The position numbers and the translations under genes are program-made. From contig NZ_QHHQ01000001.1 in the NCBI RefSeq assembly GCF_003258595.1, forward strand, positions 310,001 through 374,000: a DNA stretch of 64,000 bases, written 5' to 3'. Positions 1 through 64,000 of this stretch are shown piece after piece (positions within the stretch are counted from its first letter, which is position 1; each line of letters begins with the position of its first letter). The notes below the pieces were generated by a model, which saw only the letters and a program-made list of their open reading frames with translations, was not told the DNA's origin and ran no database searches. The DNA comes from Acuticoccus sediminis (GTDB lineage: Bacteria > Pseudomonadota > Alphaproteobacteria > Rhizobiales > Amorphaceae).

Positions 1-359
1 ACAGCAAGCCCACCGTCGATGAGGCACGCCTCAAGGGGCCGGACGCGGTGGCCGTGCTGCGCGTGACCGTCACCAACGAGGGTGAGCGGACCGGCACCGA
101 GGTCGTGCAGCTCTACATCTCCGACCCGATCGCGCGGATCACCCGGCCGATGATCGAGCTGCGGGGCTTCGAGAAGATCACCCTGCAGCCGGGGATGAGC
201 CGGGAGGTGGTCTTCCACGTCACCCGGCGGGATCTCGCCTACGCCATGGGCGAGTCGCTGCTCGACGTCGAATGGGTCTGGGACCCGGGCGTCTTCGTCC
301 TGCGCGTCGGCCGCAACTCGCGCGACCTGCAGGGCATCCCGATCCACTGGGACGCGTGA
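1..359 (+). CDS. GH3 beta-glucosidase, C-terminal fragment (cut by window start)
   Basis: This is the 3' end of a gene that begins before the window; the frame is open from base 3 to the TGA at 357-359. The visible ~118 residues form the fibronectin-III-like domain that ends many GH3 glycosidases: a 'VTVTNEGERTGTEVVQLYISD' type strand pair (residues split here only by reading), the 'RPMIELRGFEKITLQPG' region, and a closing strand giving 'FVLRVGRNSRD'. GH3 enzymes remove non-reducing-end beta-glucosyl residues. The catalytic domain is outside the window, so substrate preference cannot be judged. A GH144-type gene starts 7 bases downstream on the same strand, which suggests an operon in which an endo-glucanase makes oligosaccharides and this exo-enzyme finishes them. 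The domain is clear; the exact substrate is inference. Confidence 0.85.
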   Translation, partial: SKPTVDEARLKGPDAVAVLRVTVTNEGERTGTEVVQLYISDPIARITRPMIELRGFEKITLQPGMSREVVFHVTRRDLAYAMGESLLDVEWVWDPGVFVLRVGRNSRDLQGIPIHWDA

Positions 360-366
360 GCCGGAC

Positions 367-1635
367 GTGAGCGAGCTTAACCCCGGCCGCCCCGAAAAGG
401 GCCTCTCCGACGACGCGCTGCGCGACGCCACCGCCCGCGCCGCGCTCGGCTATTTCTGGGACTTCGCCCACCCGGCGAGCGGCATGGCGCGCGAGCGGAG
501 CGCCGGCAGCTTCGGCTACGACACGAGCGCGATCGTCACCACCGGCGGCACCGGCTTCGGCATCATGGCGCTGATCGTCGGCGCCGCGCGGGAGTGGCTG
601 CCGCGTGACGCCGTGGCGGACCGCATCGCCCGCATCGCCGCCTTCCTGGAGGGCGCCGAGGCGCACCACGGGATCTTCCCGCACTTCATGGACGGGGCGA
701 CGGGCGCCACCGTCCCCTTCACCCCCACCGACGACGGGGGCGACCTCGTCGAGACCGCGTTCCTGATGGCGGGCCTCCTCACCGCACGCCAGGCCTTCCC
801 CGACCGTGACGACATCGTCGACCCGGTGAACCGGCTCTACCGTGCGGCGGACTGGGCGGCGCATGTCAGGGAGACCGACCACGGCCTGATGTGGCACCGC
901 AGCGACCACCACCCGTGGACCCCGAAGAGCCTGCCGATCCGCGGCTGGAACGAATGCCTGATCACGTTCGTGCTCGCGGCGGGATCGCCCACCCACCCGA
1001 TCGACCCGGCGATCTACCACGACTCCTGGGCGCGCGCGGAGCAGTTCCGCAACGGGCACAGCTACTACGGTGTCCGCCTGCCGCTCGGGCCGGAGCTGGG
1101 CGGCCCCCTCTTCATGGCCCAGTATTCGTTTCTGGGTCTCGACCCGAACGACCTGACGGACGAGTACGCCGACTATGGCGAGCAGGTGCGCGCGCACGCC
1201 CTGGTGAACCGCGCGCACTGCATCGCCAACCCCGGCGGCTTCGAGGGCTATGGCCCCAACTGCTGGGGTCTCACGGCGAGCGACAGCACCATCGGCTACT
1301 CGGCCCACTCGCCCACAAACGACATCGGCGTCATCACGCCCACCGCCGCCGTCGCCTCGATGCCCTACGTCCCGGCGGAATCGACGGCGGCACTGCGCCA
1401 TTTCGTCGACGACCTCGGCGACCGCCTGTGGGGCCCCTACGGTCTCGTCGACGCCTTCGAGCCGGGCGGCGACTGGATCGCGCCCGGAACGCTCGCCATC
1501 GACCAGGCCCCGATCGTCGTCATGCTGGAGAACTATCGCAGCCGGCTGATCTGGGACCTCTTCATGTCAGCCCCGGAGGTGCAGACCGGTCTGGTCCGCC
1601 TCGGCTTCCACAGCCCGCGGCTCCCGGTCGCCTAG
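367..1635 (+). CDS. GH144-type glucoamylase-like protein (probable endo-beta-1,2-glucanase)
   Basis: A 422-residue protein matching the bacterial 'glucoamylase-like' family (Pfam Glycoamylase), the fold of GH144 endo-beta-1,2-glucanases and of the matching domain of cyclic beta-1,2-glucan synthases. Family-type stretches are 'ALGYFWDFAHPASG' near residue 27, 'GTGFGIMALIVGA' near 60, 'MAQYSFLGLDPN' near 250, 'GPNCWGLTASD' near 296 and 'ENYRSRLIWDLFM' near the end. There is no signal peptide, so it should act in the cytoplasm on imported glucan. The start is GTG at 367, 7 bases after the GH3 stop, with no strong ribosome binding site. With the GH3 gene before it and an OpgG/D gene nearby on the other strand, beta-1,2-glucan is the likely substrate. 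That is inference, because the family also has members of unknown specificity. Confidence 0.82.
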   Translation: MSELNPGRPEKGLSDDALRDATARAALGYFWDFAHPASGMARERSAGSFGYDTSAIVTTGGTGFGIMALIVGAAREWLPRDAVADRIARIAAFLEGAEAHHGIFPHFMDGATGATVPFTPTDDGGDLVETAFLMAGLLTARQAFPDRDDIVDPVNRLYRAADWAAHVRETDHGLMWHRSDHHPWTPKSLPIRGWNECLITFVLAAGSPTHPIDPAIYHDSWARAEQFRNGHSYYGVRLPLGPELGGPLFMAQYSFLGLDPNDLTDEYADYGEQVRAHALVNRAHCIANPGGFEGYGPNCWGLTASDSTIGYSAHSPTNDIGVITPTAAVASMPYVPAESTAALRHFVDDLGDRLWGPYGLVDAFEPGGDWIAPGTLAIDQAPIVVMLENYRSRLIWDLFMSAPEVQTGLVRLGFHSPRLPVA

Positions 1636-1674
1636 CACTCATCCGGGCCCCCTGCGCCTGCGGGCGCCGCCTCG

Positions 1675-1732
1675 GCCTCCGGCAGGCTCGGGACCCACCA
1701 ACGATCAGGCTCCCGCCCCGATTGCGTGAGCG
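1675..1732. repeat. Intergenic repeat, copy A (58 bp)
   Basis: This short element lies between the convergent ends of the GH144 and GH15 genes. Its reverse complement matches, with only a few mismatches and one 1-base indel, two blocks around 7.2-7.4 kb: about 7218-7249 and 7402-7427. At the second site the two halves are separated by about 152 bp of palindromic DNA; here they are contiguous. Sharing between two unrelated intergenic spacers marks it as a dispersed repeat family. It may also serve as part of the transcription end of the two facing genes, though no U-tract is visible. Confidence 0.75.
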
Positions 1733-1757
1733 CCGGCAGGGGAACGCTGTGCCCGCT

Positions 1758-3005
1758 TCAGCCCGCTGCGCGGCGGGCGTGGGCGGCGGCGATCAGCGCG
1801 GCGTGGCTCCAGGTGAGGTTGCGGCAGGAGGCCGGGGCGCCGGTCGTCCCGTCCAACTGCTCCGGCAGCGCGCCCGGCTCCGGGAACGCGGCGCGGACGG
1901 CGTCCAGGATGAGGTCGCCGCGGGCCCGGCAGCGGTCGCGCTCCGCCTGCGGCAGCGCCGAAGCGGCGGCGCGGCGGTAGTAGAACTCCGCGAAGCCGAA
2001 GCTCGTCGGCAGCCACGGGTGCCCGCCGAAGTAGACGTCGCGCGGCCACCGGCCGACGAGCGGCGCGGTCTCGGTGGCGATCGGGAAGCGCATGCGCGAC
2101 CAGGCTTCGACGTGATCGGCGGTCGCGATCATCCACGGGTCGCAGACGCCGAACGGGGCCGCGTCGTCCGCCTCCAGCAGGGCGCCGAGGACGATGTTGG
2201 CGTCGCTCTCCCCCCGCGGCGCGATGGACGAGGCCCGCATGTGTCCCGCCTCCCCGTCCCAAAGGTCGGAGAGCGCGGCGTCGATCCGGGCGATGGCCGC
2301 GTCGGCCGCACCGGTGTCCAGCCGGTCGCGGCCCGCCCGCAGGGCGGCACGCTGGGCGAGCAGGGTGAAGGCGTGGCGGGCGGGGGGCGGATCCTCCCAC
2401 GGGCCGATCGCCGGCTCGGCCGCGTGGGCGAGGACGTGCGCGAGATCGAGGCCGAGGAGGACGTGCGCCTCCGCCGGCGGAACGCCAGGCCAGGCGAGGC
2501 AGGAGAGCACGCGGAGCGGCGGCCCGTCGAACTGCGGGCGGCTCCAGTCCTCGAAGTCCGGCGTGCCGTCGGCGTTCACGCGGGGCTCGCCCAGCAGCCG
2601 GTCGCCGGAGAGCGCGAGGTCGGCGTCGGCGCGCAGGAACCTCACGTGCGCCGCGTCGGTCGTCGGCCGCAGCGGGTTCGGCCCCGTCCATGGGCGCGTC
2701 GCGGTCCGGAGGCTGAAGGCGGCGTAGTCGGCGAAGCGGCGGTCCCAGGCGGTCGGGTCCGCGTCCCGCACCAGCGCGGCGGCCGTCATCACCACACCCG
2801 CGTCGCGCGTCCAATGGTAGAAGTAGTCCGGCTCCGGGTCCCAGTGGGCATCCTCGGGCGAGGCGAGGACGGAGCCGGCCGCCGGGACGACCGACTGGCC
2901 GAAGCCGGGCCGGCGATGCGTCAGCCCCGTTGCGGAGATCGCCGCGGCCATCGCCCCGGCGGAGGCGGTCTCCTGTGCGGCGAGCCAGTCGTCGAGCGCG
3001 CCCAT
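1758..3005 (-). CDS. GH15 glucoamylase-like glycosidase
   Basis: A 415-residue protein with the single-domain layout of fungal-type GH15 glucoamylases, which invert and release beta-glucose from alpha-glucan ends. The GH15 signature 'YFYHWTRDAG' is at residues 61-70 and the substrate-loop block 'WSRPQFDGPPLR' at 154-165. The general acid is expected at Glu204 ('GPWEDP'), and the general base at Glu382 within 'PEQLDGTTGAPASCRNLTW'. Both catalytic glutamates are therefore present. There is no signal peptide, so it is predicted to be cytoplasmic. The ATG at 3005-3003 overlaps the stop of the upstream hydrolase by one base (TGATG), so the two are translationally coupled and belong to the operon begun by the OpgG/D gene. 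An alpha-glucosidase beside beta-glucan genes is unexpected, so its real substrate is open. Confidence 0.87.
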   Translation of the reverse strand: MGALDDWLAAQETASAGAMAAAISATGLTHRRPGFGQSVVPAAGSVLASPEDAHWDPEPDYFYHWTRDAGVVMTAAALVRDADPTAWDRRFADYAAFSLRTATRPWTGPNPLRPTTDAAHVRFLRADADLALSGDRLLGEPRVNADGTPDFEDWSRPQFDGPPLRVLSCLAWPGVPPAEAHVLLGLDLAHVLAHAAEPAIGPWEDPPPARHAFTLLAQRAALRAGRDRLDTGAADAAIARIDAALSDLWDGEAGHMRASSIAPRGESDANIVLGALLEADDAAPFGVCDPWMIATADHVEAWSRMRFPIATETAPLVGRWPRDVYFGGHPWLPTSFGFAEFYYRRAAASALPQAERDRCRARGDLILDAVRAAFPEPGALPEQLDGTTGAPASCRNLTWSHAALIAAAHARRAAG

Positions 3006-3778
3006 CAGGCGGCCGCGAGCAGCCGGTCGAAGGCTGTCCCCATGCTGCGCATGTAGTCCGGGCCGACGGGGCAGTGGTGCTCGCCCGGCAGCACGTCGCG
3101 CCAGACGCAGCGGGGCAGCGCGTTGGCGAGCTTCGCCGCGTCGGCCGGCGGCGTCACCGTATCGTCGGCCCCGACGACCACGGCGGCCGGAATGCGCACG
3201 TTGCCGGCGCCGGGGATGACGTCGTGGGTGCGCCACTCGTCGAGCGCCCCGGGCAGCTCGCGCGAGAGGGCGGCGAGGGCGTCGCCGCCCTGCGCCTTGC
3301 GCGCCGCGATCAGCGCCGCACCGGAGATCACTGGCGAGACGGCGACGACGCCGGTCGGCTCCCACCGATGCCCCTCGGCGGCGATGCGCACGGCCGCGTA
3401 GGCGCCCATGGAATGGCCCACGAGGACGCGTGCCTGGCCGGGCTCGCCCGGCTCCTCCGCCGCGACGAAGTCGACCACGCGGCAGAGGTCGGCGTGATGG
3501 GCCGCCATGGTGAAGTCCCCGGCGTCGCCGGCGCTGGCATTGTGGGCGGAGCAGCAGAGATCCGGCGCGACGACGGTGAAGCCGCGCTTCAGCGCCGCGC
3601 CGATCATCGGCGTCATGTGCGGTGCCCCGGCCGCGCCGTTGCGGCCGTGAGCGATGACGGCGCACCCCACATGCGTCTCCGACGGGCGGTAGACGTGCAC
3701 CCACATCGGACCGGCGCTGCCGTCCAGCGGAACGACCTCCGCCGGGCGCTCGGCGTGCAGGTGGGGCGCGACGGTCAC
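3005..3778 (-). CDS. Alpha/beta hydrolase (dienelactone-hydrolase-like)
   Basis: A 257-residue alpha/beta-hydrolase. The nucleophile elbow GHSMG is at residues 121-125 (Ser123), an oxyanion-type 'AHGRNG' at about 44-49, an acid in 'VVVGADDTVTPP', and the catalytic His in 'LPGEHHCPVG' near the C terminus, so the Ser-Asp-His triad is complete. No signal peptide is seen. The GTG start (3778-3776) overlaps the TGA of the OpgG/D gene by two bases ('AAGTGACC'), which fixes the start and implies coupling. It could remove acyl or other ester substituents (for example succinyl groups) from glucans before glycosidases act. That role is inferred from position only; a generic carboxylesterase is the alternative. 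Confidence 0.8.
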   Translation of the reverse strand: MTVAPHLHAERPAEVVPLDGSAGPMWVHVYRPSETHVGCAVIAHGRNGAAGAPHMTPMIGAALKRGFTVVAPDLCCSAHNASAGDAGDFTMAAHHADLCRVVDFVAAEEPGEPGQARVLVGHSMGAYAAVRIAAEGHRWEPTGVVAVSPVISGAALIAARKAQGGDALAALSRELPGALDEWRTHDVIPGAGNVRIPAAVVVGADDTVTPPADAAKLANALPRCVWRDVLPGEHHCPVGPDYMRSMGTAFDRLLAAA

Positions 3779-5349
3779 TTCGTCGCCTTGGTGATCATCC
3801 GGCTGGGCAGGATCTGGCCGATCCAGGTTTCGCTGAGCGCCTTGCCGTCCTTGCGCATGAAGGCGCGGACCTCGGCCGGTTCGTTGCCCTCCAGCTCGAA
3901 GCCGAAGGAGAGGCGCCAGTACGGGGTCCCGACGACGGGCCACGCCTCCGCCTCGGAGACGATCTTGCCGCGCGCGATGGAGACGACCGCCTCCACGTCG
4001 CCGCGCCCGAGGCCGTCGAACTCGCCGCCCTCGAAGTCGATCACCATCTTGTCGGCGTTCGGGATGACGGGCTGCCCGGGCGCCCCGGCGAGACCCTGGC
4101 GCGTCGAGATCACCCGCGCCACCACCGCTTCCGGATCCTGGTCGACCCAGTGGAGGCGGTAGTCGAAGGTCATCTCGGCGCCCTCGCCGCCGTGGTTGGC
4201 GGGCGCCCAGTAGGCGACGATGTTGTCCTTCGTCTCGTCGTCCGCCGGCAGCTCGACGAGCTGGACCGCTCCCTCGCCCCAGTCGCCGATCGGCTCGACC
4301 CACACCGTCGGGCGGCGGTCGTAGAAGACGCCGTCGTCCTGGTAGTGCAGGAACTCGCGGTCGCGCTGCACGAGGCCGAAGCCGCGCGGGTTGTTGTCCG
4401 CGAACGAGGAGGTGCGTGGGATCAACGGGTTGTTCAGCGGGCGCCACAGCCGCTCGCCCGAACCGGTCGCGAGGGCGAGGCCATCGCTGTCGTGGATCTC
4501 CGGGCGCCAGTCGGTGCCGAAGCGCTCGTCGCGCTCGGAGTACCAGTACATGCTCGTCAGCGGCGCGATGCCGAGCCGCTCCACCGCACGGCGGAAGAAG
4601 AGGTGAGCCGAGACGCTGGTGGTGTGGCCGCCGTCAGGTGCGTCGCGGCGCAGGCCGAAACGGTAGGCGCCGGTGATTGAGCGGCTGTCGAGCAGGGCGT
4701 AGACGGTCAGGTCGTCCCCCTCCTCCTGCGGCGCGGCGAGGTAGAAGTGGCTGAACCGGGGGAACTCTTCGGGCCGGGACAGGCCGGTGTCGATGGCGAG
4801 GCCACGCGCGGAGAGGCCGTACTGGCCGAACGGTCCGTCGGTGCGGAAGTAGGACGCGCCGAGGAAGGACACCCAGTCGGGCTTCAGGCCGGGGCGCATG
4901 ACGCGGAAGCCGGCGAAGCCGATGTTGCTGGGGAGCTCCTGCGCCGGGCTGTCGTCCGGCATGTCGAAGTAGGTCTTGCTGTAGAGGATCTCGCGGGCCT
5001 CGACGCCGTCGACGACGAAGAGGTGCACCGGCTCCTTGAAGTAGCGGCCCTGGTGGAAGAGCTGGACCTCGGCGTTCGTGCCCGGGGGGCTGAACGTCGC
5101 GTCGTCGCGATAGCGGATCTTCCAGTGGGCATCGTAGTCGATGCGCTCGAGCACGTCGCCGGCGATGATGTGCGGCGGCTCGTAGGGCCGTTGGGCGGCT
5201 TCGCGAGCACGCTGGATCAGGGTCTCGAACCGAAAGGTCTGCGGCTCACCCAGCTTGAGGTCGTGGCTGCCGTCTTGTGCCGAGACCCTCAAAGGGAACA
5301 TGCCCAGGAGCGAGATCGATCCTGCAACCACCGTCCGCCGTGTCGGCAT
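3775..5349 (-). CDS. opgG: Periplasmic glucan protein OpgG/OpgD (MdoG family, GH186-like)
   Basis: A 524-residue protein of the OpgG/OpgD (MdoG/MdoD) family, which shapes osmoregulated periplasmic glucans. Members of this family are now grouped as GH186 and include beta-1,2-glucanases. Family blocks include 'YDAHWKIRYRDDATF' near residue 70, 'IGFAGFRVMRPG' near 135, 'FLGASYFRTDGPFGQYGLSARG' read across about 155-176, and 'RGFGLVQRDREFLHYQDD' near 325. The length suits the family (about 510-550). I chose the ATG at 5349 over the upstream ATG at 5391 because GGAAGG lies 8 bases before it and it begins a leader with twin arginines ('PTRRTVVAG'), as in Tat-exported OpgD. It heads an operon with the hydrolase and GH15 genes. 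Whether it is OpgG-like or OpgD-like cannot be decided by eye. Confidence 0.9.
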   Translation of the reverse strand: MPTRRTVVAGSISLLGMFPLRVSAQDGSHDLKLGEPQTFRFETLIQRAREAAQRPYEPPHIIAGDVLERIDYDAHWKIRYRDDATFSPPGTNAEVQLFHQGRYFKEPVHLFVVDGVEAREILYSKTYFDMPDDSPAQELPSNIGFAGFRVMRPGLKPDWVSFLGASYFRTDGPFGQYGLSARGLAIDTGLSRPEEFPRFSHFYLAAPQEEGDDLTVYALLDSRSITGAYRFGLRRDAPDGGHTTSVSAHLFFRRAVERLGIAPLTSMYWYSERDERFGTDWRPEIHDSDGLALATGSGERLWRPLNNPLIPRTSSFADNNPRGFGLVQRDREFLHYQDDGVFYDRRPTVWVEPIGDWGEGAVQLVELPADDETKDNIVAYWAPANHGGEGAEMTFDYRLHWVDQDPEAVVARVISTRQGLAGAPGQPVIPNADKMVIDFEGGEFDGLGRGDVEAVVSIARGKIVSEAEAWPVVGTPYWRLSFGFELEGNEPAEVRAFMRKDGKALSETWIGQILPSRMITKATK

Positions 5350-5907
5350 ACTGTGACCTTCCGTGCTTCGATGCGACATTCGCCGGTCCAAGTAGGTCGT
5401 CTTTTCGATTCGGGAATTACCATCCGACTGAATGATTATGTCGCGGCAGCGAAGCGTCCCGATCCTGAGGTGTTCGCGTCCTCGTCACGGATCATCGGAA
5501 AGACGTGGCCCGGCAACCCCCTAGGCACCGTGTTTCTGCGTTATGGTGCATGTCGCTGATTATCCCGAGGCGCGGACGCGCGCAACGCCATCGCGCAAGG
5601 CCGCGCCGACGCGGTTAATTCCGGCCCGGAACCGCCCTGTCCGGCCGGGGCGCGCCGGGATCGGTGCCATGCGCCACAATCGCATCGAGGTGCGCGAGGG
5701 CGCTCCCGCCGGAGCGACGGATCATCGCACCGAAGCCGGGGCGGCGTCGCCCGTTGGTATCGAAGATCGAACCCGTCCCGGCGCTGGAAATGAAATCCCG
5801 GTATCGCCCTCTGCGATCAGGCCGGAACCGGACCCGGCGAGGCGACGTCCCCGTGCCGGAAGGCGAGGCTCGGCGGAACAGGCCGGCGGCCGGGCCGGAG
5901 GTGCCGC
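5350..5907. other. Intergenic region between opgG and the CobW-like gene
   Basis: A 558-bp spacer. The part nearest opgG (about 5400-5460) is clearly more AT-rich than its surroundings and probably holds the opgG promoter, but I see no confident -35/-10 pair. The rest is GC-rich. A plus-strand reading frame starting at 5543 runs on into the antisense of the CobW-like gene and has no family resemblance, so I do not call it. No strong hairpin or repeat was found. Confidence 0.5.
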
Positions 5908-6912
5908 CTACGCGGCGGTTTCGCTGGCGAGGCAGTCCTCGAAGATGGCGCTCAGGGCGGCGGGGTCGATGGACTCGTGCCGGCCGATGGCGACGAGGGT
6001 GCTGACGGCGGGCGCCTCGTGCTCCTCGAATGCCATCTCGCGGCGCTTGCCGACGAGGTGGAAGACGAGGCGGCGGCTGTCCCCGTCCGTGCGCAGGACG
6101 CCCTTGGCACGCAGGAGCCCGGCCGGGAGCTGGTTGATAGCGCGCCGGAACTTGCGCATGTCGACCGGCCTGTCGGTCCGCCACTGCCAGGTGGCGAATT
6201 CCGCGGTGTGGTCGTGGTGGTCGTGGTCGTGGTGATCATGGCCATGTCCGGGATGTTCGTGGCCGGCGTGATCGTGTGTCGCCTCGCGTTCCGCCGGCTC
6301 ACGCGGGCCGAACAGCACACCCGGCGGGACGTCCGCGTGGCTGGCGTGGACGGTGCGCACGCGCGGCATGGCACCGCGAAGGGTCTCCTCGATGGTGGCG
6401 ATCCGCGCCGCGTCGACGAGGTCGACCTTGTTGAGGATGACGATGTCCGAGCCCGCGACCTGGTCGAGGGCGAGTTCGGTGGAGGCGAAGTCGAGGTCGG
6501 TGAAGCCGTCGGTGTCGACGAGGCAGAAGATCCCGTCGAGGACGACGCGCGGGGCGAGCGTGTCGGTCTCCAGGGCATCGGCGATGGCGAGGGGGCGGGA
6601 GACGCCGCTCGCCTCGATGATGAGCCGGTCGGGCGCGCCGTCGCCGGCGAGGAGCTCGCCGATCGCCTCGACGAGATCGTCGCGGATGGAACAGCAGACG
6701 CAGCCGTTCTCGAGCGAGACGCGGTCGGCGGTGCGCTCCACCACCAGTTCGGCGTCGATGTTGAGGGCGCCGAAGTCGTTGATGAGGACGGCGTAGCGCA
6801 CGCCGCCGGCGTTGCCGAGGATGCGGCGCAGGAGCGTCGTCTTCCCGGCGCCGAGGAAGCCGGTGAGGATGGTGACGGGGATCCGCTCGTCGGAACTCGG
6901 GGTATCGGCCAT
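5908..6912 (-). CDS. CobW/COG0523 family metallochaperone GTPase
   Basis: A 334-residue P-loop GTPase of the CobW/YjiA/ZNG group, which delivers metal ions (zinc in most studied members, cobalt in CobW) to client enzymes at the cost of GTP. The Walker A box GFLGAGKT is at residues 18-25, the metal-binding CxCC motif (CVCC) at 71-74, the 'EASGVSRP' switch region near 112, and the base-recognition NKVD near 175. A loop near residue 230 has 12 histidines in about 23 residues, a metal-buffering region typical of zinc chaperones. The CobW C-terminal domain follows. The start is the ATG at 6912; the longer open frame upstream has no coding character. No cobalamin genes or clear Zur box are nearby, so zinc homeostasis is more likely than cobalamin synthesis, but the metal is not settled. 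Confidence 0.9.
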   Translation of the reverse strand: MADTPSSDERIPVTILTGFLGAGKTTLLRRILGNAGGVRYAVLINDFGALNIDAELVVERTADRVSLENGCVCCSIRDDLVEAIGELLAGDGAPDRLIIEASGVSRPLAIADALETDTLAPRVVLDGIFCLVDTDGFTDLDFASTELALDQVAGSDIVILNKVDLVDAARIATIEETLRGAMPRVRTVHASHADVPPGVLFGPREPAEREATHDHAGHEHPGHGHDHHDHDHHDHTAEFATWQWRTDRPVDMRKFRRAINQLPAGLLRAKGVLRTDGDSRRLVFHLVGKRREMAFEEHEAPAVSTLVAIGRHESIDPAALSAIFEDCLASETAA

Positions 6913-7217
6913 CGGGCGCTCACTACTCGCGGTCTGGGGCGCGCTCGCGGCGCGCGGGGTCTGGGCGCACGGCCACGGGCTGGCCGACGCGCGGGCCGCC
7001 ACCGGGCCGCCCATCCCGCTGTGGTAGCCAAAACCGCCCCCACAGCACAACGGTCGGTAAGTCCCGTGCCCGCCTCTCGGCCCCTCACCGCCTGCCCGGC
7101 GTGCCGAACACCTCTCCCGGCGGTCGCAGAACGCGGGAAGGCGGAGCCGCCGCCCCCCGGGCCGGACCCGGCCGGTGCGACAAGCCACACCTCAATCCAG
7201 CGCGCTCCCCTTCTCGG

Positions 7218-7427
7218 CGCGCACGCAATCCGGGGCGGGAGCCTGATCGTCGGAGCCGCCGTCGCGCCCCCTGAAAGGCGGCAGGCGGGCTCCGCTGCAA
7301 GGGGCCGAAGGCCGGCGAAGCCGCTTGCCCTTGCAGGGGAGCCCGCCTGCTGCCAGGGGGCAAGCGCGACGGCGGCTCCGGCGATCAGGCGGGACTGATC
7401 GTTGGTGGGACCCGAGCCCGCCGGAGG
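7218..7427. repeat. Intergenic repeat, copy B, interrupted by a palindromic insert
   Basis: The outer parts, about 7218-7249 and 7402-7427, match the reverse complement of the contiguous 58-bp copy at 1675-1732. The 7-base string CTGATCG occurs at 7243-7249 and again at 7395-7401, bracketing the extra DNA like a target duplication. The simplest reading is a copy of the repeat that has received a small palindromic element; loss of that element from copy A would look the same. The block lies between the end of cyoD and the CobW-like gene. Confidence 0.7.
7241..7390. mobile_element. 150-bp palindromic MITE-like element
   Basis: The outer 26 bases (7241-7266) pair with 7365-7390 with a single mismatch. 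An inner arm (7277-7300) pairs with 7331-7354 at 22 of 24 positions, leaving a central loop of about 30 bases. No reading frame inside resembles a protein. Terminal inverted repeats, small size, lack of coding capacity and insertion inside another repeat fit a miniature inverted-repeat element. A large REP/BIME-type repeat that ends transcription from cyoABCD is the alternative. The mobile nature is inference. Confidence 0.55.
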
Positions 7428-7470
7428 CTGCGGCCTCGCCGAGCTGCACCGTCGTCCCGGATCCTGACGG

Positions 7471-7821
7471 TCAGTGCATGCGGTAGGCGAGGTCGCTGAG
7501 GATCCAGATCGTTCCGCCGCCCATCAGGGCCAGGAGGAGGACGGTGAAGAGGATGAGCTGCAGGTCCTCCCGCTTCTGGCGCGACAGGTCGACGTGGAGG
7601 AAATAGCGCAGGTGGACGACGATCTGCACCAGTGCCGCGACGGCGATCACCCAGAGCGTCGTCCCGCGCGGGAGCACCCCGGTCCAGGCGAGGACGAACG
7701 GCGGCACGGTCAGCAGGACCGCAAGGGCGAAGCCGGTGAGATAGGCCCGGGTATCGCGGCCGCGCTCTCCGTTGGCGGCGGCGGCCGCCGCCTCCTCCCG
7801 GCTGAGGAAATCGTCGCTCAT
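7471..7821 (-). CDS. cyoD: Cytochrome bo3 quinol oxidase subunit IV
   Basis: A 116-residue CyoD homologue (E. coli 109). Three membrane spans follow a short charged N terminus: 'YLTGFALAVLLTVPPFVLA', the span through 'LWVIAVAALVQIVVHLRYFLH', and 'ILFTVLLLALMGGGTIWIL'. The 'VQIVVHLRYFLHVD' stretch is typical of CyoD. This small subunit helps assemble the CuB-heme o3 centre of the terminal quinol oxidase in the inner membrane. Its ATG (7821-7819) overlaps the cyoC stop (ATGA), so it is the last of four coupled genes. No cyoE (heme O synthase) follows; the palindromic spacer comes next. Confidence 0.95.
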   Translation of the reverse strand: MSDDFLSREEAAAAAANGERGRDTRAYLTGFALAVLLTVPPFVLAWTGVLPRGTTLWVIAVAALVQIVVHLRYFLHVDLSRQKREDLQLILFTVLLLALMGGGTIWILSDLAYRMH

Positions 7822-8444
7822 AGGGCCCCCGCGAGAAAGACGCCGGACATGATCCCGACCCAGACGATGTCGAGGAAGTGCCAGTAGAGGGCGAGGCGCA
7901 GGAGCCGCGACTTCACCCGGCTCGTCATGCCGAGCAGATAGATCTGCAGCACCATCACGCCGACGAAGACGATTCCCATCGAGACGTGGAGGCCGTGGAG
8001 CCCGACGAGGGACCAGAAGGCGGAGAGGTAGCCGGAGCGCTGCGGTACCGCGCCGATCTCCGCCATGTGGATGAAGTCCTTGACCTCGAGCGCGACGAAG
8101 CCGGCGCCGAGCAGGGCCGTCACGCCGAGCCACATGGCGATGCGGCCGGGCGCGTCGTGGTACTTCATCGCGATGCTGGCGAAGCCGAACGTCAACGTGC
8201 TCGCGAGAAGCAGCGTCGTCTGCCCGGCGATGCTGCCGAGGTTGACGATCTCGTCCGGTCCCGGGCCGCCCGCCGTCGAGCCCCACATCGTCGCGAAGGT
8301 CGCGAAGAAGAGGCCGAAGGTGACGAGGTCGCTCATCAGGAAGACCCAGAAGCCGAACGTGACGACCTCGGCCTCCTCGTGCGCCTCGCCGTGCGAGGGG
8401 CCGAGGTTGAGGCCCGGGTGGAGGTTGGTCGCGGCGTCGGTCAT
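7818..8444 (-). CDS. cyoC: Cytochrome bo3 quinol oxidase subunit III
   Basis: A 208-residue CyoC (E. coli 204) with the five membrane spans of the heme-copper oxidase subunit III family. Typical segments are 'FGFWVFLMSDLVTFGLFFA' near residue 30, 'TLTFGFASIAMKYHD' near 83, 'SALHGLHV'-type 'LVGLHGLHVSMG' near 150, and the closing 'LYWHFLDIVWVGIM'. It belongs to the proton-pumping quinol oxidase complex. The ATG at 8444 overlaps the cyoB stop by four bases (ATGA), and its own stop overlaps cyoD the same way, so the start is secure. Confidence 0.95.
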   Translation of the reverse strand: MTDAATNLHPGLNLGPSHGEAHEEAEVVTFGFWVFLMSDLVTFGLFFATFATMWGSTAGGPGPDEIVNLGSIAGQTTLLLASTLTFGFASIAMKYHDAPGRIAMWLGVTALLGAGFVALEVKDFIHMAEIGAVPQRSGYLSAFWSLVGLHGLHVSMGIVFVGVMVLQIYLLGMTSRVKSRLLRLALYWHFLDIVWVGIMSGVFLAGAL

Positions 8445-10525
8445 GCGGCTTCCTTGAGGTCGGTGCGCGCGAAGCCGCGGTTGGCGGACGTCAGCTCCTC
8501 GCCCCGGTCGACGCCGCTGGCGGCGTCGATGGCGCGCAGCCACGCCTCGGTGTCGCGGCGGACCTCGTCGGCGGGGATGGTGACCATCCGGTCGGGGAAG
8601 AAGCTCCGGACGACGAGGACGGTGGGAATGGCGACGAGCGAGATCGCCGCGAGCCACCAGATCCACCACGTCATCGCGAAGCCGAAGACGCCGGCGCAGA
8701 CGCAAAGGACGAAGCCGACGCCGGACGGGGCCGGGAGGCGGATGTCCTCGTACTCGTCGGGCCGCACGTAGGGGCGCCCGGACGCCTTCTCGACCGCGAA
8801 GGGCTCGCGCGTCCCGATGACCGGGATGACGGCGAAGTTGTATTCCGGGACCGGGGCGGGCGTCGCCCATTCGAGCGTGCGGCCGTCCCAGGGATCGCCG
8901 AGCGGGACGGCGAGCGCCGCGCGGTTCCTCCACGACACCCAGAAGACCCAGGCGAAGGTGGCGAAGGCGGCGAGGATGAGCAGCGAGCCGAGTGCGGTGA
9001 AGATCATGTACGGCTCGAACACCGGGTCGGTGTAGCTCGCGGAGCGGCGCGGATAGCCGAGCAGGCCGACGACGTAGAGCGGCAGGAAGGTCGCCGAGAA
9101 GCCGACGATCCAGAGGATCGCGCTCAGCCTGGCCGGCCCCTCTTCCAGCCGGTAGCCGAAGGCCTTGGGGAACCACATGTGGATCCCGGCGAGGGTCGCG
9201 AAGACGACGCCCGGCAGGATCACGTTGTGGAAGTGCGCGACGATGAACTGCGTGTTGTGGACCTGATAGTTGATCGTCGGGTTGGCCAGGATGATCCCCG
9301 AGAGGCCGCCGAGGACGAAGAGGACCATGAAGCCGCCGAGGTAGATCATCGGCACCGTCATGCGGATGCGGCCGCGGTAGAGGGTGGCCAGCCAGACGTA
9401 CATCTTCACGCCTGTCGGGATCGCGATCAGCATCGTGGCGATGCCGAAGGCGACGTTGACGGTGGCGCTGTTGCCCATCGTGAAGAAGTGGTGGACCCAC
9501 ACCGTGAAGGACATCACCGCGATGCACATCGTGGCGAGCACCAGCGAGGTGTAGCCGTAGAGGGTCTTGGCCGAATAGGTGGCCGTCAGCTCCGAATAGA
9601 TGCCGTATGCGGGCAAGATGAGGATGTAGACCTCGGGATGGCCGAACATCCAGAAGAGGTTGGCGTAGTTCATCATGTTGCCGCCGAGGTCGTTCGTGAA
9701 GAAGTGGAAGTCGAGGTACCGGTCGAGCGCCTGCATCAGGGCGGCGACGGTCAGCGGCGGCATGGCGAAGGCGAGGAGGATGGCGGTGCAGAGCGCCGTC
9801 CAGCAGAAGACGGGCATGCGCATGTAGGTCATGCCGGGCGCCCGCATCTTGTAGATCGTGACGGCGAAGTTGATCCCCGACAGCATCGAGCCGAAGCCCG
9901 ATACGACGATCGCCCAGATCCAGTAGTCCGGCCCGACGCCCGGCTGGAAGGCGGCACCGGTGAAGGGCGGATAGGCCGCCCATCCGCCGGTCTCGAACTG
10001 GCCGACGACAAGGGACACGAGGAGGAGCATCGCCCCGGCGGCCGTCATCCCGAGGCTGATCTGGTTCATCAGCGGGAAGGCCATGTCGCGCGAGCCGATC
10101 TGCAGCGGGATCAGGAAGTTCATGAACCCGGTGATGAACGGCATCGCCACGAAGAAGATCATGATGGTGCCGTGGGTCGAGAAGAGCTCGGCGAAGTGCT
10201 CCGGCGCGAGGATGCCCCCGTCCAGCGCGGTGGCAAGATGGCCGCGCATGATGACGCCCTCGGCGACGCCGCGGGCCATCATGACGAAGCCGAGCACCAT
10301 GTACATGATGCCGATCTTCTTGTGGTCCTGGCTGGTCAGCCACTCGCGCCAGAGCGGGCCCCAGAGGCGGAAATAGGTGAGCGCGGCGACGACGCCGACC
10401 GCGGCGAACACCTCCAGCCAGCCGGCGCCGGAGGCTACCAGCTCGTTGAGGCTGAAGTTGCGGAAGACGGCGAGCGGGGCGATGTCGTCGAACGTCAACC
10501 GGCCGAAGATTGGGCTATCCATCAT
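8441..10525 (-). CDS. cyoB: Cytochrome bo3 quinol oxidase subunit I
   Basis: A 694-residue catalytic subunit (E. coli 663), a heme-copper oxidase that reduces O2 to water with electrons from ubiquinol and pumps protons. The key sites are visible: the low-spin heme His in 'LFSTHGTIMIFF', the CuB ligand with cross-linked Tyr in 'FGHPEVYILILP', the His pair in 'VWVHHFFTMG', and the HFH heme ligands in 'VAHFHNVI'. More than a dozen membrane spans are evident. I chose the ATG at 10525 (ATGATG), which overlaps the cyoA end by 11 bases, rather than the upstream start at 10606, which would add a proline- and arginine-rich tail encoded inside cyoA. The second ATG at 10522 is equally possible. Confidence 0.95.
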   Translation of the reverse strand: MMDSPIFGRLTFDDIAPLAVFRNFSLNELVASGAGWLEVFAAVGVVAALTYFRLWGPLWREWLTSQDHKKIGIMYMVLGFVMMARGVAEGVIMRGHLATALDGGILAPEHFAELFSTHGTIMIFFVAMPFITGFMNFLIPLQIGSRDMAFPLMNQISLGMTAAGAMLLLVSLVVGQFETGGWAAYPPFTGAAFQPGVGPDYWIWAIVVSGFGSMLSGINFAVTIYKMRAPGMTYMRMPVFCWTALCTAILLAFAMPPLTVAALMQALDRYLDFHFFTNDLGGNMMNYANLFWMFGHPEVYILILPAYGIYSELTATYSAKTLYGYTSLVLATMCIAVMSFTVWVHHFFTMGNSATVNVAFGIATMLIAIPTGVKMYVWLATLYRGRIRMTVPMIYLGGFMVLFVLGGLSGIILANPTINYQVHNTQFIVAHFHNVILPGVVFATLAGIHMWFPKAFGYRLEEGPARLSAILWIVGFSATFLPLYVVGLLGYPRRSASYTDPVFEPYMIFTALGSLLILAAFATFAWVFWVSWRNRAALAVPLGDPWDGRTLEWATPAPVPEYNFAVIPVIGTREPFAVEKASGRPYVRPDEYEDIRLPAPSGVGFVLCVCAGVFGFAMTWWIWWLAAISLVAIPTVLVVRSFFPDRMVTIPADEVRRDTEAWLRAIDAASGVDRGEELTSANRGFARTDLKEAA

Positions 10526-11597
10526 GCTTACCCGCGTGGTGGCTGGCGTGCGTGCCGGGATGGGGGATGCAGTGCTCCGCCTGCGGGGCGGAAGCGCCGG
10601 GCTCACCCGCGCGGAAGGCGGGGCTTCCGGGCTGGATGTCCGGCGTCACGGGAGTCCCGCGGTGGTAACGGGCCATCACGCAGTCGAAGAGATCGCCGAT
10701 TTCGAGGGCGAAATGAATCGGCCCCGCGCCGGACAGGCCGAGGTCGGTGCGCAGGTCTGTGAGGATGCTGGGCCTGGAGAGCGTCGTGTAGGTCGCCTCG
10801 CCGAGCGGGGTGCCGGCGGTCTTGGCCGCCTCCACCCAGGCATCGAAGCCCTCCTGCGGGAGGGCGCGCACGGTGAAGCGCTGGTGCGGGAAGCCGTCAC
10901 CGCTGTACTGCGAGTTCTGGCCGCGCGTCTCGCCCGGCTCGTCGGCGATGAGGTTGAGCTCGGTGCGCATGCCCGGCATGGCGTAGATCTGCCCGGCGAG
11001 GGCGGGGATGAAGAAGCTCTGCATCACCGTGTCGGTGGTGATGCGCAGCGCGATCGGCCGCCCGGCGGGGACGACGAATTCGCCGACGCTCGCCACCTCT
11101 TCGTCGGGGTAGACGAAGAGCCATTTCCAATCGAGGCCGATGACGTCGATCCTCAGCGGGTCGGGGCCGACGGGGTCGTAGGGATTGAGGCGCTGCGTCG
11201 CCACGATCAGCGCCCAGGCGAGGGCGATGACGACGAGGATCGGCACGCCCCACATCGCCATTTCCAGCCAGCGGTTGAACTCCCAGTCCGGGGAGTAGAC
11301 CCGTCCCGAGGACTGCCGCCGGCGGTAGCGCCACATGATGACGGGCGTCAGCACGAGCACCGGCAGGATGGGCAGCAGGATGATGAGCGTCGCGATCGTG
11401 AAGTGGTGGCGCTGCCGCGCCGCGATCTCGCCCAGCGGGGACAGGAAGCTCTCGCTGGCGAGCGCGGGCCCGGCGATCAGCACACCCGCCGCGAGACCGG
11501 CGAGGGCGAGGACGGCTCCTGCGGGGATCGGCGGCTCGGCGGGCGCGCGGCTCATGGCGTCGCTGCGGGGGGAGCGGCGTCGGAAGCGTCGGAGCAT
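10515..11597 (-). CDS. cyoA: Cytochrome bo3 quinol oxidase subunit II
   Basis: A 360-residue CyoA. An N-terminal export segment is followed by two membrane spans ('ATLIILLPILPVLVLTPVIMW' read over about 69-89, and 'WGVPILVVIALAWALIVA' near 115) and a periplasmic cupredoxin-like domain. That domain carries 'VIGLDWKWLFVYPDE' and 'MQSFFIPALAGQIYAMPGM', as in E. coli CyoA. The CuA cysteine ligands of cytochrome c oxidases are absent, which marks it as a quinol oxidase. The E. coli protein is a lipoprotein, but here the leader ends in 'GPALASES' with no lipobox cysteine. The start at 11597 has AGGG five bases upstream. The C terminus is His-rich ('GTHASHHAGKHDG'). It is the first gene of cyoABCD. 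Confidence 0.95.
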   Translation of the reverse strand: MLRRFRRRSPRSDAMSRAPAEPPIPAGAVLALAGLAAGVLIAGPALASESFLSPLGEIAARQRHHFTIATLIILLPILPVLVLTPVIMWRYRRRQSSGRVYSPDWEFNRWLEMAMWGVPILVVIALAWALIVATQRLNPYDPVGPDPLRIDVIGLDWKWLFVYPDEEVASVGEFVVPAGRPIALRITTDTVMQSFFIPALAGQIYAMPGMRTELNLIADEPGETRGQNSQYSGDGFPHQRFTVRALPQEGFDAWVEAAKTAGTPLGEATYTTLSRPSILTDLRTDLGLSGAGPIHFALEIGDLFDCVMARYHRGTPVTPDIQPGSPAFRAGEPGASAPQAEHCIPHPGTHASHHAGKHDG

Positions 11598-11780
11598 CGT
11601 ATCCCTCGGGCCGGACCGGGCGGGGTGCGACCCGGGGAACCGGGCTCCGCTCGGCCGGCCCCGGTCGACACGTGCCGCACCGCGTCAACGTGCCGTACCA
11701 CAGGCTACATAAATGAATGGCGCAAGTTATAATTGGGATAAGCACCGCAATCGGCGTGCGGACCCCACATTGGTGCGACT

Positions 11781-12989
11781 TTATCGCCGCTCCGTCGCCA
11801 GGTAGGCGAGCGTCGCCGCCGGCATGGCCGCCCCGATGACGCAGATGCCGGGCCAGCCGAAGAGCTCCAGCACCGGGCTCGCCACCGCCGAGCCGATGGC
11901 GCCGCCGACGAAGAAGGTCGTCATGTAGACCGCATTGAGGCGGTTCCGGATCGAGGCGTCGAGGCGGAAGATCTCCCGCTGTCCGATCACCAGATTGAGC
12001 TGCACGCCGAGGTCGATGAGGATCGCCGCGGCGGTCAGCGCGATGAGGCTCGACGCGGCGACGCCCGCCAGGACGAACGAGAGCGCGACCAGCGCCATGG
12101 CGCCGGCCGTGCCGGCCCGGATCAGGCCGCGATCGGCGATCCGGCCGGAGATCGGCGCGCCGACGACGCCGAGGACGCCCGCGAGCGCGAAGATCGCGAC
12201 CTCGCCGGGGCTGAGGCCGAAGGGCTGGCGCATCAGGACGATGGGCGCCGCGGTCCAGAAGAGCGAGAAGCCGCCGAACAACGCGGCGTGATAGAGCGCC
12301 CGGCGACGCAGCACCTGCTCATGGAGGAAGAGGCGGCCGAGCGAGGCGATCAGCGCGCCGTAGCGCGGCGGGTCCTGCGGTCGCCGCTCCGGGAAGGTCA
12401 GCAGGCCGAGGCCCGTGAGGACCGCGATGAGCCCGGCGGAGAACACGAACGGGGCGTGCCAGCCCGCGAACTCGGCGAGGAAGCTCGCGATCGGCCGGGC
12501 CAGCAGGATGCCGCCGAGAAGCCCGGTCATGACGTTGCCGACAACCTCGCCGCGCACGTCGGCGTGGGCGAGGGAGGCGGCGAGCGGGATGATCATCTGC
12601 GCCGCGCATGAGGTGAGGCCGACGAGGAGCATCGCCGCGAAGGCGGTGGTGGCGTTGGTCGAGACGGCCATGCCGATGAGCGCGACGACGTTGAGCGCCA
12701 TCGTCGCGAGGATGACCTTTCGGTTCTCGAGGAGGTCGCCGAGCGGCACGAGGAAGAGGAGGCCGACCGCGTAGCCGAGCTGGGCGACGGTGACGAGCGA
12801 GCTCTCCGCCGCCGGGCTGAGGCCGATGTCGGCGCCGATCAGCGAGACGAGCGGCTGGTTGTAGTAGAGGTTGCCGGCCAGCGCGCCCGAAGCCAGGGCG
12901 AACATGAAGGTCCGCGCCGCACCGGGACGCCGCAGGTCGGTGGCCGCGTCGAGCGAGGCGATGTCGTCGAGGGCGAGGCGCTGTCCCAT
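11781..12989 (-). CDS. MFS transporter (DHA1/YnfM-like)
   Basis: A 402-residue major facilitator protein with about twelve membrane spans. The family motif 'YNQPLVSLIGADIGLS' sits in the first loop, and a motif-A-like 'VPLGDLLENRKVI' between spans 2 and 3 is repeated in part as 'ISGRIADRGLIRAG' in the second half. This subgroup (COG2814-type) holds drug and sugar or amino-acid exporters; the substrate cannot be inferred here. The start is ATG at 12989; longer upstream open frame is not family-like. It lies alone, with a 180-bp spacer before cyoA and a 413-bp spacer upstream. Confidence 0.85.
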   Translation of the reverse strand: MGQRLALDDIASLDAATDLRRPGAARTFMFALASGALAGNLYYNQPLVSLIGADIGLSPAAESSLVTVAQLGYAVGLLFLVPLGDLLENRKVILATMALNVVALIGMAVSTNATTAFAAMLLVGLTSCAAQMIIPLAASLAHADVRGEVVGNVMTGLLGGILLARPIASFLAEFAGWHAPFVFSAGLIAVLTGLGLLTFPERRPQDPPRYGALIASLGRLFLHEQVLRRRALYHAALFGGFSLFWTAAPIVLMRQPFGLSPGEVAIFALAGVLGVVGAPISGRIADRGLIRAGTAGAMALVALSFVLAGVAASSLIALTAAAILIDLGVQLNLVIGQREIFRLDASIRNRLNAVYMTTFFVGGAIGSAVASPVLELFGWPGICVIGAAMPAATLAYLATERR

Positions 12990-13402
12990 CCGGTGTCTCC
13001 GCCATGGATTGTTCGATGGCGAAGCTGGGTGGGCGCACCGTGCCGCTGTACCCGGGCGAGCGGGCACCAGAGCTGCGCCCGGCGCGCCTTCACGGCCGGG
13101 CCGGCCCGTCCCATCGCGCGCAGGCGCGGTCGGAACGGGGCCACCAACATACTGATTTTCATTGGCTTTACGGAGAGCGCCGAGGCAGGCGAACCGGCGC
13201 GTGACCGGGGATCCGGGTGCCCCGCCGCGATGCGCTTGCCGCGCTGCAGGGGCGCGCGACCGTGCGTTTGGGACACCAGCGGCCCCAGCCCGGCGGGCGC
13301 GGCCACGACGCGAAGACGGCCCGCCCCCGAAGGAGCGGGCCGGCTCGCGATGTTGGTCCGTCCGGGCCGGCGGGGCGGACGCCGTCCCCGCCCGGCGCGG
13401 GA
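12990..13402. other. Intergenic region between the MFS gene and atf
   Basis: A 413-bp spacer that must hold the MFS promoter and the end of the atf-ssd-asnC transcript. The only clear structure is the hairpin at 13317-13342. A locally AT-rich stretch at about 13150-13175 could contain the MFS promoter, but I cannot place -35 and -10 boxes with confidence. Several overlapping open frames exist on both strands; none resembles a known protein. Confidence 0.5.
13317..13342 (-). terminator. Hairpin, possible terminator of the asnC-ssd-atf operon
   Basis: An 8-bp perfect stem (CGGCCCGC pairing with GCGGGCCG) with a 10-base loop lies about 60-85 bases past the atf stop. No U-run follows on the minus strand, so termination would be weak or factor-dependent. 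Confidence 0.5.
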
Positions 13403-14776
13403 TTATTCGCCGAGGACGGTCTTGACGGCCTTCGCCATGCGGTCGGCGATGATGCCGGCCTCGGGCAGCGTCAGGCAGAGCGGCGGGGCGAAGCCGATGA
13501 CGTCCGCTTCCGGCATGGCGCGGGCGATCACCCCCTCGGAGAGGAGCGCGGCGGCGACCTGCGCGCCGACCTTGCGGGCCGGGTCGTAGTAGCGCCGGCT
13601 GTCGCGGTCCTCGACGAACTCCACCGCGCACAGGAGACCCTCGCCGCGGATGTCGCCGACGTGCGGGTGGTTGCCGAGGCGGTCGATCAGCGCCTGCTTG
13701 AAGGCCGCACCGACGGTGCCGGCGTTCTGCACGAGGCCCATCTCGTCGATGAGCTGGAGGTTCGCCACGCCCGCGGCGGCGCAGATCGGGTGCGCGGAGT
13801 AGGTCCAGCCGTGGCCGATCGGGCCGAACTGGTCCGTCCCCTCCTCCAGCACCTTCCACACCTTGTCCGATACGATGGAGCCCGACAGCGGCGCGTAGGC
13901 CGAGGTGAGCCCCTTGGCGATCGTGATGATGTCCGGCTTGATGCCGTAGTGGTCGGACCCGAACATCGAGCCGAGCCGGCCGAACCCGGTCACCACCTCG
14001 TCGGCGATCAGGAGGATGTCGTACTTGCCGAGCACCTCCTGGATGGCCGCCCAGTAGCCGGCCGGCGGCGGGACGAGACCGCCGGTGCCGAGCGCCGGCT
14101 CGCCGATGAAGGCGGCGATGGTGTCCGGCCCCTCGCGCTTGATCAGCTCCTCGAGCTCAGCCGCGCAGTAGGCGACGAACTCCGCCTCGCTCATGCCGAG
14201 GTCCTTGCGGCGGTAGAAGTAGGGCGCCTCGGTGTGGACGACCTGCGGCAGCGGCAGGCCGAACTTGTTGTGGAACGTGGCGAGGCCCGTCAGCGAACCG
14301 GTGATGAGGCCCGACCCGTGGTAGCCGCGCCAGCGCGAGATGATCTTGCGCTTCTCCGGCATCCCGCGGACGTTGTTGTAGTACCAGACGAGCTTGACGT
14401 TGGTCTCGTTGGCGTCCGAGCCGGAGAGGCCGAAGTAGACCTTCGACATGTGCGCCGGCGCCCGCTCCATGATCATGTGGGCGAGCGTGATCGACGCCTC
14501 GGTCCCGTGGCCGACGTATGCGTGGTAGTAGGCGAGCTTGCCGGCCTGCTCGGCGATCGCGTCGGCGATCTGCTTGCGGCCGTAGCCGACGTTGACGCAG
14601 TAGAGGCCCGCGAAGGCGTCGATCAGGCGGTTGCCGTCGCGGTCCTCCACGTAGATGCCCTCGCCGCCGGTCATGATCCGGCTCATCGTCTCGCCGCGGG
14701 CGTGCTGCGCGAGGTGGGTCGAGGGGTGGAAGAACGCTTCGCGGTCCCAGGCGGCGAGCTGGTCATTGGTGAGCAT
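13403..14776 (-). CDS. atf: Class III aminotransferase, ectoine-catabolic diaminobutyrate transaminase (Atf/DoeD)
   Basis: A 457-residue class III (omega) PLP aminotransferase. The PLP-binding lysine is Lys288 in 'TIAKGLTSAYAPLSG', and the cofactor-ring aspartate is Asp259 in 'LLIADEVVTGFGR'. 'GLSGSDANETNVKL' near 117 is the phosphate-binding turn. By sequence alone it could be a GABA or beta-alanine:pyruvate transaminase. Its place beside ssd and asnC and next to the ectoine genes matches the known enuR-uehABC-usp-eutABCDE-asnC-ssd-atf set of Ruegeria pomeroyi, where Atf converts L-2,4-diaminobutyrate to aspartate semialdehyde. It ends the leftward operon, 24 bases after ssd. Confidence 0.88.
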   Translation of the reverse strand: MLTNDQLAAWDREAFFHPSTHLAQHARGETMSRIMTGGEGIYVEDRDGNRLIDAFAGLYCVNVGYGRKQIADAIAEQAGKLAYYHAYVGHGTEASITLAHMIMERAPAHMSKVYFGLSGSDANETNVKLVWYYNNVRGMPEKRKIISRWRGYHGSGLITGSLTGLATFHNKFGLPLPQVVHTEAPYFYRRKDLGMSEAEFVAYCAAELEELIKREGPDTIAAFIGEPALGTGGLVPPPAGYWAAIQEVLGKYDILLIADEVVTGFGRLGSMFGSDHYGIKPDIITIAKGLTSAYAPLSGSIVSDKVWKVLEEGTDQFGPIGHGWTYSAHPICAAAGVANLQLIDEMGLVQNAGTVGAAFKQALIDRLGNHPHVGDIRGEGLLCAVEFVEDRDSRRYYDPARKVGAQVAAALLSEGVIARAMPEADVIGFAPPLCLTLPEAGIIADRMAKAVKTVLGE

Positions 14777-14800
14777 GGTGGTCTCCTTTCTCGCGCCGGT

Positions 14801-16291
14801 TCAGGCCCAGTCGCGGCAGACGTACTTGATATCGGTGAAGGCTTCGAGGCCGAAGCGGGCGCCTTCGCGGCCGAGGCCGGACTGCTTCATGCCCCCGAAA
14901 GGGATCGGCGCCCCCGTCACCTTCGTCCGGTTCACCGCGACCATCCCGAACGACAACGCGCGGCTGACGCGGTAGATCCGGCGCGGGTCCTGGGTGTGGA
15001 CGTATCCGACCAGGCCGAACTCAGTGTTGTTGGCGATCCGGACCGCCTCGTCCTCGCTGTCGAACGGGGCGATGGCGGCGACGGGGCCGAAAGTCTCCTC
15101 GTGGAAGACCGCGGCTTCCAGGGGCACGTCCGCCAGCACCGTCGCCTCGTAGAAGAGCGGGCCGAGCGGGGAGACCCTGCCGCCGGTCATCAGCCGCGCA
15201 CCGCGCTTCACGGCGTCGGCGACGTGCGCCTCCTGCTTGGCGACGGCCTTGGCGTTCATCAGCGGGCCGAGGTCCGGGTCGTCCATGCCGTGGCCCAGCG
15301 TGAGCGCCCTGGTGGCGGCGGTGAACTTCTCGACGAACGCGTCGTACACGGGCCGCTCGACGAGGAAGCGGTTGGCGCCGAGGCAGTCCTGGCCGGTGGT
15401 CGCGAACTTCGCCTTGATCGCCTCCTCGACCGCCTGGTCGAGGTCGGCGTCGGCGAAGACGATGAACGGGGCGTGGCCGCCGAGCTCCAGCACGAGCCGC
15501 TTGATGGTGTCGGCGGAGCGGCGGTAGAGCAGCCGGCCGATCTCGGTCGAGCCGGTAAAGGAGAGCGCGCGGACGCGGGTGTCGGTCAGCCAGGGCTCGA
15601 CGATCTCGGGCGCCTCGCCGGTCACCACGTTGACGACGCCGGCCGGGAAGCCGACCCGGTCGGCGAGCTCGGCAAGGGCCAGCGCCGACAGCGGCGTCTC
15701 GGCGGACGGGTGGATGACGATCGTGCAACCCGCCGCCAGCGCCGCGGCGGCCTTGCGGGTGATCATCGCGGACGGGAAGTTCCAGGGCGTGACGAGGGCG
15801 GCGACGCCGACCGGCTCGCGCCACAGCTCCACCTCGGCGTCGGGCAGGTGCGAGGTGACGCTCTCGATGTTCGGGCGCTTGGCCTCCTCGGCGTAGAACT
15901 CGACGAACGCGGCGCCGTAGGCGATCTCGCCACGCGCCTCGGAGAGCGGCTTGCCCTGTTCCGCGGTCATGATGCGGGCGAGGTCCTCGGCGTTGTCCTC
16001 GATGGCCTCGAACCAGCGGCGCAGGACGGCGCAGCGATCCTGCGGCAGCATCGCGGCCCAGGCCGGGAAGGCGGCGTGCGCGGCGTCGACGGCCGTGGCC
16101 GAGTCGGCGGCGGAGAGGCGCGCGACGGCGGCGACGCAGGACGCGTCGGCCGGGTTCTCGACGGCAAAGACCTCGCCGGTCTCGCCCGCGGTCCAGCGAC
16201 CGTTGATGTAGGCGAAGGAGCGCAGGAGCCGGCGGTCGGCGAGCGGGAGGGAAGGAGCCTCGCTTTTCAGGGCGGCGGCGGTCGTCATCAT
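14801..16291 (-). CDS. ssd: NAD(P)-dependent semialdehyde dehydrogenase (Ssd/DoeC)
   Basis: A 496-residue aldehyde dehydrogenase of the succinate-semialdehyde type. Asn171 ('VTPWNFP'), the general base Glu269 ('LELGGHAP') and the nucleophile Cys303 ('TTGQDCLGANRF') are all in place. In ectoine degraders this enzyme oxidises L-aspartate beta-semialdehyde, the product of the Atf/DoeD transaminase, to L-aspartate. A general succinate-semialdehyde dehydrogenase (GabD) is the alternative if context is ignored. The start is ATGATG at 16291/16288. It follows asnC after 114 bp and precedes atf by 24 bp on the same strand. Confidence 0.9.
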   Translation of the reverse strand: MMTTAAALKSEAPSLPLADRRLLRSFAYINGRWTAGETGEVFAVENPADASCVAAVARLSAADSATAVDAAHAAFPAWAAMLPQDRCAVLRRWFEAIEDNAEDLARIMTAEQGKPLSEARGEIAYGAAFVEFYAEEAKRPNIESVTSHLPDAEVELWREPVGVAALVTPWNFPSAMITRKAAAALAAGCTIVIHPSAETPLSALALAELADRVGFPAGVVNVVTGEAPEIVEPWLTDTRVRALSFTGSTEIGRLLYRRSADTIKRLVLELGGHAPFIVFADADLDQAVEEAIKAKFATTGQDCLGANRFLVERPVYDAFVEKFTAATRALTLGHGMDDPDLGPLMNAKAVAKQEAHVADAVKRGARLMTGGRVSPLGPLFYEATVLADVPLEAAVFHEETFGPVAAIAPFDSEDEAVRIANNTEFGLVGYVHTQDPRRIYRVSRALSFGMVAVNRTKVTGAPIPFGGMKQSGLGREGARFGLEAFTDIKYVCRDWA

Positions 16292-16405
16292 GATCGCCTC
16301 GTTCGTTTGGGGTGGCGAGGCGTATGTAATCCCGGGGTGAACGACGGTTCTTCGGCAATCAGGACGGCGCGCAGACGATCCTTCTGTCTTCTCCGCCGCG
16401 CGCCA

Positions 16406-16912
16406 TCAGATCGTTGGCCGGCCCGTGAGCAGGGCCGCGAGCGGCGGGGATCCGGCTTTCACTTCCTTGGTGACGATGTAGGTGAAGTAGCGCTTGAGGC
16501 CGATGTTGCACTCCAGCAGCTGGTCGATCAGCCGCTGGTAGCTGTCGATCGAGGCGGTGACGACGCTCATCAGGTAGTCGAACCCGCCGCCGAGCGCCCA
16601 GCAGCCGACGATCTCCTCGTGCCGGGCGACGGTGCGCTCGAAGACCTGGAAGCTTTCGGCGCGGTGGTGCTCCAGCTCGACCATGACGAAGACGGTGACG
16701 GACGGGGCGATCCTGGCGAGCGCGATCTCCGCCCGGTAGCGGCGGATCACGCCGGCCGCCTCCAGCCGGTTGAGCCGCTCCCAGCACGGCGCGGCCGACA
16801 GGTTCACGCGGCGCGCGAGCTCGGCTTTGGCGATCCGGCCTTCGGTCGACAGGATCGAGAGGATCTTGATGTCGCGGTCGTCGAGTGCGATCGCGGGCGG
16901 CTTCTCCGGCAT
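16406..16912 (-). CDS. asnC: Lrp/AsnC family regulator of ectoine catabolism (AsnC/DoeX)
   Basis: A 168-residue Lrp/AsnC protein. The N-terminal winged helix ('LDDRDIKILSILSTEGR' through 'LSAAPCWERLNRLEAAGVI', residues about 10-57) is followed by a RAM/effector domain ('EIVGCWALGGGFDYLMSVV'), which usually forms octamers that bind amino acids. In known ectoine clusters the AsnC/DoeX regulator co-occurs with ssd and atf and responds to pathway intermediates. The ATG at 16912 was chosen because upstream sequence in frame is the divergent enuR control region. It is the first gene of the leftward operon; only 63 bp separate it from enuR, so the two operons share regulatory DNA. Confidence 0.9.
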   Translation of the reverse strand: MPEKPPAIALDDRDIKILSILSTEGRIAKAELARRVNLSAAPCWERLNRLEAAGVIRRYRAEIALARIAPSVTVFVMVELEHHRAESFQVFERTVARHEEIVGCWALGGGFDYLMSVVTASIDSYQRLIDQLLECNIGLKRYFTYIVTKEVKAGSPPLAALLTGRPTI

Positions 16913-16920
16913 GAGAGAGC

Positions 16921-16964
16921 GTTGTACGGCGCGAGAAGTGTTGTCAAATGGATCATGACGATCC
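16921..16964 (-). promoter_or_regulatory. Putative asnC promoter and palindrome in the enuR/asnC divergent region
   Basis: On the minus strand TTGACA (plus 16942-16947) is followed after 15 bases by TACAAC (plus 16921-16926), a plausible promoter for asnC with short spacing. The same CATTTGACA string, again with 15 bases to a TA-rich hexamer, occurs before uehA at 18404-18412. Next to it GGATC-ATGAC-GATCC (16950-16964) is a 5-bp-arm palindrome that could be an operator for AsnC or EnuR. All assignments are by eye. Confidence 0.4.
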
Positions 16965-16975
16965 AAGACTAAATC

Positions 16976-18364
16976 ATGCCAATTTGGCCGCCTGCTCCCG
17001 GGTCGCTCAAGCGCCCGGCCTACCGCTCCCTGGCACAGACCGTGATCGACGCGGTCTCGGCGGGGGAGCTGTCGCCCGGCACGAAGCTGCCGCCGCACCG
17101 GACGCTCGCCTACGAACTCGGCGTCAGCGTCCAGACCGTGAGCCGCGCCTACGAGGAACTCGCGCGCCTCGGCGTGGTGTCGGGCGAAGTCGGCCGCGGC
17201 AGCTTCGTTCGCGCCGCGAGCGGTGATCCGCGCACCCCGTGGCACCGGATCGACGGATCCGAGCACGTCATCGACCTGTCGATGCTGTCCCCGTCGCTGA
17301 GCAAGACTCATGCCAGGCGCTTCGCCGCGACCCTCACCGAGATCGCCGGCGACATGCCCGATCCCGTCGCCTTCTCGTTCCGCCCGACGGCGACGCTGCA
17401 GACGCACATCCGCCACGCCGTGCGCTGGCTCGCCCACTGCGGGGTCGACGCCGAGCCCGACCGCGTCATCCCCACCAACGGCAACACCAGCGCGATGACG
17501 GTCGCGCTGATGGCGGCGGCCGCGCCCGGCGACCTCGTCGTCACCGAGGAGATGGGCCACCACACGCTGAAGGCGCTGACGGGTAGCCTCGGCATGCGCC
17601 TCATGGGCCTCGCGGTGGACGGCGAGGGCCTTCGGCCGGACGCGCTGGAGCGGGCCTGCCGGATCGGCCCGGTGAAGGCGGTGTTCCTGATGCCGGAGGG
17701 GCTGGGCCCCCTCGCGCTTCGCATGGGTGAGGAGCGGCGCCGGGCGATCGCCGCGGTCTGCCGGCGCTTCGACGTAACGATCATCGAGAGCGATGCCTGG
17801 GGCCCGCTGCAGGCGGACCGCGCGCCACCGCTCGCCTCATTCGCCCCGGAGCGGACCTTCTACCTGACCGGCCTCACCAAGTGCTGCCTCCCGGGGCTGC
17901 GGATCGGCTGGCTGGTGGCGCCGGAGCGGATGGCGACCGGCGCCCGCACGCGCCACCTCGTCACGAGCTGGATGGCGACCGCGCTGATGGCGGAGATCGC
18001 CTCGCGCTGGCTGGCCGACGGCACGGCGAGCGAGCTGGTGCGCTGGCAGCGCGCGGCCATGGGCGCCCGCAACCACGTCGCGCGGCAGATCCTCGGCCCC
18101 CACGGCATCAGCACGACGCCGAACGGGCTGCACGTCTGGCTGCCGCTGCGCGCGCCCTGGCAGGAGGACGCCTTCGTCGCCCTCGCCCGCCACCACGGCG
18201 TCGCCGTCGCCGGCGGCTCGGCCTTCGCAATCGACGAGACGACCCGCCATCGCGGCGTACGCATCTGCCTCGGCCCGTCGGACAGCAAGAGCCTGGAGCG
18301 GGGACTGCAGATCGTCGCCCGCCTCGCAATCAGCGAGCCCGAATTGGCTCACTTGGCGTACTAA
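16976..18364 (+). CDS. enuR: MocR-type PLP-dependent regulator of ectoine utilisation EnuR
   Basis: A 462-residue MocR regulator: a GntR-type winged helix (about residues 10-80, 'LPPHRTLAYELGVSVQTVSRAYEELARLG') fused to an aminotransferase-like domain that binds PLP. The PLP lysine falls at Lys302 in 'LTGLTKCCLPGLRIGW', the same number reported for Ruegeria pomeroyi EnuR. There, PLP bound to the regulator reacts with the intermediates N-alpha-acetyl-diaminobutyrate and diaminobutyrate and relieves repression. The gene is divergent from asnC and lies 182 bp before uehA, so it probably represses the import and catabolic operon. EnuR identity rests on the lysine, domain order and context; other MocR proteins share the fold. 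Confidence 0.92.
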   Translation: MPIWPPAPGSLKRPAYRSLAQTVIDAVSAGELSPGTKLPPHRTLAYELGVSVQTVSRAYEELARLGVVSGEVGRGSFVRAASGDPRTPWHRIDGSEHVIDLSMLSPSLSKTHARRFAATLTEIAGDMPDPVAFSFRPTATLQTHIRHAVRWLAHCGVDAEPDRVIPTNGNTSAMTVALMAAAAPGDLVVTEEMGHHTLKALTGSLGMRLMGLAVDGEGLRPDALERACRIGPVKAVFLMPEGLGPLALRMGEERRRAIAAVCRRFDVTIIESDAWGPLQADRAPPLASFAPERTFYLTGLTKCCLPGLRIGWLVAPERMATGARTRHLVTSWMATALMAEIASRWLADGTASELVRWQRAAMGARNHVARQILGPHGISTTPNGLHVWLPLRAPWQEDAFVALARHHGVAVAGGSAFAIDETTRHRGVRICLGPSDSKSLERGLQIVARLAISEPELAHLAY

Positions 18365-18403
18365 TGATTTCAGCACTATCGCGATTGTCATGGTTCAATA
18401 AAG

Positions 18404-18433
18404 CATTTGACATGAATTGGACTGTGTTAAACG
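18404..18433 (+). promoter_or_regulatory. Putative uehA promoter
   Basis: A consensus TTGACA at 18407-18412 precedes TAAACG at 18428-18433 with 15-bp spacing, about 114 bp before the uehA ATG. The preceding CA makes CATTTGACA, shared in inverted orientation with the asnC promoter region. ATTG-N8-CAAT at about 18384-18399 lies just upstream and could be part of an EnuR site. The spacing is short, so an activator or repressor may set promoter strength. Confidence 0.4.
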
Positions 18434-18546
18434 CTCACGCCAATTCGATGTGACGGATTTGTCACGTCCTGCGGCGGCCCGCGTCTCGACGCCGGTGTCG
18501 CCGTCCGCGTGTGCGTAACCGCGAAGTTCAAAGAAGGATGACGACG

Positions 18547-19572
18547 ATGACCAAGCTGTTCAGCCGAGCCATCGGCGGAGCGAGCGTGCTCGCCATCATG
18601 TTGGTGGCCCAGTCCGCCAACGCCGCCACCTGGCGCTACGCCTTCGAGGAGGCGCTCGAGGAGGTGCAGGGCAAGTTCGCCCAGAAGTTCAAGGAAGAGA
18701 TCGAGGCGAACACCGATCACACGGTGCAGCTCTTCCCCTTCGGCACGCTCGGCGAATCCGACGACATCATGGAACAGGCGCAGTCCGGCATCCTGAACTT
18801 CGTCGACCAGTCGCCGGGCTTCACGGGCGCGCTCATCCCCGAGGCGCAGGTCTTCTTCGTCCCCTACCTCCTGCCGCAGGACCAGGACACGCTGAACGAG
18901 TTCTTCCGCTCGTCGGTCGCCATCAACGAGATGTTCCCCAAGCTCTACGCCGAGCAGGGCCTGCAGCTCCTGACGATGTTCCCGGAAGGCGAGGTCTGCA
19001 TGACCACGCAGGACCCGGTCCACTCGCCGGACGACCTCAACGAGGTGAAGTTCCGCGTGATGACCAACCCGCTGCTGGTCGAGAGCTACAAGGCCTTCGG
19101 CGCGACGCCGACGCCGCTCCCCTGGGGCGAAGTCTACGGCGCGCTGCAGACCGGCATCATCCAGGGCCAGGAGAACCCGGGCTTCTTCCTCGAGTCCACG
19201 AAGATGTACGAGGTGACGGACGTCATCACCTGCATCGGCCACAACAACTTCACCACCGCGGTGATGGCCAACAAGGACTTCTACGACGGCCTCTCCGAGG
19301 ATGACCAGAAGGCCATCGACGCCGCCATCGAGGCCTCCTTCGACTACATCCTCGACTACCAGCAGGGTCTTCAGGACGAGTCGCTCGAGAAGATCAAGGA
19401 AGCCAAGCCGGAGATGCAGATCAACATCCTCTCCGAAGACGAGCGCAAGCCCTTCATGGAGACCGCCGGCGACGTCGAGGACGCCTTCATCGAGATGACC
19501 GGCGACGGGGGCGAGGAGATCCTGAACCAGATGAAGAAGGACCTCGCGACCGCCGAACAGGCGACCCAGTAG
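18547..19572 (+). CDS. uehA: TRAP transporter ectoine-binding protein UehA (DctP family)
   Basis: A 341-residue periplasmic solute-binding protein of the DctP family. A Sec leader (residues 1-26, 'FSRAIGGASVLAIMLVAQSANA') precedes the mature 'ATWRYAFEEALEEVQGKFAQKF'. The central 'KFRVMTNPLLVESYKAFGATPTPLPWGEVYGAL' region contains the conserved arginine and helix of TRAP binding proteins. I chose the ATG at 18547 because AAGAAGG lies 9 bases upstream; an in-frame ATG at 18538 abuts that site. The order behind enuR and before the membrane subunits, usp and eutABC identifies it as the ectoine/5-hydroxyectoine receptor UehA. Confidence 0.92.
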   Translation: MTKLFSRAIGGASVLAIMLVAQSANAATWRYAFEEALEEVQGKFAQKFKEEIEANTDHTVQLFPFGTLGESDDIMEQAQSGILNFVDQSPGFTGALIPEAQVFFVPYLLPQDQDTLNEFFRSSVAINEMFPKLYAEQGLQLLTMFPEGEVCMTTQDPVHSPDDLNEVKFRVMTNPLLVESYKAFGATPTPLPWGEVYGALQTGIIQGQENPGFFLESTKMYEVTDVITCIGHNNFTTAVMANKDFYDGLSEDDQKAIDAAIEASFDYILDYQQGLQDESLEKIKEAKPEMQINILSEDERKPFMETAGDVEDAFIEMTGDGGEEILNQMKKDLATAEQATQ

Positions 19573-19580
19573 CGCGAGCC

Positions 19581-19605
19581 GGCCGGGCACGTCATCCGCC
19601 CGGCC
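19581..19605 (+). terminator. Intra-operon hairpin between uehA and uehB
   Basis: An 8-bp perfect stem (GGCCGGGC with GCCCGGCC) and a 9-base loop lie 9 bases past the uehA stop. Such structures after binding-protein genes often stabilise the upstream message or stop part of transcription, so that the receptor outnumbers the membrane subunits. That role is inference. Confidence 0.5.
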
Positions 19606-19674
19606 CCCCGCCACGGTGCGGTCCGGGGTCGGACCCGCCGCCCCGCCACCGCCAACCGATCTGGAGCGTTGCCT

Positions 19675-20289
19675 ATGAGTGAGACGCCGGTAGCCACGGA
19701 CAATGCGCCCGCGCCGAAGACGAAGGACCTGGGCGACGACGTCTCGGCCCTGCCCGGCGTCCTCGGCATCGTCGACCTCGCGATCGCCAGGATGGAGGCC
19801 GTATTCCTCGCCCTCGGCGTGCTGCTGATGGCGCTCAACACCGTGTCGAACGTCGTCAGCCGTTACGTCTTCAACGAGAGCCTCTACTTCTCCGAAGAGC
19901 TCAACCAGATCCTCATCATCCTGATCACCTTCGCCGGCATCTCCTACGCCGCGCGGCACGGTCGGCACATCCGCATGTCGGCGATCTACGACCAGCTTCC
20001 GCCGCCCGCGCGCAAGTGGCTGATGGTGCTGATCGCCAGCGTCACGGCCGTCTTCATGTTCGGCCTCTGCTATTTCGCCTTCAGCTACCTGCAGACGCAG
20101 ATGAGCCGCGGCCGCGTGCTGCCCGCCCTGCAGATCCCGATCTGGTGGACCGTCGTCTGGCTCCCCCTCGGGTTCTTCATGACGGGCGTCCAATACCTGC
20201 TGACGGCCATCAAGAACATCATCGAACCCGACGTCTACCTCTCCACATCGGTGCTGGAAGGGTACGGCGACGACGAGCTGGAGATCTGA
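19675..20289 (+). CDS. uehB: TRAP transporter small membrane subunit UehB (DctQ family)
   Basis: A 204-residue DctQ-type protein. Four membrane spans begin near residue 35 ('[25 protein letters not shown]'), followed by the family-typical '[29 protein letters not shown]'. The N-terminal 30 residues are polar. It partners the large subunit UehC in the sodium-driven import of ectoines delivered by UehA. The ATG at 19675 is preferred; a TTG two codons upstream is possible. The uehC start follows after 3 bases. Confidence 0.9.
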
Positions 20290-20292
20290 GCC

Positions 20293-21579
20293 ATGGCCCT
20301 CACGATCTTTTCCGTCATGATCGGCCTCCTCCTCATCGGCTTCCCGATGATGATCCCGTTGATCTCCGGCGCCACGCTGGGTTTCGTGCTGATCTTCGGC
20401 GGCCTCGGGCAGATGGAGACGATGGTGCAGCAGATGCTCGCCGGCATCCGCCCGGCGTCGCTGATCGCGGTGCCGATGTTCATCTTCGCCGCCGACATCA
20501 TGACGCGCGGGCGCTCCGCCAACCGGCTGATCGACATGGTGATGGCGTTCGTCGGCCACATCCGCGGCGGCCTCGCGGTCTCGACGGCGGCGGCGTGCAC
20601 CATGTTCGGCGCCGTCTCCGGCTCGACACAGGCGACCGTCGTCGCCGTCGGCTCGCCGCTGCGGCCGCGGATGCTGGAGGCCGGCTACAAGGACTCGTTC
20701 GTCCTCGCCCTCATCGTCAACGCGTCGGACATCGCATTCCTGATCCCCCCGTCCATCGGCATGATCATCTACGGCGTGGTGTCGAACACCTCGATCGCCG
20801 AGCTCTTCATCGCCGGCGTCGGGCCGGGCCTCCTCATCCTGGTGCTCTTCTCGGCCTACTCCATCATCTACGCGAAGCTGCAGGACGTGCCGACGGAGCG
20901 GCCCGCCACGTGGGGCGAGCGGGCCCGCGCCGTGCAGGCGGCGCTCTGGCCGCTCGGCTTCCCGGTGATCATCATCGGGGGCATCTACGGCGGCGTCTTC
21001 TCGCCGACCGAGGCGGCGGCGGCCTGCGTCCTCTACGCGCTGATCCTGGAGCTGCTGATCTTCCGGTCCATCGACGTGGCCGAGGTGTGGGAGACGGCGA
21101 AGTCCACCGGGCTGATCACCGCCGTCGTCTTCATCCTCATCGGCGCGGGCGCGGCCTTCTCCTACGTGATCTCCTTCGCGCAGATCCCCCAGGCGATCCT
21201 CGGCTCGATCGGGATCGACGGGATGAGCGGGATCGGCGTCCTCTTCGTGATCTCGATCGCCTTCTTCATCGGCTGCATGTTCGTCGACCCGATCGTGGTG
21301 ATCCTCATCCTGGTGCCGATCTTCGCGCCGGTGGTGAAGTCGGCCGGCCTCGACCCGGTGCTGGTCGGCACGATCGTGACGCTGCAGGTGGCGATCGGCT
21401 CGGCGACGCCACCGTTCGGATGCGACATCTTCACCGCCATCGCGGTCTTCAAGCGGCCGTACATGGAGGTGATCCGGGGGACGCCGCCGTTCATCATGAT
21501 CCTGCTCGGCGTCTCCGTCGCGCTGATCTTCTTCCCGCAGATCGCGCTCTTCCTGCGTGACCTGGCGTTCGCGGACTGA
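20293..21579 (+). CDS. uehC: TRAP transporter large permease UehC (DctM family)
   Basis: A 428-residue DctM-type subunit with about twelve membrane segments. Family signatures include 'AVPMFIFAADIMTRGRSANRLIDM' near 55-78, 'AVSGSTQATVVAVGSPLRPRM' near 110-130 and 'DIAFLIPPSIGMIIYGVVSNTS' near 145-166. It is the transport subunit of the UehABC system, taking up ectoine and hydroxyectoine with a sodium gradient. It lies 3 bases after uehB and 24 bases before usp. Confidence 0.93.
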   Translation: MALTIFSVMIGLLLIGFPMMIPLISGATLGFVLIFGGLGQMETMVQQMLAGIRPASLIAVPMFIFAADIMTRGRSANRLIDMVMAFVGHIRGGLAVSTAAACTMFGAVSGSTQATVVAVGSPLRPRMLEAGYKDSFVLALIVNASDIAFLIPPSIGMIIYGVVSNTSIAELFIAGVGPGLLILVLFSAYSIIYAKLQDVPTERPATWGERARAVQAALWPLGFPVIIIGGIYGGVFSPTEAAAACVLYALILELLIFRSIDVAEVWETAKSTGLITAVVFILIGAGAAFSYVISFAQIPQAILGSIGIDGMSGIGVLFVISIAFFIGCMFVDPIVVILILVPIFAPVVKSAGLDPVLVGTIVTLQVAIGSATPPFGCDIFTAIAVFKRPYMEVIRGTPPFIMILLGVSVALIFFPQIALFLRDLAFAD

Positions 21580-21603
21580 CAACGACAAGAAGCCGGAGGT
21601 CCC

Positions 21604-22041
21604 GTGTTCAAACGCATCCTGGTTCCGTGCGACGGATCCACCCACGCGAGCCAGGCCTTGGAGAAGGCCGTGGAGCTGCAAAAGCTGACGGGAAGCGAAC
21701 TGCTGCTGCTCACCGTCTACCGCCACTACAGCTACCTCGAGAGCACCTTCTCGATGGTGCGTCCGAGCGAACCGGAATCGATGGACGACGTGATGCGCGA
21801 GTACGCCGAGGACATCGGCCGCAAGACCAAGGAGCGGGCGATCGCTCTCGGCGCCGACCGTCCGCGCGGGTTCGTCAAGAACGGCCCCGTCGCGCGGTCG
21901 ATCGTCGCCTTCGCGGAGGAGCACGGCTGCGACCTCGTCGTGATCGGCAAGCGGGGCCTCGGCTCCATCGAGGAGTATCTGCTGGGCAGCGTCTCCCACA
22001 AGGTCACCGGCCTCGCCCGTTGCCCGGTTCTCGTGGTCTGA
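21604..22041 (+). CDS. usp: Universal stress protein of the ectoine transporter operon (TeaD-like)
   Basis: A 145-residue single-domain UspA protein: 'KRILVPCDGSTHASQALEKAVEL' at the N terminus and the ATP-binding 'VIGKRGLGSIEEYLLGSVSHKVTGLARCPVLVV' at the end (a G-2x-G-9x-G(S) pattern). In Halomonas the homologue TeaD binds ATP and adjusts the activity of the TeaABC ectoine transporter, so a regulatory role on UehABC is likely. The start is GTG at 21604 with GGAGG about 6 bases before. It lies between uehC and eutA, only one base from eutA. Confidence 0.9.
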   Translation: MFKRILVPCDGSTHASQALEKAVELQKLTGSELLLLTVYRHYSYLESTFSMVRPSEPESMDDVMREYAEDIGRKTKERAIALGADRPRGFVKNGPVARSIVAFAEEHGCDLVVIGKRGLGSIEEYLLGSVSHKVTGLARCPVLVV

Positions 22042-22042
22042 C

Positions 22043-22804
22043 ATGACCGCCGTCGCCCCCTCACCCGTTGCCGTGCGGCTCGACCCGGAGCCGGTGCGCC
22101 GCATCGGCCTCATCGCCCTCTCGACCGACCTCACCAGCGAGCGCGACGCCGCGCGCCTCCTGCCGCCCGGCGTCGCGATGCACACGACGCGGGTGCCGTT
22201 CGAGAACCCGACGACGCCGGCGACGCTGCGCCGCCTCGCCGATGGTCTGACCGACGCTGCGGACCTTCTCGTGCCGGGCCTCGCGCTGGAGGCGATCATC
22301 TTCAGCTGTACCGCCGCCTCGGCCACCATCGGCGACGGCGAGGTCGCCCGGCGCATCGGCGTCGCGCGGCCGGACGTCCCCGTGGTGACGCCGCCCGACG
22401 CGGCCGTCGACGCCTTCGCCGCGCTGGGCGTGTCGCGCATCGCCATGCTGACGCCCTACCTTCCCGAGACCACCGAGCCGATGGTCGCGTACTTCGAGGG
22501 GCGCGGCATCGCCGTCGCCACCGCCCACTGCCTCGGCCTCGCGGACGACCGGGAGATGGGCCGGGTCGACCACGCCACCATCCTCGCCGCGGGCGAGGCG
22601 GCCGACTGCGTCGGCGCCGAGGCGCTGTTCGTGTCCTGCACCGCGCTCCCGGCGATCGGTGTCATCGACCAGCTCGAGGCACGGCTCGGCAAGCCCGTCG
22701 TCTCCTCGAACCAGGCGAGCTTCTGGCGCGCGCTCGGCCACGCCGGCGTCACGGTGCGCGGTCCCGGCCGCCTCTTCGACACGCCGGTCGCGGTCCCGGC
22801 ATGA
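22043..22804 (+). CDS. eutA: Hydroxyectoine utilisation protein EutA (Asp/Glu racemase-like)
   Basis: A 253-residue protein of the Asp/Glu racemase and maleate isomerase superfamily. The two active-site cysteines expected of the fold appear in 'AIIFSCTAASATIG' near residue 90 and 'ALFVSCTALPAIG' near 198. EutA works with EutB and EutC to convert 5-hydroxyectoine to ectoine before ring opening; the individual step is not firmly known, but a stereochemical inversion has been proposed. The stop overlaps the eutB start by four bases (ATGA). Confidence 0.9.
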   Translation: MTAVAPSPVAVRLDPEPVRRIGLIALSTDLTSERDAARLLPPGVAMHTTRVPFENPTTPATLRRLADGLTDAADLLVPGLALEAIIFSCTAASATIGDGEVARRIGVARPDVPVVTPPDAAVDAFAALGVSRIAMLTPYLPETTEPMVAYFEGRGIAVATAHCLGLADDREMGRVDHATILAAGEAADCVGAEALFVSCTALPAIGVIDQLEARLGKPVVSSNQASFWRALGHAGVTVRGPGRLFDTPVAVPA

Positions 22805-23787
22805 GCATCACCGTCGACGACGTGCTGGCGGCGCGCGCGCGGATCGCCGGCACGATCCGCGCCACGCCGGTCGAGCCTTCGCCCAGCCTCACCGAGAGGG
22901 CCGGGCAGCCGGTGAACCTCAAGCTGGAGCACCATCAGCGCTCCGGCTCCTTCAAGCTGCGCGGTGCGGCGAACGCGATCCTGAAGCTGTCCGACGCGGA
23001 GAAGGCGCGCGGCGTCGTCGCCGTCTCCACCGGAAACCACGGACGCGGCGTCGCGCGGGCCGCGCGCGAGAACGGGGTGCGCGCGGTGGTCTGCATGTCG
23101 CGGCTGGTGCCGCGGAACAAGCTGGACGCGATCCGCGCAGAGGGCGCCGAGGTCGTCATCACCGGCCGCAGCCAGGACGAGGCGCAGGTCGAGGCCGACC
23201 GCCTCGCCGCCGGGGGCATGGTGATGATCCCGCCCTTCGACCACGCCGACATCATCGCCGGTCAGGCGACGCTGGGCCTCGAGATCGTGGAGGCGATGCC
23301 GGAGGTCGAGACGGTCCTGGTCCAGCTCTCCGGCGGCGGCCTCATCGCGGGCGTCGCGCTCGCCGCGAAGGCGCGGCGGCCCGGGGTTCGGGTCGTCGGC
23401 ATCTCCATGGAGCGCGGCGCGGCGATGCACGCGAGCCTCGCCGCCGGCCATCCCGTCGAGGTGGAAGAAATGCCGACGCTCGCCGACAGCCTCGGCGGCG
23501 GCATCGGCCTCCGGAACCGCTACACGTTCCGGATGGTGCGCGACCTCGTCGACGAGGTGGTGCTCCTCACCGAGGACGAGATCGCCGCCGGCATCCGCCA
23601 CGCCTATTTCGCCGAACGGCAGATCGTGGAGGGGTCCGGCGCGGTCGGCATCGCCGCCCTGCTGGCGGACAAGGTGCGGCTCGCCGGCCCGGCGATGGTG
23701 GTACTGTCCGGTGGCAACATCGACATGACGCTCCACCACCGCGTCGTCTCCGGCGAGACGGTGGACGTCGCCGCGGCCGCCGCCTGA
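22801..23787 (+). CDS. eutB: Hydroxyectoine utilisation dehydratase EutB (threonine dehydratase-like)
   Basis: A 328-residue fold-type II PLP enzyme related to serine/threonine dehydratase. The PLP lysine is in 'HHQRSGSFKLRGAANAI' near residue 51, the asparagine loop in 'VSTGNHGRGVA' near 78, and the glycine-rich phosphate loop in 'LSGGGLIAGVA' near 180. Within the EutABC set it is thought to dehydrate the hydroxyl-bearing intermediate derived from 5-hydroxyectoine. It overlaps eutA (ATGA) and eutC (TGATG), showing tight coupling. Confidence 0.92.
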   Translation: MSITVDDVLAARARIAGTIRATPVEPSPSLTERAGQPVNLKLEHHQRSGSFKLRGAANAILKLSDAEKARGVVAVSTGNHGRGVARAARENGVRAVVCMSRLVPRNKLDAIRAEGAEVVITGRSQDEAQVEADRLAAGGMVMIPPFDHADIIAGQATLGLEIVEAMPEVETVLVQLSGGGLIAGVALAAKARRPGVRVVGISMERGAAMHASLAAGHPVEVEEMPTLADSLGGGIGLRNRYTFRMVRDLVDEVVLLTEDEIAAGIRHAYFAERQIVEGSGAVGIAALLADKVRLAGPAMVVLSGGNIDMTLHHRVVSGETVDVAAAAA

Positions 23788-24773
23788 TGCCGACCGTCAC
23801 CCTCCTCAGCCAGGCCGAACTGAAGTCGCTCGTCCCGCTGGACGCCGACGCGGTGACGTGCGTCGAGGAGGCCTTCGCGACGCTCGCCCGCGGCGGTGTC
23901 GCGATGCCGCCGATCCTCTCCATGGCGATCCCCGAGCATAACGGCGAGATCGACGTGAAGACCGCCTACGTGCCGGGCCTGCCCGCCTTCGCGGTGAAGA
24001 TGTCGCCGGGCTTCTTCGACAATCCCGCCAGGGGACTGCCCTCGACGTCGGGCCTGATGGTGGTCTTCTCGTCCGAGACCGGCGAGGTCCGGGCCATGCT
24101 GCTCGACAACGGGTACCTCACGGATGTGCGCACCGCCGCCGCCGGGGCCGTCGCCGCACGCCACCTCGCGCGCGAGGACGCCTCGACGGCGGCCATCATC
24201 GGCACCGGCCTCCAGGCGGAGTTGCAGCTGCGGGCGCTGACCCTGGTCCGGCCGATCCGCACGGCCCGGATCTGGGGCCGCTCGGCGGAGAAGGCGGAGC
24301 GCCTCGCCGCGGCCGCCGCCGCGCTCGGCCTCGAGGCCGAAGCGGCGCCTTCCGCCGAGGCGGCGATCCGCGGGGCCGACATCGTCGTGACCACGACGCC
24401 CGCCACGGAACCGCTCGTCGCCGCGGCATGGCTGGAGCCGGGCCAGCACCTGACCGCGATGGGCTCGGACCAGCACCACAAGTGCGAGATCGAGCCGGCC
24501 TGCCTCGCCCGCGCGACCTACGTCCCCGACCGCCTCGCCCAGACCCGCATCCTCGGCGAGCTGCGCAGCGCCATCGCCGCCGGCGTGGTCGACGCCGACG
24601 CCACGTTCCCGGAACTCGGCGACGTCATCATCGGCCGCGCGCCCGGCCGGCGCCATGCCGGGGACATCACCATCGCGGACCTCACCGGAACCGGTGTACA
24701 GGACACCGCCATCGCGACCCTCGCCCTGGAGCGCGCGGCGCTCCACAAGACCGGTACCCGTCTTGCCACCTGA
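23787..24773 (+). CDS. eutC: Hydroxyectoine utilisation protein EutC (ornithine cyclodeaminase-like)
   Basis: A 328-residue member of the ornithine cyclodeaminase/mu-crystallin family. The NAD-binding Rossmann motif 'AAIIGTGLQAELQLRAL' is near residue 135. The substrate region has 'DVKTAYVPGLPAFAVKMSPGF' near 55 and the catalytic-type Asp in 'AMGSDQHHKCEIEP' near 229. EutC probably supplies the reductase-type step that completes conversion of hydroxyectoine to ectoine. The ATG shares its A with the eutB stop (TGATG). Confidence 0.92.
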   Translation: MPTVTLLSQAELKSLVPLDADAVTCVEEAFATLARGGVAMPPILSMAIPEHNGEIDVKTAYVPGLPAFAVKMSPGFFDNPARGLPSTSGLMVVFSSETGEVRAMLLDNGYLTDVRTAAAGAVAARHLAREDASTAAIIGTGLQAELQLRALTLVRPIRTARIWGRSAEKAERLAAAAAALGLEAEAAPSAEAAIRGADIVVTTTPATEPLVAAAWLEPGQHLTAMGSDQHHKCEIEPACLARATYVPDRLAQTRILGELRSAIAAGVVDADATFPELGDVIIGRAPGRRHAGDITIADLTGTGVQDTAIATLALERAALHKTGTRLAT

Positions 24774-24783
24774 AGCCGAATCC

Positions 24784-25986
24784 ATGACCAAGGACCCGAC
24801 CACCATCGTCCCCCGGCTCCACTTCGAGCCCGCCGAATTCGAAGCGCGGATCGCCAAGACCCGCGCCGCGATGGAGCGGGCCGGCGTCGACGCCATCGTC
24901 GTTTCCGATCCCTCCAACATGGCCTGGCTGACCGGTTACGACGGCTGGTCCTTCTACGTGCACCAGTGCGTCGTCCTGGGCCTCGCCTTCGACCCCTTCT
25001 GGTTCGGCCGCGAGCAGGACGCGCAGGGCGCCTACCGCACCGTCTTCATGGGCGCCGACAACGTGATCGGCTACGCCGACCACTACGTGCAGTCCGAGGT
25101 GCGCCACCCGATGGAGGTGCTGGCCGCCGACCTCGCGACGCGCGGCCTCTCGGCCGGCACCGTCGGCGTCGAGATGGACAATTACTGGTTCTCCGCCCGC
25201 GCCTTCGCGACATTGCAGAAGGGCCTGCCCGACGCGACGTTCACGGACACGACCGGCCTCGTGAACTGGCAGCGCGCGGTGAAGAGCCCGCAGGAGCTCG
25301 CCTACATGCGCACCGCCGCGCGGATCGTCGAGCGGATGCACAAGCGCATCGCCGAGGTCATCGAGCCGGGGATGCGCAAGTGCGACCTCGTCGCCGACAT
25401 CTACGACGCGGCGCTGCGCTACGACCCGGAGATCGGTGCCGGCGGCGACTACCCCGCCATCGTGCCGCTGCTGCCGTCCGGCTCGGACGCGGCGGCGCCG
25501 CACCTCACCTGGGACGACCGGCCCATGAAGTCCGGCGAGGCGACGTTCTTCGAGATCGCCGGCGTCTACAACCGGTACCACTGCCCGCTGAGCCGCACCG
25601 TGTCGCTGGGCGCGCCGAGCGAGGCGCTGAAGCGCACCGAGGAGGCGGTGCTGGAGGGCATGGAGAAGGGCCTCGCCGCCGCCAGGGCCGGCAACCTGTG
25701 CGAGGATGTCGCCAACGCCTTCTTCGCTGTCCTGCGAAAGTACGGGATCGAGAAGAACAACCGCACCGGCTACCCCATCGGGATCTCCTATCCCCCCGAC
25801 TGGGGCGAGCGCACGATGAGCCTGCGCCCCGGCGACAAGACCGTCCTCGAGCCGAACATGACGTTCCACTTCATGACCGGCATCTGGGCCGGCGACTACG
25901 GCCTCGAGATCACCGAGAGCATCGTCATCGGCGAGGGCGGGCCGGAGTGCCTCGCCAACGTCGAGCGCGCGCTGGTGGTGAAATGA
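24784..25986 (+). CDS. doeA: Ectoine hydrolase DoeA/EutD (M24 fold)
   Basis: A 400-residue protein with the two-domain creatinase/M24 fold. It hydrolyses the ectoine ring, giving mainly N-alpha-acetyl-L-2,4-diaminobutyrate. Four of the five M24 metal-ligand positions are replaced: 'FFEIAGVYNRYHCPLSRT' has Glu and Pro where two Asp are usual, 'TGYPIGI' has Tyr for His, and 'FHFMTG' lacks the Glu. This fits the metal-independent chemistry reported for this enzyme and separates it from the true M24 peptidase at 35331-36548. The N-terminal 'DPSNMAWLTGYDGWSFY' is typical. It is 10 bases after eutC and overlaps doeB (ATGA). Confidence 0.93.
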   Translation: MTKDPTTIVPRLHFEPAEFEARIAKTRAAMERAGVDAIVVSDPSNMAWLTGYDGWSFYVHQCVVLGLAFDPFWFGREQDAQGAYRTVFMGADNVIGYADHYVQSEVRHPMEVLAADLATRGLSAGTVGVEMDNYWFSARAFATLQKGLPDATFTDTTGLVNWQRAVKSPQELAYMRTAARIVERMHKRIAEVIEPGMRKCDLVADIYDAALRYDPEIGAGGDYPAIVPLLPSGSDAAAPHLTWDDRPMKSGEATFFEIAGVYNRYHCPLSRTVSLGAPSEALKRTEEAVLEGMEKGLAAARAGNLCEDVANAFFAVLRKYGIEKNNRTGYPIGISYPPDWGERTMSLRPGDKTVLEPNMTFHFMTGIWAGDYGLEITESIVIGEGGPECLANVERALVVK

Positions 25987-26984
25987 GCCTCGCGCACAAT
26001 CCCATCGTGCCCAGCGTGCCGTTCGACGAGGACGGCAAGCACCACGGCTACCTGCGCCTGCCCTACAGCCGCAACGACTCGGCCTGGGGCTCGGTGATGA
26101 TCCCGATCACCGTGATCAAGAACGGCCACGGCCCGACCGCCCTCCTCACCGGCGGCAACCACGGCGACGAGTACGAGGGGCCGATCGCCCTGCAGGCGCT
26201 GTGTCACGAGCTCGAGACCGAGGACGTGACGGGCCGCGTGATCATTGTCCCGTTCATGAACCACCCGGCCTTCCTGGCGGGGACGCGCGTGTCGCCGCTC
26301 GACAACGGCAATCTCAACCGCCTCTTCCCCGGCCGGCCGGACGGGACGCCGACGGAGAAGATCGCCGACTACTTCATCCGCACGCTCGTGCCGATGGCCG
26401 ACATCGTCCTCGACTTCCACTCGGGCGGCAAGACGCTCGAGTTCGTGCCCTTCGCGGCCGCGCACGTGCTCGACGATGCCGAGCATCAGACCCGCTGCGT
26501 GGCCGCCATGATGGCCTTCAACGCCCCCTACTCGATGACGCTGCGCGAGATCGACGCCGTCGGCATGTTCGACACCTCTGTCGAGGGTCTCGGCAAGACG
26601 TTCATCTCGACCGAGATCTACGGCGGCGGCACCGCTTCGGCCCGGTCCGCGCGGATCGCCCGCAAGGGGACGGTCAACACGCTGAAGCACGCCGGCATCC
26701 TGAAGGGCGAGCCGGACATGGCGCCCTCGATGGCGATCGATACCACGCCGGCCGGCTGCTACCACTTCGCCGAACTGACCGGGATGATGGAGCCCCTCCT
26801 CGATCTCGGCGAGACAGTGAGCGAGGGGGACGCGCTGATGCGCATCTGGCTTACCACGATCACCGGCGAGCCGCCGCTCACCGTGCGTTCGAAGCGCGAC
26901 GGCATCCTCGCCGGCCGGCACTTCCCGGGCCTCGTCAAGCTCGGCGACTGCCTCGCGGTCGTGGCGAGCCCGGTGGAGGCCTGA
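25983..26984 (+). CDS. doeB: N-acetyl-diaminobutyrate deacetylase DoeB/EutE
   Basis: A 333-residue zinc deacetylase of the succinylglutamate-desuccinylase/aspartoacylase group. Zinc ligands are visible in 'GGNHGDEYEG' (HxxE, near residues 59-62) and the His of 'LDFHSGGKTL' near 143, with the catalytic-type Glu in the C-terminal half. It removes the acetyl group from N-alpha-acetyl-diaminobutyrate made by DoeA, giving diaminobutyrate for Atf and the inducer for EnuR. It is the last gene of the rightward operon; a hairpin follows within 20 bases. Confidence 0.93.
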   Translation: MSLAHNPIVPSVPFDEDGKHHGYLRLPYSRNDSAWGSVMIPITVIKNGHGPTALLTGGNHGDEYEGPIALQALCHELETEDVTGRVIIVPFMNHPAFLAGTRVSPLDNGNLNRLFPGRPDGTPTEKIADYFIRTLVPMADIVLDFHSGGKTLEFVPFAAAHVLDDAEHQTRCVAAMMAFNAPYSMTLREIDAVGMFDTSVEGLGKTFISTEIYGGGTASARSARIARKGTVNTLKHAGILKGEPDMAPSMAIDTTPAGCYHFAELTGMMEPLLDLGETVSEGDALMRIWLTTITGEPPLTVRSKRDGILAGRHFPGLVKLGDCLAVVASPVEA

Positions 26985-27002
26985 CGCCCCGATCGCGGCA
27001 AC

Positions 27003-27031
27003 CGCAGGGGCGACGAGTGGCTGCCCCTGCG
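27003..27031 (+). terminator. Hairpin after doeB, probable operon terminator
   Basis: CGCAGGGGC (27003-27011) pairs perfectly with GCCCCTGCG (27023-27031) around an 11-base loop, 18 bases past the doeB stop. Only a short T-containing stretch follows, so strength is uncertain, but the position suits the end of the uehA-doeB transcript. Confidence 0.55.
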
Positions 27032-27177
27032 ACAACGCAGCTTTGATATTGCCGAAGGGGGGTGTGGAGCGATATTCCGTCCTGGCGCGCGTTTGCCGCG
27101 TCCAGTCGAGCCGTGAGGCTCCTGTGCAATCGATCGGTCGTTGGGCCGTTTCGCCGGCCCGTTTTCAGGACGATGCC

Positions 27178-27639
27178 ATGAAGAAGACCCTTCCCGCCGC
27201 GCTGGTGGCGCTGGCGATGACGACACCCGCAGCCTTGGCGAGCGAGACGCCCTCCGTAGCCCCCGACGTCGCCGACATGCCGCAGGTGCTGCGCGACATC
27301 GGCCTCCAGGTCGAAGGCCGGCGCAACGACGATGACGGCATCGTCGAGGTCTGGGGCACGCTTCCCGACGGCACCCGCGTCGAGGTCCACTACAGCCAGC
27401 GCGGCGTGGAGGACATCGAGGTGCGTGGCCGCCACGCGACGCTCCCGCTGGAGATCATCGACAATTTCGTCACCGAGGCGGCGGAGATCTACCCGGTCCT
27501 GTCGCACATCACCCGGCTCACCCAGATCGACCAGGACGACGACGGCGAGGTCGAGATGGAGGGCTGGACCGTCGACGGGCGCAAGGTGAAGGCCGAGTTC
27601 GACCGCTCCGGCCGCCTCCTCGACTTCGAGCGCAACTGA
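27178..27639 (+). CDS. Small secreted PepSY-like protein
   Basis: A 153-residue protein with a clear Sec leader (residues 1-21, 'KKTLPAALVALAMTTPAALA'). The mature part looks like a PepSY-type domain: two strand-helix repeats, 'GIVEVWGTLPDGTRVEVHYSQRG' and 'VEMEGWTVDGRKVKAEFDRSGRLLDFER', each a beta hairpin with acidic turns. It is acidic overall and likely periplasmic. PepSY proteins often modulate proteases or bind ligands; no partner is apparent here. The ATG at 27178 was chosen over an upstream start at 27043 because AGGA sits about 8 bases before it and it opens directly into the leader. Function unknown. Confidence 0.75.
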   Translation: MKKTLPAALVALAMTTPAALASETPSVAPDVADMPQVLRDIGLQVEGRRNDDDGIVEVWGTLPDGTRVEVHYSQRGVEDIEVRGRHATLPLEIIDNFVTEAAEIYPVLSHITRLTQIDQDDDGEVEMEGWTVDGRKVKAEFDRSGRLLDFERN

Positions 27640-27799
27640 CACCCGGGCCGGACGGCCGCGTGCCGCATGCGAGGCGGCGCGCGCCCCTTCGCCCGCCCCA
27701 CCGCCGGCGCCGCCTCGGCCCCGGCGGCCAACGAAGCCGCAAGCACTTGATCTTGCCCGCTGCAGGCCCACCTCTAGGGCGTCGGCGGTGCGTGGCACC

Positions 27800-27823
27800 G
27801 TCACCGTAAGCGTTAACGTGAAC
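27800..27823 (+). repeat. Four degenerate GTNANC-like hexamers
   Basis: GTCACC, GTAAGC, GTTAAC and GTGAAC follow each other without gaps 93 bp before the siderophore-interacting protein gene. They share GT at positions 1-2, A at 4 and C at 6. They could be stacked regulator half-sites or chance; the block contains the perfect palindrome CGTTAACG (27811-27818). Confidence 0.3.
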
Positions 27824-27915
27824 CAACGCACGGAACCGACAGCCCGAGGCTGGCCGGCCCCCGTGCGTCTGCATGCGTGCTTGCGTCCAGGGGCTGGTCG
27901 GCCGGAACAATACGG

Positions 27916-28695
27916 ATGACCTCGATGGACAGCCCCACGCCCCTCCCCGCGACCGCCCCCACCATCCGCCGCGTGCGCCACGAGCTGGAACGCCGCGACC
28001 TCACCGTCAGCGCGGTCGAGCGAATCACGCCCGCGATGATCCGCGTGACGCTGGAGGGCGACGCGCTCGCGACCTTCGCCAGCGCCTCGCCCGACGACCA
28101 CGTGAAGGTCTTCGTCCCCGGCGACGACGGCGCACCCGTCGGCCGCGACTACACCCCCCGCAGCTTCGACACCGAGGCGCGCTCGCTGGTGATCGACTTC
28201 GTGGATCACGACGCGGGTCCCGCCGCGCTCTGGGCGCGGCAGGCGAGGACGGGCGACGCCCTTCAGGTCGGCGGCCCACGCGGCTCCGGCGTCGTCGAAG
28301 GCGTCTCCTCCTGGCTCCTCATCGGCGACGAGACCGCGCTGCCGGCGATCGGCCGGCGCATCGAGGAGCTTCCGGCCGGGACGCCGGTGACGAGCCTCGT
28401 CGCGGTCGACGGCCCCGCGGAGGAGCAGACCTTCGCCACCGCCGCCGCGCTCGACGCGCGCTGGATCCACCGGCCCGCGGCCGAGGCGGCCGATCCCGCG
28501 CCCTATCTCGCCGCCCTGAAGGCGATCGACATCGCGCCCGGCACCTACGTCTGGGTCGCTGCGGAGGCGGGCGTCGCGCGCGCCATCCGCACCGTGCTGC
28601 TGGAGGAGCGGGGCCTTCCGAAGCCCTGGCTGAAGGCCGCGGGCTACTGGGCCGCCGGCCGCGCCGACGGATCCGTGAAGTCCATCGACGAGTGA
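27916..28695 (+). CDS. Siderophore-interacting protein (FAD-dependent ferric reductase)
   Basis: A 259-residue SIP-family flavoprotein that reduces ferric siderophores in the cytoplasm with NAD(P)H or ferredoxin. The FAD-binding 'GRDYTPRSFD' (RxYTxR-type) is near residue 80 and the family hallmark 'GDETALPAIGRRIEELP' near 138. The N-terminal 'RRDLTVSAVERITPAMIRVTLEGD' forms the FAD barrel, and 'VWVAAEAGVARAIRTVLLEERGL' is the nucleotide-binding end. The start is ATG at 27916; ATG at 27925 is possible. No siderophore transport gene adjoins it and no clear Fur box is seen. It converges on the permease gene, with a strong terminator between. Confidence 0.88.
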   Translation: MTSMDSPTPLPATAPTIRRVRHELERRDLTVSAVERITPAMIRVTLEGDALATFASASPDDHVKVFVPGDDGAPVGRDYTPRSFDTEARSLVIDFVDHDAGPAALWARQARTGDALQVGGPRGSGVVEGVSSWLLIGDETALPAIGRRIEELPAGTPVTSLVAVDGPAEEQTFATAAALDARWIHRPAAEAADPAPYLAALKAIDIAPGTYVWVAAEAGVARAIRTVLLEERGLPKPWLKAAGYWAAGRADGSVKSIDE

Positions 28696-28732
28696 CGCGC
28701 AGGACGGGCGCCGGTCACGCGGCGCCGGACCG

Positions 28733-28766
28733 CCGTCCGATCCGCCTTTTGGGGCGGATCGGACGG
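28733..28766. terminator. Bidirectional terminator between convergent genes
   Basis: A perfect 14-bp stem (28733-28746 with 28753-28766; arm CCGTCCGATCCGCC) and a 6-base TTTTGG loop sit between the SIP gene and the convergent ABC permease gene, 37 bases from one stop and 4 from the other. This is the clearest terminator-like structure in the window and probably serves both strands. Confidence 0.75.
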
Positions 28767-28770
28767 GGCG

Positions 28771-29649
28771 TCATTCGCGGAAGCGCTGACGCGTCGCGAT
28801 GCTCGCGGCGATCGTCAGGAGGAGCGTCGTGCCCATGAGGACGAACGCCACCGCCGCCGCGGAGGGCCAGTTGTTGAGCTGGAACTGGCTGTAGACCACG
28901 GGCGCCATCATCCGGAACTCCGGTCCGCCGAGGAGGACGGGCGTCGCGTACGCGTTCATGGCCAGGATGAACGTCAGGATGGAGCCCGCGGCGATGCCGG
29001 GGAGCGCCATCGGCCACAGCACGCGGCGGAACATCGTCACCGGCGCCGCACCGAGGCTGAACGCCGCCTCCTCGAGATTGCGGTTGATGCCTTCCAGCAC
29101 GCTCTGCAGCGTCAGAACCATGTACGGCAGGTTCACCGCGATGATGCCGATGATCACCGCCGCCTCGGTGAACATGACCTCGGTCGGCTTGGTCGTGATC
29201 CCGAGGTCCATCAGCGTGATGGAGAGAAAGCCGCGGCTGCCGAACAGCGTCATCCAGCCGGCCGCACGCACCGCGTTGCCGACGAACAGCGGGATCACCA
29301 CCGCAATCAGCAGGAGGTTCTTGTAGCGCGTCTGCGTGCGGGCGAGCACGTACGCGAGCGGGAAGCCGAGGACGAGGCAGATCACCGTCGTCAACAGCGC
29401 CACGCGGATCGTGACGAAGAAGACCGACAGGAAATATTTGTCCGTGAAGAACTCGATGTAGTTCTTCGGCGTGAGCGCATCGACCATCAGGAGGCGCGGG
29501 TCGAAGTCGTTCAGGCTGTAGCGGAACAGGATGAGCAGCGGCCCGACGACGCCGAGGGCGACGATGAACGTCGCCGGGCCGATCAGCGAGGACGCGCTGA
29601 GGACGAGACGTCCCCCGCGCGGCCCGGTATCGGAGAAGGTCGCGGCCAC
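28771..29649 (-). CDS. ABC transporter permease (PotB-like)
   Basis: A 292-residue inner-membrane permease of the spermidine/putrescine type. Six spans and the EAA loop 'EEAAFSLGAAPVTMFRRVLWPMALPGI' near residue 205 contact the ATPase. The start is GTG at 29649 with a G-rich GGAG about 9 bases before. It is the last gene of a leftward operon: M24 peptidase, two amidohydrolases, permease, ATPase, binding protein, this permease. The family imports polyamines, opines and similar cationic or small organic compounds; polyamine specificity should not be assumed. Confidence 0.9.
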   Translation of the reverse strand: MAATFSDTGPRGGRLVLSASSLIGPATFIVALGVVGPLLILFRYSLNDFDPRLLMVDALTPKNYIEFFTDKYFLSVFFVTIRVALLTTVICLVLGFPLAYVLARTQTRYKNLLLIAVVIPLFVGNAVRAAGWMTLFGSRGFLSITLMDLGITTKPTEVMFTEAAVIIGIIAVNLPYMVLTLQSVLEGINRNLEEAAFSLGAAPVTMFRRVLWPMALPGIAAGSILTFILAMNAYATPVLLGGPEFRMMAPVVYSQFQLNNWPSAAAVAFVLMGTTLLLTIAASIATRQRFRE

Positions 29650-29684
29650 TTAAGCCGCTCCCCCGTCTGTGGCCGCAGCCAGGA

Positions 29685-30749
29685 TCAAGCCTTGAACTCC
29701 CGGTCCCACCAGGTCTTCAGCTCGACGTCGTGCTCCAGGATCGCGCCGTAGTCCATGTTGTTCAGCTTCTCGACCTCTTCGGGCTTGAAGCCGATGCGCT
29801 CGTTGAGGTCGGGCGCGACGTTGGCGTTGGTGACGGTCGGGTTGTAGCCCATGTCGATGGCGAAGTTCTCCTGCGCGGCGGGCTCCAGCATCGCGTTGAT
29901 GTAGGCCCACGCTCCCTCCGGGTGCGGCGCGTTCTTCGGCACCACGAAGCCGGAGACGTACGAGATGGCGCCCTCGCTCGGCCACGCGGCCTTCACCGGG
30001 ATGCCGGCGTTCTGCCACTGCACGACGCGGGCCTTCCACATGATGCCGACGCCGATCTCGCCCGCCTTGAGGCCCTGCGCGAAGGCTTCGTTGGTCGGGT
30101 AGATGCGGCAGCCCGCCTCGCGGACCTTCATCAGCAGCTCTTCGCCTTCCTTGAAGCCCGTGACACCCGCGCCGGCCGCCAGCGCCGCGGCGACGATGGT
30201 GTACTGGTACTGGATGTCGATGATGCCGAGCTTGTCGCCCCACTTCGGGTCGAAGACGTCCTTGTAGCTCGTCGGCGCCTCGGCCTCGGGGATGACGTCC
30301 GGATTGTAGACCGGGACCATGGCCGAATAGATGTGGCCGACGCCGTACTCGTACTTCATCGACGGAAGCATGTTCTTGGCGTTCGGGATCTTGTCGTACT
30401 GGATCGGCTGGGTGAGGCCGAGCTCGTAGACCTGGTACATGTTGGGACCGTTGAGGCCCTGCACGTCCGTGGTGCCGGTGGGCAGGCGGCGCTCGGCCAT
30501 CATCTTGGCGCGGCGCTCGGGATCGCCGGCCTGGTCCTGGATGACGTCCCAGCCCTTATCGATCAGGAACGGCTGCTCGATGTTCTTGTTGAGGAGGCGG
30601 GCATAGTCGCCGCCCCAGGTTCCCATGACCACGGTGCCGGCCGACTGGGCGCGCACGATGGAGGGCATGCCCAGCGTCGAGAGGCCCGCAGTCGCCGCCA
30701 TGCCCTTGAGCACGCTGCGCCGGCCGATGCCCTTGTCAAACTTCGTCAT
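29685..30749 (-). CDS. ABC transporter substrate-binding protein (PotD-like, Tat leader)
   Basis: A 354-residue periplasmic binding protein of the PotD family. The leader has a Tat motif ('GIGRRSVLKGMAATAGL', residues 8-24) ending in 'SIVRAQS'. The mature protein shows 'VVMGTWGGDYARLLNKN' and 'IYPTNEAFAQGLKAGEIGVGIMWKARV', as in PotD-type proteins. The ligand is unknown; the neighbouring dipeptidase-like enzymes suggest a peptide or acylated amino acid. It lies between its ATPase (45 bp upstream) and the second permease (35 bp downstream). Confidence 0.9.
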   Translation of the reverse strand: MTKFDKGIGRRSVLKGMAATAGLSTLGMPSIVRAQSAGTVVMGTWGGDYARLLNKNIEQPFLIDKGWDVIQDQAGDPERRAKMMAERRLPTGTTDVQGLNGPNMYQVYELGLTQPIQYDKIPNAKNMLPSMKYEYGVGHIYSAMVPVYNPDVIPEAEAPTSYKDVFDPKWGDKLGIIDIQYQYTIVAAALAAGAGVTGFKEGEELLMKVREAGCRIYPTNEAFAQGLKAGEIGVGIMWKARVVQWQNAGIPVKAAWPSEGAISYVSGFVVPKNAPHPEGAWAYINAMLEPAAQENFAIDMGYNPTVTNANVAPDLNERIGFKPEEVEKLNNMDYGAILEHDVELKTWWDREFKA

Positions 30750-30794
30750 TGCTCACTCTCCTCTCTTGTCGTGCCCGGCCCAACGGCTGGGCGC

Positions 30795-31856
30795 TCATTC
30801 TCGAAGATCCGCATCGGCGGGGAAGACGGCCGATGTCGCCGCCCAGCCGACGTGCACGGTGTCGCCCACCTCGGGGAGGGCGGTGTCATGGTTGGGCACC
30901 TGCGCGATGACGTGGTCGTCGGGCGACAGGCGCACGTGGATGTCGATCATGCCGCCGAGGTAGGAGACGAACTCCACCTCGCCCTGGAACGCGTTGTCCG
31001 TTCCGCCGATGGGCTCGGAGCCGACGAAGACACGCTCCGGACGGAGCGCGACCACCGCCGGGCCGCTGATCGACTTCGCACAGCGGATGGTGAGGCCGCC
31101 GGGCGTCTTCAGGTCCTCCCCGGTCATGGTGCCGGAGAGGAAGCTCGAGCGGCCCACGAAGTCCGCAACGAAGTGGTCGGCCGGGCGCTCGTAGAGGTCC
31201 TGCTGGGAGCCGATCTGCCGGATCCCGCCGTCGCGCATGACGACGAGGCGGTCGGCCATGGTGAGCGCCTCCTCCTGATCGTGCGTCACCATGACGGCGG
31301 TGATGCCGAGGCGCTGCTGCAGGCTGCGGATCTCGACCCGCACCTCGTTGCGGAGCTTTGCGTCGAGGTTGGACAGCGGCTCGTCCAGCAGCAGGACGTC
31401 CGGCCGGAAGGCGAGCGCGCGGGCGAGCGCGACGCGCTGCTGCTGGCCGCCGGAGAGCTGGCGCGGCAGACGGTCGATCAGGTGATCGAGGCGCACGAGC
31501 TTCAGCGCCTCGACGACCTTTTCGTCGATCTCGGCCTTGCCGACCTTTCGCATCTCGAGGCCGAAGGCGACATTCTGGCCGACCGTCAGGTGCGGGAACA
31601 GCGCGTAGTTCTGGAAGACGAGGCCGGTGTTGCGCTTCCACGGCGGGAGCATCGTGACGTCCCGGCCGCCGATCTTCACGGAACCGGCCGTCGGCTCCAC
31701 GAAGCCGGCGATCATGCGCAGGGTCGTCGTCTTGCCGCAGCCCGAGGGGCCGAGCAGGACGAGGAATTCACCCTGCTCCACGTCGAGCGACACGTCGCGG
31801 GCCGCGTAGAATTCACCGTAGCGCTTGGTGAGCTTGTTCAGTTCAAGGCGCGCCAT
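30795..31856 (-). CDS. ABC transporter ATP-binding protein (PotA-like)
   Basis: A 353-residue ATPase: Walker A 'GPSGCGKTT' near residue 38, Q-loop in 'LVFQNYALFPHLTV', signature 'LSGGQQQR' near 136, Walker B 'VLLLDEPLSNLD' near 155, switch His in 'MVTHDQEEA', then a C-terminal TOBE regulatory domain ('VVALRPERVFVG'). It powers import with the two flanking permeases. The ATG at 31856 overlaps the stop of the upstream permease by one base (TGATG). Confidence 0.93.
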   Translation of the reverse strand: MARLELNKLTKRYGEFYAARDVSLDVEQGEFLVLLGPSGCGKTTTLRMIAGFVEPTAGSVKIGGRDVTMLPPWKRNTGLVFQNYALFPHLTVGQNVAFGLEMRKVGKAEIDEKVVEALKLVRLDHLIDRLPRQLSGGQQQRVALARALAFRPDVLLLDEPLSNLDAKLRNEVRVEIRSLQQRLGITAVMVTHDQEEALTMADRLVVMRDGGIRQIGSQQDLYERPADHFVADFVGRSSFLSGTMTGEDLKTPGGLTIRCAKSISGPAVVALRPERVFVGSEPIGGTDNAFQGEVEFVSYLGGMIDIHVRLSPDDHVIAQVPNHDTALPEVGDTVHVGWAATSAVFPADADLRE

Positions 31857-32707
31857 CAGACCACCCGGGACAGTTTGACGAAGCGGTCGGTGATCAGCAT
31901 GGCGACCGCGATGATGAGGATTTGCAGCACGGAGATCGCCGCGATGGTCGGGTCGATCTTCCACTGCAGGTACTGCAGGATCGCGATGGGCAGCGTGGTG
32001 CGGCCCGGCCCGACGAGGAACAGCGAGAGCTCCAGGTTGCCGAACGAGGCGACGAAGCCGAACATCGAGCCTGCGACCACGCCGGGGAGGATGCCGGGCA
32101 TCGTCACGCGGCGGAACGTGGTCAGGCGGTTAGCGCCGAGGTTCTGCGCCGCCTCCTCGAGCGTGCGGTCGAAGCCAGCGAGGCTCGCCATGATCAGGCG
32201 CACCATCCACGGAATGACGAGCAGCACGTGGCCGAGGACGAGGCCGGCGAAGGAGCCCAGCACCGGAAGCTGCGTGCGGATCGCGATCTCCACCAGGAAG
32301 ACATAGATCGCGAAGCCGAGGACGATGCCCGGCACGATCAGCGGCATCAGCAGGAGATTGTTGGTGAATCCACGGCCCGGGAACTTGAGGCGCGAGAGGC
32401 CGATCGAGGCCGGCAGCGCGACCGCGAGGCCGATGATCGTCGCCAGCACACCCACCTCGGCGCTGATGATGAAGGCGTCGATGAAGCGCGCGTTGCGGAT
32501 CGCCTCGCCGTACCATTTCAGCGAGTAGCCTTCCGGCGGGTAGGACGGGATCTCCTGGGAGTAGAACGAGAGCCACGTGATGAAGATCAGCGGCGTGAGG
32601 ATATAGAGGAACGCGACGAGCGCTGCGGCCCTCAGGGCCCAGCGGCCCGGCCGTAGGCGAACCCACGGCCGGCGCATGGCGGAAGCGGAGGGCGCTGTGG
32701 CGCTCAA
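31856..32707 (-). CDS. ABC transporter permease (PotC-like)
   Basis: A 283-residue permease with six spans and the EAA loop 'LEEAAQNLGANRLTTFRRVTMPGILPG' near residue 190. I chose the TTG at 32707, which overlaps the amidohydrolase stop (TTGA) and has GGAG 7 bases upstream. The alternative ATG at 32677 would give 273 residues but has no visible ribosome binding site. It pairs with the GTG-started permease at 28771-29649 to form the channel. Confidence 0.88.
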   Translation of the reverse strand: MSATAPSASAMRRPWVRLRPGRWALRAAALVAFLYILTPLIFITWLSFYSQEIPSYPPEGYSLKWYGEAIRNARFIDAFIISAEVGVLATIIGLAVALPASIGLSRLKFPGRGFTNNLLLMPLIVPGIVLGFAIYVFLVEIAIRTQLPVLGSFAGLVLGHVLLVIPWMVRLIMASLAGFDRTLEEAAQNLGANRLTTFRRVTMPGILPGVVAGSMFGFVASFGNLELSLFLVGPGRTTLPIAILQYLQWKIDPTIAAISVLQILIIAVAMLITDRFVKLSRVV

Positions 32708-33948
32708 GCCGGCACTCCGAGGCGGTTCTTGTAGAACTGGCCGCCCTTGACGATGGCGGCGAGGTTCGCGCCCTGCCCTTCCAGGAGCGTGATGTCCTTC
32801 GTCGGATCGCCGTCGACGACGATGAGGTCGGCCCACGCCTCCGGCGCGACGGTGCCGAGACGGCCCGGACGGCGCACGACCTCGGCGGCGATGCTCGTCG
32901 CGGCGCGGATCACGGTGATGGGCTTCTGCACCTCGGCCCGGATCGAGAACTCGCGGCTCTGGTCCTCGGCGAGGGCGCCCAGGAGGTCGGAGCCGTAGGC
33001 GACCTTGACGCCCGCCTTCTCGCAGATCTCCAGCGACTTGTAGCCGCCTTCGAGCACCATGTCGTTCTTCTCGAGCATGTTGGCCGGCATGCCGAAGCTC
33101 GCCGCCCGCTCCTTCATCGCAACGTAGGCGACGAGGTTTGCGACGAGGTAGGCGCCCTTCTCGGCCATCAGCCTGGCGGCGTCCTCGTCGATGAGGTTGC
33201 CGTGCTCGATGGTCCGGACGCCGTGGCCGACCGCGCGGGTGATCGCCTCGGCCGAGTAGGCGTGGGCGCACACGTAGCGGCCGAAGGCCTCGGCCTCCTC
33301 CACCGCGGCCTCGATCTCCTCGATCGAGAACTGCAGCGATTCCAGCGGGTCGTTCGGGGAGGCGACGCCGCCCGAGGCCATGATCTTCACCTGGTCGCAG
33401 CCCTGGCGCATCTGCTCGCGCACCACCTTGCGGACCTCTTCCTCGCCGTCGCAGACGATGCGCAGGTACGCCGCGGTGTTGCAGCAGGGGCAGGCGAAGC
33501 CCGGATTGGTGCGGCCGCGGCCGTCCGAGTGGCCGCCCGTCGGGCCGATGGAGCGGCCGGCGATGAAGAGACGCGGTCCGGGGATGAGGCCCTTCTCGAC
33601 GGCCGTCTTCATGCCCCAGTCGGTGCCGCCGGTGTCGCGCACGGTGGTGAAGCCGCGGTCGAGCATGGCCTTGATGCGCTTGGCGCCGCGCGCGGCGGCG
33701 AGCGTCAGCGGCACGTCCTCCATCCGGCGCATGTAGACTTCGTCGTGCATGCAGTGGACGTGGCAGTCGATGAGGCCGGGCATCAGCACCTTGCCGCCGC
33801 AGTCGACGACGGTGGCGGTGCCCGACGAGATCGGCGTGTCGGAGACTTCGCGGATCTTCTCGCCTTCGACGAGGACCTCGTAGCCCTCGCGCGGCTCGTC
33901 GAACGCGGGGTCGAGAAGCTTGAGGTTCTTGAACAGGTACATCGTCAT
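32704..33948 (-). CDS. Prolidase-like amidohydrolase, paralogue 1
   Basis: A 414-residue member of the amidohydrolase superfamily, subtype with a binuclear metal centre. The HxH pair is in 'DCHVHCMHDE' near residue 62, the carbamylated Lys in 'QVKIMASGG' near 190, His ligands in 'CAHAYSAEAI' and 'EHGNLID', and Asp in 'YGSDLLGAL'. All ligands are intact. The nearest studied relatives are prolidase-like dipeptidases that release a C-terminal amino acid. A cysteine cluster CPCCN near 156 is shared with paralogue 2. There is no signal peptide, so it is cytoplasmic. It is translationally coupled to the downstream permease, linking import to hydrolysis. The substrate is not known. Confidence 0.87.
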   Translation of the reverse strand: MTMYLFKNLKLLDPAFDEPREGYEVLVEGEKIREVSDTPISSGTATVVDCGGKVLMPGLIDCHVHCMHDEVYMRRMEDVPLTLAAARGAKRIKAMLDRGFTTVRDTGGTDWGMKTAVEKGLIPGPRLFIAGRSIGPTGGHSDGRGRTNPGFACPCCNTAAYLRIVCDGEEEVRKVVREQMRQGCDQVKIMASGGVASPNDPLESLQFSIEEIEAAVEEAEAFGRYVCAHAYSAEAITRAVGHGVRTIEHGNLIDEDAARLMAEKGAYLVANLVAYVAMKERAASFGMPANMLEKNDMVLEGGYKSLEICEKAGVKVAYGSDLLGALAEDQSREFSIRAEVQKPITVIRAATSIAAEVVRRPGRLGTVAPEAWADLIVVDGDPTKDITLLEGQGANLAAIVKGGQFYKNRLGVPA

Positions 33949-33985
33949 GGCCGGTGCTCCACCGCGCTGGGCGTCAGGACGCGGG

Positions 33986-35221
33986 TCAATGGAGGGTCCT
34001 CTTGTGGAAGGCGCCGTCCTTCATGATGACGCTCATGTGCTGACCCTGGCCGCCGAAGAGGGACAGGTCCTTCAGGGGGTTGCCGTCGATCACCAGGAGG
34101 TCGGCGAAGGCGCCGGGCTCCAGGCAGCCGAGCTTGCCCTCCTGCCGGAGGACCCTGGCGGCGATCGTGGTCGCCGAGCGCACGATGTCGAGCGCGGGGA
34201 CGACGTTGGAGCGCAGCTCGAACTCGCGGCTCTGGTCCACCTGGAGCTGGCCGAGGAGGTCCGAGCCGTAGGCCACCGGCACCCCGGCGCGCTTGCAGAT
34301 CTCGAGCGACTTCAGGCCGCCCTCGATGACGACGTCGTTCTTCTCCAGCATTTCGCCGGACATGCCGTACTCGGCCGCCCGCTCCTTCATCGCGTAGTAG
34401 GCGACGAGGTTGGCGACGAGGAACATGTCCTTCCCGGCCATCAGCTGGGCGGACGCGTCATCGATGAGGTTGCCGTGCTCGATCGTGCGGACGCCGGCGT
34501 GGGCGGCGCGGGTGATCGCCTCCGGCGAGTAGGCGTGGGCGCAGGTGTAGCGGCCGAAGGCGTTCGCCTCCTCCACCGCCGCTGCGACCTCGCCGACCGA
34601 GAACTGCATCGAATCCAGCGGGTCGAACGGCGAGGCGACGCCGCCCGACATCATGATCTTCACGTGGTCGCAGCCCTGGCGCATCTCCTCGCGCACGGCC
34701 TTGCGGACCTCGGTCTTGCCGTCGGCGACGCCCATCACGAAGGCGAGCGCGTTGCAACACGGGCAGAGCGCGCCGGGGTCGGTGCGGCGGCGCATGTCCG
34801 AGTGGCCGCCCGTCGGCCCGAGGGCACGCCCGGCGATGAAGAGCCGCGGCCCGGGGCAGTAGCCCTGCTCGACCGCCTGCTTGATGCCCCAGTCGGCCCC
34901 GCCGGTGTCCCGCACGGTGGTGAAGCCGCGGTCCAGCATGCCGCGCAGCGCGGCCATTGCGTTCGCGGTCATGAGCGTCAGCGGCATCGTCTCGAGGCGG
35001 CTGATGAACACCTCCGCCAGCATGATGTGCACGTGGCAGTCGATCAGGCCCGGCATCAGTGTGCCACCGGCACAGTCGACGACGGCGGCGTCCGGGGCCG
35101 TGATCGGCTTGTCCGAGACTTCGCGGATGAGATTGCCTTCGACCAAGAGCTGGTGCCCGGGAAGGATTTCATCCTTCGTCGGGTCGAGCATGGCGAAGTT
35201 CTTAAAGAGGATCTGCCCCAA
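33986..35221 (-). CDS. Prolidase-like amidohydrolase, paralogue 2
   Basis: A 411-residue protein clearly paralogous to its downstream neighbour: the same length, the same HxH ('DCHVHIMLAE'), Lys ('HVKIMMSGG'), His, His and Asp metal ligands, and the same CPCCN cluster, but many differences in the 'GFTTVRDTGGADWGIKQ' and C-terminal regions. Keeping two intact copies in one operon suggests different side-chain preferences for one class of substrate. Only 37 bp separate the two genes. Predicted cytoplasmic metal-dependent dipeptidase or N-acyl amino acid hydrolase. Confidence 0.87.
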   Translation of the reverse strand: MGQILFKNFAMLDPTKDEILPGHQLLVEGNLIREVSDKPITAPDAAVVDCAGGTLMPGLIDCHVHIMLAEVFISRLETMPLTLMTANAMAALRGMLDRGFTTVRDTGGADWGIKQAVEQGYCPGPRLFIAGRALGPTGGHSDMRRRTDPGALCPCCNALAFVMGVADGKTEVRKAVREEMRQGCDHVKIMMSGGVASPFDPLDSMQFSVGEVAAAVEEANAFGRYTCAHAYSPEAITRAAHAGVRTIEHGNLIDDASAQLMAGKDMFLVANLVAYYAMKERAAEYGMSGEMLEKNDVVIEGGLKSLEICKRAGVPVAYGSDLLGQLQVDQSREFELRSNVVPALDIVRSATTIAARVLRQEGKLGCLEPGAFADLLVIDGNPLKDLSLFGGQGQHMSVIMKDGAFHKRTLH

Positions 35222-35330
35222 GGAGCGGTCTCCAATCAGAAGTGAGCGCCGGTATGGCCTGCCGCGGCCGGATCATGTGCCAGCGATGACGCGTGATCAA
35301 GACTTTGGCATGCCATTCTTTTGTGCGCGA

Positions 35331-36548
35331 TTATGCCTCGTATCCGAACGGATCGTCGACTGTGTGACTAGGACCCGAAAACCAGCGAGGCCCATCTTCG
35401 GTGACGGTCGCGCAATCTTCCAATCGAATGCCAAACTCGCCGTAGATGCAAATCGTCGGTTCGATCGAGAAGCAGTTGCCGACCTTCAGCGGAGCAGTGT
35501 TGCCGCGCACGATGTAGCTGTCCTCGTGCACCTCGATTCCGATGCCGTGGCCAGTGCGATGCGGCAGTCCCGGCAAAGCATAATCCTTGCCAAAACCGGC
35601 CGATTCGATGACGCCGCGTGCGGCATCGTCGACCGCATGGTGCGGCGCGCCCTTCTGCGCGGCGTTGAAGCCCGCCTCCTGCGCCCTCTTCTCGATGTCC
35701 CAGACCTCGCGCTGGCGCGGGTTCGGCTCGCCGAAGACGTAGGTACGCGTCAGGTCCGAGCGGTAGCCGCCGACCCAGCCGCCGATGTCCATCAGCACCA
35801 TGTCGCCGTCCTCGAGCGTCTGCGGGTAGTCGACGCCGTGCGGGTAGGCGGTCGCCTCGCCGAACAGGATCAGCGGCGGGTACGGCGTCGGCACCGCGCC
35901 CAGCCGGCGATGCGCCTCCTGCACGAACGCCTGCACCTCGGTGGTGGTGATGCCCTCGTGGAGGATCCGCGCCGAGGCCTTGTGGACCTCCTCGGTGACC
36001 TTGGCGGCGATGTCGAGGAGCGCCACCTCCGCCGCGGTCTTCTGCGAGCGCAGCGCGGCGGTGACCACCGCGCCGTTCTGGAAGTCGTAGCGGTTGCCGG
36101 CCTTCCTCATGCCGTCGAAGTTGAAGAAGGGCGTCGCCGGGTCGACCGCCACGACGCCGCTCTCGTAGCCGAGGGAGGCGATGGTGTCGGCCACCAGCGC
36201 CGTCGGGTCCTCGTGCTCCTGCCAGACGCGGATGTCGTCGCCGAACTTCAGCATGGAGCGCGTCTTCGGCTCCTCGAAGGCGGGGCTGAGGTAGGTGACG
36301 GGGCCCTCGGCCGGGATGATCGCCCCGTGCAGCCGCTCCGTCAGCTTCAGGCTGATGCCGGTGAAGTAGAAGAGGTTCGCCGACGTATCGAGGTAGAGGG
36401 CGGAGATCCCCTCCTTCTTCATCAGCGCCTGGGCCCGCTTCACGCGCTCCAAGTGCTCGTCGATGCCGATCGGGGTGATCCCGCCGGTCATCTTCGTCAT
36501 CTTCTCCAGTTCGGCGGCCGCTGTCGAACCACCAACGCCGAGGGTCAT
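35331..36548 (-). CDS. M24 family Xaa-Pro peptidase
   Basis: A 405-residue metallopeptidase with the creatinase-type N domain ('SALYLDTSANLFYFTGISLKL') and the pita-bread catalytic domain. All five metal ligands are present: two Asp in 'DIGGWVGGYRSDLTRT', His in 'RTGHGIGIEVHE', Glu in 'CFSIEPTICI' and Glu in 'GIRLEDCATVTEDG'. Members include Xaa-Pro aminopeptidases and dipeptidases. It heads the leftward operon, 109 bp before amidohydrolase 2, so it likely takes part in breaking down the imported compound. The start is ATG at 36548; a later in-frame ATG exists, so the first ~20 residues are less certain. Confidence 0.88.
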   Translation of the reverse strand: MTLGVGGSTAAAELEKMTKMTGGITPIGIDEHLERVKRAQALMKKEGISALYLDTSANLFYFTGISLKLTERLHGAIIPAEGPVTYLSPAFEEPKTRSMLKFGDDIRVWQEHEDPTALVADTIASLGYESGVVAVDPATPFFNFDGMRKAGNRYDFQNGAVVTAALRSQKTAAEVALLDIAAKVTEEVHKASARILHEGITTTEVQAFVQEAHRRLGAVPTPYPPLILFGEATAYPHGVDYPQTLEDGDMVLMDIGGWVGGYRSDLTRTYVFGEPNPRQREVWDIEKRAQEAGFNAAQKGAPHHAVDDAARGVIESAGFGKDYALPGLPHRTGHGIGIEVHEDSYIVRGNTAPLKVGNCFSIEPTICIYGEFGIRLEDCATVTEDGPRWFSGPSHTVDDPFGYEA

Positions 36549-36700
36549 TGCGCGTCCCCCGATGCGGTCTGGGCGGGTCTCATCTTAGGCTCCATTGCTG
36601 ACGAAAGTTTCGGCACATAAGCGCCTGGATTCGGGTAAGGATTCGGATCGGCCCCGCCCCGGCGACCGAGGCTCGGCCGCCTGAGACGAGAGGACGATCC

Positions 36701-37195
36701 ATGGATTTCGATGCCTTCACCCGCGCCGTCGCCGCGCCCGGCCAGCCGGCCGCCGCCTTCGGGGCGCTCGCCGAGATGGCCGCGGCCGGGCCGGGCGTGA
36801 AGCTCTTCACGGCGCTCACCATCGACCAGACGGCGGGGCTCCTGCGCCGCAGCTTCTCCAACATGCCGGACGCCTACCCCGCGAAGGGCACCAAGAAGAT
36901 CGCCGACACGACGATCACCGGGCACCTCCTCGCCGACGCCGGGCCGGTGCTCAGCGACGGGCGCGAGGCGGTCGAGGCGAACTTCTACGACCACGAGCTG
37001 ATCTTCTCGCTCGGGTGCGAGAGCTGCCTCAACGTTCCGATCACCGTCGCGGGCGAGGTGATCGGGTCGATCAACCTGCTGCATGCCGCCGGCCACTACA
37101 CGCCCGAGCGCATCGAGGCGGCGAAGGCGCTGCGCCTGCCGGCGGTCGCGGCCTTCCTGATCGAGCGCCAGTGGGGCGACGCGCTCACGGTGTGA
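36701..37195 (+). CDS. GAF domain protein
   Basis: A 164-residue protein made of a single GAF domain: 'VKLFTALTIDQTAGLLRRSFSN' (first strands), 'LSDGREAVEANFYDHELIFSLGCESCLNVPI' read in the middle, and 'GEVIGSINLLHAAGHYTPERI' (last strands and helix). A CESC pair near residue 107 could be redox active, as in free methionine-(R)-sulfoxide reductases, but the rest of that active site is not evident. It is cytoplasmic. It is divergent from the M24 operon across 152 bp, so it may sense a metabolite for that locus. Ligand unknown. Confidence 0.75.
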   Translation: MDFDAFTRAVAAPGQPAAAFGALAEMAAAGPGVKLFTALTIDQTAGLLRRSFSNMPDAYPAKGTKKIADTTITGHLLADAGPVLSDGREAVEANFYDHELIFSLGCESCLNVPITVAGEVIGSINLLHAAGHYTPERIEAAKALRLPAVAAFLIERQWGDALTV

Positions 37196-37203
37196 GGAGA
37201 GGC

Positions 37204-38124
37204 TCACGCGGCGGCCCCCGCGGGCGCCTGCGAGGCCATCAGCGCGGGCGTCGCGGGCAGGACCAGAACCTCGGCCCCCTCGACGCTCGCGACCACGCTG
37301 CGGCGCACCTGTTCGCACCGGGCGACGACGGTGCGCCACTCCCGGTTCATGGCGAAACCGAGCGCGATCTCGATGATCGGGACCCCGCCGGAGCGGCGGG
37401 TGCGGATGTCGAGGATGTCGTCGAACGCGTCGAAGCTGTCCGCCAGCCCGCGCAGGATGAGGAGCTGGACCTTCTCCTCCAGCGCCCGGTCGGCGAGCTC
37501 CCAGAAGGCGTTCCGGAAGGTCTGGTAGGCGGTGTAGAGCATCGCTGACGCGATCACGCAGCCGGCGATCGGATCGCCGATCGCGAACCGCGGATCGAAC
37601 GCGGCCGCCGACACCAGGACGATGGTGAGGCCGAGGCCGCACACGTCGATGAGCTGGGCCCGCCGCCACGCCTTGACGACGCCGGACGGCTCCTTCGCCA
37701 GCGGCGCGGAGAGCGCATAGAGCGCGGCCGACTGGGCGAGCAGGATCGTCGTGATGACCAGCGGAGCGGCGACGCTCTCCGGCGGCGACGGCTCGAGGAC
37801 GCGGTAGAGGCTCGCCGAGGCGATGCCGAGCCCCGAAAGCGTGAAGGAGACGGCGAGAATCGAGCTCGCGATCGCCTCCAGCTTGCCGGTCCCGTACGGG
37901 AAGACCAGCGCGCAGGAGTGGCGCGCCGCCCGCGTCGTCAGGAAGACGAGCAGCGAGAACAGGATGTAGATGACGGTGAAGACCGCGTCTCCGATCAGTC
38001 CGATGGACGTCGACCCGAGCGCCGCGACGAGCTGCGGTCCGGCGATCACCGTCGAAAGGGTGATCGAGACGAGCTGAAGCTGCTGGAAGTTCAGCCGGCG
38101 GGGGGCCCGGACCGCGTCCCTCAA
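37204..38124 (-). CDS. Cation diffusion facilitator-like protein with degenerate metal site
   Basis: A 306-residue CDF-family protein with six membrane spans and a C-terminal cytoplasmic domain. The family motif 'FPYGTGKLEAI' is at residues 75-85. The transport site is reduced: in span 2 the DxxxD pair becomes Asp46 and Thr50, and in span 5 the HxxxD pair becomes Ala156 and Asp160. Only half of the usual four ligands remain. It may carry a different ion, act as a sensor, or be losing function. The start is TTG at 38124, overlapping the livM-type stop by 4 bases, so it is the last gene of the branched-chain-type ABC operon. No better start is seen. Confidence 0.78.
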   Translation of the reverse strand: MRDAVRAPRRLNFQQLQLVSITLSTVIAGPQLVAALGSTSIGLIGDAVFTVIYILFSLLVFLTTRAARHSCALVFPYGTGKLEAIASSILAVSFTLSGLGIASASLYRVLEPSPPESVAAPLVITTILLAQSAALYALSAPLAKEPSGVVKAWRRAQLIDVCGLGLTIVLVSAAAFDPRFAIGDPIAGCVIASAMLYTAYQTFRNAFWELADRALEEKVQLLILRGLADSFDAFDDILDIRTRRSGGVPIIEIALGFAMNREWRTVVARCEQVRRSVVASVEGAEVLVLPATPALMASQAPAGAAA

Positions 38125-39053
38125 GTTCGCCTCCGTGCCGAACCCGTCGTGCCCGGCTGGACCGGCATTCGCGGTGGCCGCTCGGCGAGAAGGCCCGACG
38201 GCTTCAGCCGCATGATGACGATGAGAAGGCTGCCGATCACCATTTCGCGCAGCGCCGCGCCCTGCGCGCCGGAGAGGCCGGGGATCACGCCCTCGAGGAA
38301 GCGGCTCCCCTCCAGGATCCCCATCACGATGACCGCGCCGACGACCGCGCCGGTGGCGTTGCCGGTGCCGCCCGCCGTGAGGGAGAGGAAGATGTAGATG
38401 GTCAGGAGCGGGCGGAAGATATCCGGCGCGATGTAGCTCGTGAAGTGCGCGTAGAGGACCCCGCCGAGGCCAAGGAGCGCCGCGCCCAGCGCGAACGCCT
38501 CAACCTTCATGCGGCGCACGGGCTTGCCGGCGACGGCCGCCGCGGTCTCGTCCTCCCGGAGTGCGCGGAGCGCGCGGCCGTAGGGGCTGATCCTGAGGCG
38601 CCGCGACAGGAACCAGGCGACCGCGACGCACACGACGGTGATCGCCGCGAAGAGGGCGTTGAACTCGAACGGCGTCAGCTCGGCGCGGAACGGGCCGGGA
38701 ATCCCGGAGATGCCGTCCGACCCGTTGGTCAGCCAGATCTCGTTGGCCGCGATCAGCCGCACGAACTCGCCGAAGCCGAGGGTGACGATGGCGAGGTAGT
38801 CACCGCGCAGCTTGAGCGTCAGGCGCGACAGGAGCCCGCCGACGAGGGCCGCCGCCGCCATCGCGGCGATCGCGGCGAGCGGGATCGGCAGCCCCAGGAT
38901 GGAGAGGAGCGCGGAGACGTAGGCGCCCACCGCGAAGAACCCCGCGAGGCCGAGGTTGATCATCCCCGTCATGCCCCAGATGACGTTCAGGCCCAGCGCC
39001 AGCATCGCGTAGATGCCGGCGAAGGTGAGCGTGGCGAGGAGGTAGCTCAGCAT
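38121..39053 (-). CDS. livM: Branched-chain amino acid-type ABC permease (LivM)
   Basis: A 310-residue permease of the LivM type. Features are 'LNVIWGMTGMINLGLAGFFAVGAYVSALL' near residues 23-50, the family 'YLAIVTLGFGEFVRLIAANE' near 105, and about eight spans. It pairs with LivH to form the channel. Family importers take up branched-chain amino acids, urea, amides or aromatic acids, so the substrate is open. It lies 49 bp after livH, and its stop overlaps the CDF gene start. Confidence 0.9.
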   Translation of the reverse strand: MLSYLLATLTFAGIYAMLALGLNVIWGMTGMINLGLAGFFAVGAYVSALLSILGLPIPLAAIAAMAAAALVGGLLSRLTLKLRGDYLAIVTLGFGEFVRLIAANEIWLTNGSDGISGIPGPFRAELTPFEFNALFAAITVVCVAVAWFLSRRLRISPYGRALRALREDETAAAVAGKPVRRMKVEAFALGAALLGLGGVLYAHFTSYIAPDIFRPLLTIYIFLSLTAGGTGNATGAVVGAVIVMGILEGSRFLEGVIPGLSGAQGAALREMVIGSLLIVIMRLKPSGLLAERPPRMPVQPGTTGSARRRT

Positions 39054-39102
39054 GCGCGAGCCTCCGGACGGCGGGTGAGACGGCGAGGACGGACCGGGGC
39101 CA

Positions 39103-39969
39103 TCAGTATGCGCGCTCCCCGAGAAGGCCGCGGGGGCGGAAGGTCAGGACGATGACGATGGCAAGGAAGCCGACCGCGCTCCGGTAGGACGGCGACAGCA
39201 CGATGAGCGACAGCTCCTCGCCGAGCCCCACCACCATGGCCCCCAGCACCGCGCCGGGGATCGAGCCCAGCCCGCCCACGACGGCCGCGGCGAAGATCGG
39301 CAGGATGAAGCGGAATCCGGTCAGGGGATCGATGGACGTCCCGACGCCGAGCAGCATGCCGCCCGCCCCGACGAGCCCCATGCCGAAGAACACCGTGAGG
39401 CGCCCGATCATGATCGGGTCGATGCCCTTCAGCTCGGCGAGCGCGGGGTTGTCGGCGACGGCGCGCATGGACTTGCCGATCCGCGTGTAGCGCAGCGCCA
39501 GGAAGACGGCGCTCATGAGGGCGAGCGCGAGGAGGAGGTTCTCCACCTGCTGCGGGCCGATCCGCACGCCCCAGATGCGCCAGTCGCGCACCAGCGGCAG
39601 GTCGTAGCCGCGCAGGTCGTTGCCGAAGATGAAGCGGACCGCGTTCTCCAGCACGATGGTGAGCGCGATGGAGGCGATCGCCGTCGTCAGTGCCCCGTGC
39701 GGACGGAGCGGACGCAGCGCGATCTCGTCGGACAGGACGCCGACGACGGCGGCGACGAGGAACGCCGCCACCAGCGAGACCTCCACCGGCAGCCCCAGGC
39801 CCACGTTGGCGGCGTAGCCCGCGAACGCGCCGATCGTGGCGTGCGAGGCGACCGCGAAGTTCGGGAAGCGCAGCACGGCGAAGATCGCCGTGAAGCCGAT
39901 GGCGGGGATCGCGAGAAGCGTCCCCATCACGATCCCGTTGACGATGAGCTGGGGCAGAAGGTCGAGCAT
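39103..39969 (-). CDS. livH: Branched-chain amino acid-type ABC permease (LivH)
   Basis: A 288-residue LivH-type permease with 'LIVNGIVMGTLLAIPAIGFTAIFAVLRFPNFA' at the N terminus, 'GKSMRAVADNPALAELKGID' (ATPase-contact loop) near residue 170, and 'PIFAAAVVGGLGSIPGAVLGA' near 225. The ATG (39969-39967) shares a base with the stop of the binding-protein gene (TGATG). It forms the transmembrane channel with LivM. Confidence 0.9.
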   Translation of the reverse strand: MLDLLPQLIVNGIVMGTLLAIPAIGFTAIFAVLRFPNFAVASHATIGAFAGYAANVGLGLPVEVSLVAAFLVAAVVGVLSDEIALRPLRPHGALTTAIASIALTIVLENAVRFIFGNDLRGYDLPLVRDWRIWGVRIGPQQVENLLLALALMSAVFLALRYTRIGKSMRAVADNPALAELKGIDPIMIGRLTVFFGMGLVGAGGMLLGVGTSIDPLTGFRFILPIFAAAVVGGLGSIPGAVLGAMVVGLGEELSLIVLSPSYRSAVGFLAIVIVLTFRPRGLLGERAY

Positions 39970-41171
39970 CAGGTCCGCGCGAACTCGACCGCTGCGCCGT
40001 CTTCGATCCGCTTGAAGAGGAACTGCGTGCCGGTGATGTCACCGATCTCGTTGAAGTCGCACGGCCCGCTGGCGCCGTCGTAGTTGACGCCATCGGCGAT
40101 GATCGGCAGCCCCTCCACGGCGCTGGAAACGACCGTCCCCTCGCCCTGGCTGATGGTGCGAAGGCTGTCCCTGATGGTGGCGCCCGTCGCCTCGCCGCCG
40201 GCCGCGATCGACAGGATCGCGAGGTTGGCGTGGTCGTAGCACTGCGCCGAGTAGGGATCGACCGTCTCGACGCCGAGGATCTTCTGCACGTTGGCGTAGG
40301 CAGGCGAGCCGATGGCAGGCGCCGGTTCCCAGGTGAAGATGCCCTCGAGGACGTCCGCGGGCAGCGCGTCGAGGACCGTCTGGTTCACCGCGTAGGCGGG
40401 GCCGATCAGCTTGCCCTCGTAGCCGGCCTGCCAGAGGTCGCGCAGCAGGACGGTCGTGTCCGCCGTGTAGCCGCCGAGGAGGATGAAGTCCGGCCCGGCA
40501 CGCATGATGGTGTCGACCTCGGAGCGGTAGGTGGACTTGTCCGCCTCGTAGATGAGGCTGTCCATCTCCATGCCGTTCTCGCCGGCGATGCGGGTCATGT
40601 TGTCGATGTTGCCCTGGGCGAACGGCGTTTGCGGGCCGATCCAGCCGAGGTGCGTCGCGCCCTGGTCGACCATGAAGGCGGTGGCGACGTCGTTCTGCAG
40701 CTTCGAGTTCGGCTGCGTGCGGGCGATGAAGCCCCGGTGCGGCAGCAGCGTGATCGAGTCGGCGCCCGACACGCAGAAGAGCATCGTCTGATTCTCCCAG
40801 CAGAGCGGCGCGACGGCGGTGGTCACCGAGGAGGCCCACGTGCCCATGATCGCCGCGACGCCGTCGACGTCGATCAGCTTGCGCGCGGCGCGCACCGCCG
40901 CTTCGGGCGAGGTCTGCGTGTCCTCCGAGACGAGGACGATCTCGCGGCCGAGGACGCCGCCCGCCTCGTTGACCGCGCCGATCACGCCGGCGATCGCGTC
41001 GCGCATGAAGGGGCCGTAGTTGCCGCCGACGCCGGTCAGCGGCGTCAGGGAGCCGAGCTTGATCGGCCCGCCCTGCGCGAAGGCGGCCTGTGCCCGCAGG
41101 ACCGCCGGGGCGGCAAGGCTCGCCGTCATACCGGCGAGGACGCTGCGACGTGTGGGACGGAACGTGGCCAT
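39969..41171 (-). CDS. Branched-chain amino acid-type ABC substrate-binding protein
   Basis: A 400-residue LivJ/LivK-type periplasmic binding protein with a Tat-like leader ('RPTRRSVLAGMTASLAAPAVLRAQA', residues 5-29). The mature protein shows 'IKLGSLTPLTGVGGNYGPFMRDAIAGVIGAVNEAGGVLGREI', typical of type I periplasmic folds. It sits first of the two permeases and after the two ATPases. The cysteines in 'APLCWENQTMLFCVSG' may form a periplasmic disulfide. Ligand unknown. Confidence 0.9.
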   Translation of the reverse strand: MATFRPTRRSVLAGMTASLAAPAVLRAQAAFAQGGPIKLGSLTPLTGVGGNYGPFMRDAIAGVIGAVNEAGGVLGREIVLVSEDTQTSPEAAVRAARKLIDVDGVAAIMGTWASSVTTAVAPLCWENQTMLFCVSGADSITLLPHRGFIARTQPNSKLQNDVATAFMVDQGATHLGWIGPQTPFAQGNIDNMTRIAGENGMEMDSLIYEADKSTYRSEVDTIMRAGPDFILLGGYTADTTVLLRDLWQAGYEGKLIGPAYAVNQTVLDALPADVLEGIFTWEPAPAIGSPAYANVQKILGVETVDPYSAQCYDHANLAILSIAAGGEATGATIRDSLRTISQGEGTVVSSAVEGLPIIADGVNYDGASGPCDFNEIGDITGTQFLFKRIEDGAAVEFART

Positions 41172-41182
41172 CTTGGGCTCCT

Positions 41183-41893
41183 TCAGTGCATTCCGAGGAA
41201 GGTGCGGCGAATGTCGGGATCGGCGGAGAGGGCGGCGCCCGTCCCCTCGGCGTGGTTGAGGCCGGCGGCGAGGATGTACGCGCGGTCGGCGATCTGCAGC
41301 GCGTCGAACGCGTTCTGCTCGACGAGGACGATGGCGACGCCCGACGCGGCGATCTCGCGGATAACCGCGAACATCTCGTGCGCCGCCTTCGGCGAGAGAC
41401 CGGCGGACGGCTCGTCCAGCAGCATCACCTGCGGCTCCACCATCATGCCGATCGCCATCGCGAGGAGCTGGCGCTGGCCGCCCGACAGCGTGCGCGCCGC
41501 GTCGTGCCGCTTCTCGGCGAGGACGGGGAAGCGGGCGAACAGGCCGTCGATGCGCGGGCGCACGTTGGCGCGGTCGACGGTGCCGCCGATCTCGAGGTTC
41601 TCGCGCACGCTCATCGTGGCGAAAACGTTCGACTCCTGCGGCACGTAGGCGACGCCGTTGGCGACGACCTCGCGCGGCTTCATGCCGGTCAGTTCCCTGC
41701 CGGCGAGGGTGACGTGGCCCTCGCGGACGGCGATCTGCCCCGTCACGGCCTTCAGCATCGTCGACTTGCCGGCCCCGTTGGGGCCGAGGACGGCGACGAT
41801 CTCGCCGGCGTCCGCCGTCATCGAGACGCCCTTCAGGATCATGTCCGCCCTGGTGTAGCCAGCGACCACGTTGTCGATCACGAGCGTCGTCAT
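41183..41893 (-). CDS. livF: Branched-chain amino acid-type ABC ATPase (LivF)
   Basis: A 236-residue ATPase: Walker A 'GPNGAGKST' near residue 36, 'YVPQESNVFATMSVRENL' Q-loop, signature 'LSGGQRQLL' near 137, Walker B 'VMLLDEPSAGLSP' near 157, switch His replaced by Gln in the usual LivF fashion ('LVEQNAFDAL'). The ATG at 41893 overlaps the livG stop (ATGA). Confidence 0.93.
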   Translation of the reverse strand: MTTLVIDNVVAGYTRADMILKGVSMTADAGEIVAVLGPNGAGKSTMLKAVTGQIAVREGHVTLAGRELTGMKPREVVANGVAYVPQESNVFATMSVRENLEIGGTVDRANVRPRIDGLFARFPVLAEKRHDAARTLSGGQRQLLAMAIGMMVEPQVMLLDEPSAGLSPKAAHEMFAVIREIAASGVAIVLVEQNAFDALQIADRAYILAAGLNHAEGTGAALSADPDIRRTFLGMH

Positions 41894-42654
41894 GCGCGCC
41901 GTCCGAGGTAGGCGTCCTGCACGCGCGCGTCGGAGGTCACCTCCTCGAAGGTGCCCTCCACCAGCGTCGTCCCGTCCGCCATCACGATGACCGTGTCGCA
42001 GAGCTCGGAGACGAGCGCCATGTCGTGCTCGACGATGAGGAAGGTGAGGCCGGTGGCGGCGAGTTCGCGGATGCGCTCGGCGATCTCCCGCCCCAGCGTG
42101 GGGTTCACGCCGGCGACCGGCTCGTCGAGCAGGATGAGCTTCGGCCCGCCCATCAGCGCGCGGCCGATCTCCAGCAGCTTCTTCTGTCCGCCGGAGAGAT
42201 CGGCCGACATGTTCGCCAGGACGTGGTCGAGCCTGAGGCGCCGGGCGATCTCGAACGCACGCTCGGCGAGCTCGCTCTCGCGCTTCAGCCAGCGGGACGG
42301 ATTGAAGAGCGCCGTGCCGAGCCGCTCGCCCGGCTGGTCGGCGCCATGAAGCAGCAGCGTCTCGAAGACGCTGAGCTTGGGAAAGCCGCGCGCGATCTGG
42401 AAGGTGCGCACCAGACCGCGCAGGCTGATCTCGTCCGGCCGCCACCCGGTGATGTCCGTCCCGTCGAAGGTGACGCGGCCGGACTGGGGCGGAATGACGC
42501 CGGAGATGCAGTTGAAGGCGGTCGTCTTGCCTGCCCCGTTGGGGCCGATGAGACCGGTGATGCTCCCGGTGGCGACGGTGAACCCCGCGCCGTTGAGGGC
42601 ACGGACGCCGTAGAAGTTCCGTGTCAGCCCCTCGACCGAGAGCAGGTCCGCCAT
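41890..42654 (-). CDS. livG: Branched-chain amino acid-type ABC ATPase (LivG)
   Basis: A 254-residue ATPase: Walker A 'GPNGAGKTT' near residue 37, 'LVRTFQIARGFPKLSV' Q-loop, signature 'LSGGQKKLL' near 154, Walker B 'LILLDEPVAGVNP' near 174, switch His in 'LIVEHDMALV'. The C terminus 'VQDAYLGRRA' is typical LivG. It is the first gene of livGF-binding protein-livHM-CDF, all leftward. Confidence 0.93.
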   Translation of the reverse strand: MADLLSVEGLTRNFYGVRALNGAGFTVATGSITGLIGPNGAGKTTAFNCISGVIPPQSGRVTFDGTDITGWRPDEISLRGLVRTFQIARGFPKLSVFETLLLHGADQPGERLGTALFNPSRWLKRESELAERAFEIARRLRLDHVLANMSADLSGGQKKLLEIGRALMGGPKLILLDEPVAGVNPTLGREIAERIRELAATGLTFLIVEHDMALVSELCDTVIVMADGTTLVEGTFEEVTSDARVQDAYLGRRA

Positions 42655-42672
42655 CCGTACACCTTCGCGCCC

Positions 42673-42691
42673 CCGCGGCTTAGGGCCGCGG
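42673..42691 (+). terminator. Stem-loop upstream of livG
   Basis: A 7-bp stem (CCGCGGC with GCCGCGG) and a 5-base loop are followed on the plus strand by a T-rich tract (TCATTTTATCTTT). No plus-strand gene precedes it. On the minus strand it would lie in the livG leader or after the hisD-like operon, without a U-tract. Role unclear. Confidence 0.35.
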
Positions 42692-42759
42692 TCATTTTAT
42701 CTTTCGGCGAAGCAATCACCGTGCCACCGGACCGCAGGGCGGACAAGTGATCCGCGTGT

Positions 42760-42774
42760 TTTCAACGTGTGAAA
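42760..42774 (-). promoter_or_regulatory. Possible operator upstream of livG
   Basis: TTTCA-N5-TGAAA is a 15-bp palindrome in the AT-rich part of the 143-bp spacer between the hisD-like gene and livG. It could bind a dimeric regulator of the liv-type operon. No regulator gene is adjacent. Confidence 0.3.
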
Positions 42775-42797
42775 TTTCTGAAACCTGCCAAGGGCGG

Positions 42798-44123
42798 CTA
42801 CTTTCCGAATGCGTCGTCGCGCAGGGTCGAGACGGCGTTGGCGTGGGCGTCGAAGCCCTCGTAACGGGCAAACCGCTCCGCATGCGGGGCGAGGCGCGCA
42901 TAGCCGGCCTTCGTGACGTGGCCGATGGAGGTGAGCTTCAGGTAGTCGTGCACGCCGAGCGGCGAGCGCGTCAGGGCCGCCAGGTTGGTGGGCAGCACCG
43001 CGTTCGGGCCGAGCATGAAGTTGCCGATGGCGATGGGAGTGTGCTCGCCGAGCAGGATCTCGCCGGCGTTCCGGAGCGCGCCGAGATAGTCGAACGGTGC
43101 CTTGGAATGAACCTGCAGGTGCTCCGGCGCATAGTCGTTCACGAAGGCGATCGCCTCGTCCATCGTTTCGGTCAGGACGATGCCGCCGCGCGGGCCGCAC
43201 AGCACCGCCTGGGAAAAGCCGACGCGCTCCTCACCCATCTGCGCCCAGTAGCCGGGGATCGCGGCGAGCGCCTCCTCGACGACACGCTTCGAGGGGGTGA
43301 CGAGGTAGGCCGAGGAATCGGGGCCGTGCTCGGCCTCGTTGAGGAGATCGAGGGCGGCGACGCGGCCGTTCGCCGTCTCGTCGGCGATGACGATGGCCTC
43401 GGACGGGCCGGCCGGCGGCCCCGGATCGATCCTGTCCGCCAGGAGGCGCTTGGCGGCGACGATCCACGGGCTCCCGGGCCCGACCACCTTGACGCACTTC
43501 GGCACCGTCGCCGTCCCGTAGGCGACGGCCGCGATCCCCTGCGAGCCGCCGGCCTTGTAGACCTTCTCGACCCCGGCGAGGCGGGCGGCGACGAGAGTCG
43601 CGGCATCGACGCCGCCGTCCGGGCCCGGCGGGGTGATGATGACCAGCTGCGGCACGCCGGCGACGACCGCCGGCACCGCCGTCATCATCACCACCGACGG
43701 GAACGAGCCCTTGCCGCGCGGCACGTAGCAGGCGACCGACGGGATCGGCGTGACGCGCTCGCCAGCGAAGACGCCGGGCGACATCTCCTTCAGCCACATC
43801 TCCTCGGGCATCTGCGCCTCGTGGAAGCGGCGGACGTTGTCGATGGCGGTCTCGAGCGTCTCGATCATCTCCGGCTCGACGGCCTTGAAGGCGGCGTCGA
43901 AGTCCTCGGGCGTCGCGGCGATCGCGTCGGCGGTCACGGCGGCCCTGTCGAACTCGCGGCCGAACCGGGCGAGCGCCTCGTCGCCCTCCTCCCGGACGGC
44001 CGCGATGATCGGCGCGACCTTGTCGAGGAACGGGCCGAGGTCGCTCTCGGCTCGGCGCAACAGGGCGGCCCGCGCCTCGGCGGACAGTTCGGAGAGGGTG
44101 TGGACGCTGATCTGGGGCATCAT
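42798..44123 (-). CDS. Histidinol-dehydrogenase-family NAD dehydrogenase with altered zinc site
   Basis: A 441-residue HisD homologue. The catalytic Glu334-His335 pair ('YAPEHLQ') is kept, as are two zinc ligands, His266 ('EAEHGPDS') and His427 ('DAHANAV'). However, the ligand equivalent to E. coli Gln259 is Glu263, the one equivalent to Asp360 is Asn368, and the 'GTNHVLPT' region is 'GPNAVLPT'. A true histidinol dehydrogenase should not show these changes, and no other his genes are near. It is coupled (ATGA) to an ABC permease, and an SDR gene begins the operon. Sulfopropanediol 3-dehydrogenase (HpsN) is a known HisD relative with this kind of context; that assignment is a hypothesis. It is presumably a cytoplasmic NAD-dependent alcohol-to-acid oxidase. 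Confidence 0.82.
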   Translation of the reverse strand: MMPQISVHTLSELSAEARAALLRRAESDLGPFLDKVAPIIAAVREEGDEALARFGREFDRAAVTADAIAATPEDFDAAFKAVEPEMIETLETAIDNVRRFHEAQMPEEMWLKEMSPGVFAGERVTPIPSVACYVPRGKGSFPSVVMMTAVPAVVAGVPQLVIITPPGPDGGVDAATLVAARLAGVEKVYKAGGSQGIAAVAYGTATVPKCVKVVGPGSPWIVAAKRLLADRIDPGPPAGPSEAIVIADETANGRVAALDLLNEAEHGPDSSAYLVTPSKRVVEEALAAIPGYWAQMGEERVGFSQAVLCGPRGGIVLTETMDEAIAFVNDYAPEHLQVHSKAPFDYLGALRNAGEILLGEHTPIAIGNFMLGPNAVLPTNLAALTRSPLGVHDYLKLTSIGHVTKAGYARLAPHAERFARYEGFDAHANAVSTLRDDAFGK

Positions 44124-44920
44124 TTGGACTTCAGGAAAATGTCGAGACCGACGAGCCAGTCCAGCAGCGCCACCGCGACGAGCGCGATGACGATGTAGAC
44201 GACCGACACGGCCGCGAGGTCCGGTGTGATCACGCTGCGGATGGAGTTGTAGATCTCCACCGGCAGCGTGACGGTGCGCGAGTCCGTCAGGAAGAGGCTG
44301 ACCAGGAACTCGTTGAAGGCGAGGATGAACATGAGGAGCGCGCCGGTGATGACGCCGGGCGTCACCGCGGGCAGCGTGACGGTGAAGAACGCCTGCACCG
44401 GCGGCGCGCCGCAGCTCGCGGCGGCGTTCTCCAGCTCCGGGTCCATCGCGTTCACGGACGCCGCGACGGACCAGATCATGAAGGGCAGGTTGATGACGCA
44501 GAGCGCGAGGCCCACCGGCCAGAGCTGGCCGAGGATGCGCACCTCGCCGAACATCATCATCATCGAGAGGCCGGAGACGACGAGCGGGATCGTGAACGGG
44601 AGCAGCAGGATCACCTGCAGTGCCGTGCGGGCGCGCAGTCGGTAGCGCGACAGGGCGATCGCCGCCAGCGTCCCCACCGGGATCGCGATGACGGTGCAGA
44701 TGAGCGACACGTAGAGGCTGCGCCAGAACGCGGCCTTGAACGAGGCGAGCTGCCAGAGCTCGGAGTACCAGCGCAGCGAGAAGCCCTGCGGCGGGAAGGC
44801 GATGATGTCGCCCGACGTGAACGAGGCGCCCACCACGATGACGGTCGGCAGGCTCAGCATCAGCACGCAGAACCCCGTCACGCCCCAGAGGAAGACGCCC
44901 TTGCTGCCGGAGAGCTTCAT
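44120..44920 (-). CDS. ABC transporter permease (PotC-like)
   Basis: A 266-residue permease with six spans ('GVTGFCVLMLSLPTVIVVGASFT' first) and an EAA-type loop 'LENAAASCGAPPVQAFFTVTLPAVTPG' near residue 170. It overlaps the upstream permease and the downstream HisD-like gene, both by four bases. It forms the channel of the second PotABCD-type importer; substrate inferred only from the two dehydrogenases in the operon. Confidence 0.9.
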   Translation of the reverse strand: MKLSGSKGVFLWGVTGFCVLMLSLPTVIVVGASFTSGDIIAFPPQGFSLRWYSELWQLASFKAAFWRSLYVSLICTVIAIPVGTLAAIALSRYRLRARTALQVILLLPFTIPLVVSGLSMMMMFGEVRILGQLWPVGLALCVINLPFMIWSVAASVNAMDPELENAAASCGAPPVQAFFTVTLPAVTPGVITGALLMFILAFNEFLVSLFLTDSRTVTLPVEIYNSIRSVITPDLAAVSVVYIVIALVAVALLDWLVGLDIFLKSK

Positions 44921-45855
44921 CGCCGCCCCCCGCGGAAGCCGAGCGTTCCGGTGCCGGCCATCATGAAGACCGCGGCGACGATCACGCTGCCGATGAGCGT
45001 CAGCAGGATGGAGAGCGCCGCGCCGAGGCCCGCATTGGAGATCTGGAAGAACGAGTCGTAGATGGCGCTGGCGAAGAAGTCCTGCGTGCCGCCGCCCAGG
45101 ATCTCCGGCATCGCGAAGTCCGTCAGCGTCAGCGTGAAGACCACCACCGACGCGCCGATGAGGCCCGGCGCGGCCATCGGCAGGACGACGTGGCGGAAGG
45201 TCGACGGCCAGCGGGCGCCCAGCGACTCGGAGGCGAGTTCCACCTCCTCGCCGATCGCCGAGAGAGCGGGGATGATGAGGAGCACCGCGAACGGCAGCAT
45301 GTACTGGACGAGGCCGAAGAGCACCGTCGGGTACGCGAAGAGGAAGTCCTGCGCCGGCAGGCCCACCGCCTTCAGCGCCGAATTCAGGAGCCCCTCGCGC
45401 CCCAGGATGATGAGCCATCCGTAGGCGCGCACCACCTGGCCGATGAAGAACGGCAGGAACAGCGCCACCAGCAGGAACTTGCGCGCCCACGCCGAGCCGG
45501 TGCGCACCAGGAGGTACGCGTAGGGGAAGGCGAGCAGCAGCGTCACCAGCGTAACGATGCCCGCCCCGCCCAGGGTGCGGGCGAGCACCCGCCACGTCAC
45601 CGGGCGCTCCAGCGCCGTGGCGTAGTTGGCGAGGGTGTACGCGTCGCCGAGGCGGTAGGTCGCGAGGTTCAGCTCGTGGAGACTCGTCTCCAGCATCTGG
45701 CCGAGGCCGATGACGAGGATTCCGACGAGGATCAGCGCCGGGGCGAGGAAGGCCCACCCCAGCGCGCCGCGCAGGGGCGCCGGCCACACGATGCGCGCCA
45801 GCATCTCGACGGCGTCGAGAAGCGCCCAGCGCGCCTTTTGGACGGCACCCGCCAT
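44917..45855 (-). CDS. ABC transporter permease (PotB-like)
   Basis: A 312-residue permease with an N-terminal cytoplasmic extension of about 30 residues, six spans, and the coupling loop 'EEVELASESLGARWPSTFRHVVLPMAAPG' near residue 205. 'FLPFFIGQVVRAYGWLIILG' near 135 is typical of PotB-like proteins. It lies 7 bases after the binding-protein gene and overlaps the next permease (ATGA). Confidence 0.9.
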   Translation of the reverse strand: MAGAVQKARWALLDAVEMLARIVWPAPLRGALGWAFLAPALILVGILVIGLGQMLETSLHELNLATYRLGDAYTLANYATALERPVTWRVLARTLGGAGIVTLVTLLLAFPYAYLLVRTGSAWARKFLLVALFLPFFIGQVVRAYGWLIILGREGLLNSALKAVGLPAQDFLFAYPTVLFGLVQYMLPFAVLLIIPALSAIGEEVELASESLGARWPSTFRHVVLPMAAPGLIGASVVVFTLTLTDFAMPEILGGGTQDFFASAIYDSFFQISNAGLGAALSILLTLIGSVIVAAVFMMAGTGTLGFRGGRR

Positions 45856-45862
45856 CGAACCG

Positions 45863-46936
45863 TCAGCCCTGGAAGATCTCGTTGAACTTGGCGAACCAGA
45901 TCGGCTGGTTCTCCACGAGCACCGGCGAGGGCACCGATACGAGCTTCTCGAAGTCCTCCGGCCTGGTCGGGTAGGACGGATCGCCGACGAGGTCGGCCGG
46001 CGGCTCGATCCCCGGACGCACCGGCGGCAGGCCGAGCGCGCCGCACCACGCCTTCTGCGCCTCCTCGGAGAGGGCGAAGTTGACGAAGTCCTTCGCGGCC
46101 TGCTCCTCGTTCGCGGGCAGGCCCTTGGGGACCCAGAGCCCGTCGGTGTCGACCTTGCAGCCCTCCTTCGGGACGGTCCAGGCGACGTCGATGCCGGACT
46201 GCTTGGCCGCGCGCGCGTTCACCGAGATGGTGCAGGCGAGGTCGATCTCGCTGTTCTGGAACCAGGAGGTGAAGTCCGGGTCCTCGCCGAGCAGCGGCTC
46301 GTTCGCCTTCAGCTTGCGGTAGAACTCGTAGCCCGGCTCCATGTTGTCCGGGATGTCCTCGAACGTGCCGCCGCCGGCGATCACCGCAATCGGGTTGAAG
46401 CCGATGCCGTCGTCGTAGAGCGCGACGCGGCCCTTGAACTTCGGGTCGAGCATGACCGTCCAGCTCTCCGGCGCACCGTCCGGGAACGCCTCGGGCCGGT
46501 ACGCGCAGACGTAGACGTAGGCGTAGGTGTTGACGAGCGGCCAGCCCTCGAGCCCGACCGGCTTGGCGGACGGGAGCAGGCCCTCGAGGTTGGGAAGGTC
46601 CGAGAGGTCGACCGTCACGCCGCGCAGCGCCGAGATCGTGGCGTTGGTGGTCGTGTCCCAGTTGACGTGGATGGGCGGCACGCGGCCCTGGTCCACGGCG
46701 GCCCAGATCTTCGGCTTGATCTCGTTGTCCTCGGTGAAGTCGAGGCGCACCGGGATGCCGGTCTTCTCGGTGAAGGGGTCGGCGACGCCCGACTTCAGCG
46801 CATCGCCCCACGCACCGCCCCAGGCGCGCACGATGAGCTCCGACGGCTTGTCCTGCGCTCTGAGGATCGACGGCATCGCGAGGGTCGCGCCGAGCGCGGC
46901 ACCTCCCTTGAGGGCAGTCCGGCGGGAGAAGGTCAT
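45863..46936 (-). CDS. ABC transporter substrate-binding protein (PotD-like, Tat leader)
   Basis: A 357-residue periplasmic binding protein with a twin-arginine leader ('FSRRTALKGGAALGATLAMP', residues 3-22). Mature features are 'LIVRAWGGAWGDALKSGVADPFTEKTG' and 'YDDGIGFNPIAVIAGGG'. It has two Cys in 'ALCTIS'- and 'EGCKVD'-like positions. Its ligand is unknown. If the operon handles a sulfonated or plain polyol, this is the specificity component. The ATG at 46936 overlaps the ATPase stop. Confidence 0.9.
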   Translation of the reverse strand: MTFSRRTALKGGAALGATLAMPSILRAQDKPSELIVRAWGGAWGDALKSGVADPFTEKTGIPVRLDFTEDNEIKPKIWAAVDQGRVPPIHVNWDTTTNATISALRGVTVDLSDLPNLEGLLPSAKPVGLEGWPLVNTYAYVYVCAYRPEAFPDGAPESWTVMLDPKFKGRVALYDDGIGFNPIAVIAGGGTFEDIPDNMEPGYEFYRKLKANEPLLGEDPDFTSWFQNSEIDLACTISVNARAAKQSGIDVAWTVPKEGCKVDTDGLWVPKGLPANEEQAAKDFVNFALSEEAQKAWCGALGLPPVRPGIEPPADLVGDPSYPTRPEDFEKLVSVPSPVLVENQPIWFAKFNEIFQG

Positions 46937-48066
46937 GAAGGCAGCTCCTTGTGTCCGGTGGTGGTGGTGGTCTCGGCGTCCGGGAAGGTGAAGAGGTCGC
47001 GTGCGGCGAAGCCGAGGGTGACGGCCGCCCCCTCGGGTATCGACCGGTGCACGGCCGGGTCGTGGTCGAAGACGAAGATCGTCGCGCCGCCGAGCCCCTC
47101 GACAGTGACGGCGTAGACCATCCGGTCGCCCTCGAAGATCTGCTGCGCCACGGTGCCTGTCACGGTGTTCTCGTGCCCGAGCGGGCCTTCGGAGATCGCC
47201 ACCTGCTCGGCGCGCAGGGTGCACTCGACGCGGTCGCCGGGCGACAGCGTGCCGGTGCCGCGCGCGGTGAGCCGCGTTCCCCCGGCCTCGACGGTCACCG
47301 CCGCCCCGTCCGCCTCGACGACGCGCGCGGGGAAGATCGAGGTCACCCCAACGAAGGTCGCGACGAACCGGTTCTGCGGCGCCCGGTAGATGGCCTGCGG
47401 CTCGTCCGCCTGCTGCACCACGCCGTGGTTCATGACGACGATCTGGTCGCTCATGACGAGCGCCTCGCGCTGGTCGTGGGTGACGTTGATGGTGGTGACG
47501 CCGAGGTCCTGCTGGATGCGGCGGAACTCGAGCTGCATCTCCTCGCGCAGCTTGCGGTCGAGCGCGGAGAGGGGCTCGTCGAGGAGCAGCAGATCCGGGT
47601 CGAACACCAGGGCGCGGGCGATGGCGACGCGCTGCTGCTGGCCGCCAGAGAGCTCGTGCGGGCGCCGGTCGCCGAGCCCGTCGAGCCGCACCAGCGACAG
47701 GAAGCGCTCCACCCGCTCGGGAATCGACGCCGGGTCGAAGCGGCGCATCTTGAGCGGATAGGCGACGTTCTGCGCCGCCGTCATGTGCGGGAAAAGGGCG
47801 AGCCGCTGGAACACCATGCCGATGGAGCGGCGGTAGGCGGGCATGCGCTTCACGTCCGCGCCGTTGATCCGGATGGCCCCGGCGGTCGGCCGCTCGAACC
47901 CGGCGATCATGCGCAACAGCGTGGTCTTGCCGCAGCCGGAGGGGCCGACGATCGTCAGGAAGGCGCCGCGCTCGACCGAGAAGGTCGCCTCGCGCACGGC
48001 GAGCGAGTCGCCGAAGGCCTTCGAGACGCCGTCGATCTCGACCATTCGCTCCATCACGTCCGCCAT
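46933..48066 (-). CDS. ABC transporter ATP-binding protein (PotA-like)
   Basis: A 377-residue ATPase: Walker A 'GPSGCGKTT' near residue 42, 'MVFQRLALFPHMTAAQNV' Q-loop, signature 'LSGGQQQR' near 138, Walker B 'LLLLDEPLSALD' near 158, switch His 'NVTHDQREA', and a TOBE domain ('CTLRAEQVAISEG') at the C terminus. It starts 3 bases after the SDR stop and overlaps the binding-protein gene, so the six-gene operon is continuous. Confidence 0.93.
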   Translation of the reverse strand: MADVMERMVEIDGVSKAFGDSLAVREATFSVERGAFLTIVGPSGCGKTTLLRMIAGFERPTAGAIRINGADVKRMPAYRRSIGMVFQRLALFPHMTAAQNVAYPLKMRRFDPASIPERVERFLSLVRLDGLGDRRPHELSGGQQQRVAIARALVFDPDLLLLDEPLSALDRKLREEMQLEFRRIQQDLGVTTINVTHDQREALVMSDQIVVMNHGVVQQADEPQAIYRAPQNRFVATFVGVTSIFPARVVEADGAAVTVEAGGTRLTARGTGTLSPGDRVECTLRAEQVAISEGPLGHENTVTGTVAQQIFEGDRMVYAVTVEGLGGATIFVFDHDPAVHRSIPEGAAVTLGFAARDLFTFPDAETTTTTGHKELPS

Positions 48067-48069
48067 CGC

Positions 48070-48840
48070 CTACAGCGCCGCCAGGGTGCCGCCGTCGACG
48101 TAGACGATCTGACCCGTCATGTACGCCGACGCCTCGCTGGCGAGGAAGACGGACACGCCGACGAGGTCGTCGAGTTCGCCGAAGCGGCGCATCGGGATCT
48201 TGCCGAGCATCGCCGCCTGCCAGTTCCGGCTCTTGTAGAACCCCTCCGTCATCGCCGTGCGGAAGTAGCCGGGGCCGATGGCGTTGACGCGGATCGTCGG
48301 CGCCCACTCCGCCGCCAGCGCCCGCGTCATGCCGAGGATCCCGGACTTCGACGCGGTGTAGGGCGTCGCGGTCGGGATGCCGACCGCCGAGGTGAGGGAG
48401 CCGAGGTTGATGATGGCGCCGGGCCGCTCGTCCGCGAGCAGCGGCCGGGCAAATGCCTGCGCCACGAAGAACGCGGCCTTGAGGTTGGTGCCGACGATCT
48501 TCTCCCACAGCGCCTCGGAGACGTCCGTCGACGGCGCAACCTCCTCCACCCCGGCATTGTTGACGAGGATCGTCGGGACGATGCCGGTGACCGCGAGCGC
48601 CTCCAGATGGGCGGCGAACGCGTCCGGCCGGGTCACGTCGGCAGCGATCGCGTGGCAGGTGCGGTGGAGCTTTTCGATGCGCGCGCGGGTCTCGGCGAGA
48701 CCGTCCGCCGAACGGGCGACCGCGACCACGTCGGCGCCCGCCTCGGCAAGGCCGATGGCGATCGCCTGTCCGATGCCGCGGCTGGCGCCGGTCACCAGCG
48801 CGGTGCGGCCCGCCAGACTGAATCGTTCTGTCCCTCTCAT
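48070..48840 (-). CDS. Short-chain dehydrogenase/reductase
   Basis: A 256-residue classical SDR: cofactor motif 'TGASRGIGQ' near residue 17, 'NNAG' near 92, catalytic Ser in 'NLGSLTSAVG' near 145, and YxxxK in 'PYTASKSGILG' near 158, ending in the usual 'TGQIVYVDGG'. The Asp/Arg pattern after the first strand ('VAVARSADGL') hints at NADP or mixed use but is not decisive. It is the first gene of the importer/HisD-like operon. SDRs such as HpsP oxidise or epimerise the C2 hydroxyl of dihydroxypropanesulfonate; a similar role here is a hypothesis. The start at 48840 was chosen over 48861 and 48927, which lack family resemblance before it. Confidence 0.88.
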   Translation of the reverse strand: MRGTERFSLAGRTALVTGASRGIGQAIAIGLAEAGADVVAVARSADGLAETRARIEKLHRTCHAIAADVTRPDAFAAHLEALAVTGIVPTILVNNAGVEEVAPSTDVSEALWEKIVGTNLKAAFFVAQAFARPLLADERPGAIINLGSLTSAVGIPTATPYTASKSGILGMTRALAAEWAPTIRVNAIGPGYFRTAMTEGFYKSRNWQAAMLGKIPMRRFGELDDLVGVSVFLASEASAYMTGQIVYVDGGTLAAL

Positions 48841-49025
48841 CGCGGCACGTTTGCATCCCATTCCGCAAAAAGGAAAGGGCGCGCGCGGTCTCCGCCCCTG
48901 CGGCGATCCGGTGCGATCGTCATGCATTGGCGCGAATGCGCGCCGGCCCGCCCCCTAAACCCTAAATTTGTAGCAAATGAATACCCGATTACTGTACTCC
49001 CCTCGCAAATAGGCGGGAGACTTCT

Positions 49026-51200
49026 GTGAGCCGGCTCAACGTTTTTCCCAATACACTGCCCCATCCGGTTCGCGATACGATGTCCATTGGCAGCATTCTG
49101 CCGACCGACATCGGAACAGCCGGCGCCGCCGCGTCCCAAACCTCGGCGCAGCCCATCGATGACACGACGGACGGGCCGGATCTCTTCGAGGACCTCTTCA
49201 CGCGGATCGGTGATTTCCGCGACGGACCGCGCCTTCTGGATGCGATCCCGCCGCTCGGGATCTTCGGCGAAGGCGGCCTCGTGGACGACATCGCCAACGG
49301 CCTCGACGCCGCGCTCGACACGCTCCCGGTGGTCAGCCGCATCTTCGGCGACGGCGGCCCGCTGGGCGACCTTTCGCTGGGCGACATCGCCGAGACCGTC
49401 TCGAACGCGATCACCGACCGACCCCTCCTCGGCCCGCTGCTCGACGGCGGCGACGCCGGGGTCCTCGGCGGCGCCGCGGACGGCTTCGCCGAGCGGTTCG
49501 GCGCCCCGTCCGGCGCCGGCGACCACAGCCTCGCGAACCCTGACGAGAAGTACTCGGTCATCGTCTTCCCCGACACGCAGTACTACAGCAACGGCGCCCT
49601 TCTCAGCGCCTCGCCCGGCGGCTCGCCGACGATGTTCACGGCGATGACCCGGTGGGTCGTCGACAACGCGGCCGCGGAGAACATCGTCTTCGTGACCCAC
49701 CTCGGCGACGTCGTCGACAACGGCACGTCCGAGGTGCAGTACGCCCGGGCCGACGCGGCGATGTCGCTCCTCGACGGCGAGGTCGCCTACTCGATCCTGC
49801 CGGGCAACCACGACTTCGTGGACGTCAACCAGTACGACGTGCTGGACGAGAAGCCCGGAAACCGCGGCGCGCAGCTCTACCTGGAGACGTTCGGCCCCGA
49901 CCGCTTCCTCGCGGCGGATGCCGACTGGTACGGCGGCGCCTCCCCCAACGGCCTGTCGAGCTACCAGTACGTGACGATGGGCGACGTCACGATGCTGCAC
50001 ATCGCGCTCGAGTGGAACAACCTCAAGTACTCGCTGCCTTGGGCGAAGGAGGTGATCGAGCGGAATCCCGGCATGCCGACCTTCATCTCCACCCACGCCA
50101 ACGTGGGCGACGAAGGCGGCGACATCGGCGTCCTCGACCCGACGCCGGACATCGGCGGCCGCGACCTCGAGAACGGCTCGTTCCTGTGGGACTATCTGGT
50201 CGAGGACAGCGACCAGGTCTTCATGGTCCTCAACGGCCACTTTTCGCGCTACGGCGCGCTCGACGAGGCTGGCGAGTACACCCAGGTCTCGACCAACGCG
50301 GCCGGCCACTCCGTCTACGAGATGCTGTACGACCCGCAGGCGCAGGCCTACGGCGGCGCCGCCTATTTCCGCCAGCTCGAGTTCGAGTTCCGCGACGGCA
50401 ACGACCTCATCGGCGTGCGGACCCGCTCCGCGCTCGGCCTTGCAGAGGAGACCGACGCCAACAGCCGCTTCACCATCGAGGACATCGACTTCGCCGACCC
50501 CGCCCGCTTCGGCAGCACCGAGCGGGTCGAGACCAGCACCCTCACCCTGACCCGCTCGTTGAGCGCGACGCTCGCCAGCGACGGCTCGCTCCTCGAGGAC
50601 GGCTCGGTCTTCCGCGACGTGACGGCGGGCGAGGAGCACCAGACGCTGCTGCGCTTCAAGGGCCTCGACGACCTGCCGGCGGGGGCGGAGATCGTCTCGG
50701 CCGTGCTGGTCCTATCCAACCTCGACGAGGGGGACGGCGCGCAGCTCTACCGGATGGATGCGCGGTGGACGCAGTTCGCCACGTGGGACAGCCTCGGCGA
50801 CGGCGTCACCGTCGGGGAGGAGGCCGTCGCGCGTCAGCCGGACGTCCGCTTCTTCGACGGCCGGGCCGCGTTGGCTGACGGCGCGTTGCAGCAGCTCGAC
50901 GGCGACCCGTTCGTCGGCGACTATCCCTATGGTTTCCTGAGCGAGTGGGACGCGACCATCCAGCCGCAGGCCGACGCCGACGGCAATGCCTACGCGGACG
51001 TCACCGAGAGCGTGCGCGCCTGGGTCGAGGACGGCGAGGACAACCTCGGCTGGGCGCTGATCGCGCCGCAATCGTCGGGCTACGGCGGACTGGAGCGGGA
51101 GCCCATCGCAAGGGAGGACGCGTGGTCCTTCGCCACCAGCGGCGCCGCCCGCCCCGAGCTGATCATCGAATACGTGGAGGACACCGCCCTGGTCGCCTGA
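49026..51200 (+). CDS. Calcineurin-like phosphoesterase with C-terminal DNRLRE-type domain
   Basis: A 724-residue protein. Residues 1-170 are acidic, Asp/Gly/Leu-rich and of unknown fold. A metallophosphoesterase domain follows: the first metal Asp183 in 'VFPDTQYYS', 'GDVVDNG' near 235, 'GNHDF' at 260-264, a His in 'ISTHANVGDEG' and 'NGHFSRYG'. Residues about 500-720 form a beta-rich domain ending 'ARPELIIEYV', like the DNRLRE domain of cell-surface proteins. There is no Sec or Tat leader. An extracellular protein exported by a type I system would fit, but no RTX repeats are seen. The start is GTG at 49026 with GGGAG just upstream; ATG at 49080 is possible. It is divergent from the SDR gene and stands alone. 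Confidence 0.82.
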   Translation: MSRLNVFPNTLPHPVRDTMSIGSILPTDIGTAGAAASQTSAQPIDDTTDGPDLFEDLFTRIGDFRDGPRLLDAIPPLGIFGEGGLVDDIANGLDAALDTLPVVSRIFGDGGPLGDLSLGDIAETVSNAITDRPLLGPLLDGGDAGVLGGAADGFAERFGAPSGAGDHSLANPDEKYSVIVFPDTQYYSNGALLSASPGGSPTMFTAMTRWVVDNAAAENIVFVTHLGDVVDNGTSEVQYARADAAMSLLDGEVAYSILPGNHDFVDVNQYDVLDEKPGNRGAQLYLETFGPDRFLAADADWYGGASPNGLSSYQYVTMGDVTMLHIALEWNNLKYSLPWAKEVIERNPGMPTFISTHANVGDEGGDIGVLDPTPDIGGRDLENGSFLWDYLVEDSDQVFMVLNGHFSRYGALDEAGEYTQVSTNAAGHSVYEMLYDPQAQAYGGAAYFRQLEFEFRDGNDLIGVRTRSALGLAEETDANSRFTIEDIDFADPARFGSTERVETSTLTLTRSLSATLASDGSLLEDGSVFRDVTAGEEHQTLLRFKGLDDLPAGAEIVSAVLVLSNLDEGDGAQLYRMDARWTQFATWDSLGDGVTVGEEAVARQPDVRFFDGRAALADGALQQLDGDPFVGDYPYGFLSEWDATIQPQADADGNAYADVTESVRAWVEDGEDNLGWALIAPQSSGYGGLEREPIAREDAWSFATSGAARPELIIEYVEDTALVA

Positions 51201-51297
51201 CGAGCGGCGCGCGGGCGAACCGTCCGCACGCCTCCGACGCGGCGGCACCCGGGACCGGCCGCGGGGCACGGCGCGGCCGAACCCCGCGGCGCGACCG

Positions 51298-54200
51298 TCA
51301 GACCGGCTCTTCGGCGGGCCGGCGGGTCCAGAGGGCGGTCAGACGCCGCACCATCACGTAGGCCGCCGGAACCATGAAGATGCCGATGAAGGTCGAGGCG
51401 ATCATGCCGCCGATGACGCCGATGCCGATGGCGTTCTGCGCCGCCGCGCCCGCCCCGGTCGCCACCGCCAGCGGCGCGACGCCGAGGATGAAGGTCAGCG
51501 CCGTCATCATGATCGGCCGCAGGCGCAGCCGGGCCGCCCGGACGGCGGCGTCGAGAAGCTCCTCCCCCTCCGCCCTCAGGTGCTCGGCGAACTCCACGAT
51601 CAGGATGGCGTTGCGCGCGGCGAGACCGATCGTCGTCAGCATGCCGACCTTGAAGTAGACGTCGTTGTTCTGGCCCATGAGCCAAGCCGCCGCGAGGGCG
51701 CCGAGGATGCCGACGGGCACGCCCAGCATCACCGCGAACGGGATGGACCAGCTCTCGTAGAGCGCGGCGAGGGACAGGAAGACGACCAGCGCCGACATCG
51801 CGTAGAGGAGCGGCGCCTGGCTGCCCGACTGGCGCTCCTGATAGGAGAGCCCGGTCCAGGCGGCGCCGTATCCGCCCGGCAGATCGGCGACGAGCTCCTC
51901 CATCGCCTCCATCGCCACGCCGGAGGATGCGCCCGGCCCCGCGTCGCCCTGGATCTCGATGGCGGACGACCCGTCGAAGCGGGTGAGGCTCGGCGCCACC
52001 GGTTCCCACTTCGTCGTCATGAAGGCGCTGAAGGGCACCATCTCGCCGTCCGCGTTCCGGGCGTACCACTCGTCGATGTCCTCCGGCTGCATCCGGAACC
52101 GCGCGGCGCCCTGGACGATCACGGGGCGCAGGCTCGCCCCGAGCAGGAAGTCGTTGACGTTGCTGCTGGCGAAGATCGTCGTCAGCATCGCGTTGATGTC
52201 CGACAGGGTGAGCCCGAAGCTCTCCGCCTTGCGCTGGTCGATGATGAGGCGCAGGGCGCTCTCCTCGTTGGTCCCGTCGGTGCGCACGTTCTGGAGCCGC
52301 TGATCGCCGCGTGCCGCCTCGACGAGGCTCTCGGCCGCCGCCGTCAGCGACTCGGACCCGGCGCCGGACTGGTCGACCAGGTACATCGAGAAGCCGCCCA
52401 TGTTGCCGAGCCCGGGCACCGCCGGCGGCTGCATGACGAACACCTGCCCGGAGCGGATCCCGGCGAGCGCCTTGTTGGCGCGCAGCGCCACCGCGGACGC
52501 CGCCATGTCGGACCCGCTGCGCTCGTCGAAGTCCTTGAGGCTGACGAAGAGCATCGCCCTGTTCTGCCCGGAACCCCCGAAGGAGAAGCCGAGGGAGGCG
52601 AAGGCCGACTGCACCGCGTCGTCGGCGAGGAGCGTCTCCTCCACCTTGGAGACGACCGCCGCGGTCTGCTGCGTCGTCGCCCCCTCGGGGAGCGTCACCA
52701 TCGCCATCAGCATGCCCTGGTCCTCGGTCGGCAGGAACGAGGACGTCATCCGCTCGAAGATCGTGTAGGCGCCGAGAAGGATGCCGGCGAGCACGAGGAG
52801 CGCGAGGAAGGGCCGCCCGGCGGTGCGGCGAACCAGCCCCGCGTAGCCCTCCGCCGCCGCGTCGAAGCCGCGGTTGAAGAGGCGCGCCGGCAGGATCTCG
52901 CGGCCGTTCTTTTTGCGCAGGATGCTCGCGCACATCGCCGGCGTCAGAATGATGGCGACGAGCAGCGACAGGACCATCGCCGTCACCATCGTCAGCGAGA
53001 ACTGACGGTAGATGACGCCGGTGGAGCCGCCGAAGAACGCCATCGGCAGGAACACCGCCGAGAGCACCACCGCGATGCCGATCAGCGCCGAGGCGATCTC
53101 GCCCATCGACTGGCGCGTCGCCTCGACGGGCGACAGCCCCTTCTCGCGCATCAGCCGCTCGACGTTCTCCACGACGACGATCGCGTCGTCGACGAGGAGG
53201 CCGATGGCGAGAACCATCGCGAACATCGTCAGCGTGTTGATGGAGTAGCCCGCCACCGACAGCACCGCGAAGGTGCCGAGGAGGACGACGGGCACCGCGA
53301 TCAGCGGGATCAGCGTCGCCCGCCAGGACTGCAGGAAGACGACCAGCACCAGCACCACCAGCACCACCGCCTCGATCAGCGTGTGGTAGACCTGATTGAT
53401 CGACCGCTCGACGAAGGGCGAGGTGTCGTAGGCGACGCGGAACTCCACCCCGGTCGGCAGCGTCGACTCGAGCCGGTCCATCGTGGCGCGCACGCGGGCG
53501 GCCGTGTCGGTGGCGTTCGCCCCGGTCGCGAGGTTCACGCCGAAGCCCGCCGCCGGCAGCCCGTTGAAACGGGATGATCCGCCGTAGTCCTCCTGGCCGA
53601 TCTCGATATCGGCGACGTCGGCGAGGTAGACGGCGCCGCCGCCCTCGTCGGACTTCAGGAGGATCGCCTCGAACTCGGCCACGCCGGTGAGCTGGCTCTG
53701 CGCCGTGACGGTCGCGGTGAACTGCTGGCCGCGGGTCGTCGGCTGGCTGCCGAGCGACCCCACCGAGACGGTGGTGTTCTGCGCCTGGACCGCCTGCACG
53801 ACGTCGGTCGGCGTCAGCTGGTAGCGCGCGAGCGCCAGCGGCTTCAGCCAGATGCGCATCGCGTAGCCGGAACCGAAGACGTTGAGGTCGCCGACGCCTT
53901 CCGTGCGCAGGATCTCGTTCTCGACCGTGGTCTCGACGATGTTGCCGAGGGCGGCCGTCGTATAGTCCCCGTCGGTCGCGACCAGCGCGCCGACCATCAG
54001 GATCGACGAGGTGGAGCGGGAGACGTTGACGCCCTGCTGCTGCACCGCGTCCGGAAGCTGCGACTCGGCCTGCCGGACCAGGGTCTGGACGTCGTTCTCC
54101 GCCTCCGACCCGCTGACGCTGTCGTCGAAGGTGAGCGTGATGGAGGAGGAGCCCTCGCGCGAGTTGGACACCATGTACAGGAGCCCGTCGAGGCCGGTCA

Positions 54201-54405
54201 GCCGGTCCTCGATCTCACGCGTGACCGAGTTCTCCACCGCCGAGGCCGTCGCCCCCGGGTAGGTGGCACTGATGCGCACGGTGGTCGGCGCGATCTCCGG
54301 ATATTGCGACACCGGGAGCGAGGTGAGCGCGAACGCCCCCGCCAGCATCGTGACGATGGCGATGACCCACGCGAAGACGGGCCGGCCGACGAAGAACTGG
54401 CCCAT
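51298..54405 (-). CDS. RND multidrug efflux transporter (HAE-1, AcrB/MexB-like)
   Basis: A 1035-residue inner-membrane proton-driven pump, full length for HAE-1 proteins. It begins 'FFVGRPVFAWVIAIVTMLAG', has the porter-domain repeats, and carries the proton-relay Asp pair in 'AIGLLVDDAIVVVENVERLM' near residue 410. The second-half relay region lies around 'VGMLTTIGLAARNAILIVEFAEHL' near 935. It exports hydrophobic drugs or bile-salt-like compounds through a trimeric complex with the adjacent adaptor and an outer-membrane TolC-type protein, which is not in the window. It lies 3 bases after the adaptor gene. Confidence 0.95.
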   Translation of the reverse strand: MGQFFVGRPVFAWVIAIVTMLAGAFALTSLPVSQYPEIAPTTVRISATYPGATASAVENSVTREIEDRLTGLDGLLYMVSNSREGSSSITLTFDDSVSGSEAENDVQTLVRQAESQLPDAVQQQGVNVSRSTSSILMVGALVATDGDYTTAALGNIVETTVENEILRTEGVGDLNVFGSGYAMRIWLKPLALARYQLTPTDVVQAVQAQNTTVSVGSLGSQPTTRGQQFTATVTAQSQLTGVAEFEAILLKSDEGGGAVYLADVADIEIGQEDYGGSSRFNGLPAAGFGVNLATGANATDTAARVRATMDRLESTLPTGVEFRVAYDTSPFVERSINQVYHTLIEAVVLVVLVLVVFLQSWRATLIPLIAVPVVLLGTFAVLSVAGYSINTLTMFAMVLAIGLLVDDAIVVVENVERLMREKGLSPVEATRQSMGEIASALIGIAVVLSAVFLPMAFFGGSTGVIYRQFSLTMVTAMVLSLLVAIILTPAMCASILRKKNGREILPARLFNRGFDAAAEGYAGLVRRTAGRPFLALLVLAGILLGAYTIFERMTSSFLPTEDQGMLMAMVTLPEGATTQQTAAVVSKVEETLLADDAVQSAFASLGFSFGGSGQNRAMLFVSLKDFDERSGSDMAASAVALRANKALAGIRSGQVFVMQPPAVPGLGNMGGFSMYLVDQSGAGSESLTAAAESLVEAARGDQRLQNVRTDGTNEESALRLIIDQRKAESFGLTLSDINAMLTTIFASSNVNDFLLGASLRPVIVQGAARFRMQPEDIDEWYARNADGEMVPFSAFMTTKWEPVAPSLTRFDGSSAIEIQGDAGPGASSGVAMEAMEELVADLPGGYGAAWTGLSYQERQSGSQAPLLYAMSALVVFLSLAALYESWSIPFAVMLGVPVGILGALAAAWLMGQNNDVYFKVGMLTTIGLAARNAILIVEFAEHLRAEGEELLDAAVRAARLRLRPIMMTALTFILGVAPLAVATGAGAAAQNAIGIGVIGGMIASTFIGIFMVPAAYVMVRRLTALWTRRPAEEPV

Positions 54406-54408
54406 GCC

Positions 54409-55671
54409 TCAGCGCCCCGACCGCGTTGCCGACGCGCCGGCCGCGCCGGGCCCGGCCACGGGCGAGGACGCGCCCTCGCCCGTGGCCGGCAGCGCGTCGC
54501 TGACGACCCCGTCGTCCGAGATCGTCACGGGGACCGTCGTCACCTCGGCGCCGGGCAGCAGGTTGGTGAGCCCGTCGACGATCAGCTCGTCGCCGACCGC
54601 GATGCCGTCGGTCACGATCCAGGCGTTCTTGTAGGAGCCGGTGGTGGTCAGCGTGACGCGGGCAGCCTTGCCGTCGCGCGCCACGAAGGCGGTGAGCAGG
54701 CCCTCGGCGGTGCGCGACGTCGCGCCCTGCGGGACGAGGTTGGCCTCGGTGGTTCCGAGCACGGCGTCCACGCGCAGGAACTGGCCGGGCATGATCAGCC
54801 GGTCCGGATTGGGGAAGCGCACGCGGATGTCGGTCGTGCCGGTGGTGGTCGAGACGAGGACGCCGGGGGAGACGATCTCGCCGACCCGGTCGTAGGCCTC
54901 TCCGTTCTCCAGCGTGAGATGCAGGTCGAGGTGCTCGCCCATCGTCAGCGTGCCAGAATCGATGCTGGCGCGGACCCGGCCGATGCGGGCGCTCGACTCG
55001 GCGACGTCGACGTAGATCGGGTCGATCCGCGTCACCGTCGTCAGCGCGTCGCTCTGGTTCGCGGTGACGACCGCGCCGACGGAGACGTTGGGGACCGAGG
55101 GAACGCCCTCGATCGGGCTGGTGATCTCGGTGCGCTCGAGGTTGAGGCGCGACAGGCGCAGGTCCGCCCTGGCCGTGCCGAGGGTCGCCTCGGCCTCCGC
55201 GACCTCGACCTCGGCGGTCTGCACGTCCGCGCGCGTGACGCCGGTACCTTCGAGGCGGGTGTAACGCTCGACCTGCGCCTTCTTGGCCGAGAGCTGCGCC
55301 TCGGCGCTCTTCACGGCGGCCTCGTCCGCGGCGACCTCGGCGGCGTAGGTCTCGTCCTCGATGCGGAACAGGAGGTCGCCGACCTTCACCGGCCGGCCGG
55401 CGGTATAGACCACCTCCGAGACGATGCCGCCGACGCGCGGGCGGATGTCCACCTGCTCGTAGGCGACCGCGCGACCGGGGACGGTGACGACGTAGGGCAC
55501 CTCCTCACGCTTCATCTCGATGACACCCACTTCGCGCGGCCCAGGCGCCCCCATGCCGCCAGGCGGCATCGGCTGGGCGCGGACGTCGCCGGGATCCATG
55601 GCGCATGGCAGAAGCGTAAGAAGTCCCACCGTCAGGGCGGTGAGCCGCTGGCGTCGACGCGTCGGAGTCAT
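54409..55671 (-). CDS. RND efflux periplasmic adaptor (membrane fusion protein)
   Basis: A 420-residue adaptor. An N-terminal export segment ('QRLTALTVGLLTLLPCAMDPG') lies within the first 30 residues, and the lipoyl-type 'VDIRPRVGGIVSEVVYTAGRPVKVGDLLFRIE' region is near 80. A helical hairpin follows ('YAAEVAADEAAVKSAEAQLSAKKAQVERYTRLEGTG', which is heptad-like), then beta-barrel and membrane-proximal domains. The Cys in 'LLPCAMD' could be a lipobox, but it is not a canonical one. The ATG at 55671 was chosen over 55779 because it opens directly into the export segment and has GAGG just upstream. It bridges the pump to the outer-membrane channel. Confidence 0.92.
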   Translation of the reverse strand: MTPTRRRQRLTALTVGLLTLLPCAMDPGDVRAQPMPPGGMGAPGPREVGVIEMKREEVPYVVTVPGRAVAYEQVDIRPRVGGIVSEVVYTAGRPVKVGDLLFRIEDETYAAEVAADEAAVKSAEAQLSAKKAQVERYTRLEGTGVTRADVQTAEVEVAEAEATLGTARADLRLSRLNLERTEITSPIEGVPSVPNVSVGAVVTANQSDALTTVTRIDPIYVDVAESSARIGRVRASIDSGTLTMGEHLDLHLTLENGEAYDRVGEIVSPGVLVSTTTGTTDIRVRFPNPDRLIMPGQFLRVDAVLGTTEANLVPQGATSRTAEGLLTAFVARDGKAARVTLTTTGSYKNAWIVTDGIAVGDELIVDGLTNLLPGAEVTTVPVTISDDGVVSDALPATGEGASSPVAGPGAAGASATRSGR

Positions 55672-55828
55672 GCACCTCGATCCTTGTGACTGCGTGGCGC
55701 TCCGGTGAGGCAGCGGAGGAGAACCACGAACGGCCGGCACTTTCGCGCGAGGCGCGAAAGACGCACCGACCCAACACACCCCGCCCGCGACCGTTCCGTC
55801 GCGTGAGGCTTCACCACAGCTAGATCAA

Positions 55829-55850
55829 ATTATCTGACTAGCAAGATAGT
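55829..55850. promoter_or_regulatory. 22-bp palindrome, probable MarR operator
   Basis: The left arm ATTATCTGACT pairs with the right arm at 9 of 11 positions, giving a 22-bp dyad in the AT-rich spacer between the efflux operon and the marR-type gene. A further AGAT-N6-ATCT half-overlaps it at 55822-55835. Size and base make-up are those of MarR-family operators. Both lie about 160 bp before the adaptor start and about 60 bp past the end of the regulator gene. Confidence 0.6.
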
Positions 55851-55909
55851 TTCGTGTGAAACGACGCCACGGTTGGGACGGCGGCGCGTCCCGCTGGCGG
55901 ACCGCAACG

Positions 55910-56443
55910 TCATTCGTGGCGGGGACGCCGGTCCTCGGCGCAGGCGAGGAGGTTCGTGAGCGAGCCGACGAACCGGTCGAACTCGCCGTCACCGCCGAGG
56001 CCGTCCCGCAGAAGCCGCGCATCGGCGGCCTGAACGGCGCGCATCGCGGCCTCGACGGTGACGATTCCCTTCGCCGTCAGCTCCACCGGGCGGAGGCGCC
56101 CGTCGCCCTCGGCCAGCGGGCGGTGGATCAGCCCGCGGGTCTCGAGGCCTTTCAGGACCTTGGTGAGCCCGCCGGAAGTGATCAGCAGCGTGTCGTAGAG
56201 TGCGGACGGCATGACGCGGTGGGGCGCCGGGTGGCTGCGGAGCGCGGCCATGGCCTCGAATTCGGTCAGCGAGATGTCGAAGGGCTCGAGAGAGGCGCGC
56301 GCACTCTCGCGGATGAGGCGGGCGAGGCGTTGGATCATGATGGCGAGCGCCATGGCGGGCGTTCGCATTTCCGGCCAGTTCTGCTGAAATCGCTCGAACA
56401 CCAAGGCGGTGGGGTTCTTCCGCTCGCCCCAAATGTCTTCCAA
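55910..56443 (-). CDS. MarR-family transcriptional regulator
   Basis: A 177-residue MarR protein: dimerisation helices around 'PAMALAIMIQRLARLIRESARASLEPFDISLTEFEAMAALRSHP' read over about 30-75, then a winged helix ('YDTLLITSGGLTKVLKGLETRGLIHRPLAEGDGRLRPVELTAKG', about 85-128), with the wing 'DGRLRPV' typical of MarR. I chose the TTG at 56443 because GGAGG lies 9 bases upstream. The longer open frame adds an AT-poor region with no family resemblance and crosses a promoter-like AT-rich block. It points the same way as the efflux genes and probably represses them through the palindrome at 55829-55850. Confidence 0.87.
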   Translation of the reverse strand: MEDIWGERKNPTALVFERFQQNWPEMRTPAMALAIMIQRLARLIRESARASLEPFDISLTEFEAMAALRSHPAPHRVMPSALYDTLLITSGGLTKVLKGLETRGLIHRPLAEGDGRLRPVELTAKGIVTVEAAMRAVQAADARLLRDGLGGDGEFDRFVGSLTNLLACAEDRRPRHE

Positions 56444-56869
56444 CGGAAACGGCCTCCACTCACAAATAATTGACCACCATAATATATGGGCTGACATAAC
56501 TGCCATAGCACGCGGATCGGCGTCCGCCCTTCCGCCCGCGCGGCGGCGGAGGACGGCGATACCGCTGCCATCGACTGGAACTGCCAGCGGTCCGCGACGC
56601 TCCCGGGTCGGATCGCCCGCGAGGCCCGACCATGACACGTCTGCCCGCCGTTGGCGCGAACCTCACCAGCGGATGCCCATCATCCCGCCTTGAAGCCCGT
56701 CCGGCGACGGCGTTCTGTATGCGAAACTCGTGAATCGCCCCATTGATCCCGCCCTCGCAGACGATCTCGCGCGCCGCCGCCGCGGGCACCGTGTCAAAGC
56801 GCCACACGCCGGCCCATGCCCGGCTCCCGTGGCGGCCCGACGGCCGGCGAACCGACGAATGAACCGCCC
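56444..56869. other. Intergenic region between marR and an MFS gene
   Basis: A 426-bp spacer with divergent flanking genes. The part next to marR (about 56465-56510) is markedly AT-rich and includes the palindrome CCATA-ATA-TATGG (56477-56489), a possible autoregulatory site or -10 region for marR. The remainder is GC-rich, with no gene that I can support and no strong hairpin. Confidence 0.5.
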
Positions 56870-58048
56870 ATGACCCTCTCCCAACGCCGGACGCTCGCCC
56901 TCGTGGTGACGGGGTTCGGCGCGATGCTGAACCTCTACGCGCCGCAGCCGGTGCTGCCGCTCCTGCGCGATGCGTTCGGGGTGAGCGCCGCCGTCGCCGC
57001 GACGACCGTCACCGCGACGGCGCTCGCGGTCGCACTGGTCGGCCCCTTCGCCGGCGCGGCATCCGACGCTTGGGGGCGGCGGCCGGTGATCCTGGTGGCG
57101 CTCGCCGGCGTCGCGCTGCCGACGCTCCTGTGCGCCTTCGCCGATTCCATCTCGATGCTGATCGTATTGCGGTTCGCACAGGGGCTCTTCATCCCGGCGG
57201 CGTTCGCCGCGGCCCTCGCCTACGCCTCGGAGGAGTGGCCGCCCGGCCAACGCGGCCGCGCGACGACCTACTACATCAGCTCCAACATCGTCGGCGGGTT
57301 CATCGGCCGGGTGATCGGCGGCGTCGCGGCCGAGTTCGGGGACTGGCACATGGCCTTCCTCGTGCTCGGCGCGGCGAACGTGGTCTGTGCCGTCGTCGTG
57401 GCGCTGACGCTGCCGGCCTCGCGCCAGAGCGCGACGGACACGCGCCTCGGCCGCGCCATCGCGCAGATGCCGCGCCACCTCGCCGACCCGATGCTGCTGT
57501 CGGCCTTCGTCGTCGGCTTCTGCATCCTCTTCGCGATGGTGACGGCGTTCACCTACGTCAACTTCCACCTCGCCGAACCGCCCTGGAGTCTCGGGCCGGG
57601 CGCGCTGTCCTGGCTGTTCTGCTCCTACCTCGTCGGCGTGATCCTGCTCGCGGTGTCGGGGCGGCTGATCGACACGCTGGGCCCGCGCATCGCGGTGATG
57701 ATCGCGGCGGGGATCGCGGTGATCGGTGGGCTGTGCCTGCTGGCGACGCCGCTGTGGGTCATCGCGCTGGGGCTCGTGCTCCTGTGCCTCGGCACCTTCG
57801 TGTGCCAGTCGGCCACGACGCGGTTCGTCGGCGCGAACGCGGTCGAGGGTCGCTCCGCCGCTGCGGGCCTCTACCTTGCATTCTACTACGGCGGCGGTGC
57901 CCTCGGTGCCGTTCTGCCGGGCTTCGCGTTTCAGCGGTGGGGGTGGACCTCCAGCGTCGCCATCATGCTGTGCGCGGAGTTCCTGATCATCACGATCGCC
58001 GCCATCGCCTGGCGGCGCGCCGAGGGCAGACCCGCCGTCGCCACCTGA
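56870..58048 (+). CDS. MFS transporter (drug/arabinose-efflux type)
   Basis: A 392-residue major facilitator protein with about twelve spans. Motif A is 'GPFAGAASDAWGRRPVILVAL' near residues 58-78, with the signature 'RFAQGLFIPAAFAAALAYASEEWPPGQRGRA' afterwards. The second half has 'SGRLIDTLGPRIAVMIAAG'. It is COG2814-like, typically a proton-driven exporter of drugs or small metabolites; substrate unknown. The ATG at 56870 starts the first span directly; the open frame extends to 56816 but lacks family features there. It lies divergent from marR, so shared control is possible. Confidence 0.86.
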   Translation: MTLSQRRTLALVVTGFGAMLNLYAPQPVLPLLRDAFGVSAAVAATTVTATALAVALVGPFAGAASDAWGRRPVILVALAGVALPTLLCAFADSISMLIVLRFAQGLFIPAAFAAALAYASEEWPPGQRGRATTYYISSNIVGGFIGRVIGGVAAEFGDWHMAFLVLGAANVVCAVVVALTLPASRQSATDTRLGRAIAQMPRHLADPMLLSAFVVGFCILFAMVTAFTYVNFHLAEPPWSLGPGALSWLFCSYLVGVILLAVSGRLIDTLGPRIAVMIAAGIAVIGGLCLLATPLWVIALGLVLLCLGTFVCQSATTRFVGANAVEGRSAAAGLYLAFYYGGGALGAVLPGFAFQRWGWTSSVAIMLCAEFLIITIAAIAWRRAEGRPAVAT

Positions 58049-58062
58049 GCGGCGCAAGCCTG

Positions 58063-58080
58063 CCCGCCAGCCGGGGCGGG
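58063..58080 (+). terminator. Short hairpin after the MFS gene
   Basis: A 6-bp GC stem (CCCGCC with GGCGGG) and a 6-base loop start 15 bases past the MFS stop and are followed by TATT. It is a plausible weak terminator. Confidence 0.4.
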
Positions 58081-58268
58081 TATTGCGTCGGGCGGCGACA
58101 ATTGTGAGAAGGACACGCGCTCGGCCGGCGACGGCCTGATACTGAGGGACGATCGACACGGCTTCGGGGCTTTTTTAACAAATCATGGAAACGTCTCCAT
58201 GGCGGCGAACGCTCCGGCGGCCGCGGACGATCTGACAATGCAATTCGGTCGCGAACACTGGCGCCGCG

Positions 58269-58297
58269 CGAGCGGCATCGACTGTCGATGCCGCTCG
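58269..58297. repeat. Perfect 29-bp palindrome before the Nudix gene
   Basis: Two 14-base arms (left arm CGAGCGGCATCGAC) are exact reverse complements around a single T, 50 bp before the Nudix start. As RNA it would fold into a very stable hairpin with almost no loop, which is unfavourable; as DNA it is an ideal two-fold site. A dimeric-protein operator or a site-specific processing signal is more likely than a terminator. No U-run follows. Confidence 0.7.
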
Positions 58298-58346
58298 AAC
58301 GAGGCAGCCGGAGGACCGCGCCGGGCCAACATTTGAGGGAAGGGAC

Positions 58347-58817
58347 TTGGTTAAAACGCTTTTGAAGTTCGCCCGCGACGAGGTGCTGCTTCCGCTCGTC
58401 AAGCGTCCCCGCCGCCTGCAGGTCGCGGCCCTCTGTCTGCGCAACGGTGATGGCGGGCGCGAGGTCCTGCTGATCACCAGCCGCGGCACCGGGCGCTGGA
58501 TCCTGCCCAAGGGTTGGCCCGAGAAGGGGACCGACGCGGCGGGAACGGCGCTGCGCGAAGCCTGGGAAGAGGCGGGCGTGAAGCGCGCCACGACCCACCC
58601 GTCCCCCGTCGGCCAATATACCAGCGAGAAGCATAATGACGGCGGGCTGGTCCTGCCGTGCGACGTGCTGGTCTTCCGTGTCGACGTGCACGAGATGACC
58701 AGGGACTACCCCGAACGCGGCCAGCGCAAGCTGGTCTGGGTCGCGCCCGGCGATGCCGCCGACATGGTGGCGGAACACGGCCTCAAGACGATCCTGCGCG
58801 CCCAGAAACCAGCCTGA
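58347..58817 (+). CDS. Nudix hydrolase (diadenosine/diphosphoinositol polyphosphate type)
   Basis: A 156-residue Nudix protein. The Nudix box is 'GWPEKGTDAAGTALREAWEEAGV' read across residues about 55-77, with the catalytic 'REAWEEAG' intact and the first box Glu replaced by Thr, as is common in the DIPP-like subgroup. 'GRWILPKGWPEKG' is typical of enzymes acting on diphosphoinositol or dinucleoside polyphosphates. The start is TTG at 58347 with an AAGGGA site just before. It lies 77 bp before a phosphate permease gene, suggesting a shared link to phosphate economy. Confidence 0.87.
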   Translation: MVKTLLKFARDEVLLPLVKRPRRLQVAALCLRNGDGGREVLLITSRGTGRWILPKGWPEKGTDAAGTALREAWEEAGVKRATTHPSPVGQYTSEKHNDGGLVLPCDVLVFRVDVHEMTRDYPERGQRKLVWVAPGDAADMVAEHGLKTILRAQKPA

Positions 58818-58894
58818 CGCAGCCACGGGCCGCCAGCCTCGGGGCTGGCGCCCGCATCGGCCCCAGCTCCAGAACAAGACGAAAAGGTACCCCC

Positions 58895-60373
58895 GTGGCC
58901 CTCGAGGACAGCCGGACGCGTTGGAAGAATCTCGACAAAGACCTGAAGCGCATCGGGTCGGTCGAGTACGCGACGCAGTCGGTCGGTCGCCCCCTCCTGG
59001 CGCCGACCGTCGCGCTCGCCTTCATCGTGCTCGCCGCAACGGGCGCCGCCCTCTTCGTCCAGCTCGACCAGACGCCGATCATGATCGTCCTCGCCGCGGG
59101 GCTCGGCGCCTACATGGCGCTGAACATCGGGGCGAACGACGTCGCCAACAACATGGGCCCCGCGGTCGGCGCGCGCGTCCTCACCATGGGCGGAGCGCTC
59201 CTGGTGGCGGCGGTGTTCGAGAGCGCCGGCGCGCTGCTCGCGGGCGGCGACGTGATCGGCACCATCTCCAAGGGCATCGTCGACCCGTCCGCCGCCGCCT
59301 CGCCGCAGGTGTTCGTCTGGGCGATGATGGCCGCGCTGCTGTCGTCGGCGGTGTGGGTCAACATCGCGACGGTCATCGGCGCGCCGGTGTCGACCACCCA
59401 CGCCGTCGTCGGCGGAGTCGTCGGGGCGGGGATCGTCGCGGCCGGCTTCTCGGCGGTCGACTGGCCGATGATGGGCACCATCGCCGCGAGCTGGGTCATC
59501 TCCCCCTTCCTCGGCGGGACGATCGCCGCGCTCTTCCTCGCCTTCATCGACTGGCGGATCGTCAAGCGGCGCGACCTCATCGGCGCGGCGAAGGTCTGGG
59601 TGCCGGTGCTGGTCGGGGTCATGGCCGGCACCTTCGCGGCCTACATCGCCCTCAAGGGACTGAAGCGCGTCGTCCACATCGACCTCGGCGGCGCCGTCCT
59701 GATCGGCCTCGCAGTCGGCCTCGCCTGTTACGCCATCAGCGTGCCGGTGATCCGCCGCCGCGCGGTCGGGCTGGAGAACCGCAAGCGATCGCTGAAGGCG
59801 CTGTTCGGCCTGCCGCTCGTCGTCTCCGCGGCGCTCCTGTCGTTCGCGCACGGTGCGAACGACGTCGCCAACGCGGTCGGGCCGCTCGCCGCGATCGTCC
59901 ACGTGTCGCTCGCCGGCGACGTCGCCGACAAGGTGGCGATCCCGCCGTGGGTGATGGTGATCGGCGCGTTCGGCATCTCGCTCGGCCTCTTCCTGTTCGG
60001 GCCGAAGCTGATCCGGATGGTGGGCGACCAGATCACCAAGCTGAATCCGATGCGGGCCTACTGCGTTGCCCTGTCCGCTGCGATCACGGTGATCGTCGCC
60101 TCGTGGCTCGGGCTGCCGGTCAGTTCCACGCACATCGCCGTCGGCGGCGTCTTCGGCGTCGGCTTCTTCCGCGAGTGGGACGAGGGCCGCCGCACCCGCC
60201 GCGCCGACAAGCACAAGAGGTCCAAGGACCACGCCGCCGAGGAGCGGCGCCGCCGCAAGCTCGTCCGGCGCTCCCATTTCATGACCATCATCGCCGCCTG
60301 GGTGATCACCGTTCCGGCGACCGCGCTCCTCTCGGCGCTGGTGTTCGTCGTCCTCCGCGCCCTCCTCGGCTGA
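58895..60373 (+). CDS. PiT-family inorganic phosphate permease
   Basis: A 492-residue PiT transporter (low-affinity phosphate, with protons or metal-phosphate complexes). The two inverted signature repeats are clear: 'GANDVANNMGPAVGARVLTMGGAL' near residue 80 and 'HGANDVANAVGPLAAIVHVSL' near 320. Each is paired with a 'PVSTTHAVVGGVVGAG' / 'PVSSTHIAVGGVFGVG' element. A charged loop ('RRTRRADKHKRSKDHAAEERRRRKL') precedes the last span. The GTG at 58895 is chosen for AAGG 8 bases upstream. It is probably co-transcribed with the Nudix gene. Confidence 0.92.
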   Translation: MALEDSRTRWKNLDKDLKRIGSVEYATQSVGRPLLAPTVALAFIVLAATGAALFVQLDQTPIMIVLAAGLGAYMALNIGANDVANNMGPAVGARVLTMGGALLVAAVFESAGALLAGGDVIGTISKGIVDPSAAASPQVFVWAMMAALLSSAVWVNIATVIGAPVSTTHAVVGGVVGAGIVAAGFSAVDWPMMGTIAASWVISPFLGGTIAALFLAFIDWRIVKRRDLIGAAKVWVPVLVGVMAGTFAAYIALKGLKRVVHIDLGGAVLIGLAVGLACYAISVPVIRRRAVGLENRKRSLKALFGLPLVVSAALLSFAHGANDVANAVGPLAAIVHVSLAGDVADKVAIPPWVMVIGAFGISLGLFLFGPKLIRMVGDQITKLNPMRAYCVALSAAITVIVASWLGLPVSSTHIAVGGVFGVGFFREWDEGRRTRRADKHKRSKDHAAEERRRRKLVRRSHFMTIIAAWVITVPATALLSALVFVVLRALLG

Positions 60374-60395
60374 CCTGCGCCGGGGCGGCCGCGGA

Positions 60396-61421
60396 TCAGG
60401 GGACCTCGCGGAAGAGCGAACGGCGCCAGTCGCGCAGGAACCGCTCCTTCTTCAGCTTGTCGAGGAAGGTGAGGAGGCCGGGGCTCATCCTGATGGGCGA
60501 CAGCGACGTGTTCGGCTCACCCGCGGCCCCGCCGCCCGACACCGCCGACAGCGGCAGGAGCTGGGAGCCCTCGGCGATCTTCCCCTGCCCGGCGGGCGAG
60601 ATCAGGTAGTCGACGAAGCGGGTCGCCGCCTGCGGCGCCCCGGTCCAGTGCGGCACGAAGGCCGAGCGGGCGAAGACCAGCGTGTAGTCGGACAGGAAGT
60701 GCAGCGCGAGGCGCGGGTCGTCCTGGACCAGCGCCTGCGCATAGGAGCCGATCACGTTGTAGGCGAGCCGCGCCTGACCCGACGCGACGGCGGCGATCAT
60801 CTCGCCGGTGCAGCAGAACGTCTGCGAGCGGGCCCGGCCCAGGGTCTCGACAAGGCGGGTGGACTGGTAGCCGCGCACTGCGTCCTGCGTCGCGAACATA
60901 TAGCCGACGCCCGAGCGGGTGATGTCGTAGGTGGCGACGCGCCCGTCGAAGAAGGCAGGGTCGTCGCGGATCATGCTGGCAAGCTCGGAGCGGCTCTGCG
61001 GCAGCGCGCGCCCCTCGAACGCTGCGACGTTGTAGACCACGGCGACCGGCTCGGCGGTGAAGCCGAAGAGCTCGCCGCGCCAGTTCGCCCAGTCCGGCCC
61101 CTTGGTGGAGACGTCGATCGGCTCGGCGAGCCCGTGGTTCACGAGGTCGACCTGCAGGTCCATCGCAGAAGAGATGACGACGTCCGGGCGCGGCACGTCC
61201 GACCGTGCCTCCGCCGCCAGCACGGCCGCGTGCAGCTCGCTGGTGTTGAACTCGGTGTACTGGATCGTGATGTCCGGGTTCCGCCTGCCGAAGTCGTCGA
61301 GGAGGTCCTGCATCGCCACGGCGTCGGTGGCGCTCCAGATCTTCAGGATCCGGCGCTCCTCCCGGCATCCGGCGAGTCCGATCACCGCCGCGAGCACGGC
61401 AAGGACGAGAAGGCGCCCCAT
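60396..61421 (-). CDS. Lipoprotein solute-binding protein linked to TctDE
   Basis: A 341-residue periplasmic binding protein with a lipoprotein leader (lipobox 'LAGC' at residues 16-19). It resembles iron/thiamine- or PgtC-type class 2 binding proteins ('KIWSATDAVAMQDLLDDFGRRNPDITIQYTEFNTSEL', 'PRPDVVISSAMDLQVDLVNHG'). A 'TFCCTGEM' cysteine pair lies near 205. It begins 3 bases after the histidine kinase stop and has no permease or ATPase partner. So it is more likely a ligand-sensing accessory of the kinase than a transport component, similar in idea to PgtC in the phosphoglycerate system. That role is inference. Confidence 0.82.
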   Translation of the reverse strand: MGRLLVLAVLAAVIGLAGCREERRILKIWSATDAVAMQDLLDDFGRRNPDITIQYTEFNTSELHAAVLAAEARSDVPRPDVVISSAMDLQVDLVNHGLAEPIDVSTKGPDWANWRGELFGFTAEPVAVVYNVAAFEGRALPQSRSELASMIRDDPAFFDGRVATYDITRSGVGYMFATQDAVRGYQSTRLVETLGRARSQTFCCTGEMIAAVASGQARLAYNVIGSYAQALVQDDPRLALHFLSDYTLVFARSAFVPHWTGAPQAATRFVDYLISPAGQGKIAEGSQLLPLSAVSGGGAAGEPNTSLSPIRMSPGLLTFLDKLKKERFLRDWRRSLFREVP

Positions 61422-61424
61422 CGC

Positions 61425-62882
61425 TCAGGCCTTCGCCCGGGCCGTCGCGGGCGCGGTGCGCGGCACGACCAGCGCCGCCTCGAGCCCGCCGCCCCCGGCG
61501 TCGCGCAGGACGAGCCGCCCGCCATGGCTGCGCGCCACCGCCGCCACGATCGCGAGGCCCAGCCCGGACCCGCCCCGGTCGTCGCGCGTCACGAAGCGCT
61601 CGGTGACGACCGCCTTGTCGGCCTCCGGAATGCCCGGCCCCTGATCGGCGACGATGAGCTCCAGCGCCGGACGGCCGCCGATCTCGGCCGTCGCGAGGCG
61701 CAGGACGATGGTGTTGTCCGCCGGCCCGTGGCGCACGGCATTGTCGACGAGGTTGCGCAGCGCCTCGCGCAGCGCCACCGGATCCCCGGCGATGCACACG
61801 CCCTCGGTGCCCGGCTCGGTCTCGACGCCGAGCGTGATCGTGTCCGGAATGCCACCGCGCAGCGTGTCCTCAAGCACGCGGCGGAAGAGGGCCGCGACGT
61901 CCACCTCGGCCTCGACGGGGCTGTCGGCGCGGTGGATCACCATGGCGTGGGACAGGAGCTGGTTGGTGAGGTGGATCGTCCGGCGCACCCGCTCGCGTCC
62001 GCGCTCGAGCTGCTCGTCCGACGACACCGAACGCTGCAGCGCCAGCGCGCCCTCCACGCCGAAGAGCGCGGTGCGGAGCTGGTGGGCGACGTCGGCGATG
62101 AAGCTCTGCGCGTTGTCGCGGCTCGCGCCGAGGCGCCGCATGAAGTCGTTGATCGCGCCGACCAGAGCGTCCGACTCGCGCGGCGGCGCGATGGTGAGGG
62201 GCGAGAGGTCGTTGGGCGCCCGCGCGCGGATGTCCCGCTCGATGTCGACCAGCGGGCGGATGGCGAGCGAGACGCCCGTGCGCACCGCGAAAAGCCCGGC
62301 CGCCGCCACCGCCGCCAGCGGGATGAGCCCCTTCAGGAAGAGGTCGTTGCGCATCGCCCGCCGCGCCAGGGTCGTCTGGCCGACCGCGACGCCGATCAGC
62401 GTCCGCTCGGTGAGGCCCGGCAGCTCCAGCCAGCTCGTCGCGAGGCGGACCGGCTCGCCGTCGTAGCGGCCGTCGCTGAGCGCGATGGCGCCGCGCGTCC
62501 CGTCCTCCGGCGGCTGGTCGAGGCCCGGGAGGTCGGCGTCGCCCGTCAGCGTCACGCCGCCCTCGCCGACGATCCGGTAGAAGACGCGGTCGTTGGGCGC
62601 GAGCGCCAGGATCTCGAACGCGGAGGTCGGCAGGTCGATCTCCAGTCCTTCCGGCGTCAGCGCGATCCGCTCGCCGATGGAGATCGCCGCGCCGGAGAGG
62701 ATGAGGTCGTAGGTCCGGTCGGCCGCGCTCTGCGAATAGCGCCACAGCCCGATCGACAGCACCGCGATGATGAGCGCGAAGAGGGTCGACGCCCCCACCG
62801 CGAGCCGGCGCTTCAGCGAATAGGGGCGCGGCTCTGGCGGGACCTGGGCGGGGCGGTCCGGCGCGGGAGCCGCGCTAGCCAT
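61425..62882 (-). CDS. tctE: Sensor histidine kinase (TctE-like)
   Basis: A 485-residue membrane kinase. Span 1 is 'ALFALIIAVLSIGLWRY'-like near residues 30-50, then a periplasmic sensor of about 125 residues, span 2 ('LIPLAAVAAAGLFAVRTGVSL' near 190), and a HAMP-like linker. The H-box is 'DVAHQLRTALFGVEG' near 263 with the phospho-acceptor His. Then come the N-box 'NLVDNAVRHGP', G1 'DQGPGIPEAD' and G2 'GGSGLGLAIVAAVARSHGG'. It should phosphorylate the adjacent regulator in response to extracellular tricarboxylates or a similar ligand. It overlaps the regulator gene by 8 bases. Confidence 0.92.
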   Translation of the reverse strand: MASAAPAPDRPAQVPPEPRPYSLKRRLAVGASTLFALIIAVLSIGLWRYSQSAADRTYDLILSGAAISIGERIALTPEGLEIDLPTSAFEILALAPNDRVFYRIVGEGGVTLTGDADLPGLDQPPEDGTRGAIALSDGRYDGEPVRLATSWLELPGLTERTLIGVAVGQTTLARRAMRNDLFLKGLIPLAAVAAAGLFAVRTGVSLAIRPLVDIERDIRARAPNDLSPLTIAPPRESDALVGAINDFMRRLGASRDNAQSFIADVAHQLRTALFGVEGALALQRSVSSDEQLERGRERVRRTIHLTNQLLSHAMVIHRADSPVEAEVDVAALFRRVLEDTLRGGIPDTITLGVETEPGTEGVCIAGDPVALREALRNLVDNAVRHGPADNTIVLRLATAEIGGRPALELIVADQGPGIPEADKAVVTERFVTRDDRGGSGLGLAIVAAVARSHGGRLVLRDAGGGGLEAALVVPRTAPATARAKA

Positions 62883-63546
62883 CGGCGATGCTCGCGATAT
62901 AGCCGAGGCCGCGGATGGTGCGGATCCTCACCGGCGTGTCGGTCAGCTTGCGGCGCAGGCGCGTCAGGGTCTGCTCGACCGCGTTGAGGCTCGGCGCCTC
63001 GTCGAAGGTGTAGATGCGGTCGGCCACCTCCTCCTTCGTCATCACTCGGTCGAGGTTGGCGAGGAAGAGCTCCAGCGCCTGGATCTCGCGCGGGCGGAGT
63101 TCCAGGTCGCGGTCCTCGATGCTGGCGCGGCGGGCCGAGCGGTCGAACACGAAGTTGCCGGCGCTGAAGCGGTTCGAGGCCGCGCCCGACCGCCGCCGCA
63201 CGATCGCCCTGCAGCGCGCCGCCAGCTCGCGGAAGTCGACGGGCTTCACCATGTAGTCGTCGGCACCGACGTCGAGCCCGGTGACGCGGTCGTCCACCTC
63301 CGAGCGGGCGGTGAGGATGAGGACCGGCGTCGTGTTTCCCCGAACCCGCATCCGCGACAGCACGTCGAAGCCGGAGAGGCCCGGCAGGTGGACGTCGAGG
63401 ATGACGAGGTCGAACACGGCGTGCGTCAGCAGCGAGTCGGCGCTGGAGCCGTCACCCTCCACGTCCACCGCGTGCCCCTCGGCGGTCAGCCGCTCGCGGA
63501 TGCTCTCGGCGAGCTCGGCGGTGTCCTCGACCAGCAGGATACGCAT
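62875..63546 (-). CDS. tctD: OmpR-family response regulator (TctD-like)
   Basis: A 223-residue OmpR/PhoB-type regulator. The receiver domain has Asp8 and the phosphorylation site Asp51 ('LVILDVHLPG'), Thr in 'VLILTARSEVDDR' and Lys in 'YMVKPVDFREL' near 103. The DNA-binding winged helix occupies about 125-220 ('LELRPREIQALELFLANLDRVMTKEEVADRIY', 'LRRKLTDTPVRIRTIRGLGYI'). It is first in the tctD-tctE-binding protein operon, divergent from tctC, and probably binds the four 11-bp-spaced repeats at 63634-63672 to turn on tctC. Confidence 0.93.
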   Translation of the reverse strand: MRILLVEDTAELAESIRERLTAEGHAVDVEGDGSSADSLLTHAVFDLVILDVHLPGLSGFDVLSRMRVRGNTTPVLILTARSEVDDRVTGLDVGADDYMVKPVDFRELAARCRAIVRRRSGAASNRFSAGNFVFDRSARRASIEDRDLELRPREIQALELFLANLDRVMTKEEVADRIYTFDEAPSLNAVEQTLTRLRRKLTDTPVRIRTIRGLGYIASIADG

Positions 63547-63633
63547 CAGTCTCGCCCCCCGCCGGTGGGCGGCCGGGAGCCTACGCGTCTAACGTGTCGT
63601 ATCGCGACTCTTCCTCCTGAGGGTGCTGAACGC

Positions 63634-63672
63634 TGTCAGCTTGGTGTCAGGCCCCGGTCAACGTCGTGTCAG
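63634..63672 (+). promoter_or_regulatory. tctC: Four 11-bp-spaced direct repeats, probable TctD operator of tctC
   Basis: The core GTCA occurs at 63635, 63646, 63657 and 63668, exactly 11 bases apart, in TGTCAG, TGTCAG, GGTCAA and TGTCAG. OmpR/PhoB-family regulators bind such tandem repeats on one helix face. A TATACG hexamer at 63681-63686 lies 8 bases past the last repeat, and the fourth repeat covers the -35 position, as in class II activation. The site lies between tctD and tctC, so TctD is the best candidate. The repeat also resembles half-sites of the Pho box, so PhoB cannot be excluded. Confidence 0.65.
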
Positions 63673-63795
63673 CCCTGTGATATACGAATACCAGCGATGC
63701 ATCGACAGCGGTCTCGGCATCCGCGCCGAGCCCCCGGCTGCTCGCTTCACAAGAAACGCGCCGGTTCCGTGGAACCACTGGAGGAAAACCTTACC

Positions 63796-64000
63796 ATGCG
63801 CATGATAACACTGACATCCGCGGCCGTCGTGTCCCTGATGTTCGCCGGTTCCGGTTTCGCGCAAGAGATCGCGATCGATAAGCCCGAGTGCGTGGCGCCC
63901 GCCAAGCCCGGCGGCGGCTTCGACCTCACCTGCCGCATCGCCCAGTCCGGCCTCAAGGGCATCATCGAGCAGCCGGTGCAGGTGACCTTCATGCCCGGCG
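63796..64000 (+). CDS. tctC: Tripartite tricarboxylate transporter receptor TctC (cut by window end)
   Basis: The first 68 codons of a Bug/TctC periplasmic receptor. A Sec leader ('MITLTSAAVVSLMFAGSGFA') is followed by the family start 'ECVAPAKPGGGFDLTCRIAQSGL', where the 'PGGGFD' turn binds carboxylates. It should deliver citrate or another tricarboxylate to TctAB, expected beyond the window. The ATG at 63796 has GGAGG about 11 bases before it; a second in-frame ATG follows two codons later. It is divergent from tctD and probably activated by it. Confidence 0.9.
   Translation, partial: MRMITLTSAAVVSLMFAGSGFAQEIAIDKPECVAPAKPGGGFDLTCRIAQSGLKGIIEQPVQVTFMPG

Follow-up and report, generated by a model that had tools for sequence, protein, structure and literature searches.

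Why should an enzyme of the histidinol dehydrogenase (HisD) superfamily be encoded together with an SDR dehydrogenase and an ABC importer, and what would it oxidise there? The gene that raises this question, here called HisX, lies at 42798..44123 on the minus strand of the window (the whole 64,000-nucleotide stretch of DNA analysed) and was assigned to the superfamily from its open reading frame, a PF00815 match of 455.2 bits over residues 24-432 and its place in a tree; its relatives are annotated hisD. A predicted structure of the HisX monomer confirmed only the fold, with residues 375-392 at pLDDT below 50. HisX is part of a six-gene operon on the minus strand that also encodes the SDR (48070..48840, recognised in family searches, its start being one of several alternatives), a PotA-type ABC ATPase (46933..48066), an SBP_bac_8 periplasmic binding protein distantly like PotD (45863..46936), a PotB-like permease (44917..45855, from its reading frame and family searches) and a PotC-like permease (44120..44920), the start codons of the binding protein and the PotC-like permease being taken from reading-frame coordinates. 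The stop of the latter permease overlaps the HisX start by 4 nt (ATGA), and by reading-frame coordinates two further junctions are alike. An earlier note on this DNA had proposed both the SDR-importer-HisX operon (42798-48840) and the translational coupling of HisX to the importer, and both were borne out by this arrangement. The ATPase scored above the potA subfamily cut-off (362.6 versus 355.6 bits) and the permeases and binding protein fell far under the curated Pot equivalog cut-offs; judged by these scores the importer is Pot-like.

PF00815 matched three full-length genes in the genome, plus two short matches: HisX, a canonical-looking true HisD and an HpsN-like protein, the latter two elsewhere in the genome. 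The gene adjoining the canonical hisD is presumably murA, a recognition made without a family search. In a quick tree that carried long-branch warnings, HisX formed a separate clade (SH-aLRT 100) outside HisD and HpsN, and the window HisX shared a set of 17 rows (95) with the HutC-linked loci L008, L013 and L088. The second hisD and the tree position thus upheld the description of HisX as a HisD paralogue, and both results came from checks that the earlier note had proposed. HisX passes the hisD model TIGR00069 (438.8 versus a cut-off of 243.8 bits), as would be expected were it a redundant biosynthetic histidinol dehydrogenase. However, the HpsN-like protein passes as well (412.5 bits), so the model cannot tell HisX from HisD, and with another hisD elsewhere, a place outside HisD in the tree and an accessory distribution in the genus (five of eight genomes carry HisX), a redundant biosynthetic role is scarcely credible. 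By sequence, HisX is a distinct subfamily of the HisD superfamily and not the biosynthetic HisD. The curated model accepts HisX and plasmid annotations use hisD; genomes thus name HisX hisD, and the histidine-biosynthesis annotation is wrong there.

Alignment of HisX to HisD showed, as the earlier note had said, that the catalytic pair Glu334-His335 is retained, along with the zinc ligands His266 and His427 (the equivalents of HisD His262 and His419), and that the other two ligands are exchanged. Glu263 (codon 43335..43337, minus strand) replaces the Gln ligand and Asn368 (codon 43020..43022, minus strand) the Asp ligand of HisD and HpsN, codon positions being from reading-frame coordinates; Gln and Asp were present in all ten HisD rows examined. 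The Glu/Asn pair was invariant in 81/81 sequences (the window and 80 relatives), a set biased in that one of the six search patterns included the Glu, and was also present in 19/19 loci when 289 genomes of the class were searched without the Glu-containing pattern. A third position, Ala375 (codon 42999..43001, minus strand), corresponds to HisD His367; the rows of HisD and HpsN compared have His there, and the 81 HisX sequences vary (A 43, C 23, H 11, N 4). The reported change of GTNHVLPT to GPNAVLPT is real in its NAVLPT part. Its T-to-P part does not set HisX apart, since GPNHVLPT is also the reading in the true HisD of the same genome. The invariant swap of two first-shell metal ligands offers a natural experiment on how metal coordination governs substrate choice in this fold.

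The note had also suggested that the operon serves to import and oxidise a polyol, possibly one that is sulfonated, as DHPS is. The pairing of a HisD-like enzyme with an SDR does recall HpsN and HpsO, and the import-and-oxidise logic resembles that of HpsN/HpsO/HpsP (36/86 HisX loci have a related SDR and 19/86 an MDR). HpsO (8wwf) was a more distant PDB match of the window SDR, tenth at 148.1 bits; the nearest NCBIfam models were KduD/gluconate 5-dehydrogenase, below cut-off. In some relatives, an NMT1-type binding protein also came just under the SsuA (aliphatic-sulfonate) cut-off (162.1 versus 163.5). According to passages of PMC11382572 and PMC11131964, HpsN is the R-DHPS 3-dehydrogenase, and according to the former its GRY(A/S)H motif with His126 is the sulfonate motif. 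The CpHpsN His126 column is nevertheless Phe in 81/81 HisX sequences, the window reading RGKGSF; where HpsN has the loop bearing His126, HisX has Arg136, Gly139 and Phe141. The Lys that follows the Asp ligand in HpsN is Phe or Tyr in 81/81, and the equivalents of HpsN Gln248, Asp352 and Lys353 are Glu, Asn and Phe in the window. HisX also scored higher on HisD than on HpsN structures and is 34% identical to the HpsN-like protein of its genome. The search for sulfolactate or cysteate breakdown genes did find cuyA and cuyB, both above curated cut-offs, but with that HpsN-like protein rather than with HisX, and family searches detected no sulfolyase among the six operon proteins or the scanned representatives of relatives' neighbours. 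Given the motif result, the tree position of HisX and the separate cuyA-cuyB-hpsN-like locus, the sulfonate reading was set aside as very improbable.

HisX was found in 18/289 sampled genomes of the class, and relatives extend to Enterobacterales, Pseudomonas and one Clostridia record. Neighbours over 86 HisX loci included the related SDR (36), a kinase-like protein (25), an MDR (19), an FMN oxidase (12), HutC (7), a HisC-like transaminase (6), HutU (2) and HutH (2), with hutH/hutU within reach of HisX in L039 and L049. In gammaproteobacterial HisX loci the upstream ATPase was considered as part of an amino-acid transporter and rejected, Pfam and NCBIfam giving an NMT1/SsuA-type system. The kinase-like partner is roughly 440 aa long. 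For the L069 protein scanned, Pfam gave nothing to E 1e-4 and NCBIfam nothing at E 1e-40, and a profile of the partner matched no PDB sequence credibly. The L063 protein, when modelled, resembled APH/methylthioribose-kinase folds (with a best E of 9e-5 and a TM by query of 0.30-0.46), with which the partner's HGDxHxxN motif presumably agrees. Around many further HisX genes the neighbours, seen as cluster representatives only, formed no coherent pathway (DMFA2_C, gamma-glutamyltranspeptidase, Pst-like, PGI/PGM).

Ten repressors in HisX operons of relatives scored over the HutC equivalog cut-off, against a background of 1/65 matches in the window genome and 1/14 control genomes, and HutC was present in 4/5 further plasmid records with HisX. 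In the DNA covered, which is short for many loci, no HutC was seen in 79/86 HisX loci, and the L087 regulator is not HutC. Operator boxes were searched with a 12-mer that we take to be HutC-type. Its core, TGTA-N2-TACA, is the HutC operator according to part of PMC12977541. At up to one mismatch the 12-mer was present in 13/49 group-A loci versus 0.45 in shuffles, and in 0/41 other loci. Group A took in 40 of the 43 Ala375 names, and the remaining three Ala375 loci (L071, L076, L079) were counted among the others. By residue and at the same mismatch limit, boxes stood at 10/42 Ala375 loci and 0/38 with C, H or N; the remaining three of the 13 hits were plasmid loci, one of which, L086, was a stray beside ars genes and not the HisX operon. 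At up to two mismatches, 15/44 importer starts had boxes versus 0.6 expected. The context of the relatives, where readable, points to histidine utilisation. Because C/H/N-375 proteins have no boxes and the neighbours of many loci look unrelated, several substrates may be used across the family.

The window operon itself has no hutC among its six genes. No HutC box was found at up to two mismatches within 18 kb around it, the 10-mer core at up to one mismatch was absent from the whole window and four congener stretches, and a window scan for TGTATATACA found nothing. The only hutC over cut-off in the genome sits on another contig, adjoined by a HisC-like gene and about 9 kb from hutU; one query gave no kinase-like partner in the genome, and the best FMN-oxidase match was just 41% identical. 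It could be argued from these absences, from the congener locus L121 with only the SDR and HisX of the gene set within 19.5 kb and from the patchy occurrence of HisX in the genus that the window operon, shorn of hutC and downstream enzymes, has shifted to a non-imidazole polyol or amino alcohol within the genus. We consider such a shift unlikely, since the window binding protein shares 86% identity with its counterpart at the HutC-linked L008 and 83% with its counterparts at L013 and L088 (across 13 related HisX loci the identity is 80-88%, and a further locus has 73%), and since 13 group-A rows, HutC-linked ones included, equal the window at all 14 active-site-region positions compared.

The reading that we favour, held at just under even confidence, is that an imported imidazole C3 alcohol is oxidised to imidazolelactate and passes through imidazolepyruvate to histidine and the Hut pathway. 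Our own pick for the substrate is 3-(imidazol-4-yl)propane-1,2-diol or a close relative. The ABC system would import this alcohol, and HisX would oxidise its terminal CH2OH to the carboxylate of imidazolelactate in two NAD-dependent steps, the metal presumably being held by Glu263, His266, Asn368 and His427 and catalysis performed by Glu334-His335. Both stereoisomers would be covered through oxidation or re-reduction of C2 by the SDR, joined in relatives by the MDR, as modelled on HpsO and HpsP acting on DHPS. In relatives, the FMN alpha-hydroxy-acid oxidase would then convert imidazolelactate to imidazolepyruvate, the HisC-like transaminase would yield histidine, and breakdown of histidine by the Hut enzymes would follow under HutC control. 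The steps would probably follow in this order, and the reduced window operon, which lacks hutC, the kinase, the MDR and a HutC box, would share the substrate.

A simpler route would have HisX act as a catabolic L- (or D-) histidinol dehydrogenase, imported histidinol being oxidised directly to histidine for Hut. HisX shares the superfamily and fold of HisD, and its relatives are linked to HutC and Hut. Histidinol is polyamine-like in charge, which fits a polyamine-like importer. Such a direct route, however, needs no FMN oxidase (12/86), HisC-like transaminase (6), SDR (36) or MDR (19), and the zinc-ligand pair and His367 position that HisD keeps are altered in HisX; we regard it as improbable.

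As a possibility rather than an expectation, we further propose, under the imidazole C3 alcohol reading, that HisX is an unrecognised enzyme family with a swapped Glu/Asn pair, and that it opens an undescribed pathway which HutC controls in many members. Through it, soil, marine and plant-associated bacteria might use imidazole C3 alcohols (imidazolyl-propanediol, imidazoleglycerol or other such compounds leaking from histidine biosynthesis) as a source of nitrogen, by way of imidazolelactate, imidazolepyruvate and histidine. If true, the pathway would be an extra entry route into histidine catabolism and would point to nutrients not found described in the portions of the literature searched. 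In the parts of the PMC open literature covered, no paper was recognised as describing the function of the HisX paralogue, and the sections seen of PMC5929573, PMC4447125 and PMC8775594 do not deal with the gene.

Sinorhizobium meliloti is the organism where this reading can be tested now. Strain 1021 carries an orthologous operon on pSymA (L168; L089 is also orthologous), SMa0387-SMa0402, comprising hisC3, ABC genes, hisD2 and a GntR gene. It has hutC and genes for an MDR, a kinase-like protein, an FMN oxidase and a HisC-like enzyme, none of which is in the window operon. In excerpts of published S. meliloti data, hisC3, the importer, hisD2 and the GntR gene were down 8- to 23-fold with hutU/G/H, and histidine biosynthesis genes were up. 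These expression data reflect nitrogen status broadly. hisD2 is listed in an expression table of PMC2912261 and in a motif table of PMC12542648, and SMa0392, the binding-protein gene of its operon, was used in sRNA reporter assays (PMC8844928); the parts of this literature covered assign the operon no function.

Among known systems, HisD (TIGR00069) has in common with HisX the fold, the catalytic Glu-His, two His zinc ligands and the conserved Glu422 and Ser241. HisX differs in its Q-to-E and D-to-N ligands, in A/C/H/N for H367 and in reading GPGS for GPGN, and its neighbours in annotated loci are importers and catabolic-type enzymes, with no his operon. HutC-controlled histidine utilisation (PMC5343134) is alike in the repressor family and box found in relatives' HisX operons, whereas the window operon has no such box; in its HutC section that paper lists hut enzymes along with transporters and mentions no HisD paralogue. 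HpsN resembles HisX as a HisD paralogue adjoining an SDR and, in 19/86 HisX loci, an MDR, and in a presumed four-electron oxidation of CH2OH. HisX belongs to another clade, without GRY(A/S)H or the Lys after the Asp ligand, and its operon takes up substrate through an ABC importer, whereas the Cupriavidus hps cluster, in the part of the literature covered, has an MFS uptake gene.

HisX, the HisD-superfamily (PF00815) paralogue of the window, is encoded by the last gene of a six-gene set on the minus strand, comprising in order an SDR gene (48070-48840), genes for an ABC ATPase (46933-48066), a binding protein (45863-46936) and two permeases (44917-45855 and 44120-44920), and the HisX gene (42798-44123). 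The ORF coordinates give 4-nt ATGA overlaps at three junctions, including that of HisX, in agreement with the translational coupling to the importer noted earlier. The description of the importer as PotABCD-type held for the ATPase, the sole component to score above the cut-off of a Pot model; none of the other components passed, and the binding protein shows a weak relationship to PotD-type proteins of solved structure (best E value, 8e-11). After HisX on the same strand lies an apparent branched-chain-amino-acid-type ABC set with two ATPases and a binding protein (39969-42654).

The genome (7.76 Mb) has five places matching PF00815, of which three are full-length genes: a canonical-looking hisD, adjoining a gene that we take to be murA; HisX, which is indeed a paralogue and not the sole hisD; and a gene for an HpsN-like protein. 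The top solved-structure match of the HpsN-like protein is the R-dihydroxypropanesulfonate (R-DHPS) dehydrogenase 8wwe (555.5 bits), and its gene is preceded by cuyA (536.4; cut-off, 450) and cuyB (257.4; cut-off, 190), the three standing in a row on contig C11 (140000-159900; L142:8235-11831) as a likely DHPS/cysteate degradation locus. Since the HpsN-like gene follows cuyA and cuyB, the cysteate/DHPS functions of this genome likely reside there. The earlier note had considered a sulfonated polyol for HisX; likely cysteate breakdown genes are present, and they lie beside the HpsN-like gene. HisX itself matched HisD 4gic with 263.9 bits, 8wwe with 217.9 bits and CpHpsN with 194.2 bits.

In PMC11382572, the zinc ligands of HisD and HpsN are given as Gln, His, Asp and a His of the other subunit. 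Alignment placed Glu263, His266, Asn368 and His427 of HisX at these positions and showed Glu334-His335 to be retained, which bears out the two ligand changes, Gln to Glu and Asp to Asn, previously proposed beside an intact catalytic Glu-His pair. The exchange leaves the net charge unchanged and was found in 81/81 sequences (the window and 80 relatives). Because one of the six peptide patterns used to collect the relatives contained the Glu, a second set was drawn from 289 genomes of the class at an E value of ≤1e-100. Matches occurred in 18 genomes, the window's among them, and all 19 other loci carried Glu and Asn at identities down to 41%, as did the Clostridia record L125. Gln and Asp were present in all 18 non-HisX rows examined (10 HisD, 5 HpsN-like and 3 further paralogues). 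Fifteen positions were ≥97% conserved in 73 HisX rows yet differed in at least nine of ten HisD rows, several of them surrounding the metal and the loop carrying HpsN His126 (Arg136, Gly139, Phe141). Ala375 of HisX occupies the position of HisD His367 (E. coli numbering). Residue 375 varied among the 81 HisX sequences (Ala 43, Cys 23, His 11, Asn 4) and is a candidate specificity position.

A quick IQ-TREE analysis of 93 rows, which retained the ligand columns and used SH-aLRT as its sole support measure, grouped L125 with the HisX rows in one clade (support of 100), outside true HisD and HpsN. Long branches meet in this tree (HisD, HpsN, L148 and L125 rows), as the program warned, and the branching order among the groups is therefore uncertain. 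The window HisX fell inside a 17-row set (support of 95) together with those of loci L008, L013 and L088, and HisX was present in five of the eight genomes of the genus examined, counting the window's. HisX represents a genuine, widespread and misannotated branch of the HisD superfamily defined by its ligand exchange.

Neighbors were counted above set identity thresholds in 86 HisX loci (80 relatives, five plasmid records and the window), and as many loci are short, the counts are lower bounds: SDR 36, kinase-like 25, NMT1-type binding protein 24, MDR 19, Pot-type binding protein 17, FMN oxidase 12, HutC-like 7, HisC-like 6, HutU 2 and HutH 2. HutC was not found in 79 of these often short loci. 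The SDR recurs beside both importer types. Among five further plasmid records, four rhizobial ones had HutC, kinase-like and MDR genes, none of which was found in the fifth (Clostridia). The protein of ~440 residues near HisX in 25/86 loci (L069:1285-2688, L063:9265-10575, L089:13177-14397 and others) is annotated as hypothetical and has a predicted APH/MTR-kinase-like fold. Other surroundings were also observed. HisX lies near DMFA2_C (N,N-dimethylformamidase-like) clusters in L036, L042, L045, L049, L052, L056, L057, L061, L077, L082 and L083, as assigned from the scanned representatives L049 and L083, and possibly acts on a different substrate there. Cys375 HisX lies beside a gamma-glutamyltranspeptidase cluster in L031, L041, L055, L062, L070, L072, L075, L078, L081 and L084, as assigned from L062. 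The NMT1-type cluster is plasmid borne in L086 (Klebsiella), between insertion sequences, and in L087 (Pantoea).

On pSymA of S. meliloti 1021 (209.0-221.1 kb), the order is HisC-like, SDR, importer, HisX, MDR, HutC, kinase-like and FMN oxidase genes. A distance given in PMC12542648 puts the start of hisD2 (SMa0398) within tens of bases of this HisX. According to PMC2912261, a tolC mutant showed decreases of 11.4-fold for hisC3, 8.3- to 23.5-fold for SMa0391/0392/0394/0396, 10.6-fold for hisD2, 8.4-fold for the GntR gene SMa0402 and 7.7- to 11.5-fold for hutU/hutG/hutH, with hisABC1C2DEFGHIZ increased; its authors gave the function of the ABC system as unknown and suspected lowered NtrC expression. 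As many other nitrogen genes also drop, these data indicate co-behavior with nitrogen catabolism rather than a substrate.

Twelve candidate repressors were scored with the HutC equivalog TIGR02018 (cut-off, 220), and ten passed: L008 (246.8), L063 (292.6), L064 (289.1), L088 (250.3), L089 (254.8), L090 (261.3), L123 (279.9), L124 (264.0), L126 (289.8) and L127 (271.4). The L087 regulator fell below the cut-off, and the L013 gene, 95% identical to the best query, was scored in the wrong frame. For background, one of 65 matching places in the window's genome passed, and 1 of 14 control genomes had a passing match. In L008 and L088 the hutC gene follows the SDR gene, and in L089, L090, L124, L126 and L127 it follows the MDR gene. 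In L123 it is found upstream of the HisC-like gene, and in L063 and L064 it lies past the FMN oxidase gene. These HutC-linked loci are distributed over three branches of the tree.

The 12-mer TTGTATATACAA, allowing one mismatch, was present in 13/49 group A loci (most of the Ala375 loci, plus plasmid loci) versus 0.45 in dinucleotide shuffles (maximum, 2) and in 0/41 other loci (0.65 expected). By residue, it occurred in 10/42 Ala375 loci versus 0/38 loci with Cys, His or Asn. The L086 box, beside ars genes, is probably a chance match. In 320-base stretches at importer starts, whose start codons are estimates, boxes with at most one mismatch were found in 9/44 and boxes with at most two in 15/44, whereas stretches drawn at random from these loci gave expectations of 0.28 and 0.59, respectively; the boxes of L063, L064 and L044 fall outside the importer-start stretches. 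As the loci are related, none of these box counts represents independent events. The window and four congener stretches had no such box.

In the window's genome, hutC adjoins a HisC-like gene, with hutU ~9 kb away; the HisC-like gene shares 46% identity with the closer of two queries and 40% with its S. meliloti counterpart. This region (contig C2, 920500-940400; L139) contains hutU, apparent amino-acid-type ABC genes, genes for a CaiB-like CoA-transferase and an HMG-CoA-lyase-like protein, and then the HisC-like gene and hutC. An exact TGTATATACA lies near the divergent starts of the CoA-transferase and lyase-like genes, and the composition of this hut neighborhood is unusual. The nearest FMN oxidase in the genome is only 41% identical, and the kinase-like gene had no match there.

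Most likely, the HisX branch feeds histidine catabolism. From family chemistry, it would make sense for the hydroxy-acid oxidase, the HisC-like transaminase and the Hut enzymes to act in series, converting imidazolelactate to imidazolepyruvate, histidine and then urocanate. The HisD-type enzyme would start the series by oxidizing imidazolyl-propanediol, the suggested substrate, to imidazolelactate, and the imidazole would replace the sulfonate on the metal. The proposed step would parallel the conversion of sulfopropanediol to sulfolactate by HpsN, and HpsO and HpsP would have their counterpart in the SDR and MDR of HisX loci.
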